A DNA stretch of 24,836 bases, taken from a virus. The position numbers and the translations under genes are program-made. Location of the stretch: the IMG/VR virus record IMGVR_UViG_3300046028_002434, positions 1-24,836 of that record; one strand, 5' to 3'. Shown here one piece after another: positions 1 to 24,836 of the stretch. The stretch's first letter is position 1, and every line of letters starts with the position of its first letter. The notes below the pieces were generated by a model that was given only the letters and a program-made list of their open reading frames with translations, had not been told where the DNA came from and made no database searches.

Positions 1-1299
1 ACATTCTGTCAGGTAGTTATCCTTGGCTCGGCATCGTATACTCCATTCATGCAACTTCCTGCTTATCAGCGCCGAGAAGTAGTTGAGGATGTTCTAGACA
101 TTGGCATCTTCAGTAAGATGAATGCTCTATTGAAAGATCGAATCGCTGGCACCAAAGAAGAACTGCGAATAATTGACGTTAGGGTTGACTCTGCCAAGAA
201 AGAAGCCCAAGCACAGAAACGTATTATCGAAGTGATTGAGAAGAATAAGACTTCACGCATCTCTGAGATCGAAGAAGAAATTAAATTGCTACAGGAAGAA
301 TTGTCTGTGGTAGTTGATTCACTATCTGCTCAGCAAGTACCAGACTACGTTTCAGCGAAGGTTCTGCGTGAAAGATATACTGCTATTGTTGATAGTATTG
401 ATGAACTAAAGGTATCTGCGACTCAGTTACAGAATAGACTCTCCAGGCTCGAGAACCTAGAGGAATGTCCTACCTGTATTCAGGGAATCTCTCATGAACA
501 TAAGTCATCTATCAAGACTAAGTTCGAGGAAGAATGTAATCAGATCGACCAGAATCTCAATGAACAATATCCATCATTAAAAGAAGTCGGTGGTCTCTTA
601 CAAGCAGCAGAAAAAGAGCAGAGTAATTATCAGACAACAAAGGAAACTCTTACTCTGAGTAAGTCTGATCTGACTAAGGCGATCAAAGGCAAACAGGATC
701 AGATCTCAAAGATCAAAGAAGATTCTGGTGACGTAGATGCTGAGAAAGAAAAGATGAAGGCAATCGCCGCTGAGGCATTGCAGTTCATCTCACGTAAGAA
801 TGAGTTATCTGAAGAAAAGCAACTACAGGAAGTTTCGCAGGTACTATTGAAAGATAATGGTATCAAGACCGCTATCATTCGTGAGTACCTTCCTGTTCTG
901 AATAAACTTATCAACAAGTATCTAACTGTGTTTGACTTCTTTGTCAACTTCAATCTTGATGATTCATTCAACGAAGTAATCAAGAGTCGTGGTCGGGATG
1001 AGTTTAGTTATGCAAGTTTCTCTGAAGGTGAGAAGAAACGAATAGACCTGGCTATCCTGTTGGCTTTCCGTCAGGTTGCTGCTATGAAGAATAGCGCAAA
1101 GGTAAATCTCCTGATCTTCGACGAAGTGCAGGATAGTTCATTGGATCTGGATGCTCGTGCCAAATTCAATGATTTGTTGGACTCTATGGCTGGGTCAAAT
1201 GTGTTTGTTATCTCACATACTGATACTAGCCCAGATGCCTATGATGCGGTAATCAAAGTAGAGAAACGTGGTGATTTTAGTCAATATGAATACATATAA
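1..1299 (+). CDS. 46: Recombination endonuclease large subunit, T4 gp46 (Rad50/SbcC-like), 5' truncated
   Basis: ABC-type ATPase that with gp47 (Mre11-like) resects double-strand ends for recombination-dependent replication. The frame is open to base 1, so the N-terminal half with Walker A lies outside the window; 432 residues are visible. The first visible residues (VVILGSASYTPFMQLPAYQR) resemble the region before the coiled coil in T4 gp46. A long heptad-rich coiled coil follows, broken by a CPTC zinc hook (visible residues 156-159) that dimerises the hooks. The second coiled-coil arm leads to an ABC signature (SFSEGEKKRIDLAIL) and Walker B (LLIFDEVQDS). An internal ATG at 49 gives a shorter reading but is not the real start. 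It ends at TAA 1297-1299, just before the next gene's SD. Family assignment is firm; the gp47 partner is not in the window. Confidence 0.95.
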   Translation, partial: TFCQVVILGSASYTPFMQLPAYQRREVVEDVLDIGIFSKMNALLKDRIAGTKEELRIIDVRVDSAKKEAQAQKRIIEVIEKNKTSRISEIEEEIKLLQEELSVVVDSLSAQQVPDYVSAKVLRERYTAIVDSIDELKVSATQLQNRLSRLENLEECPTCIQGISHEHKSSIKTKFEEECNQIDQNLNEQYPSLKEVGGLLQAAEKEQSNYQTTKETLTLSKSDLTKAIKGKQDQISKIKEDSGDVDAEKEKMKAIAAEALQFISRKNELSEEKQLQEVSQVLLKDNGIKTAIIREYLPVLNKLINKYLTVFDFFVNFNLDDSFNEVIKSRGRDEFSYASFSEGEKKRIDLAILLAFRQVAAMKNSAKVNLLIFDEVQDSSLDLDARAKFNDLLDSMAGSNVFVISHTDTSPDAYDAVIKVEKRGDFSQYEYI

Positions 1300-1310
1300 G
1301 GAGAATGATT

Positions 1311-1526
1311 ATGCAAGTACAAGGAAATGAAGATGGGTTTGCTCTGACTGGGCTAAAGAAGATTCATCTTGATCTTATTACTTCTCTGCTTTTTCGGGTT
1401 CGACTTGGTGAGAGTCCAACCAAGATCGCTGCGTATGAACTTTTGCAGGTACTGGAAGAGTTCGAATCCCTCCCAGTGGCATGCTCTCATGAGTGGCCAG
1501 ACGATCATTGCTCGATCGAGGTTTGA
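1311..1526 (+). CDS. Hypothetical protein, 71 aa
   Basis: Unrecognised small soluble protein. There are two in-frame ATGs, at 1305 and 1311. The SD AAGGAG (1298-1303) overlaps the stop of gp46, sits only 1 nt from the first ATG and 7 nt from the second, so 1311 is chosen. The protein is mixed helical with no membrane segment and a Cys/His-containing tail (CSHEW, DDHCS) that could bind metal, though this is only a guess. It is co-transcribed with gp46, and a strong promoter follows its stop codon at once. No function is proposed. Confidence 0.65.
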   Translation: MQVQGNEDGFALTGLKKIHLDLITSLLFRVRLGESPTKIAAYELLQVLEEFESLPVACSHEWPDDHCSIEV

Positions 1527-1527
1527 C

Positions 1528-1556
1528 TTTACTTTTATTCAACTTCGAAGTATAAT
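1528..1556 (+). promoter_or_regulatory. Sigma70-like promoter, TTTACTTTTATT class
   Basis: -35 TTTACT (1528-1533), exactly 17 bp, -10 TATAAT (1551-1556). The -35 runs into the extended block TTTACTTTTATTC shared by several promoters of this window. The start would be near 1563, giving a 23-nt leader to the ATG at 1586. The early transcript reads TATCGAAAGTTGAAAGG, very like the one at 3849. Confidence 0.8.
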
Positions 1557-1585
1557 AACTTATCGAAAGTTGAAAGGAAAGTAAA

Positions 1586-1699
1586 ATGACAAGAAACGAA
1601 ATTCTCAAGGCTGGTCTCCGATGCACTGCAGTGATGCTGGCATTCGGGTTGTTTTCTATGCTGATGGGAGCCATCAGTGCTGGTGTCCTGGTTCTGTAA
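1586..1699 (+). CDS. Small single-pass membrane protein, 37 aa
   Basis: Start ATG 1586 has SD AAGGAAA (1574-1580) and its own promoter directly upstream; TAA is at 1697-1699. The protein opens with a basic stretch (MTRNEILKAGLRC) followed by about 22 hydrophobic residues (AVMLAFGLFSMLMGAISAGV), so one transmembrane helix with the N-terminus probably cytoplasmic. Too short to assign to a family. Its dedicated promoter and good SD argue that it is real. The stop codon lies beside the -35 box of the next promoter. Confidence 0.65.
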   Translation: MTRNEILKAGLRCTAVMLAFGLFSMLMGAISAGVLVL

Positions 1700-1728
1700 T
1701 TTACTTTTATTCAAACTTAAAGTATAAT
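1700..1728 (+). promoter_or_regulatory. Sigma70-like promoter directly abutting the VWA gene start
   Basis: -35 TTTACT (1700-1705), 17 bp, -10 TATAAT (1723-1728), same extended -35 block as at 1528. The expected transcription start (about 1735) coincides with the A of the ATG of the VWA gene, so its transcript would be leaderless. Confidence 0.8.
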
Positions 1729-1734
1729 ACACTC

Positions 1735-3810
1735 ATGGAAAACAAATCGATAGACCTCTTGAGCAAACTGATGGCTACCGAGAACATCACTGTTCTTCGC
1801 CAGAAAGTTCGTACGGCATCCTTTGACCTGAAATCCAGGACTCTTAGGTTGCCAACCCTAATTGGTATGACTGCAGTCGAAGAGACCGTAATGGAGTTTC
1901 ACGAAGTCGGTCATGCGCTCTTCACAGGCGAAGAATACTTCGATCTGATCAAGAAGCAAGAGAAGCCACACTTCGGTTCGTATATGAACATCCTTGAGGA
2001 TGTGCGTATCGAGCGGATGATGAAGGAATACTACCCAGGTTGCCGCAAGGATTTCTTTGCTGGGTATAAGTCTCTTAATGCTCGCGATTTCTTTGGTGTG
2101 ACCAATCGTGACATCAACAGCATGTGTCTGATTGACCGAATCAACGTCCACTTCAAAGTCGGGTTCTCGTCTGGTGTCAAGTTCAACAAGGAAGAACGAC
2201 AGTTTATTGTTGAGGCTGACAAGACAGAAACAATAGAAGAAGTATACGAACTCGCTGAACGTATCTACGCTTATTCTGCTTCTGAGAAAAACAAGAAGCA
2301 AGAAGAAACTGAGAATGACATCTTTGGCGAATCCGAAGAGGATGATGAGTTTGACTTCGAGTATTCACCAGAAGATGGTGACGAAGAATACAACGAAGAT
2401 GAAGACGATCTTGAGTCTTTCGAAGGCGGCACTGATGAAGAGTCACTCGAGGATACTCCTGGCGAATCAGAAGATGATGCCCCTGCGCCAGAGACCCAGG
2501 AAAAATTCAATAATTCAATGCTCGATATTACCAATATCGATGGCTTTGAGTATGCATACATTGAGCCTAAGAATTACATTGAACCAAACTTGATTGGATA
2601 CAAAGAAATTGTAAATGACTTCAAGACTGCAAATTATTACGCAGAGAAAAACGAACAACGCCTCAGAGAATATAATGAGTTCCGCTCTGGTAACAACAAG
2701 GTAGTTGCTCACCTGGTAAAAGAATTCGAAATGCGTAAGGCTGCTCAGCGTTATTCTCGGACGCAGACAGCGACAACTGGTTCTCTTTCAATGAAGAAGA
2801 TTCACCAGTTCAAGACTAGTGACGATCTGTTCCGTAAGATGGACATTATCACTGACGACAAGAATCACTCTTTCCTGATGTTGTTGGACTGGTCTGGTTC
2901 AATGGATAGTAGCCTGCAGGATTCTCTTGGTCAGGTTATCACCCTTGCTTCTTTCTGCCGTCGAGTGAACATTCCTTTCCAGGTGTGTGCATTTAGCGAC
3001 AATCGACTTAGTGCTCGGTATTCTGAGACGCCAGAAATTGATAAGATCAATGAGCCAGGTAATTTTGGTTTGATCGATGGCGATCTGATCAACATCCTGA
3101 CTTTCTTTGATTCGAAGATGACGAACTCTGAATTTGACTTCATGTGTGAGATGCTTTATACCCGTCGATTCACTATGCTGTGCGATGAGGGACAACGTGC
3201 GGTGTCACTGAACTACAAGTATCGTCTTGGTGGAACTCCTCTGGTTGAATCACTGGCTTGGTTGTATGGTTATATTGATACTTTCAAGAAGATGAACAAG
3301 GCAGAGAAGATGACTGTCATTACTGTTACTGATGGCGAAGGTAGTGGCGTCAGCGTCAAACTTCCTGCTGGGATGAATTATTACAACGTGGCTAAACGTC
3401 TGCGTTGCCCAAAGACTGGTCGTGTCTATTCCTTGGAAAATCGAGTAAAGTTTCAGACTAGCATGATGGCAATGATCAAACACGCCAATCCAGAGGTTCG
3501 GTTTATTGGCTTCTTCGTTGCCAGCGAACTGCGTGCTATTCGTACTTTCAATTACCAGAATGGTATGGCTATTTCTGATTGCGGTGATGTGACTCGCTCA
3601 ATGAACAAACACTACTTCTATGAGTATCCTTCGCCTAACTACGACAAGTTGTACGTCATTCCCCGCCAGACTGGTGCTGTTCAGTTTAATTCTAACATGA
3701 TTGACAAGGAAATGACTGCAGCGAAGATTGCCAGGGCTATGACTTCTTCTATGACGTCAGTGCTCCGTGGACGGGTTGTTTTGACGAAATTCATCTCTGA
3801 GATCGCCTGA
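1735..3810 (+). CDS. VWA-domain protein with HExxH motif, CobT-like partner of a MoxR/CobS AAA+ ATPase
   Basis: 691 aa. The N-terminus (SIDLLSKLMATENITVLRQ) and the following TASFDLKSRTLRLP are typical of phage CobT-like proteins. A zincin-type HEVGH lies at residues 56-60, followed by NILEDVRIE (85-93), whose acidic residues could complete a metal site. A very acidic, probably disordered linker spans about 185-255. A VWA domain near 380-600 has the MIDAS DWSGS (385-389) and a TDG (near 533). MoxR ATPase/VWA pairs generally act as metal-insertion or protein-remodelling machines, and CobS/CobT is the cobaltochelatase case. No other B12 gene is seen, so remodelling or proteolysis of a host or phage target is inferred instead. 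The ATPase at 4092 is the likely partner. The start at 1735 fits the family but has no SD; the alternative is ATG 1771. Confidence 0.85.
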   Translation: MENKSIDLLSKLMATENITVLRQKVRTASFDLKSRTLRLPTLIGMTAVEETVMEFHEVGHALFTGEEYFDLIKKQEKPHFGSYMNILEDVRIERMMKEYYPGCRKDFFAGYKSLNARDFFGVTNRDINSMCLIDRINVHFKVGFSSGVKFNKEERQFIVEADKTETIEEVYELAERIYAYSASEKNKKQEETENDIFGESEEDDEFDFEYSPEDGDEEYNEDEDDLESFEGGTDEESLEDTPGESEDDAPAPETQEKFNNSMLDITNIDGFEYAYIEPKNYIEPNLIGYKEIVNDFKTANYYAEKNEQRLREYNEFRSGNNKVVAHLVKEFEMRKAAQRYSRTQTATTGSLSMKKIHQFKTSDDLFRKMDIITDDKNHSFLMLLDWSGSMDSSLQDSLGQVITLASFCRRVNIPFQVCAFSDNRLSARYSETPEIDKINEPGNFGLIDGDLINILTFFDSKMTNSEFDFMCEMLYTRRFTMLCDEGQRAVSLNYKYRLGGTPLVESLAWLYGYIDTFKKMNKAEKMTVITVTDGEGSGVSVKLPAGMNYYNVAKRLRCPKTGRVYSLENRVKFQTSMMAMIKHANPEVRFIGFFVASELRAIRTFNYQNGMAISDCGDVTRSMNKHYFYEYPSPNYDKLYVIPRQTGAVQFNSNMIDKEMTAAKIARAMTSSMTSVLRGRVVLTKFISEIA

Positions 3811-3814
3811 TCAG

Positions 3815-3843
3815 TTTACTTTTATTCCGTTTCGCGGTATAAT
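3815..3843 (+). promoter_or_regulatory. Sigma70-like promoter, TTTACTTTTATT class
   Basis: -35 TTTACT (3815-3820), 17 bp, -10 TATAAT (3838-3843). The leader after it (TATCAAAGGTTGAAAGG) is nearly the same as that after the promoter at 1528. Drives the 52-aa gene at 3873. Confidence 0.8.
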
Positions 3844-3872
3844 AACTTATCAAAGGTTGAAAGGGAAAGAAA

Positions 3873-4031
3873 ATGGAATTTCAGGAATTTGTTGTTTACG
3901 GTGATTACTCCTCGGATGAGGTGGCTTTGTATGACTATGGTCTGGCTCATCCAGACTCCTACAAGGACGCATGGCCAACTGCCGAGATCCATGGTTTCTT
4001 CCCTGCCTTCGTTGGCTACGATCTTGCTTGA
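3873..4031 (+). CDS. Hypothetical protein, 52 aa
   Basis: ATG 3873 follows SD AAGGGAAAG (3861-3869) and its own promoter; TGA at 4029-4031 overlaps the next promoter's -35. The sequence is acidic and aromatic-rich (EFQEFVVYGDYSSDEVALYD, then HGFFPAFVGYD) with no membrane segment. It sits between the VWA and AAA+ genes, so a small accessory role in that system is possible but unsupported. Not recognised. Confidence 0.6.
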   Translation: MEFQEFVVYGDYSSDEVALYDYGLAHPDSYKDAWPTAEIHGFFPAFVGYDLA

Positions 4032-4056
4032 CTTTTATTAAAAAATCAAGTATAAT
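4028..4056 (+). promoter_or_regulatory. Sigma70-like promoter of the AAA+ gene
   Basis: -35 TTGACT (4028-4033), 17 bp, -10 TATAAT (4051-4056). The -35 contains the stop codon of the 52-aa gene, and the TTGACTTTTATT block matches the other promoters with G for T at position 3. The leader is about 29 nt to ATG 4092. Confidence 0.8.
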
Positions 4057-4091
4057 ATATTATTGTTTATTTGTGATGGAGTTTATTTATT

Positions 4092-5273
4092 ATGTGGCTT
4101 TCTCGTTTTAATTCTCAAGAGCTGGAAATTATCCGCAAGATGCGCCAGCTGGACACTGCCTTCGCTGAAACTGGTCGGTTCAAGCCTGGCTTGATCCAGA
4201 AGGCAGCTGATGCACTCGGTGTTTCGCCCAAATGGTCTATCCGTAACAAGAGCAATCCTGTTACTCGAGGTGTGTATCTGATGTGTGAAAACGATGTTAC
4301 TGACCCTGCTGTGAAGCAAAGTCGTCCTAAGGAGGCAGAGCCTGTTGCAGTTGATCATAGCCCTGTGTCATTCACTCAGGCTGTGACTCGCCCAACCCTG
4401 TCTGGGGCAGTTCCTCCGATTGATCCTAAGTATGTTCCATTCGGCAACTACAAGGATCTGGAGAAGATTGTCAAGTCTCGACAATTCTTTCCGGTGTTGA
4501 TCACTGGTCATAGCGGTAACGGTAAGTCTTCTTCGGTGATGCAAATTCACGCTAAGAATCAGCTGCCGATTATCCGCATGAATATCACGAAGCGAACTGA
4601 CGAAGAAACCCTGATCGGAAGTAAGACTCTGCTCAATGGTAACGTCGTCGTCGTGGAAGGACCAATTCTGGTTGCCATGCGCCAGGGTTGTTCGGTGTTG
4701 CTTGATGAGGTGGATGCCGCTGAGAGCAATACGATTATGTGCCTCCAGTCTATTCTGGAAGGTAAGCCATATTACTTCTCGGCAACTGGTGAGTATATCA
4801 AGCCAGCAGCTGGGTTTAACATTATCATGACTGCTAATACCAAGGGTCAGGGTTCAGAGGATGGACGGTACATCGGTACCCAGATCCTCAATGAAGCCTT
4901 CCTTGAGCGAATCGCGTTCACCTTCGAGCAGGATTATCCTACTCCTGCGGTTGAGAAGAAGATCGTGATGAATATCATGGAAGAGAATGGGTGTGTTGAT
5001 GAAAAATTTGCGGAGGAACTCGTCAAGTGGGCTGATGCGATTCGTCGGTCTTTTGCTGATGGTGCTGTTGACAGCCTTATTGCTACTCGTCGTCTTGAGC
5101 ATATCGTTCGCGGGTTTTCTCTCTTCAAAGATAAGAAGAAATCCGTCGAACTGGCAGTGAATCGTTTTGATTCTATGACCAAGCAGGCATTCTTTGATCT
5201 CTTCGATAAGATTAGTTCTGAGGATGCAGTGGCTGCTCCTGTGGCTGCTCCACTCGACTCTAGCCCTTTCTGA
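4092..5273 (+). CDS. MoxR/CobS-type AAA+ ATPase, 393 aa
   Basis: The N-terminal part (1-80) is helical with no clear family. The AAA+ core has Walker A GHSGNGKS (139-146), Walker B LLDEVD (203-208), a sensor-1 region IIMTANT (about 250-257) and the NEAFLERIAFTFEQDYP segment typical of CobS/MoxR proteins. The C-terminal lid is helical, with an Ala/Pro-rich tail. Such ATPases remodel substrates presented by a VWA partner; the candidate is the protein at 1735. CobS-like genes are also common in T4-like cyanophages, where they are usually named cobaltochelatase by similarity only. GGAG at 4078-4081 lies 10 nt before the ATG. Family firm, substrate unknown. Confidence 0.88.
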   Translation: MWLSRFNSQELEIIRKMRQLDTAFAETGRFKPGLIQKAADALGVSPKWSIRNKSNPVTRGVYLMCENDVTDPAVKQSRPKEAEPVAVDHSPVSFTQAVTRPTLSGAVPPIDPKYVPFGNYKDLEKIVKSRQFFPVLITGHSGNGKSSSVMQIHAKNQLPIIRMNITKRTDEETLIGSKTLLNGNVVVVEGPILVAMRQGCSVLLDEVDAAESNTIMCLQSILEGKPYYFSATGEYIKPAAGFNIIMTANTKGQGSEDGRYIGTQILNEAFLERIAFTFEQDYPTPAVEKKIVMNIMEENGCVDEKFAEELVKWADAIRRSFADGAVDSLIATRRLEHIVRGFSLFKDKKKSVELAVNRFDSMTKQAFFDLFDKISSEDAVAAPVAAPLDSSPF

Positions 5274-5275
5274 TC

Positions 5276-5599
5276 ATGCTTACCTTTGACAATCTCTCCA
5301 CTGCCCAGAAGAAATGGGTGTATATCGTGAATCACTTCCACCCAGAGGTGACTACTGAGATTACATTCAAGCAAATCAATGACTTTCACGAGGAGTTTAT
5401 GGCTCTTCGGGAAGGTAACAAGAAGTACAAAGTTGGTTTGCCTCTGTGGTTGATTTGTGAGAATGCAATTCGTCGCGGTGTTTACTTCTTTCCTTCTGAA
5501 GCCAATACCATCGCTCCAGTCGGAACGAAGAAAGCACCTGTGAAGACTGCTCTTCTTGAGGAACTTAAACAAGAGTTGCAAAAATATGGCATAAAATAA
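5276..5599 (+). CDS. Hypothetical protein, 107 aa
   Basis: Starts 2 nt after the AAA+ stop (TGATCATG) with no visible SD, so translation is probably coupled to that gene, which hints at a shared function. The protein is soluble with mixed helix, an aromatic N-terminal half (KKWVYIVNHFHPEV) and a basic, helical C-terminus (TALLEELKQELQKYGIK). No recognised motif. It could be an adaptor of the AAA+/VWA system, but this rests on position alone. Confidence 0.7.
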   Translation: MLTFDNLSTAQKKWVYIVNHFHPEVTTEITFKQINDFHEEFMALREGNKKYKVGLPLWLICENAIRRGVYFFPSEANTIAPVGTKKAPVKTALLEELKQELQKYGIK

Positions 5600-5600
5600 T

Positions 5601-5629
5601 TTTACATTTATTGTAAATCGCGCTAAACT
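5601..5629 (+). promoter_or_regulatory. Sigma70-like promoter, weaker -10
   Basis: -35 TTTACA (5601-5606), 17 bp, -10 TAAACT (5624-5629). TTTACATTTATT matches the extended -35 block with one change. The leader of about 70 nt starts with a GGTTGAG stretch like the other promoters and holds the hairpin at 5642-5664. Confidence 0.6.
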
Positions 5630-5641
5630 ATATCTTTGGTT

Positions 5642-5664
5642 GAGTAAGGTGTTCGGGCTTACTC
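5642..5664 (+). promoter_or_regulatory. 5' leader hairpin
   Basis: GAGTAAG (5642-5648) pairs perfectly with CTTACTC (5658-5664) around a 9-nt loop. It lies in the leader of the 84-aa gene and has no T-tract just after it, so it is more likely a stabilising or regulatory hairpin than a terminator. Confidence 0.4.
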
Positions 5665-5704
5665 TGTTGACCATTATCCCCCGAAAATTTTTGATTGGAA
5701 TTTT

Positions 5705-5959
5705 ATGACTAAAGCAAAGACCCCTAAGACCAAGACCGAACAACTCCTGATCGCACTGCGTGCTGGTAAGGAATTGTCGGCAAAGGAAATCCAAAAGAAG
5801 TTTGGTTTCGCTAATCCTTATCGTGCAATTGGTTATCTTCGTGAGAAGCGTATTTCGGTGTTCAGTGACCCAGTTCCTATGCGTGATGGCACTACTGTTA
5901 CCAAGTACAGCATCGGTACTCCTACGAAGGCAATGCTCGCCATGGGTTACACGCAGTAA
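5705..5959 (+). CDS. Small winged-helix/HTH-like protein, 84 aa
   Basis: The N-terminus is basic (TKAKTPKTKTEQ). The body TEQLLIALRAGKELSAKEIQ, then KKFGFANPYRAIGYLREK, reads as a helix-turn-helix with a recognition helix followed by a beta wing (ISVFSDPVPMRDGTTVTKYS). This pattern is common among short phage HTH proteins of the HTH_39-like type. It is a likely DNA-binding or transcription factor, target unknown. It has its own promoter and a weak SD (GGAA upstream of the ATG). The dNTP-hydrolase gene follows after 16 nt, probably on the same transcript. Confidence 0.75.
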   Translation: MTKAKTPKTKTEQLLIALRAGKELSAKEIQKKFGFANPYRAIGYLREKRISVFSDPVPMRDGTTVTKYSIGTPTKAMLAMGYTQ

Positions 5960-5975
5960 TTAAGGGGAAGCAACG

Positions 5976-6551
5976 ATGACTACAATCGGTAGAAAGTATG
6001 ACAGCGGGAAGCCAGAGTTTTCGTTGCTTCCACCTTGGGCTCTTGAGTCTGTGGCGAAGGTACTTACGTTCGGCGCTGAGAAATATGATATTGACAACTG
6101 GAAGCATGTAAGCAATGGAGAGTATCGGTATAGGAATGCTGCGCTCCGTCATATCAATGACTATGTCAAGGGTGAAAAGACTGATCCAGAGAGCGGATGT
6201 AATCACCTTGCTCACGCTATTTGTTGCCTTATGTTCATTCTGGATGCAGATGAATCTGGTCAAGCACTAGCACCAGCAGAAAAGAAATTCGATGTACCGA
6301 AAGTGAATTATGCATTTATGACTCCTCCTACAAAGGAAGAAGATGATTCCTCAACTGTGACTTATACATTTTGCGGATCGCCTACCCAGGAGATTATGAG
6401 TTATGATACTATAACTAGTAACGCAGATACATACAAAGCGAATTATGAGTTTCAGAATCGTAGTTCGATTCCACTAGCTGGCGTTGCTACGCCGTACAAA
6501 TATACTACAATTCCAGTTCGAACTGGTCTTGGTGGCAAACCTAAACAATAA
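5976..6551 (+). CDS. dATP/dGTP diphosphohydrolase-like protein (DUF5664 type), 191 aa
   Basis: The N-terminal 100 residues match the phage family annotated dATP/dGTP diphosphohydrolase: GRKYDSGKPEFSLLPPWALE, FGAEKYDIDNWKHV, YRNAALRHINDYVKGEKTD and HLAHAICCLMFILD, an all-alpha, probably metal-binding core in the style of MazG-like enzymes. Members are expected to hydrolyse purine dNTPs and so adjust nucleotide pools. The last 90 residues are low-complexity, Ser/Thr/Tyr-rich and not recognised. SD TAAGGGGAAG precedes ATG 5976. The stop overlaps the SD of the clamp gene, linking it to the replication operon. Confidence 0.75.
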   Translation: MTTIGRKYDSGKPEFSLLPPWALESVAKVLTFGAEKYDIDNWKHVSNGEYRYRNAALRHINDYVKGEKTDPESGCNHLAHAICCLMFILDADESGQALAPAEKKFDVPKVNYAFMTPPTKEEDDSSTVTYTFCGSPTQEIMSYDTITSNADTYKANYEFQNRSSIPLAGVATPYKYTTIPVRTGLGGKPKQ

Positions 6552-6558
6552 GGAAAAT

Positions 6559-7218
6559 ATGAAGATTTCAAAAGAGACCGTGCAGATTCTGAAGAGTTTC
6601 AGCGGTATTAACTCAAACATTATGATCAAGCAGGGCAATCGTCTTGCTACTATTAGCCCTCAGAAAAATGTCATGGCTGATGCTGCAGTTGCTGAGACTT
6701 TCCCAGCTGACTTCGGTATCTATGATCTTTCTGAGTTCCTTGGTGCTTTGTCTTTGTTTGATGACCCTGATGTTACTTTCTCTGGTAAGAGTGTCACGTT
6801 GACCGAAGGTAATGATAGCATTCGTTATTTTGCTGCTGACGCATCAGTGCTTACTGTTCCTCCGGAAAAGAAGATTACGTTTCCAGCAGCTGATGTTGAG
6901 TTCGTTCTTCCCGCAGCTATTCTCACGAAGGCAATTCGTACTGCTTCAGTTCTGAAGGCAACTGATGTTTGTGTGGTTGGTGACGGTAATGATCTTAAGA
7001 TCGTCGTTGGTGATCTGAAGAATGCAACTGCTAATAGTTACAATGTTACCATTGGTTCAACTGACCTAACCTTCAGTGCTAATCTGAAGATTGATAACCT
7101 GAAGATGATCCATCAGGACTATACTGTGTCGATCTCGTCGAAGAAGATTAGTCGATGGGTGGCGACCAGTGGTGATATGACTGTGTTCGTTGCCTTGGAA
7201 AGTAGCTCGACGTTCTAA
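6559..7218 (+). CDS. 45: Sliding clamp, T4 gp45-like, 219 aa
   Basis: Homotrimeric processivity clamp for the polymerase, which in T4 also activates late transcription. The N-terminus MKISKETVQILKSFSGINSN and later YDLSEFLGALSLFDDP follow T4 gp45 (MKLSKDTT..LKNFATINSG, YDLNGFLGILSLVNDD). The C-terminus keeps TVFVALESSSTF against VVALEADSTHDF. Length is close to the 228 aa of T4. AAGGAAA lies just before ATG 6559; an upstream in-frame start at 6484 lies inside the previous gene and is rejected. A strong terminator hairpin follows. The C-terminal peptide of the polymerase in this window (SLEDFF) is a likely clamp ligand. Confidence 0.92.
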   Translation: MKISKETVQILKSFSGINSNIMIKQGNRLATISPQKNVMADAAVAETFPADFGIYDLSEFLGALSLFDDPDVTFSGKSVTLTEGNDSIRYFAADASVLTVPPEKKITFPAADVEFVLPAAILTKAIRTASVLKATDVCVVGDGNDLKIVVGDLKNATANSYNVTIGSTDLTFSANLKIDNLKMIHQDYTVSISSKKISRWVATSGDMTVFVALESSSTF

Positions 7219-7224
7219 ATTATT

Positions 7225-7252
7225 TTGATTTGATGGGCGACTGGCGTATGAT
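7225..7252 (+). promoter_or_regulatory. Promoter with its -10 inside a terminator loop (upstream of gp44)
   Basis: -35 TTGATT (7225-7230), 16 bp, -10 TATGAT (7247-7252). The -10 lies in the loop of the hairpin at 7235-7265. A similar nesting is seen before the polymerase and uvsX genes. Confidence 0.55.
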
Positions 7253-7265
7253 TACACAGTCGCCC
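7235..7265 (+). terminator. Rho-independent terminator after the clamp gene
   Basis: GGGCGACTG (7235-7243) pairs perfectly with CAGTCGCCC (7257-7265), followed by TTATTTATT. The 13-nt loop carries the -10 box of a promoter for gp44. Confidence 0.75.
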
Positions 7266-7286
7266 TTATTTATTATGGAGTATTGA

Positions 7287-8225
7287 ATGTCAGATATTAG
7301 TATGATGGTTTGGTCTGAGTTCTATCGGCCAACTACTATTGATGAGTGTATTCTTCCTGCTGAGACTAAGAAGTCTTTGATGGAAGCCATTGCCTCTGGG
7401 AATGTTCCCCACATTCTTATGTATGGTCCAGCGGGTACAGGTAAGACTTCTGCCTGTCGTGCCATTGCCAATGAACTTGGTGCTGACCTAATGTATATCA
7501 ATGCCTCTCTTGAGCGCAGTATTGATATTATTCGTAATCAGGTTGTTTCGTTTAGTTCCTCTGTGTCATTCTCTGGTGGATTGAAGATCGTTCTTCTTGA
7601 TGAGTTTGATGGGATGCCTCCACTTCAACAGAATGCATTGAAGGGTGTTATTGAAGAGTTTCCCAATGCGCGATTCTTCTTTACTAGTAATCACGTAAAT
7701 AAGATCATTGATCCAATCAAGTCTCGTTGTGTGAATATCAATTTCAAGATTGATAACAAAGAGAAGCCTAAACTTGCATCTAAATTCTTCAAGAGGGTTA
7801 CTCATATCCTCAAGGAAAAGAATGTTGAGTTTCAATCTGACGTGGTTGCAGAGCTGGTAACTAAATACTTCCCTGATTTCCGTCGCACTCTGAATGAACT
7901 TCAGCGATATGCTATCAGTGGTAAGATTGATTCTGGTATTCTGTTGAACCATTCTTCTGAGACATTCAAGGAATTGTTCAGTGCGATTCGCGATAAGAAC
8001 TTCAAGGATGTTCGTAAGTGGGTAGCATCGAATACTGACATTGATCCTCAGGTATTGTTCCGTGATATCTATGATAACGGAAATGATTTGTTTGAACCAA
8101 ATTGTCTTCCATCAATCATTCTGATCTTGGCTGACTATTCTTTCAAGGCAACCCACTCAGTTGATGCAGAGATTCTTGTTACTGCTGCAATGACTGAGAT
8201 TATGATGATTGCGAAATTCAAATGA
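7287..8225 (+). CDS. 44: Clamp loader large subunit, T4 gp44-like AAA+ ATPase, 312 aa
   Basis: ATPase subunit of the 44/62 complex that opens and loads the gp45 clamp on primer-template. The opening EFYRPTTIDECILP is the usual clamp-loader box II-type start. Walker A is GPAGTGKT (47-54), Walker B LLDEFD (103-108), and the SRC arginine-finger motif is at 146-148, followed by the lid and a collar domain to 312. T4 gp44 has 319 aa. GGAG (7277-7280) lies 6 nt before the ATG. The stop overlaps the start of the next gene (ATGA). Confidence 0.95.
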   Translation: MSDISMMVWSEFYRPTTIDECILPAETKKSLMEAIASGNVPHILMYGPAGTGKTSACRAIANELGADLMYINASLERSIDIIRNQVVSFSSSVSFSGGLKIVLLDEFDGMPPLQQNALKGVIEEFPNARFFFTSNHVNKIIDPIKSRCVNINFKIDNKEKPKLASKFFKRVTHILKEKNVEFQSDVVAELVTKYFPDFRRTLNELQRYAISGKIDSGILLNHSSETFKELFSAIRDKNFKDVRKWVASNTDIDPQVLFRDIYDNGNDLFEPNCLPSIILILADYSFKATHSVDAEILVTAAMTEIMMIAKFK

Positions 8226-8512
8226 TAGAAGTACTATTTTATTCTACGATAGCTGTTGTTGCTGTAATCATCCTTGATCGATATGGTAAGTATTGCTTCA
8301 GGCTTGGTGCTATGAGTACAGTTGGTGCTCTGAACATTCTGTGTGAGCAATCAGAATCTGGGTTTCTTTTCTATAATCTGTTGAATAATACGTTCATTAC
8401 GCAGAATGTAGATTACGACATTGGTGTTGCTCATCTTAAGAGCATGTACCCAAACACTGATATTGTTGTGAGCATGGCATCAAGGACTAGGATTATCGAT
8501 GAAACCATTTGA
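8222..8512 (+). CDS. Small membrane-anchored protein between clamp-loader genes, 96 aa
   Basis: Overlaps the gp44 stop by ATGA and the gp62 start by 14 nt, so it is translationally coupled in the clamp-loader operon. The N-terminus is one hydrophobic helix (MIEVLFYSTIAVVAVIILDR), then a soluble alpha/beta stretch without recognised motifs. T4 has no membrane gene between 44 and 62. It might anchor something to the membrane, but no function can be read from it. Confidence 0.8.
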   Translation: MIEVLFYSTIAVVAVIILDRYGKYCFRLGAMSTVGALNILCEQSESGFLFYNLLNNTFITQNVDYDIGVAHLKSMYPNTDIVVSMASRTRIIDETI

Positions 8513-8885
8513 ATACGTCAATGCCATCTGTGCGTCGAAGGACAATTACTGGGAAGATGGTGTATCTGAATCTGAGTATGAGCCATTCCTAGTCAATCGT
8601 GCTCTGTCGCATCATTATGATACTGTGATGTATGCTCAGGAAATGAATGCCAGGTCACATATCAGTAAGAAGATGCAGTATGATTTTCTTCGTATCGGTG
8701 TTCAACCAAAGAAGAAACGATTCGCTAAATGGGATAAGAATAAAGACGAGACAATTGAGTTAGTTCAGAAGGCATATAACGTCTCTTACAAAACTGCAAT
8801 CTCCTATGCAGCTATATTAAATAATGAGGATTTAGAAAATCTAAAATTATCATTATGTAAAGGCGGATTAGGAAATGCAAAATAA
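8499..8885 (+). CDS. 62: Clamp loader small subunit, T4 gp62-like, 128 aa
   Basis: Non-ATPase subunit completing the clamp loader with four gp44 copies. FLVNRALSHHYDTVMYAQEM and KKKRFAKWDKNKDETIELV, then AYNVSYKTAISYAAIL, correspond to T4 gp62 MVENALSQFPECMPAVYAMN, RYGKWAKLVEDSTEVLI and RYQVNTNDAINYKSIL. It is shorter than the T4 protein (187 aa), lacking residues at both ends. It overlaps genes on both sides, and the regA start lies inside its last codons. Assignment rests on sequence resemblance and order 44-62-regA. Confidence 0.85.
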   Translation: MKPFEYVNAICASKDNYWEDGVSESEYEPFLVNRALSHHYDTVMYAQEMNARSHISKKMQYDFLRIGVQPKKKRFAKWDKNKDETIELVQKAYNVSYKTAISYAAILNNEDLENLKLSLCKGGLGNAK

Positions 8886-9327
8886 TTATGCGTTAGATGT
8901 GTATGTAGAATGGACTCCGGAGCAAATGCTCGAGGTTGTGATTTCTGAGCCAGATTCATTTCTGAAGATCAGGGAAACTCTTTCTCGTATTGGTATTGCT
9001 AGCAAGAAGGACTTTATCCTTTATCCGTCATGCCATATTCTCCACAAAAGAGGTAGGTATTATATCGTTCACTTCAAAGAAATGTTTGCGCTTGAGGGAA
9101 AGCAAAGCGACATTACCGTTGAAGATTTAGTTCGAAGAAATACCATTGCTAAATTATTAGAACAATGGGGACTCTGTAAGATTCTCCAAGAAGAAATTCC
9201 AACTACTAATATGTCAAACATTAAAGTTGTTCCATATAAAGAAAAGAGTAAGTGGACTTTCAAACCAAAATTCATGATGCTGACAGACCGTATTAAACAA
9301 CGTCAGAATCAAGAATCGGGTGACTAA
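8875..9327 (+). CDS. regA: Translational repressor RegA, 150 aa
   Basis: In T4 RegA binds early mRNAs around their start codons and represses translation, including clamp and clamp-loader mRNAs. The stretch DSFLKIRETLSRIGIASKKD then LYPSCHILHKRGRYYIVHFK, and VRRNTIAKLLEQWGL follow T4 RegA closely (DFLKVKETLTRMGIANNKD, LYQSCHILQKKGLYYIVHFK, VRRDSIAWLLEDWGL). About 15 extra N-terminal and a similar number of C-terminal residues make it longer than the 122-aa T4 protein. SD AAGGCGG (8860-8866) lies 8 nt before ATG 8875, and the 11-nt overlap with gp62 suggests coupling. Confidence 0.93.
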   Translation: MQNNYALDVYVEWTPEQMLEVVISEPDSFLKIRETLSRIGIASKKDFILYPSCHILHKRGRYYIVHFKEMFALEGKQSDITVEDLVRRNTIAKLLEQWGLCKILQEEIPTTNMSNIKVVPYKEKSKWTFKPKFMMLTDRIKQRQNQESGD

Positions 9328-9328
9328 T

Positions 9329-9394
9329 ATGGTTGCCTGTATGCGCTCGCCGAAAGGGAGCATCCTCAAACTTTGCCGAAAGGGAAGAAAATGA
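9329..9394 (+). CDS. Possible 21-aa leader peptide upstream of hsp20
   Basis: ATG 9329 opens a 21-codon basic reading frame (MVACMRSPKGSILKLCRKGR plus K) ending at TGA 9392-9394, which overlaps the hsp20 start as ATGA. No clear SD precedes it. Its codons span a small hairpin with a GAAA loop (GCTC-CC/GG-GAGC, about 9344-9360). It could couple translation to hsp20 or be chance. Confidence 0.25.
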   Translation: MVACMRSPKGSILKLCRKGRK

Positions 9395-9867
9395 CTGATT
9401 TACAAAAAGTGTTTGGTGACATCGTTCGTAGTAGCGTTGGTATGGAAAAATTCATGGATGCACATAAGCAAATTGCTGATGTTGCTTCGAAAATGAATTC
9501 CCATTTTCCAGCATACAACATCAAGAAGGTCGAAGAAAACAAATACGAAGTTGAACTGGCTATTGCTGGTTATACTATCGGAGATGTTTCGATTGAACTT
9601 GATAAGAATGTTTTGTCCATTCGTTCTGCGAAACAAGAACTAGGTGCTCTTGAAGATTCGTTTATCTACAAGGGATTTACCTACAAGGGATTCAACCGAT
9701 CATTTACTCTTGAAGATAATATTCGTGTTGAAGATGCTGAGTTGGTTAATGGATTGCTTAAGATTTATCTTGAGCGTCTTGTTCCAGAAGCACAGAAGGC
9801 GAAGAAAATCAATATTCGTCAACCAGCTGGAACTTCTGGGAAGACTGTCCTCAATGAAGATCTCTGA
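9391..9867 (+). CDS. hsp20: Small heat-shock protein, Hsp20/IbpA family, 158 aa
   Basis: ATP-independent holdase with an alpha-crystallin domain. YEVELAIAGYTIGDVSIELD, VLSIRSAK, FTYKGFNRSFTLEDNIRVED, LVNGLLKIYLERLVPEAQ and the C-terminal IxI-type KKINI match IbpA-like proteins. Hsp20 is known in T4-like cyanophages and some other T4 relatives, where it may help virion assembly or protect replication proteins. Start ATG 9391 has SD AGGGAAG (9381-9387); an upstream TTG at 9373 in the same frame is less likely. The leader repeats GCCGAAAGGGA twice, the second copy holding the SD. Confidence 0.92.
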   Translation: MTDLQKVFGDIVRSSVGMEKFMDAHKQIADVASKMNSHFPAYNIKKVEENKYEVELAIAGYTIGDVSIELDKNVLSIRSAKQELGALEDSFIYKGFTYKGFNRSFTLEDNIRVEDAELVNGLLKIYLERLVPEAQKAKKINIRQPAGTSGKTVLNEDL

Positions 9868-9878
9868 TAAATGAAAAG

Positions 9879-9900
9879 TGGGCTGGTTAACTCCAGCCCA
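9879..9900 (+). terminator. Hairpin after hsp20, possible weak terminator
   Basis: TGGGCTGG (9879-9886) and CCAGCCCA (9893-9900) form a perfect 8-bp stem with a 6-nt loop. The following bases TCTCGCC are a poor T-tract, so termination would be partial or need Rho; the hairpin may instead protect the mRNA 3' end. Confidence 0.5.
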
Positions 9901-9908
9901 TCTCGCCA

Positions 9909-10115
9909 ATGATCAATAAATTAACCATATTCCCTGTTCTTATGCGAGACGATTGGCTGTTTCGCATAAGCATAAGTGACTCGACGAATATAATGGTTAT
10001 TGTCTTTAATGTAAAAGAGCCAAGTATTTTTATGATGCGATACTTCTCTGATTCAGATGAAGCAATTGCATTTATTGATGAGGCAGCTGCTGGTAAGCAT
10101 ATAGATTATTTCTGA
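9909..10115 (+). CDS. Hypothetical protein, 68 aa
   Basis: Lies between the hsp20 hairpin and dexA with 11 nt to the latter. There is no clear SD, and the start ATG 9909 follows the hairpin by 8 nt. The sequence looks like a small alpha/beta fold (LTIFPVLMRDDWLFRISIS, then FSDSDEAIAFIDEAAAGKHI) with no membrane helix. Similar short proteins of unknown role sit among replication genes of T4 relatives. Not recognised. Confidence 0.6.
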   Translation: MINKLTIFPVLMRDDWLFRISISDSTNIMVIVFNVKEPSIFMMRYFSDSDEAIAFIDEAAAGKHIDYF

Positions 10116-10126
10116 TTGGATTCATT

Positions 10127-10705
10127 ATGTTTTGTTTAGATATTGAAACACTTGGGGTTGAAAGTACCTCTGTTATTCTTTCTGTTGGACTGTCTTATGT
10201 CGCAGACACAGAACCAAAATCCTACCAAGACATTCTTGATAGTTCAATTTTTATCAAATTGAATGCCAAGGAGCAGATCTCTGCTGGCAGAGTTGTTGTT
10301 AAGTCCACTGTTGAGTGGTGGAACGGACAATGCGATTTCGCCAAGGAACGTAGCTACTATCCAAAGAAGTCTGATCTCTCTGTTGCTGAAGGTATTTCTA
10401 TTCTTCAGAAGTGGGTAAATGCAAGAGCAAAGAAGGGTGACATTTGCTGGATTCGAGGTAGCCTTGACCAGATGTGCATTGATTCTTTGTTTAGAACAGC
10501 AGATGCTGAGCCACTCTTTCCGTATAATGCATATCGTGATGTTCGCACTGCAGTTGAATTGTTATACCCAGAAACTTCAAAGAATGGGTATGTGGACGTT
10601 GACCCAGAGTATTGTATTGGGTTTGACAGAGACCAGGTATTGAAGCATAGTCCTGAGCACGATGCAGCATATGATCTGGCTATGATTCTATTCGGCAAGA
10701 AGTAA
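10127..10705 (+). CDS. dexA: DexA-like 3'-5' exonuclease (DnaQ fold), 192 aa
   Basis: DEDD-family exonuclease resembling T4 DexA. The first motif is LDIETLG (D5, E7); KSTVEWWNGQ matches KSTIEWWKNQ of T4 DexA. A second-motif region WIRGSLDQMCIDSL follows, then NAYRDVRTAVELL (T4: NQRDIRTRIEALL) and a final HSPEHDAAYDLAMIL with the catalytic His-Asp. Length is near the 227 aa of T4. Expected to trim 3' ends of DNA, helping host DNA breakdown or nucleotide recycling. The SD is weak (GGA). It precedes the polymerase gene, separated by a promoter and hairpin. Confidence 0.85.
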   Translation: MFCLDIETLGVESTSVILSVGLSYVADTEPKSYQDILDSSIFIKLNAKEQISAGRVVVKSTVEWWNGQCDFAKERSYYPKKSDLSVAEGISILQKWVNARAKKGDICWIRGSLDQMCIDSLFRTADAEPLFPYNAYRDVRTAVELLYPETSKNGYVDVDPEYCIGFDRDQVLKHSPEHDAAYDLAMILFGKK

Positions 10706-10711
10706 TTTTAT

Positions 10712-10740
10712 TTTACTTCCTTGTTCGCAGCAGGTATACT
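10712..10740 (+). promoter_or_regulatory. Promoter of the DNA polymerase gene, -10 in a hairpin loop
   Basis: -35 TTTACT (10712-10717), 17 bp, -10 TATACT (10735-10740). CAGCAGG (10728-10734) and CCTGCTG (10745-10751) flank the -10 as a perfect 7-bp inverted repeat. A transcript crossing from dexA would fold it as a hairpin followed by TAATTATTAT, which is terminator-like. Confidence 0.65.
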
Positions 10741-10772
10741 TGTGCCTGCTGTAATTATTATGGAGTATGCGA

Positions 10773-13280
10773 TTGAGTAATGATTCGTTTTACACGAACG
10801 TAGAGATCTTTGGTAATACCGTTATGACTCGTGAGGTCATTAATGGTGCACGCAAACGATCCAAAGAACAGTGGCAACCAACTCTGTACATCAAAGATAA
10901 CAACCAGGGCGAGAGCGAATACAGAAGTTTGTATGGCGATCCTGTGAAGGAAATCGTCGCTGGTAATATCCGTGAGACCAAAGACTTCGTCAAGCAATAT
11001 GATGGCGTCGATGGTTTCTCTATCTTTGGGCAGATGAACTTTACCCTGCAATATCTCAATGACCGTTATCGTCATAACATTACACCAGATATGAATAATC
11101 TTTCTATCTGGTCAATTGACATTGAGACACGTACAGGTGATGAGGGATTCCCTAAGCCAGAGACAGCGAATGAAGAAGTTGTTCTCATTACGCTGCAGAA
11201 CGTAAAGACCAAAACCTGCTATACATTTGGCAAGGGTACGTATATTGGTTATGCTGGCTATGATTCTAAATTCATCAGTTGTACTGATGAGTATTCACTG
11301 TTGAAGCAATTCTTGTCGTTCTGGGAATTTTCTGACATTGACATCATTACTGGATGGAACATTGAGTTCTTCGACATTCCTTATCTGATCAATCGCATCA
11401 GGCGTATCCTCGGTGAAGATGCAATGAAGAAGATGAGTCCTTGGGGATTTGTCAGCGCAGAGATGCAGTCTTATCGTGGCAAAGAAGAAATGTCAATTGA
11501 TATCAAGGGTATCGCTATCCTTGACTACTTGGCTCTGTACAAGAAGTTTACGTATACGAAGCAAGAGAGTTATTCTCTGAAGTATATTGCCGCTGAAGAA
11601 CTCGGTCATACGAAGGTAGATCTTCCAGGTGACACGTTCAATGATAACATCGATCATCATTGGAATGACTTTGTTCATTACAACATCGTAGATACGCAGT
11701 TGGTTACTGAACTCGAGGATAAGTTGAAATTGCTTGAGTTGATTGTTACGATGGCATATCAGGCGAAGATCAACTTTACGGATGTGTTCAGTCCAGTAAA
11801 GATGTGGGATGCTCTGATTCATAATTCCCTGTTGCGTGATAAGATCGTCGTGCCTCAGCGTGGGCATACTGGAAGTAGAAGCATCGATGGTGCTTATGTG
11901 AAGGAACCTCTCACTGGTAAGTACAACTGGATCGTCAGTCTTGATGCTACCTCGTTGTATCCAAGTATTATGATGTCATTGAATATCAGCCCTGAGACTT
12001 TCGCTGGTCGTACTGACATAAATATGGATTCGCTGCTGAATAACTCTGACCTTACTTCTCCATACATCGAACAGGATTACGCCATCTCTCCGATTGGTGC
12101 ATTGTTCACCAAAGAAAAGATTGGTATTCTTCCTCGATTGATTAAGGAAATGATGGCAGCGAGAAAGACAGCAAAGAGTCAGATGCTTGGGCTTGAGTCC
12201 GAGTATGAGAAGTCAAAGGATGAGTCATTGCTTCCGAAGATCTCTGCGTTGAATAATCAACAGATGGCTGCGAAGATTGCATTGAATAGTCTTTACGGTG
12301 CTACTGCTAATGAAGGTTTCCGATTCTTTAATCCAGATGTTGCTGAGTCAATTACGATCACTGGTCAATACATTCTGAAGAAGATTGAAGTTGCATTGGA
12401 TATTGCTCTGAATAAGAAGTTCAATACTGGTGAACATAAGTATCTTGTCTATGTTGATACTGACTCTGTGTATGTGAATATGAAGCCAGTGGTCGATAAG
12501 TTCTTGGAAGGCAGACCAACATCAGATATCGTTCGTGCTCTAGAGAACGTAGCGAAGGATATTCTTCAGAATGAGATCAATAAGATCTGCGCTGAGGTAG
12601 CAGATACGCTTGGGTTCTTTGAAAACAAGATCCACTTCAAACTTGAAGCAGTTGGTGACACTGCTATCTGGTGCGCAAAGAAGAAGTATATTGTTCGCGT
12701 GCATTCTTCGGAAGGTGTTACTTATGCCAAGCCGAAGTTCAAGGTAATGGGTCTTGAGATGGTTCGTTCCTCGACTCCTGCGTTCATTCGTGGTAAGTTG
12801 AAAGATTCTTTAGTTCAGGTGTTTGATGGTACTGAGAAAACTGTTCAGCAGTTCATTGATGGTGCTCGTGAAGAGTTTAATAAACTTCCTATCTCTGCTA
12901 TTGCCTTTCCTCGTACGGCTAATTCTATTGAAGAGTATGCAGATAGTAATTCAATTTACAAGAAGGCAACTCCTATTCACGTAAGAGGTGTTCTTCTGTA
13001 TAATGAGATCATTAAGAGGAAGAAACTTCAGAGCAAGTATCCACTCATTGGCGAGGGTGAGAAGATTAAGTTTATGTATCTTACGATGCCGAACCCACTG
13101 AAGGAAAACATCATAGCGATTCCTGCTGATGGAATTCTTCCTTCGGATCTTGGTTTGCATGAGTATGTTGATTATGAGATGCAATTCCAAAAGAGTTTCG
13201 TGAATGCCATGGATATTATTCTTGAGCCAATTGGATGGAGGGCTGAAGAAACCAGTTCGCTGGAGGACTTCTTTGGATAA
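10773..13280 (+). CDS. 43: Family B DNA polymerase, T4 gp43-like, 835 aa
   Basis: Replicative polymerase with proofreading. Exo I DIET (116-119), Exo II NIEFFD (196-201) and Exo III YNIVD (303-307) are intact. Polymerase motif A is LDATSLYPS (D391), motif B KIALNSLYG (501-509), motif C YVDTDS (D562, D564), so both activities should be functional. The C-terminus SSLEDFFG is a probable clamp-binding peptide. It is shorter than T4 gp43 (898 aa). TTG 10773 is preferred as start: GGAG (10762-10765) lies 7 nt away, and the product begins MSNDSFYTNV, as T4-type polymerases begin close to an FY motif. ATG 10767 would be only 1 nt from the SD and adds two residues. Confidence 0.95.
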   Translation: MSNDSFYTNVEIFGNTVMTREVINGARKRSKEQWQPTLYIKDNNQGESEYRSLYGDPVKEIVAGNIRETKDFVKQYDGVDGFSIFGQMNFTLQYLNDRYRHNITPDMNNLSIWSIDIETRTGDEGFPKPETANEEVVLITLQNVKTKTCYTFGKGTYIGYAGYDSKFISCTDEYSLLKQFLSFWEFSDIDIITGWNIEFFDIPYLINRIRRILGEDAMKKMSPWGFVSAEMQSYRGKEEMSIDIKGIAILDYLALYKKFTYTKQESYSLKYIAAEELGHTKVDLPGDTFNDNIDHHWNDFVHYNIVDTQLVTELEDKLKLLELIVTMAYQAKINFTDVFSPVKMWDALIHNSLLRDKIVVPQRGHTGSRSIDGAYVKEPLTGKYNWIVSLDATSLYPSIMMSLNISPETFAGRTDINMDSLLNNSDLTSPYIEQDYAISPIGALFTKEKIGILPRLIKEMMAARKTAKSQMLGLESEYEKSKDESLLPKISALNNQQMAAKIALNSLYGATANEGFRFFNPDVAESITITGQYILKKIEVALDIALNKKFNTGEHKYLVYVDTDSVYVNMKPVVDKFLEGRPTSDIVRALENVAKDILQNEINKICAEVADTLGFFENKIHFKLEAVGDTAIWCAKKKYIVRVHSSEGVTYAKPKFKVMGLEMVRSSTPAFIRGKLKDSLVQVFDGTEKTVQQFIDGAREEFNKLPISAIAFPRTANSIEEYADSNSIYKKATPIHVRGVLLYNEIIKRKKLQSKYPLIGEGEKIKFMYLTMPNPLKENIIAIPADGILPSDLGLHEYVDYEMQFQKSFVNAMDIILEPIGWRAEETSSLEDFFG

Positions 13281-13285
13281 TTTAT

Positions 13286-13314
13286 TTTGTGTTACAAGTG
13301 ACGCCAGGTATACT
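13286..13314 (+). promoter_or_regulatory. Promoter of uvsX, -10 in a hairpin loop
   Basis: -10 TATACT (13309-13314) with a poor -35 (TTTGTG 13286-13291, 17 bp). ACGCCA (13301-13306) and TGGTGT (13315-13320) flank the -10 and pair with one G-T wobble. Same arrangement as before gp44 and gp43. The weak -35 suggests help from an activator. Confidence 0.5.
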
Positions 13315-13340
13315 TGGTGTTCTATTAAGGAGATATACCT

Positions 13341-14399
13341 ATGAGTTTGCTTGAACGTATTCGCAAGAATTCAACTATTAAAGATACTGCTGTTCTGTCA
13401 GACAGCAAGTATTTTACCAAGAAAGATATGATCTCAACTTCAATCCCTGCAATGAATATCGCATTGTCAGGTGAGATTGATGGTGGGTTTGTTCCTGGTC
13501 TTACTTTATGGTGTGGACCATCGAAGCATTTTAAGTCTATGTTCTCACTGATCATGGCAAAGGCATATCTGGACAAATACCCAGATGCAGTAATGGTCTT
13601 TTATGACTGTGAGTTCGGTACACCAGCTGCTTACTTCAAATCACTGAACATTGATCAAGAGCGTATTCTTCATGTTCCTATTATGAATATGGAAGAGTTC
13701 AAGTTTGATTGCATCAAGCAACTCGAGGCGTTGAATCGTGGAGACAAGGTTATCTTCGTTATTGATTCGCTAGGCAATATGTCATCGAAGAAAGAAATGG
13801 AAGATGCACTTGAAGGTAAGTCTGTTGCCGATATGTCTCGTGCTAAGCAGATGAAGTCGATCTTCCGTATGATTACTCCATACCTGAATCGTCTGGATAT
13901 TCCTATGGTTGCTGTGAATCACATCTATATGGAACAAGGTCTGTATCCAAAGGCAATCGTCTCTGGTGGTACGGGTGTTTACCTTTCAGCGGATAACATC
14001 TTTATTCTTGGTCGTCAACAAGAGAAGGAAGGCACTGAGACTATCGGATACAACTTCATTATCAATGTCGAGAAGTCCAGGTATGTTCGTGAGAAGTCAA
14101 AGATTCCTATCGAAGTTAAGTTCGAAGGTGGTGTCTCTACTTGGTCTGGTCTGCTTGATATTGCATTGGAATCTGGTCACGTTATCAAACCTTCAATGGG
14201 TTGGTACTCCAGAGTCAATAAAGAGACTGGCGAGATCGAAGATAAGAAGTGGCGTGCCAAAGATACCGACTCCAAGTTGTTCTGGCAGTCGATTATCTAC
14301 TCGGCATCATTTCAGGAATATATCAAGAACTCATATCAAGTGTCGAATGGTGACATTATCACTGATGAAGACATCGACGCAGAACTAGAGGAAGTCTAA
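13341..14399 (+). CDS. uvsX: RecA-like recombinase UvsX, 352 aa
   Basis: Strand-exchange protein for recombination-dependent replication and repair. KIPMMNIALSGEI of T4 corresponds to SIPAMNIALSGEIDGGF here; Walker A is GPSKHFKS (59-66; T4 GPSKSFKS). VIFVIDSLGNMSSKKEMEDA then DMSRAKQMKSIFRMITPYLN, VSGGTGVYLSADNIFILGRQ, NVEKSRYVREKSKIPIEVKF and WRAKDTDSKLFW all follow T4 UvsX. It is shorter than the 391-aa T4 protein, lacking much of the acidic C-terminal tail. SD AAGGAG (13327-13332) with 8-nt spacing is very strong; the stretch AAGGAGATATACCT resembles the phage T7 gene 10 site. The stop overlaps the next start (TAATG). Confidence 0.95.
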   Translation: MSLLERIRKNSTIKDTAVLSDSKYFTKKDMISTSIPAMNIALSGEIDGGFVPGLTLWCGPSKHFKSMFSLIMAKAYLDKYPDAVMVFYDCEFGTPAAYFKSLNIDQERILHVPIMNMEEFKFDCIKQLEALNRGDKVIFVIDSLGNMSSKKEMEDALEGKSVADMSRAKQMKSIFRMITPYLNRLDIPMVAVNHIYMEQGLYPKAIVSGGTGVYLSADNIFILGRQQEKEGTETIGYNFIINVEKSRYVREKSKIPIEVKFEGGVSTWSGLLDIALESGHVIKPSMGWYSRVNKETGEIEDKKWRAKDTDSKLFWQSIIYSASFQEYIKNSYQVSNGDIITDEDIDAELEEV

Positions 14400-14929
14400 T
14401 GATTAACATTCGAATTATCGAAAGAGGAATCAATGTAAAGCCACTCTTGGATGAGGTTCTTTCTCTCCCAGAAGAGAACTGGGTTACTCACTCAAAAGAC
14501 AGGACGCATAAAGTTATTCCTATGACTGTTCCTGTTATCTATGAGGGGCAGGATACTTCTATCCTTAATTCGAATGAGACTATCAATACTCCTCAGTATT
14601 ATAAGTGTCCAAAGATTTTGAATTGGATGCGTCGTCATAATTTCTATTACCACACCTGGGCAGGAATCTATAAACTTCCTCCAGGTGGTATGGTTCCACC
14701 TCACAAAGATGATAGCGGTGATTACTACATTGATAAGATGCGCTATCATCTTTGCCTTCAGGGTAAGTACCTATACAAAGTAGAAGGTGATCCAGTGTAT
14801 ACAATTACACCTGGAACTCTGTTCTGGTTTGATTTACAGACAACTCATAGCGCTGAGTGTATTAGTAGTGAAGACAGAATTACTTTATTGTTTGATCTGC
14901 CACAACCAGATACGCTTGTTAATCCATAA
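14399..14929 (+). CDS. 2-oxoglutarate/Fe(II) oxygenase-like (aspartyl/asparaginyl hydroxylase type), 176 aa
   Basis: Double-stranded beta-helix oxygenase pattern: HKD at 102-104 (the HxD iron ligands, in GGMVPPHKDD), a distal His at 150 (TTHSAE) and Arg 160 (EDRITLLFDL), which would bind 2-oxoglutarate. The strands around RYHLCLQGKYLYKVEGDPVY and ITPGTLFWFD fit the aspartyl/asparaginyl beta-hydroxylase-like family. 2OG oxygenases are frequent in T4-like cyanophages; targets are mostly unknown. It overlaps uvsX by one base, so it is coupled to recombination genes, making a DNA- or protein-modifying role possible. All catalytic residues are present. Confidence 0.8.
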   Translation: MINIRIIERGINVKPLLDEVLSLPEENWVTHSKDRTHKVIPMTVPVIYEGQDTSILNSNETINTPQYYKCPKILNWMRRHNFYYHTWAGIYKLPPGGMVPPHKDDSGDYYIDKMRYHLCLQGKYLYKVEGDPVYTITPGTLFWFDLQTTHSAECISSEDRITLLFDLPQPDTLVNP

Positions 14930-14940
14930 GAAAGGCAAAT

Positions 14941-15225
14941 ATGATTTTAGACCAAATTGAATTAGTGCATGATGCTGACCCAGAACAAATTAGACCAATT
15001 AGAATTATCGAAGGCGAGTTTGAGGGATTGGTAGTTAGGTTTGGTAAAGCATGGTTTCCGGATACTGGGGATAATAATCTTTCCTTTGAAGTTGACATAA
15101 TTGAGGGTACAATTGAGAAAGAGCAGGAACCTCGTTTACATGAGTTTCTTGGTCAGATCTTAATGGCATTCATCAAAGAAGAAATGCAACGTGAAGAAAG
15201 AAATAATGACAAATCTGAGAATTGA
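14941..15225 (+). CDS. Hypothetical protein, 94 aa
   Basis: SD AAGAAAGG precedes ATG 14941, and the C-terminal 20 nt overlap the helicase gene. The sequence is strongly acidic: a beta-rich first half (RPIRIIEGEFEGLVVRFGKA, then SFEVDIIEG) and a charged helix at the end. Its place between uvsX and gp41, overlapping the latter, suggests a replication or recombination accessory. It does not resemble T4 gp40 or UvsY as far as can be judged by eye. Confidence 0.7.
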   Translation: MILDQIELVHDADPEQIRPIRIIEGEFEGLVVRFGKAWFPDTGDNNLSFEVDIIEGTIEKEQEPRLHEFLGQILMAFIKEEMQREERNNDKSEN

Positions 15226-16630
15226 AGAAACGATCCTATCAAATTTATTGATTGATGAGGAATACTCGCGTAAGGCTACGCCATTCCTCGATGCTGATTA
15301 CTTTGCCGAAAAGGCAGAAAAGACTTTGCTCATGGAGATCAATGGATTCTTCATGAAGTATAACAAGTTGCCTACGAAAGAAATTATTCGTGTTCAACTT
15401 GCACAGAGAACTGATCTGACTGATACCGATCTCAAGAATGCTATTGAGATCGTTGAGAATTTTACTGATGAGAAACCATCCAGCAGAGAGTGGTTGCTTG
15501 AGCAGACTGAGAAGTTCTGTAAGGAAAAGAGTGTATACAATGCAATCCTTCGTTCCATTAAGATCATTGATGGCAAGGATAAAGAACTGAACAAAGAAGG
15601 TATTCCGAAGATTCTTCAGGATGCCTTGGCTATTTCGTTTGATACTGCAGTTGGTCACTCCTACCTCGAAGATGCTACTGCTCGTTATGAGTTCTATACT
15701 CGTAAGGAAGAAAAGATTGCATTCGATCTGGAGATCCTTAATGATATTACCAAGGGTGGTCTGGCAAAGAAAACCCTGACTCTGTTGGCTGCGCAATCTG
15801 GTGGTGGTAAGAGTCTCGTTATGAGTCACTTCGCTGCTGCTGCTCTGCGCCAGGGTAAGAATGTTCTTTACATTACTCTGGAAATGTCTGAGGAAAGAAT
15901 CGCTGAGCGTATTGATGCAAACCTACTTGGTATTGACATTGATAAAATTGCTGATCTTTCCAAGGAAGAATTCGTCCAGAAGATCTCAACTATCAGTAAA
16001 AAGACTCAGGGTAAGTTGATCGTCAAGGAATACCCAACTGGTTCTGCCCATTCAGGTCACTTCCGTGGTCTGCTTGAAGAGTTGAAGATCAAGAAAGACT
16101 TTAAGCCTGACTTCCTGATTGTGGATTATCTTGGTATCTGTGCTTCCTCGCGTATGAAGATGGGTGGTAGTGTCAATAGTTATTCTTACATCAAAAGCAT
16201 TGCTGAAGAACTTCGTAGTCTGGCAGTTGAATATGATGTTCCATTGATCAGTGCTACTCAGGTCAATCGTAATGGCTTTGATAACTCGGATATTGAACTT
16301 ACAGATACTTCTGAGTCAATGGGTCTGGTCCATACTGCTGATCTGATGCTTGCTTTGATTCGAACTGAAGAACTCGATGAGATAAATCAAATCCTGATCA
16401 AGCAGTTGAAGAATCGTTATGCTGATACTGCTATCAATAAGCGATTCGTCGTTGGTATCAATCGTTCCAGGATGAAGTTGTTTGATCTTGAGAAGTCTGC
16501 CCAGACTTCTATTGCTTCTGGTTCATCCTTTAGTCCGAAGGGTAAGATGAAGAAAGTTGAGGAGCCAGATGTTCCTCTGTATGATCGTTCGAAGCCAAGA
16601 CCCACGGACTTCGGTGGATTCAAATTCTAA
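15206..16630 (+). CDS. 41: Replicative DNA helicase, T4 gp41-like (DnaB family), 474 aa
   Basis: Hexameric 5'-3' helicase that unwinds the fork and carries the primase. The N-terminal helical domain (EETILSNLLIDEEYSRKATP) matches T4 gp41 VEIILSHLIFDQAYFSKVWP. The RecA core has Walker A AAQSGGGKS (about 196-204), NVLYITLEMSEERIAERIDA (T4 NVLYISMEMAEEVCAKRIDA), PDFLIVDYLGICASSRMKM, ISATQVNRNGFDNSDIELTD and the motif-4-like QLKNRYAD. T4 gp41 has 475 aa. Start ATG 15206 has AAGAAAG 6 nt upstream; GTG 15191 in the same frame lacks one. It overlaps the previous gene by 20 nt. Confidence 0.95.
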   Translation: MTNLRIEETILSNLLIDEEYSRKATPFLDADYFAEKAEKTLLMEINGFFMKYNKLPTKEIIRVQLAQRTDLTDTDLKNAIEIVENFTDEKPSSREWLLEQTEKFCKEKSVYNAILRSIKIIDGKDKELNKEGIPKILQDALAISFDTAVGHSYLEDATARYEFYTRKEEKIAFDLEILNDITKGGLAKKTLTLLAAQSGGGKSLVMSHFAAAALRQGKNVLYITLEMSEERIAERIDANLLGIDIDKIADLSKEEFVQKISTISKKTQGKLIVKEYPTGSAHSGHFRGLLEELKIKKDFKPDFLIVDYLGICASSRMKMGGSVNSYSYIKSIAEELRSLAVEYDVPLISATQVNRNGFDNSDIELTDTSESMGLVHTADLMLALIRTEELDEINQILIKQLKNRYADTAINKRFVVGINRSRMKLFDLEKSAQTSIASGSSFSPKGKMKKVEEPDVPLYDRSKPRPTDFGGFKF

Positions 16631-16677
16631 ATATATTTTCAATTTCCTGAAAAAACTCGTGCAATTATACTAAATAG
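16629..16677 (+). repeat. Imperfect repeat copy 1, ending in CTAAATA; candidate late promoter
   Basis: AAATATATTTTCAA, then GAAAAAACTC and CTAAATA (16670-16676), recurs in the same order and spacing at 19727-19777. T4 late promoters are a lone TATAAATA -10 recognised by gp55 and the clamp; CTAAATA may be the equivalent here. A TATACT at 16666-16671 could instead be an ordinary -10. Confidence 0.45.
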
Positions 16678-16773
16678 ATGATGACCAAGAATTTACTAAA
16701 ACCAACGTATAGAAGCGAATTTCTCGCCAGTGATTCAACACGCGAGAATATTGTGAAGGTTAGTTCTACGTAG
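16678..16773 (+). CDS. Possible 31-aa leader ORF
   Basis: ATGATG at 16678 opens a 31-codon frame (MMTKNLLKPTYRSEFLASDS and 11 more) ending at TAG 16771-16773. There is no SD. The frame contains the hairpin TTCTCGC/GCGAGAA (16721-16748), and its stop codon sits inside the GTAGGGT that could compete with the downstream terminator. A leader peptide of an attenuator is possible; chance is not excluded. Confidence 0.25.
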   Translation: MMTKNLLKPTYRSEFLASDSTRENIVKVSST

Positions 16774-16795
16774 GGTGGTTCTGACTCAAAGAAAC

Positions 16796-16817
16796 AAACC
16801 CTACTTCGGTAGGGTTT
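16796..16817 (+). terminator. Rho-independent terminator with TTCG loop, after gp41
   Basis: AAACCCTAC (16796-16804), TTCG, GTAGGGTTT (16809-16817), then TGTCATTTT. A second GTAGGGT at 16770-16776 can pair with ACCCTAC (16798-16804) and would disrupt this hairpin. It insulates the replication genes from the stable-RNA operon. Confidence 0.8.
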
Positions 16818-16831
16818 TGTCATTTTAGGGA

Positions 16832-16860
16832 TTTACTTTTATTCGGGTGTGTGGTATAAT
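16832..16860 (+). promoter_or_regulatory. Stable-RNA operon promoter 1
   Basis: -35 TTTACT (16832-16837), 17 bp, -10 TATAAT (16855-16860), with the full TTTACTTTTATTC block. It lies 82 bp upstream of a second promoter of the same design. Confidence 0.8.
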
Positions 16861-16913
16861 TTATGTATAGGTTGAGTGAGATGAGCGGTTCTGGTTAGTT
16901 TAGTTTGAATCGC

Positions 16914-16942
16914 TTTACTTTTATTCGATTTAGTGGTATAAT
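16914..16942 (+). promoter_or_regulatory. Stable-RNA operon promoter 2
   Basis: -35 TTTACT (16914-16919), 17 bp, -10 TATAAT (16937-16942), with the TTTACTTTTATTC block. The expected start near 16949 places the boxA about 24 nt into the transcript. Confidence 0.8.
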
Positions 16943-16972
16943 TCTTTATCGGTTGGTTGTTGAACTTGCCGC

Positions 16973-16985
16973 TGCTCTTTAATAA
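16973..16985 (+). promoter_or_regulatory. boxA-like antitermination site
   Basis: TGCTCTTTAATAA differs by one base from the E. coli rRNA leader boxA TGCTCTTTAACAA, and the following TTTGTCTG also resembles the rrn leader. boxA RNA binds NusB/NusE (S10) and prevents Rho-dependent termination of untranslated RNA. Its place just after promoter 2 and before a long non-coding operon fits this role. Confidence 0.7.
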
Positions 16986-17000
16986 TTTGTCTGTAATCTA

Positions 17001-17030
17001 TATGGATCCAGGGTTCGCTCTGGTGCCATA
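17001..17030 (+). other. Leader hairpin before the first compact RNA
   Basis: TATGG (17001-17005) and CCATA (17026-17030) with inner CCAG (17008-17011)/CTGG (17020-17023) form a hairpin. Its 3' arm is also the 5' end of the long stem of the next RNA, so the two folds exclude each other. Confidence 0.45.
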
Positions 17031-17169
17031 TTGAAATGCATTCGTTGATCGGTGAGCCAGGACATCGGCAGATCCGCAAATGTCAAATGCGTTGTACGCA
17101 TTCCGGACTGCACCATAGAGTGCAGTTATCGGGTAAGACGGTTAAATTCCGTAGTGCATTTCAATATGG
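17026..17169 (+). ncRNA. Compact RNA element E1, closed by a 15-bp stem (144 nt)
   Basis: CCATATTGAAATGCA (17026-17040) pairs perfectly with its complement at 17155-17169. Inside are AATGCG/CGCATT (17086-17102), ACTGCAC/GTGCAGT (17107-17126) and ACGG-TTAAATT-CCGT (17138-17152, a 7-nt loop recalling a T-arm), and a weaker GATC/GATC plus GCC/GGC arm near 17047-17074. This is a multi-branched fold. No SD-led reading frame fits it. T4 also encodes two stable RNAs of unknown role (C and D) within its tRNA cluster; no sequence identity to them is claimed. Confidence 0.65.
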
Positions 17170-17226
17170 TGAAGGTCCCGAGTTGAGAGAGCCCTGGACG
17201 ATCCGCGGATGGGCAGCGGCACCATA
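17165..17226 (+). other. Structured spacer between E1 and E2
   Basis: TATGGTG (17165-17171) can pair with CACCATA (17220-17226), enclosing an inner hairpin built from ATCC-GC-GGAT with GCCC/GGGC. The outer pairs use bases of the E1 closing stem, so this is an alternative fold to E1. Confidence 0.4.
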
Positions 17227-17314
17227 CCATATTGAAATGCATTAGAAAACATAGATGCCTGTGGGTGAGAATCCTAGGCTGGGGTGGGATATCCTGTAGT
17301 GCATTTCAATATGG
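17227..17314 (+). ncRNA. Compact RNA element E2, same closing stem as E1 (88 nt)
   Basis: The identical 15-nt arm CCATATTGAAATGCA (17227-17241) pairs with its complement at 17300-17314. The 58-nt interior is unlike E1 apart from the bases next to the stem and is G-rich, with a GCCT/AGGC hairpin. The 3' arms of E1 and E2 with their flanks are a perfect direct repeat (17151-17171 and 17296-17316). Confidence 0.65.
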
Positions 17315-17318
17315 TGAG

Positions 17319-17400
17319 ATCATAGTGAAGCATAGCACTTCACTGATAAGGAAGTCTGGTCGGCTGTATTCAACTGGCTAGTGCTATGCTTCACTATGAT
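17319..17400 (+). ncRNA. Compact RNA element E3, closed by a perfect 21-bp stem (82 nt)
   Basis: The arm 17319-17339 (starting ATCATAGTGAAG) is perfectly complementary to 17380-17400, around a 40-nt loop containing GATAAGGAAGTC. E3 lies 4 nt after E2 and 4 nt before tRNA-Glu. A 21-bp uninterrupted duplex is a good RNase III substrate. Confidence 0.65.
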
Positions 17401-17404
17401 ATTT

Positions 17405-17479
17405 GCTCGGTTCGTCTATCGGTTAGGACGCTAGGTTTTCATCCTGGTAAGAGGAGTTCGATTCTCCTACCGAGTACCA
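17405..17479 (+). tRNA. tRNA-Glu (TTC)
   Basis: Acceptor GCTCGGT/ACCGAGT (G1-T72 wobble), anticodon loop TTTTCAT with anticodon TTC, T-arm GGAG-TTCGATT-CTCC, encoded CCA. Its 3' end TACCA (17475-17479) is also the first part of the closing stem of the next RNA element. Confidence 0.9.
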
Positions 17480-17563
17480 TAATAAGTGTGTGATAAGACG
17501 GTGCGTGATTGCCAGTATCGTAACTTCGAGAGCTCGTCGGTCGAGGGCACACTTATTATGGTA
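17475..17563 (+). ncRNA. Compact RNA element E4, closed by a perfect 16-bp stem (89 nt)
   Basis: TACCATAATAAGTGTG (17475-17490) pairs perfectly with 17548-17563. The interior has CTTCGA/TCGAGG-type and CGAG/CTCG pairs and a TAAGACGGT also found in E1 (17134-17142). It fills the gap between tRNA-Glu and tRNA-Lys, sharing 5 nt with the former and ending 4 nt before the latter. Confidence 0.6.
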
Positions 17564-17567
17564 GAAT

Positions 17568-17643
17568 GGGTTGTTAGCTCAGTTGGTAGAGCAGCGGACT
17601 TTTAATCCGTAGGTCGTGGGTTCGAGTCCCGCACGACCCACCA
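17568..17643 (+). tRNA. tRNA-Lys (TTT)
   Basis: Acceptor GGGTTGT/ACGACCC, anticodon loop CTTTTAA (TTT), T-arm GTGGG-TTCGAGT-CCCGC, discriminator A and encoded CCA. Normal cloverleaf; reads AAA/AAG. Confidence 0.95.
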
Positions 17644-17652
17644 AAGAATAAT

Positions 17653-17729
17653 GCGGGAGTGGCGAAATTGGTATACGCAGCGGTCTTAGAAGCCGTAAGC
17701 TGAGAGTTCGAGTCTCTCCTTCCGCACCA
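17653..17729 (+). tRNA. tRNA-Leu (TAG) with a short variable loop
   Basis: Acceptor GCGGGAG/CTTCCGC, anticodon loop CTTAGAA (TAG), T-arm GAGAG-TTCGAGT-CTCTC, A73, CCA. The variable region is only 5 nt (AAGCT), while bacterial tRNA-Leu normally has a long class II arm. Reads CTA. Confidence 0.88.
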
Positions 17730-17735
17730 AGTTAT

Positions 17736-17822
17736 GGGTATCGAGCAGCATTGGTGACTGCAGCAGACTGTAAATCTGTAGCCCTTCGGGGCAACGGGGT
17801 TCGATTCCCTGGATACCCACCA
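17736..17822 (+). tRNA. tRNA-Tyr (GTA)
   Basis: Acceptor GGGTATC/GATACCC, anticodon loop CTGTAAA (GTA), long variable arm with GCCC-TTCG-GGGC, encoded CCA. Class II as expected for bacterial tRNA-Tyr; the D-arm (GCA/TGC) is short. Confidence 0.93.
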
Positions 17823-17830
17823 AGATCAAT

Positions 17831-17906
17831 TCCTCAATAGCTCAGTCGGTAGAGCAAGGCACTGTTAATGCCTGGGTCGGAGGTTCAAGTCCTTCTTGGG
17901 GAGCCA
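17831..17906 (+). tRNA. tRNA-Asn (GTT)
   Basis: Acceptor TCCTCAA/TTGGGGA, anticodon loop CTGTTAA (GTT), T-loop TTCAAGT, discriminator G and CCA. Normal cloverleaf. Confidence 0.95.
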
Positions 17907-17913
17907 CAATAAT

Positions 17914-17990
17914 GCGGGTGTAGCCGAATTGGTATAGGCAATGGACTTAAAATTCATAATCTGAGGGTTCGAGTCCCTCCACCCGCACCA
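17914..17990 (+). tRNA. tRNA-Leu (TAA) with a short variable loop
   Basis: Acceptor GCGGGTG/CACCCGC, anticodon loop CTTAAAA (TAA), T-arm GAGGG-TTCGAGT-CCCTC, A73, CCA. As in the other tRNA-Leu here, the variable loop is 5 nt (AATCT). Reads TTA. Confidence 0.88.
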
Positions 17991-17994
17991 AGTT

Positions 17995-18074
17995 TTAGGT
18001 GATGACCCAAGCGTAAAGTTCCGGAACTGAGAAGCTAAGAAGCGTAAGTGTACAGCTGGTTTCGTACCACCTAA
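17995..18074 (+). ncRNA. Structured RNA element E5 (80 nt) between tRNAs
   Basis: TTAGGTG (17995-18001) pairs with CACCTAA (18068-18074); inside are GTTCCGGAAC and GTAC/GTAC pairings. Spacers of 4 nt to tRNA-Leu and 3 nt to tRNA-Arg match the pattern of E2-E4. It has tRNA length but no anticodon arm, T-loop or CCA that I can find. Confidence 0.45.
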
Positions 18075-18077
18075 TTT

Positions 18078-18154
18078 GCGACCGTAGCTCAGATGGATAG
18101 AGCAGCGGATTTCTACTCCGTAGGTCAGCGGTTCGAATCCGTTCGGTCGCACCA
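18078..18154 (+). tRNA. tRNA-Arg (TCT)
   Basis: Acceptor GCGACCG/CGGTCGC, anticodon loop TTTCTAC (TCT), T-loop TTCGAAT, A73 and CCA. Reads AGA, a rare codon in many GC-richer proteobacteria. Confidence 0.95.
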
Positions 18155-18164
18155 GATTTTTAAG

Positions 18165-18268
18165 ACACGGATACGTAGCACCTCCCTTTCACGGAGATGT
18201 ATGCTCGTGGCAATTCTATGTAATTCCGTGACTGACAGGAAAGAACCCATATACTGTCAACTTATTTT
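18165..18268 (+). other. Structured spacer (E6) between tRNA-Arg and tRNA-Asp
   Basis: CACGGA (18166-18171) and TCCGTG (18225-18230) can close a domain containing CTCC-CTTTCAC-GGAG, a 7-nt loop that recalls an anticodon arm. GACAG/CTGTC follows before the next tRNA. There is no CCA and no T-arm, so it may be a degenerate tRNA or another small RNA. No convincing coding frame. Confidence 0.3.
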
Positions 18269-18343
18269 GGATCTAAAGTGTTCATGGACGCACACCTCTC
18301 TGTCTAAGAGGAAGAAGGAGATCGTTACTCCTTAGATCCGCCA
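18269..18343 (+). tRNA. tRNA-Asp (GTC) with atypical T-loop
   Basis: Acceptor GGATCTA/TAGATCC, D-arm GTGT/GCAC with GG in the loop, anticodon arm CCTCT-CTGTCTA-AGAGG (GTC), T-arm AGGAG-ATCGTTA-CTCCT, discriminator G (the Asp identity base) and CCA. The T-loop lacks the usual TTC start: T54/A58 are replaced by A54/T58. Confidence 0.8.
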
Positions 18344-18357
18344 GAAAGACGTTAAAT

Positions 18358-18431
18358 ACCAATGTAGTTCAAAGGTAGAACAATCGGCTGATAACCGATA
18401 AACAAAGGATCGTTACCTTTCATTGGTACCA
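18358..18431 (+). tRNA. tRNA-Ile (GAT) with atypical T-loop
   Basis: Acceptor ACCAATG/CATTGGT, D-stem GTTC/GAAC, anticodon arm ATCGG-CTGATAA-CCGAT (GAT), T-arm AAAGG-ATCGTTA-CCTTT, A73, CCA. The T-loop ATCGTTA is the same unusual one as in the preceding tRNA-Asp. Confidence 0.85.
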
Positions 18432-18446
18432 TTAACGGAGAACAAG

Positions 18447-18683
18447 ATGGCAAGAGGATACGTTATTCAGGTCCTAGTAGCAGTAGATCAACTAGCCAAT
18501 TCTTTATTGGGTGGCTGGGCTGATGAGACTCTGTCTAGTCGTTCATATAGATTACATGACAAGAAAGTATGGTTCATTGCTGAGAAGGTGATCAATGCTC
18601 TGTTCTTCTTACAGAAAGATCATTGTCGTATGGCATATGAAGCAGAATTAAATAGGAAGCAGACATTTAGTCTGCCTAAGTAA
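18447..18683 (+). CDS. Conserved small phage protein (LGGWADETLSSR motif), 78 aa
   Basis: ATG 18447 has GGAG (18437-18440) 6 nt upstream; an in-frame TTG at 18423 lies inside tRNA-Ile and is rejected. The pattern LVAVDQLANSLLGGWADETL then SSRSYRL, FIAEKVINALFF and DHCRMAYEAELNRKQ is familiar from many phages and prophages, where it is annotated as hypothetical. The first 25 residues are hydrophobic but broken by charges, so membrane contact is uncertain. It stands inside the tRNA array and follows the tRNA-Ile CCA by 15 nt. Function unknown. Confidence 0.8.
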   Translation: MARGYVIQVLVAVDQLANSLLGGWADETLSSRSYRLHDKKVWFIAEKVINALFFLQKDHCRMAYEAELNRKQTFSLPK

Positions 18684-18688
18684 ACAAT

Positions 18689-18762
18689 GGGCTTGTAGTA
18701 TAATGGGATTACGGCAGCTTTGCAAGCTGTTTATGGGAGTTCGATTCTCCCCAGGTCCACCA
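18689..18762 (+). tRNA. tRNA-Ala (TGC)
   Basis: Acceptor GGGCTTG/CAGGTCC (two wobbles), anticodon arm GCAGC-TTTGCAA-GCTGT (TGC), T-arm GGGAG-TTCGATT-CTCCC, A73, CCA. Starts 5 nt after the preceding stop codon. Confidence 0.92.
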
Positions 18763-18778
18763 AAATTAAAGGATGTAT

Positions 18779-18952
18779 ATGCAAAAGAAATGGTATTTTT
18801 CAAAGACAGTCTGGATCAATATTTTTGCCATGGCTTCGATTTATTTGCAGATGGAGTTCGGATTTCTGTTTAGCCCAGAACTCCAGACAGCTGCTTTGTC
18901 TTTGATCAATCTCTGGTTGCGTAAAGCGACGAAGGAAGAAATCGTCTGGTAA
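18779..18952 (+). CDS. Small holin-like membrane protein, 57 aa
   Basis: ATG 18779 follows AAAGGAT; TAA is at 18950-18952, 7 nt before tRNA-Thr. The sequence starts MQKKWYFSKTVWINIFAMAS, with one hydrophobic helix (about 11-32), and ends with an amphipathic helix PELQTAALSLINLWLRKATK. The WYxSKTxWxN start with a PE..A...INL.LR end is a common phage membrane-protein pattern, sometimes annotated as holin or holin-like. A role in lysis is therefore possible but not shown. It is another coding island in the tRNA array. Confidence 0.75.
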   Translation: MQKKWYFSKTVWINIFAMASIYLQMEFGFLFSPELQTAALSLINLWLRKATKEEIVW

Positions 18953-18959
18953 AGTATTC

Positions 18960-19033
18960 GCCCCTATAGTTAAGTGGTATAACGATTGCCTTGTAAGCAT
19001 TAATTCCAAGTTCGATTCCTGGTGGGGGCACCA
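18960..19033 (+). tRNA. tRNA-Thr (TGT)
   Basis: Acceptor GCCCCTA/TGGGGGC, anticodon loop CTTGTAA (TGT), T-loop TTCGATT, A73, CCA. The anticodon and T stems each carry one mismatch, so it is slightly degenerate. Reads ACA. Confidence 0.87.
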
Positions 19034-19040
19034 AAACGTA

Positions 19041-19118
<78 letters not shown>

Positions 19119-19132
19119 TTAAATATAATTTT

Positions 19133-19209
19133 CGGAGTGTAGCACAGCCTGGTAGTGCGCTTGCTTTGGGAGCAAGAGGTCCAAGGTTCGAATCCTTGTA
19201 CTCCGACCA
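19133..19209 (+). tRNA. tRNA-Pro (TGG)
   Basis: Acceptor CGGAGTG/TACTCCG, anticodon arm CTTGC-TTTGGGA-GCAAG (TGG), T-arm CAAGG-TTCGAAT-CCTTG, A73, CCA. Normal; reads CCA. Confidence 0.95.
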
Positions 19210-19226
19210 ATAACTAAGAGGTGAAT

Positions 19227-19397
19227 ATGGGTGATGGTGGTAAAGGGTCTGCGCCAAGACCATTTAGTGTTAGTAACGTAGACTATGCTGCTCGTTGGGA
19301 TATGATCTTCGGTAAAGACCAAAAAGAGAATAAACCAAAACAGGAATCCATCACCGAATCAGAAAAGGAAAAGGAAAAGAAACCTGTTTCTCCTTAG
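19227..19397 (+). CDS. Small conserved phage protein (GDGGKGSAPRP...WDMIFGK), 56 aa, overlapping tRNA-Trp
   Basis: ATG 19227 follows AAGAGGTG. The N-terminus MGDGGKGSAPRPFSV and WDMIFGKDQKE match a widespread short phage protein type (MGKG..RRP..y..nWe.IFGK). A charged low-complexity tail EKEKEKKPVSP ends at TAG 19395-19397. The last ten bases of the gene are the 5' end of tRNA-Trp (19388), so the C-terminus is read out of tRNA sequence. Function unknown. Confidence 0.75.
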   Translation: MGDGGKGSAPRPFSVSNVDYAARWDMIFGKDQKENKPKQESITESEKEKEKKPVSP

Positions 19398-19461
19398 TGT
19401 AACGGCAGCATACGGGTCTCCAAAACCCTTGGTCGCGGTTCGAATCCGTGAGGGGAAGCCA
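19388..19461 (+). tRNA. tRNA-Trp (CCA), 5' end inside a coding sequence
   Basis: Acceptor TTCTCCT/AGGGGAA (wobbles), anticodon arm GGGT-CTCCAAA-ACCC (CCA), T-loop TTCGAAT, discriminator G as in bacterial tRNA-Trp, CCA. Overlaps the 56-aa gene by 10 nt. Confidence 0.92.
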
Positions 19462-19470
19462 AAATATAAT

Positions 19471-19545
19471 GCGGGTGTAACTCAGTGGTAGAGTGTCAGC
19501 CTTCCAAGCTGTTCGTCGCAGGTTCGACCCCTGTCACCCGCTCCA
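19471..19545 (+). tRNA. tRNA-Gly (TCC)
   Basis: Acceptor GCGGGTG/CACCCGC, anticodon arm CAGC-CTTCCAA-GCTG (TCC), T-arm CAGG-TTCGACC-CCTG, discriminator T (usual for bacterial tRNA-Gly), CCA. Reads GGA/GGG. Confidence 0.95.
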
Positions 19546-19552
19546 GAATAAT

Positions 19553-19627
19553 GCCTTGTTAGCTCAGTGGTAGAGCGGCTCCTTTACACGGAGCGGGTCG
19601 GCGGTTCGAACCCGTCACAAGGTACCA
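19553..19627 (+). tRNA. tRNA-Val (TAC)
   Basis: Acceptor GCCTTGT/ACAAGGT, anticodon arm GCTCC-TTTACAC-GGAGC (TAC), T-loop TTCGAAC, A73, CCA. Last tRNA of the array. Confidence 0.95.
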
Positions 19628-19691
19628 GAATTTCACTAGGCTTCCTAGTTACTGTGATCCGCAGGATTAAGTGAGTATATTACTCAAGGAT

Positions 19692-19724
19692 GGTTCTAGT
19701 CTTACCTTAACTAGACCTTTATTA
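19692..19724 (+). terminator. Terminator of the stable-RNA operon
   Basis: TCTAGT (19695-19700) pairs with ACTAGA (19710-19715), extended by GG/CC across a one-base bulge, followed by TTTATTAT. Two further small hairpins precede it (CTAGG-CTT-CCTAG at 19636-19648; GAGTA-TAT-TACTC near 19673-19685). Confidence 0.6.
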
Positions 19725-19726
19725 TG

Positions 19727-19777
19727 AAAATATATTTCAAGTTTTCTTGAAAAAACTCTGATAAATGCTCTAAATAC
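19727..19777 (+). repeat. Imperfect repeat copy 2, ending in CTAAATA; candidate late promoter
   Basis: Matches 16629-16677: AAATATATTTCAA, then TTGAAAAAACTC and CTAAATA (19770-19776). It also contains a TTTCAAG/CTTGAAA hairpin. It lies at the border between the tRNA operon and the putative structural genes, where a late promoter is expected. Confidence 0.45.
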
Positions 19778-19781
19778 AATT

Positions 19782-19846
19782 GACCTCAAAGAAGGTTAAT
19801 GAGTCAAAGAACTCAATTCCGATAATAATAATAATAAGAGGAATCT
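19782..19846 (+). repeat. Duplicated leader, copy 1
   Basis: The leader of the 80-aa gene is repeated at 20093-20158. Both have GA(C/T)CTCAAAGAAG, a TGAGT/ACTCA hairpin, CTCAATTCCGATAATAATA and a shared AGAGGAATC Shine-Dalgarno stretch, in the same order. Confidence 0.7.
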
Positions 19847-20089
19847 ATGCGCAAGAAAACAATCAAAACTACAATCGAAGAAATCTGCGAAGAAGGCGTC
19901 ATTTGTATCGACGTTCCTCTTATGATTCGACTGCTAGAATACGCAAGAGAAGATTCAAGCTCTGACATTGACTTACATGTCCTGGCTACTAACGCAATCG
20001 AACTCAGCGAATGTGGGCGAGCACTGACTATGGAACATTATTCCAAGATCGTGCCAGAAGCCCCAGAAACCCCAACTGCACCAGTATAA
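19847..20089 (+). CDS. Small phage protein of duplicated pair A, 80 aa
   Basis: ATG 19847 follows AGAGGAATC. The sequence starts MRKKTIKTTIEEICEEG, continues with PLMIRLLEYAREDSSSDIDL, ALTMEHYSKIV and ends in a Pro-rich tail. The helical LLEYARED...D.DLH...A..LSE...LTM..Y.KIV layout recalls short proteins near phage head genes, but no function is known to me. The gene at 20159 is a paralogue (shared MRK..KT..EE.CE.G, A..LSE.G). The duplicated leader shows the pair arose by tandem duplication. Confidence 0.75.
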   Translation: MRKKTIKTTIEEICEEGVICIDVPLMIRLLEYAREDSSSDIDLHVLATNAIELSECGRALTMEHYSKIVPEAPETPTAPV

Positions 20090-20092
20090 ACA

Positions 20093-20158
20093 GATCTCAA
20101 AGAAGATCGTTGAGTCTTTGACTCAATTCCGATAATAATAATAAGAAAGAGGAATCAT
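20093..20158 (+). repeat. Duplicated leader, copy 2
   Basis: See 19782-19846. Here the hairpin is perfect: TGAGTC-TTT-GACTCA (20111-20125). Confidence 0.7.
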
Positions 20159-20425
20159 ATGCGTAAACGCGTAAAAACAATCACAGAAGAAACCTGCGAA
20201 TACGGTTCTGTCTCCCTAGAAAAATGGCTACTTGTAACGATCTTAGGCTTTGTTAAATCTCCAGCCATTACACAAGAACACATCGATACAATGCTCAAGA
20301 GAGCAGTCAAACTTAGTGAGGCTGGAAAAGGTCGCACACTAACAGTAGCAGAAGATCTAGTAGAACTCGCTGAGGGAACTCCAGTAGCTGCCGAAGCAGT
20401 CGAAATAGCTAAATCCGCAGTCTAA
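20159..20425 (+). CDS. Small phage protein of duplicated pair B, 88 aa
   Basis: ATG 20159 follows AGAGGAATC in the duplicated leader. MRKRVKTITEETCEYGSVSL, LLVTILGFVKSP, HIDTMLKRAVKLSEAGKGRT and an acidic Ala/Val-rich tail. Its central helix differs from paralogue A, so the copies have diverged strongly while the leaders stayed similar, perhaps because the leader is under selection. Function unknown. Confidence 0.75.
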   Translation: MRKRVKTITEETCEYGSVSLEKWLLVTILGFVKSPAITQEHIDTMLKRAVKLSEAGKGRTLTVAEDLVELAEGTPVAAEAVEIAKSAV

Positions 20426-20441
20426 AAAGAATTTTGGGTAA

Positions 20442-20458
20442 CACCAAATCGTTTGGTG
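20442..20458 (+). other. Hairpin upstream of the Gly-rich protein gene
   Basis: CACCAAA (20442-20448) and TTTGGTG (20452-20458) form a perfect 7-bp stem with loop TCG. No T-tract follows, so it is more likely an mRNA stability or processing hairpin than a terminator. Confidence 0.4.
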
Positions 20459-20512
20459 GTGGCGTTCATCACTTTGAAATTTCAATAATAACAACAATAA
20501 AAGGAAATTAAA

Positions 20513-21286
20513 ATGGCAGAAATTCTAAACCCAACTGGCATGATGATGAGTGGTGGTGGTGATGGTCTATTCGGTGGTGGTGGTGGTCTAATCGGCGGTC
20601 TTATCCTCGGCTCTCTACTGCGTAACAACGGTAACCTCTTCGGTGGTAACGGTGACGGCGCAGCTGCAGCAGCACTGGGTGGACGTATTCCAGCAGAACA
20701 AGCAACTGCTAATATGTCTCTAATGCAGTCAATTGGTCAAGTTGACAAGGCAGTTGCAGTTAGTACTGCAGCAATGGAAGCATCGCAAGCTGCGCAATCA
20801 GCTGCTATTGTTTCTCAGCTGAACAATACAACAGCATCTCTTGCTACCCGTATTGACGCTACTAAGGAAACTGTTAACGCAATGGCAATGGTTCTTGCTC
20901 AGCAGTTGAATGGTCTTGAGAAGACCACGATGGAAAATCGTTATGAACTGTCTCGCGACATCAACAATGATGGCGATAAGACTCGTGCTCTGGTAACTGC
21001 TCAGTATGAAGCAGCGCTGAATCGTCAGCTGTCTGATGCTAATGCTGCAGTTATTGCTCTACAGACTCGTTTCGAGCATGCAGAGCGTGCGCGTGGTATT
21101 GAAGTAACTACGACTAACAATATCAATCAGATGCAACAGCAGTCTCAACAACAGCAACAGTATGGTCAGTTGTACGGTGCTTTGTGGAGTCTTGCACAAA
21201 ACATTCAAAGCGCAAACTCGGCGATTAATGTCGGTTCTGGCACACAAACTGCCAATCCGCTTAATACCAACACTAACATTCGTTAA
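20513..21286 (+). CDS. Glycine-rich, coiled-coil, probable virion protein, 257 aa
   Basis: SD AAAAGGAAA precedes ATG 20513. The N-terminus (1-60) is Gly/Asn-rich with a hydrophobic core (GLIGGLILGSLLRNN). Residues 70-200 form a long Ala/Gln/Glu-rich helix suited to a trimeric coiled coil (VDKAVAVSTAAMEASQAAQS; ALVTAQYEAALNRQLSDANA). A poly-Gln patch and an Asn/Thr-rich tail follow. Proteins of this build occur in several phages near structural genes. Structural or membrane-interacting function is inferred, not shown. A strong terminator follows. Confidence 0.75.
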   Translation: MAEILNPTGMMMSGGGDGLFGGGGGLIGGLILGSLLRNNGNLFGGNGDGAAAAALGGRIPAEQATANMSLMQSIGQVDKAVAVSTAAMEASQAAQSAAIVSQLNNTTASLATRIDATKETVNAMAMVLAQQLNGLEKTTMENRYELSRDINNDGDKTRALVTAQYEAALNRQLSDANAAVIALQTRFEHAERARGIEVTTTNNINQMQQQSQQQQQYGQLYGALWSLAQNIQSANSAINVGSGTQTANPLNTNTNIR

Positions 21287-21294
21287 TTGAAACG

Positions 21295-21321
21295 AAGCCC
21301 ATCCTCACAAGGGATGGGCTT
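21295..21321 (+). terminator. Rho-independent terminator
   Basis: AAGCCCATCC (21295-21304) pairs with GGATGGGCTT (21312-21321), then TCTTTCT. Strong 10-bp stem just after the Gly-rich protein gene. Confidence 0.85.
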
Positions 21322-21339
21322 TCTTTCTAAGGAGAATGT

Positions 21340-21777
21340 ATGTATCAATATCAAAGAATTAGTCCATATTGGGCAGCACTAATGCCGCCCCTGGATGCGT
21401 TAGCGCCTCCATTTATTCCACAACAACAAATAGTCAACGACAACGATACGATCAATATCGGTTCCGGTAATCAAATAATCGGCGGTAACCCAAGTCCTGT
21501 TACTGTTACTAATGTCACAACACCGACGTATACTGCTCTGGGCAGTGATTATTTTCTATGTGTAGATACTTCAACTACTCCAGTCACAATCACATTACCA
21601 ACAGGCATACTTGGAACTGTTTACATCGTTAAAGATTGTATGGGTGATGCGAACACAAATAACATTATAATCCAAGGAACTGGTGGTCAATTAGTAGATG
21701 GCTCTGTTGCTACTATCAATTCTCCGTTTGGTTCTATACAATTGATTTTCAATGGCGTCGAGTGGAGTATCGTGTGA
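21340..21777 (+). CDS. Beta-domain virion surface/tail protein, paralogue 1, 145 aa
   Basis: SD AAGGAG (21329-21334) lies 5 nt before ATG 21340. A Pro-rich N-terminus and an Asn/Gly/Ile repeat-like stretch lead to a C-terminal beta domain of about 80 residues (YTALGSDYFLCVDTS, ITLPTGILGTVYIVKDCMGD, GTGGQLVDGS, FGSIQLIFNGVEWSIV). The same domain ends the proteins at 22634, 23036 and 23507. Such domains are common in phage tail, fibre or capsid-surface proteins. The stop overlaps the next gene (TGATG). Confidence 0.75.
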   Translation: MYQYQRISPYWAALMPPLDALAPPFIPQQQIVNDNDTINIGSGNQIIGGNPSPVTVTNVTTPTYTALGSDYFLCVDTSTTPVTITLPTGILGTVYIVKDCMGDANTNNIIIQGTGGQLVDGSVATINSPFGSIQLIFNGVEWSIV

Positions 21778-22040
21778 TGTATATTTACACGACAACGAAA
21801 GTTGACACACCAGAGAATGTGGAAGGCGAGAACCTAGCTGCTCATGTCGTTATGTGTCGTCAGAGAGAATTGGCCATGGAAAAACGCATGGTTGAGATCG
21901 AAGAGAAACAGAGTAAAATTGAACAGAGAGAACATGAGTTACGCTCATATATTCTCAAAACAATAACGACCGCATTCTTGGCTTTGCTTTCCTCAGCAGT
22001 TTCACTTGGTGTGATGATTTCTCAGTTCATTAAAAATTGA
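21777..22040 (+). CDS. Coiled-coil protein with C-terminal membrane helix (XhlA-like layout), 87 aa
   Basis: ATG 21777 overlaps the previous stop as TGATG, giving coupling; the upstream in-frame codon at 21762 is less likely. A charged coiled coil (CRQRELAMEKRMVEIEEKQS, IEQREHELRS) is followed by one hydrophobic helix (TTAFLALLSSAVSLGVMISQ) and a short basic end. This layout resembles XhlA-type lysis-associated proteins and membrane-anchored tail or spanin-like proteins, but no sequence motif decides. Its place among virion genes is unusual for a lysis gene. Confidence 0.7.
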   Translation: MYIYTTTKVDTPENVEGENLAAHVVMCRQRELAMEKRMVEIEEKQSKIEQREHELRSYILKTITTAFLALLSSAVSLGVMISQFIKN

Positions 22041-22049
22041 TATTACATT

Positions 22050-22604
22050 ATGTCATATAAACTACCACTCACATCTACAACGCAATTTGGTTCAATGAAA
22101 GTTGGATCAGGATTAAGTGTAACTGATGGAACTGTAAGCGCATCTACTGGCTTATTAAATTATGGATTTTTTACTGACAGCACTACACAAACAAATCCAG
22201 TGGCAAGTGCAATCAATACCGTCACATTCAATACTACTGGTCCAGCAAATGGAGTGAGTGTAGTCGGTGGGACTGCTATTACTGTAGCCAATGCTGGTAC
22301 TTACACTAAACTGTTTACCATGATTGTTTCTAAAACATCTGGTGGCACGAGTGACATTAGTGTTTGGTTGCGCCTCAATGGAGTTGATGTAGTAGGTTCA
22401 AGACAAGATTTAGAATTGATAAACACCCTGGCGTTAATCTTTACATCAGGAAATTTTACTTTGAATATCCCAGCTGGCGGCAATATTCAAATGTGTTGGA
22501 GTAGCGCAGACACTACTGTTACTCTAACTGCTCTTCCAGCCGCAGTGACCCCAACGAGACCCACTGGTAATAGTGTGAAAGTTACACTGACCAGAATTAG
22601 TTAA
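22050..22604 (+). CDS. Phage tail/fibre-type protein with C1q/TNF-like jelly-roll domain, 184 aa
   Basis: No strong SD; the ATG is 10 nt after the previous stop. The N-terminus has the tail-fibre linker FGSMKVGSGLSVTDGTVSAS. A domain from about 40 resembles phage C1q/TNF-like jelly rolls: NTVTFNTTGPANGVSVVGGT, ITVANAGTYTKLFTMIVSK, DISVWLRLNGVDVVGSRQDL, FTLNIPAGGNIQMCWSS. These usually trimerise and bind receptors or decorate the virion. Confidence 0.78.
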   Translation: MSYKLPLTSTTQFGSMKVGSGLSVTDGTVSASTGLLNYGFFTDSTTQTNPVASAINTVTFNTTGPANGVSVVGGTAITVANAGTYTKLFTMIVSKTSGGTSDISVWLRLNGVDVVGSRQDLELINTLALIFTSGNFTLNIPAGGNIQMCWSSADTTVTLTALPAAVTPTRPTGNSVKVTLTRIS

Positions 22605-22633
22605 CAATAAAAACAAAAACAAAGGAAACTAAA

Positions 22634-23035
22634 ATGTCATATACAAACAATCCTACCTCGATCCTAGCAGGAGCAGGTATCACAGTAACCCCAACTACAG
22701 GTACGGGTTCTAACACAATTACAATTAGCACAACTGGACCAGAATTTCTTGGAGTAAGAATCGCAGTTGCTACACCAATTACAGTTGTAGCTGCCACTGA
22801 TGAAGTAATAAGTGTTGAAGTTCCTGGTCCAGTTGCCGTTGCTGTAAATTTACCAGCTGGCGTAACAGGACAAGTATTCTACATCAAAGACGGTCTAGGT
22901 CTCGCTGCTCCAGCAACACCAATCACAATTACTCCAGCTGCGGGTACCATTGATGGTGCAGCAACTGCCACGATTAATGCGCCATTTGGTTCACTGACAT
23001 TAGTGTACTCTGGCGTAGAGTGGAAGATTCTGTAA
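22634..23035 (+). CDS. Beta-domain virion surface/tail protein, paralogue 2, 133 aa
   Basis: SD AAAGGAAA before ATG 22634. The N-terminus is a linker of the type GAGITVTPTTGTGSNTITIS; the C-terminal domain VNLPAGVTGQVFYIKDGLGL, GTIDGAATATINAPFGSLTL, GVEWKIL matches paralogue 1 most closely. The next gene starts directly after the stop. Confidence 0.75.
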   Translation: MSYTNNPTSILAGAGITVTPTTGTGSNTITISTTGPEFLGVRIAVATPITVVAATDEVISVEVPGPVAVAVNLPAGVTGQVFYIKDGLGLAAPATPITITPAAGTIDGAATATINAPFGSLTLVYSGVEWKIL

Positions 23036-23497
23036 ATGTCTTATAGCAGACCATCAGTCCAGCCAGGACGAGGGTTGACACGAACACCCGAAACACCAGA
23101 TAAAAATGCTGTTGGGGTGTTCGATTACACTCTTGATTCTGATATTGCAACTACATCATCACTTGGTATGATTCAGGTTGGTGATGGGCTGTCTATTACA
23201 ACAGCTGGTGTTCTATCAGCAAATGGTAGCAGCAGTTCTTTAATCAATGTTAAACTCACATCAACAAACTACACAGCGACATTGAATGATTATTATATCG
23301 GCGCTACTAAGAAAAGTATCACGATAACACTTCCAGCTGGTATAGTTGGTAAGGTTTATATAATCAAAAATCAAGCAGATGGTAACATAACAGTCAAAGG
23401 AACTGGTCAAAATATAGACCAGGCAGGAAGTAAAACCCTCGGTACTGAAACAAGTCTTATTGTAGTTTTTGATGGAACGAGATGGAATTTAGTATAA
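23036..23497 (+). CDS. Beta-domain virion surface/tail protein, paralogue 3, 153 aa
   Basis: Starts immediately after the preceding TAA with no separate SD. The N-terminus includes the fibre linker SSLGMIQVGDGLSITTAGVL, like that of the protein at 22050. The C-terminal domain (YTATLNDYYIGATKKSITIT, LPAGIVGKVYIIKNQ, LIVVFDGTRWNLV) is a diverged copy of the shared domain. It looks like a fusion of the 22050-type linker with the shared domain, suggesting module shuffling. Confidence 0.75.
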   Translation: MSYSRPSVQPGRGLTRTPETPDKNAVGVFDYTLDSDIATTSSLGMIQVGDGLSITTAGVLSANGSSSSLINVKLTSTNYTATLNDYYIGATKKSITITLPAGIVGKVYIIKNQADGNITVKGTGQNIDQAGSKTLGTETSLIVVFDGTRWNLV

Positions 23498-23506
23498 GGA
23501 AATAAT

Positions 23507-23914
23507 ATGAATGCATTTTGCGATAACATTCAGGAGAAATTAAGTGAGTTCAGAAGAAAAATCACAAGCAGAAGAAGTGATGGAAGTAGCGATAGTGCCA
23601 TCGGCACCGGAAGTGCTGTCAGTACCGGAAGAGTCAAAACAAGAACAATTGACTCAACCTACCACGCCACAGCTGATGAGTTCTACATTGGAGTTGTCAG
23701 CGAAAAGCCAGTTACAATCTATCTACCAGAAGATCCAACAGATGGAACGATTATTATCGTCAAGGCAGAAATGACACCACCACTTGGAAATAGGAAGATC
23801 ACTATTTCCACTATGGATGGATCAAAAATTGATGGATATAGTGACTCTATAATTACAGTCTCCCATGGTTGTTCTCGGTTTATTTTCAACAATAATGGGT
23901 GGCACGTTATTTGA
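23507..23914 (+). CDS. Beta-domain virion surface/tail protein, paralogue 4, 135 aa
   Basis: SD AAGGAAAT before ATG 23507. The first 47 residues are basic and Ser/Gly-rich and unlike the other paralogues (QEKLSEFRRKITSRRSDGSS). The shared domain starts near 48 (STYHATADEFYIGV, PVTIYLPEDPTDGTIIIVKA, SRFIFNNNGWHVI) and is the most diverged copy. A second open frame with its own SD overlaps this gene (23544-23774). Confidence 0.75.
   Translation: MNAFCDNIQEKLSEFRRKITSRRSDGSSDSAIGTGSAVSTGRVKTRTIDSTYHATADEFYIGVVSEKPVTIYLPEDPTDGTIIIVKAEMTPPLGNRKITISTMDGSKIDGYSDSIITVSHGCSRFIFNNNGWHVI
23544..23774 (+). CDS. Possible overlapping gene with GTG start, 76 aa
   Basis: GTG 23544 in another frame has AGGAG (23532-23536) at the ideal 7-nt spacing. 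The product is acidic and Pro/Ser/Gln-rich (SEEKSQAEEVMEVAIVPSAP, QEQLTQPTTPQ), then helical. The SD lies inside the annotated gene where it is not needed. It may be real overprinting, or a by-product of codon choice. Confidence 0.3.
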   Translation: MSSEEKSQAEEVMEVAIVPSAPEVLSVPEESKQEQLTQPTTPQLMSSTLELSAKSQLQSIYQKIQQMERLLSSRQK

Positions 23915-23923
23915 CATTTTTAT

Positions 23924-23952
23924 TTTACATTTATCATGCTGCAGGCTATACT
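23924..23952 (+). promoter_or_regulatory. Sigma70-like promoter before a structured leader
   Basis: -35 TTTACA (23924-23929), 17 bp, -10 TATACT (23947-23952). The early transcript contains GGGTTGTTGA, similar to the GGTTG-type starts of the other promoters. Confidence 0.65.
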
Positions 23953-23958
23953 TCTTTT

Positions 23959-24160
23959 ATGGGTTGTTGAGGTAGTTCTTCAATCTTGAGGTTGGGAAAG
24001 TCCCACGCTAATTTGAGTGAGGTAATTTGAAGGTAATGTCATTTGGTGCTCCTATTATTCAGTGCGGTAACATAGCCGAGGTGGAACTGGTATGTTACCG
24101 TCACTGAACTCATACTCGTTGTTCGCTATGTAAAAGCACATAGCGAGTATGATAATCCAC
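23959..24160 (+). ncRNA. Long structured leader or small RNA, about 200 nt
   Basis: Three hairpins in a row: GGGA-AAG-TCCC (23994-24004); CAGTG-CGGTAACATA (24060-24074) with TATGTTACCG-T-CACTG (24091-24106), 15 bp with one bulge; and CATACT plus CGCTATGT (24111-24131) with ACATAGCG-AGTATG (24138-24151), 14 bp with a 7-nt bulge. The last ends 13 nt before the SD of the 65-aa gene, so it may be a cis regulator or a separately processed RNA. No coding frame seen. Confidence 0.5.
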
Positions 24161-24178
24161 ACATAGGAGGAAACCAAA

Positions 24179-24376
24179 ATGACATTCAATTACGTGCACC
24201 AAAATAAAGATATTCAACAGAACATGCTAAGATTAGCAGACAACATGGCCGCAGCAGCTGCTAATTTTGGTTCTCATGGATATGACGTATTCATTAATGC
24301 TAGAGAAGAATTCAAAGAATACGTAAACAGTAATTTGGGGGAGTTAGACTCCAAAGATTACTTTACCATTGAGTAA
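24179..24376 (+). CDS. Hypothetical helical protein, 65 aa
   Basis: Very strong SD TAGGAGG (24164-24170) with 8-nt spacing to ATG 24179. The protein is mostly helical and acidic: NYVHQNKDIQQNMLRLADNM, an Ala-rich segment, DVFINAREEFKEYVNSN, ending LDSKDYFTIE. No membrane helix, no recognised family. Its 220-nt structured leader and single promoter suggest specific post-transcriptional control. Confidence 0.7.
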   Translation: MTFNYVHQNKDIQQNMLRLADNMAAAAANFGSHGYDVFINAREEFKEYVNSNLGELDSKDYFTIE

Positions 24377-24528
24377 AGTACAGGTAAACTTACTGTTCTG
24401 AAGTCCTCTCTGAGTCGTTCGTAAAGTCGAGCGCATGAGGTACAGGGGGAAGATGCAGTGTTGCTCTTCTTAAACGACAATCTAAACTGCGCCCCTACCC
24501 TTACTTGATAAGGGATTAAATAGATAAT
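24377..24528 (+). other. Structured non-coding stretch before tRNA-Ser
   Basis: Contains CGTTCG/CGAGCG, a long arm with AGGGG (24444-24448) and GCAGT (24455-24459) pairing with CCCCT (24492-24496) and ACTGC (24486-24490), and CCCTTA-CTTGA-TAAGGG (24498-24514). TTAAATAG follows the last hairpin, similar to CTAAATAG at 16670. May be a further compact RNA like those upstream of tRNA-Glu. No coding frame seen. Confidence 0.4.
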
Positions 24529-24616
24529 GGAAGATTGGCAGAGTGGCCGATTGCGTCAGTCTTGAAAACTGAAGACCCGAAAGGGTCCGTGAGTTCGAAT
24601 CTCACATCTTCCTCCA
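24529..24616 (+). tRNA. tRNA-Ser (TGA)
   Basis: Acceptor GGAAGAT/ATCTTCC, anticodon arm CAGT-CTTGAAA-ACTG (TGA), long class II variable arm GACCC-GAAA-GGGTC, T-loop TTCGAAT, CCA encoded. Isolated from the main array by about 4.9 kb of genes. Confidence 0.95.
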
Positions 24617-24636
24617 CTTTTTATTATTAGGGTCTT

Positions 24637-24795
24637 ATGAAAAAACTATGGAGTTTGTGGGCTAAGGCTCTTGGTGAGAAACAGGGGAAAACTGATTCAG
24701 ATGCTGATGTTGTGGCTCTGTTCAGAACTCTTATCGTCATTGTCTATGTCACCACAAACATTTTTATTATTGCCGGAATTGTGAGGCACTGGTGA
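24637..24795 (+). CDS. Small single-pass membrane protein (KALGEK...VRHW type), 52 aa
   Basis: ATG 24637 with AGGG upstream; TGA at 24793-24795. MKKLWSLWAKALGEKQGKTD, a short acidic stretch DSDADVVALFRT, then a hydrophobic helix (LIVIVYVTTNIFIIAGIV) and the end RHW. Short phage proteins of this design (KAxGEK..D.EAD.VAx.R, membrane helix, final HW) occur widely; role unknown, lysis or membrane function possible. Good start and stop context. Confidence 0.72.
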   Translation: MKKLWSLWAKALGEKQGKTDSDADVVALFRTLIVIVYVTTNIFIIAGIVRHW

Positions 24796-24804
24796 GGATA
24801 GTAT

Positions 24805-24836
24805 ATGAATAATGTAATTAAGAATCTAGCGAATAA
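24805..24836 (+). CDS. Start of a gene cut by the window end
   Basis: GAGGATAG precedes ATG 24805, and the frame is open to the end (MNNVIKNLAN). It follows the 52-aa membrane gene by 9 nt, so probably the same operon. Too short to identify. Confidence 0.45.
   Translation, partial: MNNVIKNLAN

Follow-up and report, generated by a model that had tools for sequence, protein, structure and literature searches.

A linked zincin-VWA protein and MoxR-class ATPase in a T4-like phage fragment: a predicted metallopeptidase machine carrying the CobS/CobT labels

Results

A VWA protein and an AAA+ ATPase are encoded side by side

The window analysed here is a stretch of 24,836 nucleotides (IMG/VR record IMGVR_UViG_3300046028_002434) and represents part of the genome of a T4-like (Kyanoviridae-type) phage. 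A sequence-only reading had drawn attention to four of its genes, and we found all four on the plus strand where it had placed them. They encode a 691 aa zincin-VWA protein (1735..3810; PHROG 459 'peptidase'; a CobT homologue), a 52 aa open reading frame (3873..4031), a 393 aa CobS/MoxR-type AAA+ ATPase (4092..5273; PHROG 249) and a 107 aa protein (5276..5599), so that one small gene lies between the two large ones and the other follows them. Apart from the window, only the two contigs closest to it contained the 52 aa frame. The 107 aa gene was present in approximately 25 loci, mostly immediately 3' of the ATPase gene. The 107 aa protein possibly shares a domain with the N-terminus of the ATPase: the next-ranked matches to its family profile were mostly ATPase genes (E 2.5e-4 to 0.14), although direct BLAST against the ATPase N-terminus gave no convincing match. 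When compared with the closest relative, L003, the VWA gene gave a dN/dS of approximately 0.15 and the ATPase gene one of approximately 0.16.

The identity of the pair is not new, as hundreds of cyanophage pairs are already annotated 'peptidase' and 'CobS', and the architecture has been described for other jumbo phages by Iyer et al. 2021 (PMC7824862). The cyanophage pair, PHROG 459 'peptidase' (T4-GC 146) and PHROG 249 'CobS' (T4-GC 150), belongs to the same families and has the same order and gp46-gp45 position; identity to the aligned named members was approximately 30-33% for the VWA protein and, over the full length, 41-45% for the ATPase. The window differs in having the additional 52 aa gene between the two; a further difference is that the related 148-kb contig contained no psbA-family gene.

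The ATPase had been noted for its intact Walker motifs, and this is indeed the case: Walker A is GHSGNGKS (residues 139-146; 4506..4529, plus strand), Walker B is LLDEVD, and the sensor residues are also intact. The protein matched AAA_5 (E 2.5e-18), as a MoxR/AAA_5-type ATPase should, and its neighbour is a VWA protein with a complete MIDAS, the combination that characterises MoxR AAA+/VWA pairs. When contigs were surveyed starting from the ATPase, the VWA gene lay directly upstream in 69 of 80, and 10 of the remaining 11 contigs end within approximately 1 kb; in SSU5-type phages the two genes were linked in 79/80. The two genes therefore co-occur in this phage group, a point on which the initial proposal could have failed, with exceptions that are mostly contig edges. 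A defence system was also considered, and rejected when PADLOC returned only a weak BrxF match, to the ATPase.

Motifs of the VWA protein are invariant in this phage group

The features previously noted in the VWA protein, an HEVGH motif with downstream acidic residues, a very acidic linker and a MIDAS, were all borne out. HEVGH occupies residues 56-60 (1900..1914, plus strand). E88-D89, the proposed third zinc ligand and its neighbour (1996..2001, plus strand), lies on the next conserved helix, residues 80-99. The linker (residues 201-262; 2335..2520, plus strand) contains 30 D/E and a single K/R. The VWA domain itself spans residues 378-691 (2866..3807, plus strand), and its MIDAS is made up of DWSGS (residues 385-389; 2887..2901, plus strand), T501 (3235-3237) and D533 (3331-3333).

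Conservation was assessed in 49 complete VWA proteins together with that of the window. It can be seen that the H, E and H of HExxH, the residues N85, E88, D89 and R91, and every MIDAS residue (D, S, S, T and D) are identical in 50/50 proteins. As this set was gathered through the ATPase gene it was not selected for the motif, and such conservation is not due to chance. Conservation of HExxH in homologues, the absence of which would have refuted the earlier reading, thus holds for this phage group.

The N-terminal domain resembles minimal zincin peptidases

To relate the HExxH region to known folds, as had been suggested, residues 1-200 (1735..2334, plus strand) were modelled with AlphaFold2 (pLDDT 95.9, pTM 0.90) and compared with the PDB using Foldseek. 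The top matches were zincins, the closest solved folds being the minimal peptidases abylysin, selecase and jannalysin, with probabilities of 0.97-0.99 for the first six matches and weak E-values of 0.036-0.1; ArdC and PprI ranked after these six. HEVGH sits within a model helix spanning residues 47-63, as expected for an active-site helix, and a downstream Glu is found 20-30 residues past H60 in 71/72 proteins, E88 being invariant and located on the model helix 80-99. The likeness to the minigluzincins is therefore one of fold and HExxH; these peptidases differ in being stand-alone chains of approximately 105 residues, and there is no sequence-level match to the phage domain. Zincin sequence profiles did not match the VWA protein of the window, and a Pfam scan of 72 N-terminal domains returned only stray matches, to SprT-like and MPTase-PolyVal in two members each. 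DUF2201_N (PF13203) was found neither in the protein of the window nor in the records of L003, S-PM2 and HTVC008M. Taken with the invariance described above, these results support assignment of HExxH as a conserved zincin motif, and the domain as a predicted peptidase.

Outside this group the picture is less uniform. The HExxH histidines are lost but the pair is kept in nickie, ANB28 and an Acinetobacter phage-plasmid, from which it follows that proteolysis is dispensable there. The zincin half is a separate open reading frame in Pseudoalteromonas phage XG4, indicating that the two halves are separable modules.

A potential explanation that does not need to invoke cutting is that the pair is a metal-insertion or enzyme-activation complex like NorQD, the nitric oxide reductase activator, in which the zincin-like domain would hold a metal or a target, with ribonucleotide reductase (RNR) as the candidate target. 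Searches of Pfam with the VWA protein of the window gave no match, and searches of PDB sequences with the protein or its profiles returned nothing relevant; by structure, the best match of the VWA domain was NorD of the NorQD MoxR-VWA complex. NorQD likewise combines a MoxR ATPase with a VWA partner, 13/17 pair-bearing records encode RNR, and the pair has been retained in the lineages that have lost HExxH. However, NorD is not known to have a zincin domain, unlike the phage protein, and no member of this group departs from the full HExxH-plus-Glu set, E57 (the predicted catalytic residue) included. Moreover, the RNR family was absent from MJW (a partial genome), CRP-810 and Anamika. We consider a NorQD-like complex improbable; RNR activation as an obligate role was rejected on the absence of the family from these three pair-bearing phages.

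The pair is probably not a cobaltochelatase

The pair has been read as a cobaltochelatase acting in B12 synthesis (Liu et al. 2021, PMC8651126; reviews PMC5083919 and PMC2984593), in which case the viral proteins would join host CobN and raise B12 output, for example for RNR. The sequence-only reading had doubted this label because no other B12 gene was present, and none turned up among those genes of the window that were scanned. CobN (PF02514) was absent from ten pair-bearing virus records. In favour of the B12 reading, the Synechococcus elongatus control encodes a protein of the CobN family, which also includes Mg-chelatase subunits, and the frequent presence of RNR would suit such a role. 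However, the E. coli control lacks CobN and yet Escherichia phage-plasmids carry the pair. Neither protein reached a curated CobS/CobT family cut-off, the ATPase scoring 68 bits against the PD_CobS cut-off of 558.55 and the VWA protein having no Pfam match. Finally, the HExxH that is intact and invariant in the phages is found in 0/20 cellular CobT proteins, which have G..D..A where the phages carry HE..H.

Homology to the cellular enzyme is nevertheless real. The ATPase is homologous to CobS, and the VWA protein was connected to cellular CobT, but only through SSU5-type intermediates (E 1.5e-11 and 1.8e-47); direct comparison of the N-domain profile with cellular CobT was not significant. The CobT label is thus right by descent, even if functionally wrong, and the earlier doubt stands for function, on the CobN, cut-off and HExxH evidence, but not for ancestry. 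The aerobic cobaltochelatase CobS/CobT (PDB 9uka and related entries) accordingly resembles the phage pair in its homologous ATPase and VWA partner, and differs in that the N-domain of cellular CobT is degenerate, the phages lack CobN and the phage ATPase falls far under the CobS equivalog cut-off. In addition, the CobN family was missing from 55/114 CobT-bearing alphaproteobacterial genomes, and even cellular CobT is therefore no safe marker of B12 synthesis.

Membership of the cobaltochelatase class was rejected on the absence of CobN from the ten virus records, the CobS cut-off and the motif tests, and a viral CobST working with host CobN is, of the explanations weighed here, the one to which we give least credence. 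The pair in this phage group reads as something other than a cobaltochelatase, and this forms part of our best explanation.

Genomic setting and promoter-like sites favour an early role

Consensus matches to sigma70-type promoters lie before the VWA gene (1700..1728, plus strand, with a second at 1528-1556), the 52 aa gene (3815..3843, plus strand) and the ATPase gene (4028..4056, plus strand), and promoter-like sites before all three genes recur in L003; at other loci, counts of sigma70 motifs ahead of the VWA gene were uninformative. The late motif TATAAATA was absent both from the window, where the number expected is small, and from the regions upstream of 48 VWA genes. Replication genes adjoin the pair in T4-type, SSU5-type, rhizobial, Pseudomonas, Stenotrophomonas and ICP2-type phages; CRP-810 and Anamika have no annotated replication gene near it.

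These observations bear on the proposal, made by Iyer et al. 2021 (PMC7824862) for jumbo phages of group 2.2, that such pairs serve in virion assembly, which here would mean a chaperone-protease that folds and trims structural proteins. In its favour, the published description has the same domain order and pairing, with a metallopeptidase domain N-terminal to VWA and an adjacent ATPase gene, and a MoxR-vWA pair is cited as being required for tail assembly in Acidianus two-tailed virus. The pair of Iyer et al. was reported for group 2.2, however, whereas the cyanobacterial and Ochrobactrum OC phages were placed in another group, and the gene neighbourhood here disfavours assembly, since in most lineages inspected the genes near the pair are for replication and not for structural proteins. 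Neighbourhood is weak evidence because phages generally cluster their early genes. Even so, replication neighbours in several unrelated phage types, together with the sigma70-type promoter-like sites, favour an early role, and we infer from these sequence features that the pair is probably expressed early. A role in virion assembly seems unlikely, if somewhat less so than the NorQD-like one.

Discussion

We conclude, with a probability of roughly 0.6, that the pair is a MoxR-class AAA+ remodelling machine in which the VWA partner brings a predicted metallopeptidase domain of its own, that it has an early role and that it is not a cobaltochelatase. The chaperone-protease alternative raised beforehand fares better than cobaltochelatase, with the qualification that HExxH is not universal in farther relatives.

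Such a machine might work as follows. The ATPase would presumably assemble as a ring, and the metal-bound MIDAS of the VWA domain could grip an acidic side chain, either on the ring or on a substrate. ATP-driven movement would then remodel the substrate, which the tethered minigluzincin-like domain, putatively binding zinc through HExxH and Glu, may cut. Driven by early-type promoters, the pair would act on a protein of the phage or the host while replication or takeover is under way.

These data weigh two conflicting published readings against each other, one stating that 'cobT is mistakenly annotated as a peptidase' (PMC8651126) and the other describing a 'metallopeptidase-vWA pair' (PMC7824862). 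The matter is of some consequence, as cobS belongs to the core genes of T4-like cyanophages (PMC3037559) and is a frequently quoted example of an auxiliary metabolic gene in marine viruses. Should the pair be a protease-chaperone, claims for viral B12 synthesis built on it would fall, and a machine conserved across many phages awaits its substrate. More speculatively, an early machine of metalloprotease and AAA+ ATPase, acting on a replication-linked protein by cutting or remodelling it, may be common to many phages and phage-plasmids whose replisomes differ in ancestry; cellular CobT would then be a catalytically decayed relative of this protease, and approximately half of the CobT proteins of Alphaproteobacteria would act without CobN, outside B12 synthesis.

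The VWA and ATPase genes form a conserved pair

In the 24.8-kb virus record, the C-terminal part of gp46 is followed by a 73-aa ORF, the VWA gene (1735-3810, + strand), a 52-aa ORF (3873-4031), the ATPase gene (4092-5273, + strand), a 107-aa ORF (5276-5599), an 84-aa ORF, a dATP/dGTP pyrophosphohydrolase-like gene, gp45 (clamp), gp44 and gp62 (clamp loader), regA, Hsp20, and then DNA polymerase, UvsX and a DnaB-like helicase. The window also carries an array of 16 tRNA genes at 17405-19627 and one more, for serine, near its end at 24529-24616. Small insertions aside, the order gp46 - peptidase - cobS - gp45 is found in Synechococcus phages S-PM2 and S-SSM7, Prochlorococcus phage P-HM1, freshwater Synechococcus phage DSL-LC02, pelagiphage HTVC008M and Ochrobactrum phage OC. 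The families assigned are PHROG 459, 'peptidase', for the VWA protein (E 2.5e-153) and PHROG 249, 'porphyrin biosynthesis', for the ATPase (E 5.8e-94). The two proteins matched 463 and 516 phage records, respectively; each matched 365 Synechococcus, 61 Cyanophage, 24 Prochlorococcus and 3 Pelagibacter records. The cyanophage core genes include cobS (PMC3037559), and in group 2.2 jumbo phages Iyer et al. 2021 (PMC7824862) described a MoxR-vWA pair that includes an N-terminal metallopeptidase, proposing a role in virion assembly. Liu et al. 2021 (PMC8651126) regard the peptidase annotation of cobT as mistaken. The identity of the pair was already known, and our results back the peptidase label for phages of the cyanophage type.

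So that the HExxH motif would not itself be selected for, contigs were gathered through the ATPase gene. The VWA gene lay directly upstream in 69/80 contigs, and 10 of the other 11 have about 1 kb or less of upstream sequence; in a survey of equal size, SSU5-type phages and phage-plasmids carried the partner gene in 79/80 cases. The co-occurrence of the two genes, a check set by the sequence-only reading, is therefore upheld. The single true exception, contig L109, has a CobS-type gene (2904-4031) with ample upstream sequence, where a long ORF runs open to the contig edge; on the downstream side lies a member of the 107-aa family. That family comprises about 25 loci, mostly directly 3' of the ATPase gene. 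The next-ranked matches of its profile were mostly ATPase genes (E 2.5e-4 to 0.14), and the 107-aa protein and the ATPase N-terminus may share a domain.

A zincin-like domain with strictly conserved residues in the window's phage group

We found that H56, E57, H60, T64, N85, E88, D89 and R91, and likewise the MIDAS residues D385, S387, S389, T501 and D533, are invariant across 49 complete VWA proteins and that of the window. HExxH was present in 72/79 SSU5-type partners and, as HEIGH or HEIAH, in 11/11 Gordonia-type phages; it reads HECYH in Vibrio phage MJW, HEAGH in Roseobacter phage CRP-810 and HESAH in Ochrobactrum phage OC. However, Pseudomonas phage nickie (SEISK), Stenotrophomonas phage ANB28 (REVST) and an Acinetobacter phage-plasmid (QEVAK) keep the pair with the motif changed. 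Conservation of HExxH therefore holds strictly within the window's phage group, and the motif has been lost in some others.

The full-length VWA protein model was moderate (pLDDT 72), and its VWA half matched best to NorD of the NorQD MoxR-VWA complexes. When the N-terminal 200 residues were modelled alone (72 sequences), pLDDT was 95.9 and pTM 0.90; the model has a few short strands, with HEVGH on helix 47-63 and E88 on helix 80-99. Its first six PDB matches were to the minimal zincins abylysin, selecase and jannalysin (probability 0.97-0.99, with weak E-values of 0.036-0.1), followed by ArdC and PprI. As the E-values are weak, the suggested zincin likeness draws its weight from the consistency of the match list. 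Matches in a viral library also included VWA or CobT proteins from tailed viruses of haloarchaea and from many uncultured phages. In Pseudoalteromonas phage XG4 (an unverified record; L170 5872-8129) the zincin and VWA halves are encoded by separate ORFs, with their order swapped; after them come either a remnant or a partial frame of the ATPase and then the clamp and clamp loader genes. In HHTV-2 the VWA domain is likewise reported to lie on its own ORF (PMC8651126).

Relation to cellular CobT and cobaltochelatase

By profile comparison, the N-terminal domain matched the SSU5-type 'CobT' (E 1.5e-11), with both the HE..H and the E-D motifs in register, and the SSU5-type protein in turn matched cellular CobT (E 1.8e-47) along most of its length. 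At the HE..H position cellular CobT has G..D..AL, and HExxH was found neither in 19 sampled alphaproteobacterial CobT proteins (0/19) nor in Sinorhizobium CobT. The lone HExxH sequence in the CobT sample was an extra match from a genome that also has a normal CobT. In the solved CobT chain, the residues aligned with HEVAH are GDSMA, though this part of the alignment scores low. The profile links and motif comparison together show that the phage proteins are CobT homologues with a catalytic set absent from cellular CobT. A 2016 review held that cyanophage cobS is not truly homologous to bacterial cobS (PMC5083919); the ATPase-CobS similarity found here speaks against non-homology while supporting a different function. 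In phage record OV696614 the SSU5-type genes (H114, H241) carry the labels dimethylbenzimidazole phosphoribosyltransferase and cobalamin synthetase, apparently through confusion with unrelated enzymes that are also named CobT and CobS.

No CobN was found in ten pair-bearing virus records. An unlikely alternative is that the pair hijacks host CobN in cyanobacterial hosts, where a CobN-family protein does exist. Pelagibacter, the host of HTVC008M, is not known to produce B12. No psbA-family gene occurs in a related 148-kb contig, and the host of the window may therefore be other than a cyanobacterium. The CobN family had no match in an E. coli control genome, though the SSU5-type gene occurs on Escherichia plasmids. 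In a set of 144 alphaproteobacterial genomes, CobT (PF06213) was present in 114 and the CobN family (PF02514) in 61, the latter missing from 55 of the 114 with CobT; the Caulobacter control genome likewise had CobT and no CobN match. Cellular CobT may have a role outside B12 synthesis. The chaperone-protease alternative to cobaltochelatase raised by the sequence-only reading is favoured by the HExxH set and the lack of CobN in the ten virus records, but the homology makes the CobT label correct by descent.

Promoter-like sites and replication neighbours

Sites of the form TTKACT-17-TATAAT precede each of three genes (VWA, 52-aa and ATPase) and are also seen in L003, the window's closest relative; with one mismatch allowed, the pattern TTKACTTTTATT has 8 occurrences in the window against 0.5 expected. 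The early-type motif is also present at 16832 and 16914. Relative to L003, window 1528-1734 carries an insert, such that a promoter and ribosome-binding leader now stand ahead of a 37-aa membrane-like ORF (1586-1699). A second promoter copy follows this ORF just 6 nt ahead of the VWA ATG, and the VWA mRNA may consequently be leaderless.

The pair adjoins replication genes in phages whose replisomes differ. T4-like phages have the clamp and clamp loader as neighbours, and SSU5 has DNA ligase and DNA polymerase; the neighbour is DNA polymerase III alpha in the rhizobial, Pseudomonas, Stenotrophomonas and Acinetobacter elements, while ICP2 has primase and helicase. No replication gene was annotated near the pair in CRP-810 or Gordonia phage Anamika. 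As circumstantial evidence, neighbourhood and promoter-like sites favour an early role over virion assembly.

We conclude that the pair is real and conserved, and that it probably works as a protease-armed remodelling pair. A widely used label is thereby corrected, and the question of function becomes testable.

Follow-up and report, generated by a model that had tools for sequence, protein, structure and literature searches.

The window, by which we mean the whole stretch of DNA analysed here, is a 24,836-base virus record. A gene at 15191–16630 matches gp41, the helicase of T4-type phages; its best identity stays below 60% in each of the 2,745 named records that gave a match. It is followed by a leader, four hairpin elements (E1–E4) and a tRNA array, with 16 tRNAs detected up to position 19627 and one more at 24529. 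The features are as follows, clamp denoting the closing helix of an element, cargo its interior, and R2 a covariance model described below.

16796–16817, + strand: terminator-like hairpin 3′ of the gp41-like gene, which parts the array from the upstream genes
16832–16860, + strand: promoter-like site TTTACT-17-TATAAT, copy 1, part of repeat D5
16914–16942, + strand: promoter-like site TTTACT-17-TATAAT, copy 2, from the repeat and promoter scan
16974–16984, + strand: boxA-like GCTCTTTAATA, a perfect match to GYTCTTTAANA
17026–17169, + strand: E1, with clamp 17026–17042/17153–17169 and cargo 17043–17152; cargo replaced in locus L059
17227–17314, + strand: E2, with the same clamp as E1 and a different cargo; R2 E-value 7e-12
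17319–17400, + strand: E3, with a diverged 21-bp clamp; R2 E-value 1.4e-7 at 17320–17399
17405–17479, + strand: tRNA-Glu, whose CCA (17477–17479) forms part of the E4 5′ arm
17475–17563, + strand: E4, a probable diverged member that begins at the tRNA-Glu CCA; R2 E-value only 0.16 at 17477–17561
17568–19627, + strand: remaining tRNA array from tRNA-Lys to tRNA-Val, 15 further tRNAs by tRNA detection

Terminator-like sites number three in 1 kb against 0.8 in shuffles. Promoter-like sites (three, against 2.4 in shuffles) are weak evidence when counted alone, yet the TTTACT-17-TATAAT pair constitutes a 30-nt repeat. The window holds one perfect boxA site, at 16974–16984, and 18 of the 20 positions from 16972 to 16991 agree with the rrnB leader of E. 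coli. The sequence GYTCTTTAANA is given as the boxA consensus in the available passages of a published study (PMC5725501). Across the collected viral loci, some of which overlap, 52 of 109 perfect boxA sites precede a same-strand tRNA by no more than 500 nt, a zone that makes up 9% of the sequence, and 36 of those 52 are found 24–38 nt upstream (reversed control, 1/38). This clustering ahead of tRNAs suggests that transcription of the arrays probably involves Nus antitermination by the host.

The initial annotation described E1–E4 as compact RNAs closed by perfect inverted repeats and separated by 4-nt linkers. The closing repeats were recovered in E1 (15 bp, 17026–17040/17155–17169), E3 (21 bp, 17319–17339/17380–17400) and E4 (16 bp, 17475–17490/17548–17563), while that of E2 is a 15-bp perfect core within 19-nt arms which are 95% complementary. 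These repeats are beyond chance: five inverted-repeat axes of at least 15 bp occur in 3.1 kb, one of them a cross-pairing between E1 and E2, as opposed to none in each of 200 dinucleotide shuffles. The coordinates also bear out the 4-nt gaps between E2 and E3, E3 and tRNA-Glu, and E4 and tRNA-Lys. The picture of separate RNAs with 4-nt linkers nevertheless fails for E4, which shares the CCA end of tRNA-Glu and overlaps this tRNA by 5 nt, its last five nucleotides TACCA being common to both. Because the E4 5′ arm begins inside tRNA-Glu, mature tRNA-Glu and a complete E4 are mutually exclusive.

E1, E2 and E3 are members of a large family in which a conserved clamp (CCATATTGAARYRYATT...AGTGTGYTTCAATATGG) surrounds a variable cargo; E4 probably belongs to it as well, judging from its position and a weak score. 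In six close relatives whose gp41 is 97–98% identical the arms are constant and the interiors change: L057 is without E1 and carries two further hairpins after E4, and in L059 both E1 and E2 enclose different interiors. The clamp pattern CCATATTGAA-N(53-83)-TTCAATATGG matches at least 119 IMG/VR stretches, which together with loci collected earlier yielded 215 hairpins in 132 loci; the contigs are metagenomic and partly redundant, and the hairpin copies are not independent. Among the matches listed, 209 of the 215 hairpins have tRNA genes no more than 1.5 kb away, and none has tRNAs of both strands within that distance. An earlier 16-base scan had returned 53 stretches in which chance matches were mixed with members, and of 625 rows from a relaxed scan of both strands, 53 were more than 700 nt away from any detected tRNA. 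Nearly the same clamp pattern matched 19 stretches in 257 Gb of prokaryote contigs, 17 of them without a detected tRNA and two with tRNAs about 2 kb away. These were rejected as members: they look like chance, and six are an unrelated repeat of Lachnospiraceae, whose hairpins have CCATATTGAA...CGCAATCG 5′ arms (contigs L252, L255, L259, L266, L267 and L270).

The clamp is a constant, strand-specific and covarying helix. The search pattern fixed its outer ten pairs only, which leaves pairs 11–17 as an unselected test, and six of 176 distinct copies were excluded from the strand tests for want of a tRNA. In pairs 11–17, 1169 of 1190 cells are paired (98.2%; shuffled mean 90.6%), and on the tRNA strand 272 G·U combinations face 7 A·C; counted per copy, 148 lean to G·U, one to A·C and 21 tie. 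As a helix kept at the level of DNA should show both alike, this strand-specific excess indicates that it is kept as RNA. In 44 hairpins that include no window sequence, 12 of the 17 clamp pairs have changed on both sides, and the 60 cells concerned exceed all 500 shuffles (0/500) as well as slid controls. The diverged clamps in A1/A2 were selected as paired, and the percentage paired there is so by construction.

Covariance model R2, built from these 44 hairpins and hence from no window sequence, finds E2 (7e-12), E3 (1.4e-7), E4 at only 0.16 and E1 as a partial match at 4.9. The incomplete detection of E1, whose clamp equals that of E2, is due to its long loop; model R1, whose members include E2, E4 and a copy of E3, detects it at 1.6e-8. 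With both models, the tRNA strand of the window scores higher for every element found on both strands. A search of the window against Rfam 15 at the gathering threshold returned tRNAs only, which agrees with the earlier statement that no known RNA family is recognisable here. In 13 further clamp loci the best 150 Rfam matches listed were tRNAs and one GOLLD, with 69 lower-scoring matches beyond those. The initial annotation had seen in E1–E4 a candidate new system, to be judged by covariance in the stems, and this interpretation is borne out in part: compensatory stem changes, selection at the RNA level and the lack of an Rfam match together argue that the new family is real.

In about half of the copies the position of the clamp is fixed relative to CCA and 5′ ends. 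Its first three bases are the CCA of the upstream tRNA (exactly −3) in 82 of 176 listed distinct copies, only one further copy having a tRNA end within 30 nt, and in 26 of the 176 the next tRNA starts at exactly −2, on the final GG of the clamp. Once diverged clamps near tRNAs are included, the CCA is shared by 123 of 242. It is this sharing, and not a 4-nt linker, that constitutes the family-wide rule. No tRNA lies flush upstream or within 15 nt downstream in 72 of the 176 listed distinct copies. In the window, E4 starts at the CCA of the preceding tRNA, and E1–E3 have no detected tRNA directly upstream. A reading of the copies without an upstream tRNA as permuted tRNAs was rejected, a 7-bp flank helix resembling an acceptor stem being found in 4 of 118 against 5.7 in shuffled sequences.

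Cargos are varied, and they are exchanged. Those of the 176 listed distinct hairpins form 125 clusters (blastn, 60% coverage), 93 of which are single; three cargos were without a match in INPHARED. Flanks of 57–213 nt could be aligned elsewhere in 122 comparisons, with the same cargo in 59, another cargo in 52, a diverged one in 1 and no hairpin in 10; these comparisons are not independent, and the 52 repeat some contigs and in part span two cassettes. Different cargos stand behind near-identical flanks in the locus pairs L169/L224 (98/98%), L170/L243 (98/100%) and L183/L227 (97/95%). L059 has matching flanks around cargos other than those of E1 and E2, and wherever E3 and E4 are present in relatives, their cargos are the same as in the window. 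The sites without a hairpin (10/122 flank matches) imply that single cassettes are dispensable. Furthermore, one cargo may occupy several clamps. The E2 cargo turns up again in L161, where the clamp shows compensating changes, and a cargo termed c0, which matches 40 stretches, sits in clamps as different as ACCATATTCAAACACATT, CCATAGTGAAGCACATT and ACCATATATAAACACATT, each with its complement. Over 27 distinct c0 sequences both inner helices are paired in all cells, the search pattern fixing part of these helices and leaving pairs 25–55, 26–54 and 36–43 free; the varying inner pairs are C-G 17/U-A 10, then G-U, G-C and A-U, then G-C, G-U and C-G. This inner covariation within changing clamps indicates that at least one cargo, c0, constitutes an RNA of its own.

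The interiors of E1–E4 had also been described as structured, a claim that stands for c0, another cargo family, and is weak for the window itself. With the clamp held fixed, the cargo z-scores over 500 shuffles are −2.4 for E1, −1.05 for E2, +0.56 for E3 and +0.58 for E4, the last three being not unusually stable. Whole-element fold z-scores are strongly negative (E1 −6.0, E2 −5.5, E3 −8.4, E4 −4.3), largely because of the closing stems. As a class, cargos differ from shuffles by −0.96 kcal/mol on average, and 61% are more stable; structured interiors were rejected as a general property, given that the class is only slightly more stable and E2–E4 fall within shuffles. A shared cargo motif was rejected too, k-mers over 117 representatives being mainly pieces of T-arms and a weak AAAAGAGA. 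The presence of TAAGACGGT in both E1 and E4, noted earlier, was confirmed; TAAGACGG occurs in only 1 of the 117 representatives, a set that does not contain E4, and is therefore no family motif.

Cargos are also shared with tmRNA. Through cargo c2, which matches 39 stretches, phage-encoded permuted tmRNAs were found (RF01850 or RF01849, plus RF04321) in 6 of 6 loci searched, namely L202:666–1021 (−), L351:2694–3059, L347:1984–2337, L327:6081–6448, L322:4379–4735 (−) and L333:2362–2737. The RF04321 cut-off is exceeded in 13 of 24 viral records, or in 11 of 22 clamp-bearing ones once the two chosen for c2 are set aside, including those of the window relatives L058, L059 and L061; T4 and KVP40 gave no RF04321 match, and the Rfam search of the window gave no tmRNA match. 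ARAGORN calls a tmRNA in 11 of 14 such stretches, with tags such as ANDERFALAA. The c2, c11-like and L208-like cargos fill the tmRNA hairpin between the CCA and the 5′ GGG and are found elsewhere in tRNA clamps. Of 13 tmRNA intervening segments collected by regular expression, five come from loci fetched with the c2 pattern; among the remaining eight, three hold a cargo that also occurs in clamps (c2 in L202, c11-like in L357, L208-like in L251). SmpB and RNase III (PF14622) were each found in 0 of 20 phage records, the controls matching in 8 and 10 of 14 genomes, so that the host would supply both. In 398 genomes of one phylum c2 was not found. The segment in L366 (− strand), about 170 nt long, carries an open frame whose ATG stands at the start of the segment (MKYKIVVKTRY...) and which is the end of a 67-aa ORF.

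The T4-type capsid protein gp23 (PF07068) is encoded in 10 of 25 records, among them all 8 of at least 147 kb, and all 8 carry clamps according to model R2. No clamp was found in 14 named phages, ten of them searched with R2 and a positive control, four with R1 under stricter filters and no control.

Judged from sequence, we hold it about an even chance (roughly 0.5) that E1–E4 are RNA junction cassettes typical of T4-type phages, that they are co-transcribed with tRNAs, cut out and swapped, and that their cargos act in trans. A clamp would begin where the RNA before it, in many cases a tRNA, has its 3′ CCA, and would run up to the following RNA, stopping at the 5′ end of that RNA or close by; inside it would lie a single cargo RNA out of a very large exchangeable pool. 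Promoters of its own would drive the array, with an rrn-type boxA ahead of it by virtue of which the polymerase may resist early termination. The clamp would sequester the CCA end until host tRNA-processing nucleases cut, and cuts at the CCA and the next 5′ end would free the tRNAs together with a helix-ended small RNA, predicted to be stable. In permuted tmRNAs, the intervening segment is cut out at the CCA and the 5′ end by tRNA-processing nucleases. By analogy, this maturation appears to be the best available model for clamp removal. As clamps are alike across phages, recombination could be the route by which the observed cargo swaps arise. The weakest step is the retention of cargos for action in trans, where phage–host conflict would be our best guess; some cargos are perhaps tRNA mimics or decoys. 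In a broader and more doubtful form, the family may be the RNA counterpart of an integron: the clamp would let a pool of at least 125 small RNAs swap among T4-type phages, with rrn-type antitermination and with release by host tRNA enzymes alongside tRNAs and a two-piece tmRNA, as a fast-changing arsenal against RNA-targeting host defences.

The strongest rival, possible though tentative, regards the hairpins as spacers in cis that separate neighbouring RNAs or help to process them, the interior being discarded and left to drift, and cargo sharing reflecting recombination and recent descent. A comparable role in processing is ascribed to the intervening segment of permuted tmRNA. The fixed place at CCA and 5′ ends, the mostly unremarkable stability of the interiors relative to shuffles, the cargos common to clamps and tmRNA segments, and the 10 sites without a hairpin all suit this reading. 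It does not explain why c0 keeps its sequence and covaries inside while its clamps change, nor why c0 and c2 each recur in about 40 stretches, and a mere spacer would not need 44–122 nt. The evidence from c0 and c2 leaves room for spacers among most cargos, those of the window included. An improbable alternative takes the elements as tRNA bodies whose acceptor stem was replaced by the clamp, serving as decoys for tRNA-cleaving host nucleases. Here, the T-arm motif GGTTYRANNCC, carried by 22 of 170 cargos (0.4 in a shuffled set), is in favour, 17 of the 22 ending 0–11 nt before the 3′ clamp arm in a roughly tRNA-like placement, as is cargo L178_6802, which aligns over 19–59 to tRNA-Lys; the motif is nonetheless absent from 148 of the 170, E1–E4 included, and no general anticodon arm is seen.

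Mobile elements at the level of DNA, with MITE-like inverted repeats inserting at tRNA 3′ ends, would account for constant ends, a variable interior and presence or absence at one site. This reading was rejected and is very improbable: the strand bias in mismatches (G·U 272, A·C 7) is that of RNA-level pairing and contradicts DNA-level repeats, and clamps undergo compensatory change at a single site of use. Kinship with the stable RNAs C and D of T4 is less credible still. These are likewise non-tRNA RNAs in the tRNA cluster of a T4-type phage, yet they fold without a long clamp, and neither R1 nor R2 matched in NC_000866, for which reason they were rejected as members. RNA C (L136:2409–2547 (−)) ends in a T-arm-like hairpin, CCGGGTTCGAATCCCGG.

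Several known systems resemble parts of the proposed junction cassettes. The segment of permuted tmRNAs (RF04321, RF01849, RF01850) likewise lies between the CCA and the mature 5′ end, its stem (e.g., AAGCATATT/AGTATGCTT) resembles the inner clamp, and three cargo types are in common; unlike that segment, most clamps lie between tRNAs or other array RNAs, several occur per phage, and the conserved helix is longer. The leader of rRNA operons also places a boxA-like sequence ahead of RNAs closed by long helices, whereas here there is no rRNA and clamps of 15–21 bp enclose unrelated cargos. GOLLD is another structured phage RNA of tRNA-rich regions and is present in one clamp locus (RF02032, 207.5 bits, L228:7302–7765, alongside clamp hairpins); in contrast to the clamp hairpins, it exceeds 400 nt and has one conserved fold, and Rfam reports no GOLLD at clamp elements. 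Promoter/stem-loop cassettes (PeSLs) of T4-type phages were reportedly described by Arbiol in 2010 and Comeau in 2014. In the available passages of one source, PeSLs are small shared sequences said to mediate modular shuffling (PMC4503421); as described there they shuffle genes, whereas the clamp family shuffles RNA inside a constant, RNA-covarying helix at tRNA ends. No PeSL-type early promoter per unit was found in 16600–17600 on the + strand, where promoter-like sites lie only upstream of E1.

The clamp–cargo layout was not found in searches of open-licence PMC papers. A study of S-CREM1 whose title names “non-coding RNA genes” describes tRNAs and Rfam matches in its available sections (PMC9964418). 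Should the junction-cassette reading hold, T4-type phages would own a modular small-RNA system that goes unannotated, as tRNA finders pass over it, sequence searches lose a constant helix around a changing cargo, and Rfam gave no report of it at the loci searched here. In that case the role of non-tRNA RNAs in phage tRNA clusters would be directly testable through natural cargos and allelic swaps, and phage tRNA arrays would be tied to permuted tmRNA maturation and rrn-type antitermination.

Two further stretches of the array lie outside the elements described above. Between tRNA-Leu and tRNA-Arg, window positions 17991–18077 have TTAGGTG/CACCTAA ends and a fold not above shuffles; the stretch is identical in L057 and absent from L059 and L009. 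After tRNA-Arg, positions 18155–18268 are nearly identical in L057 and L059, have a fold z-score of −2.3, and are perhaps another array RNA.
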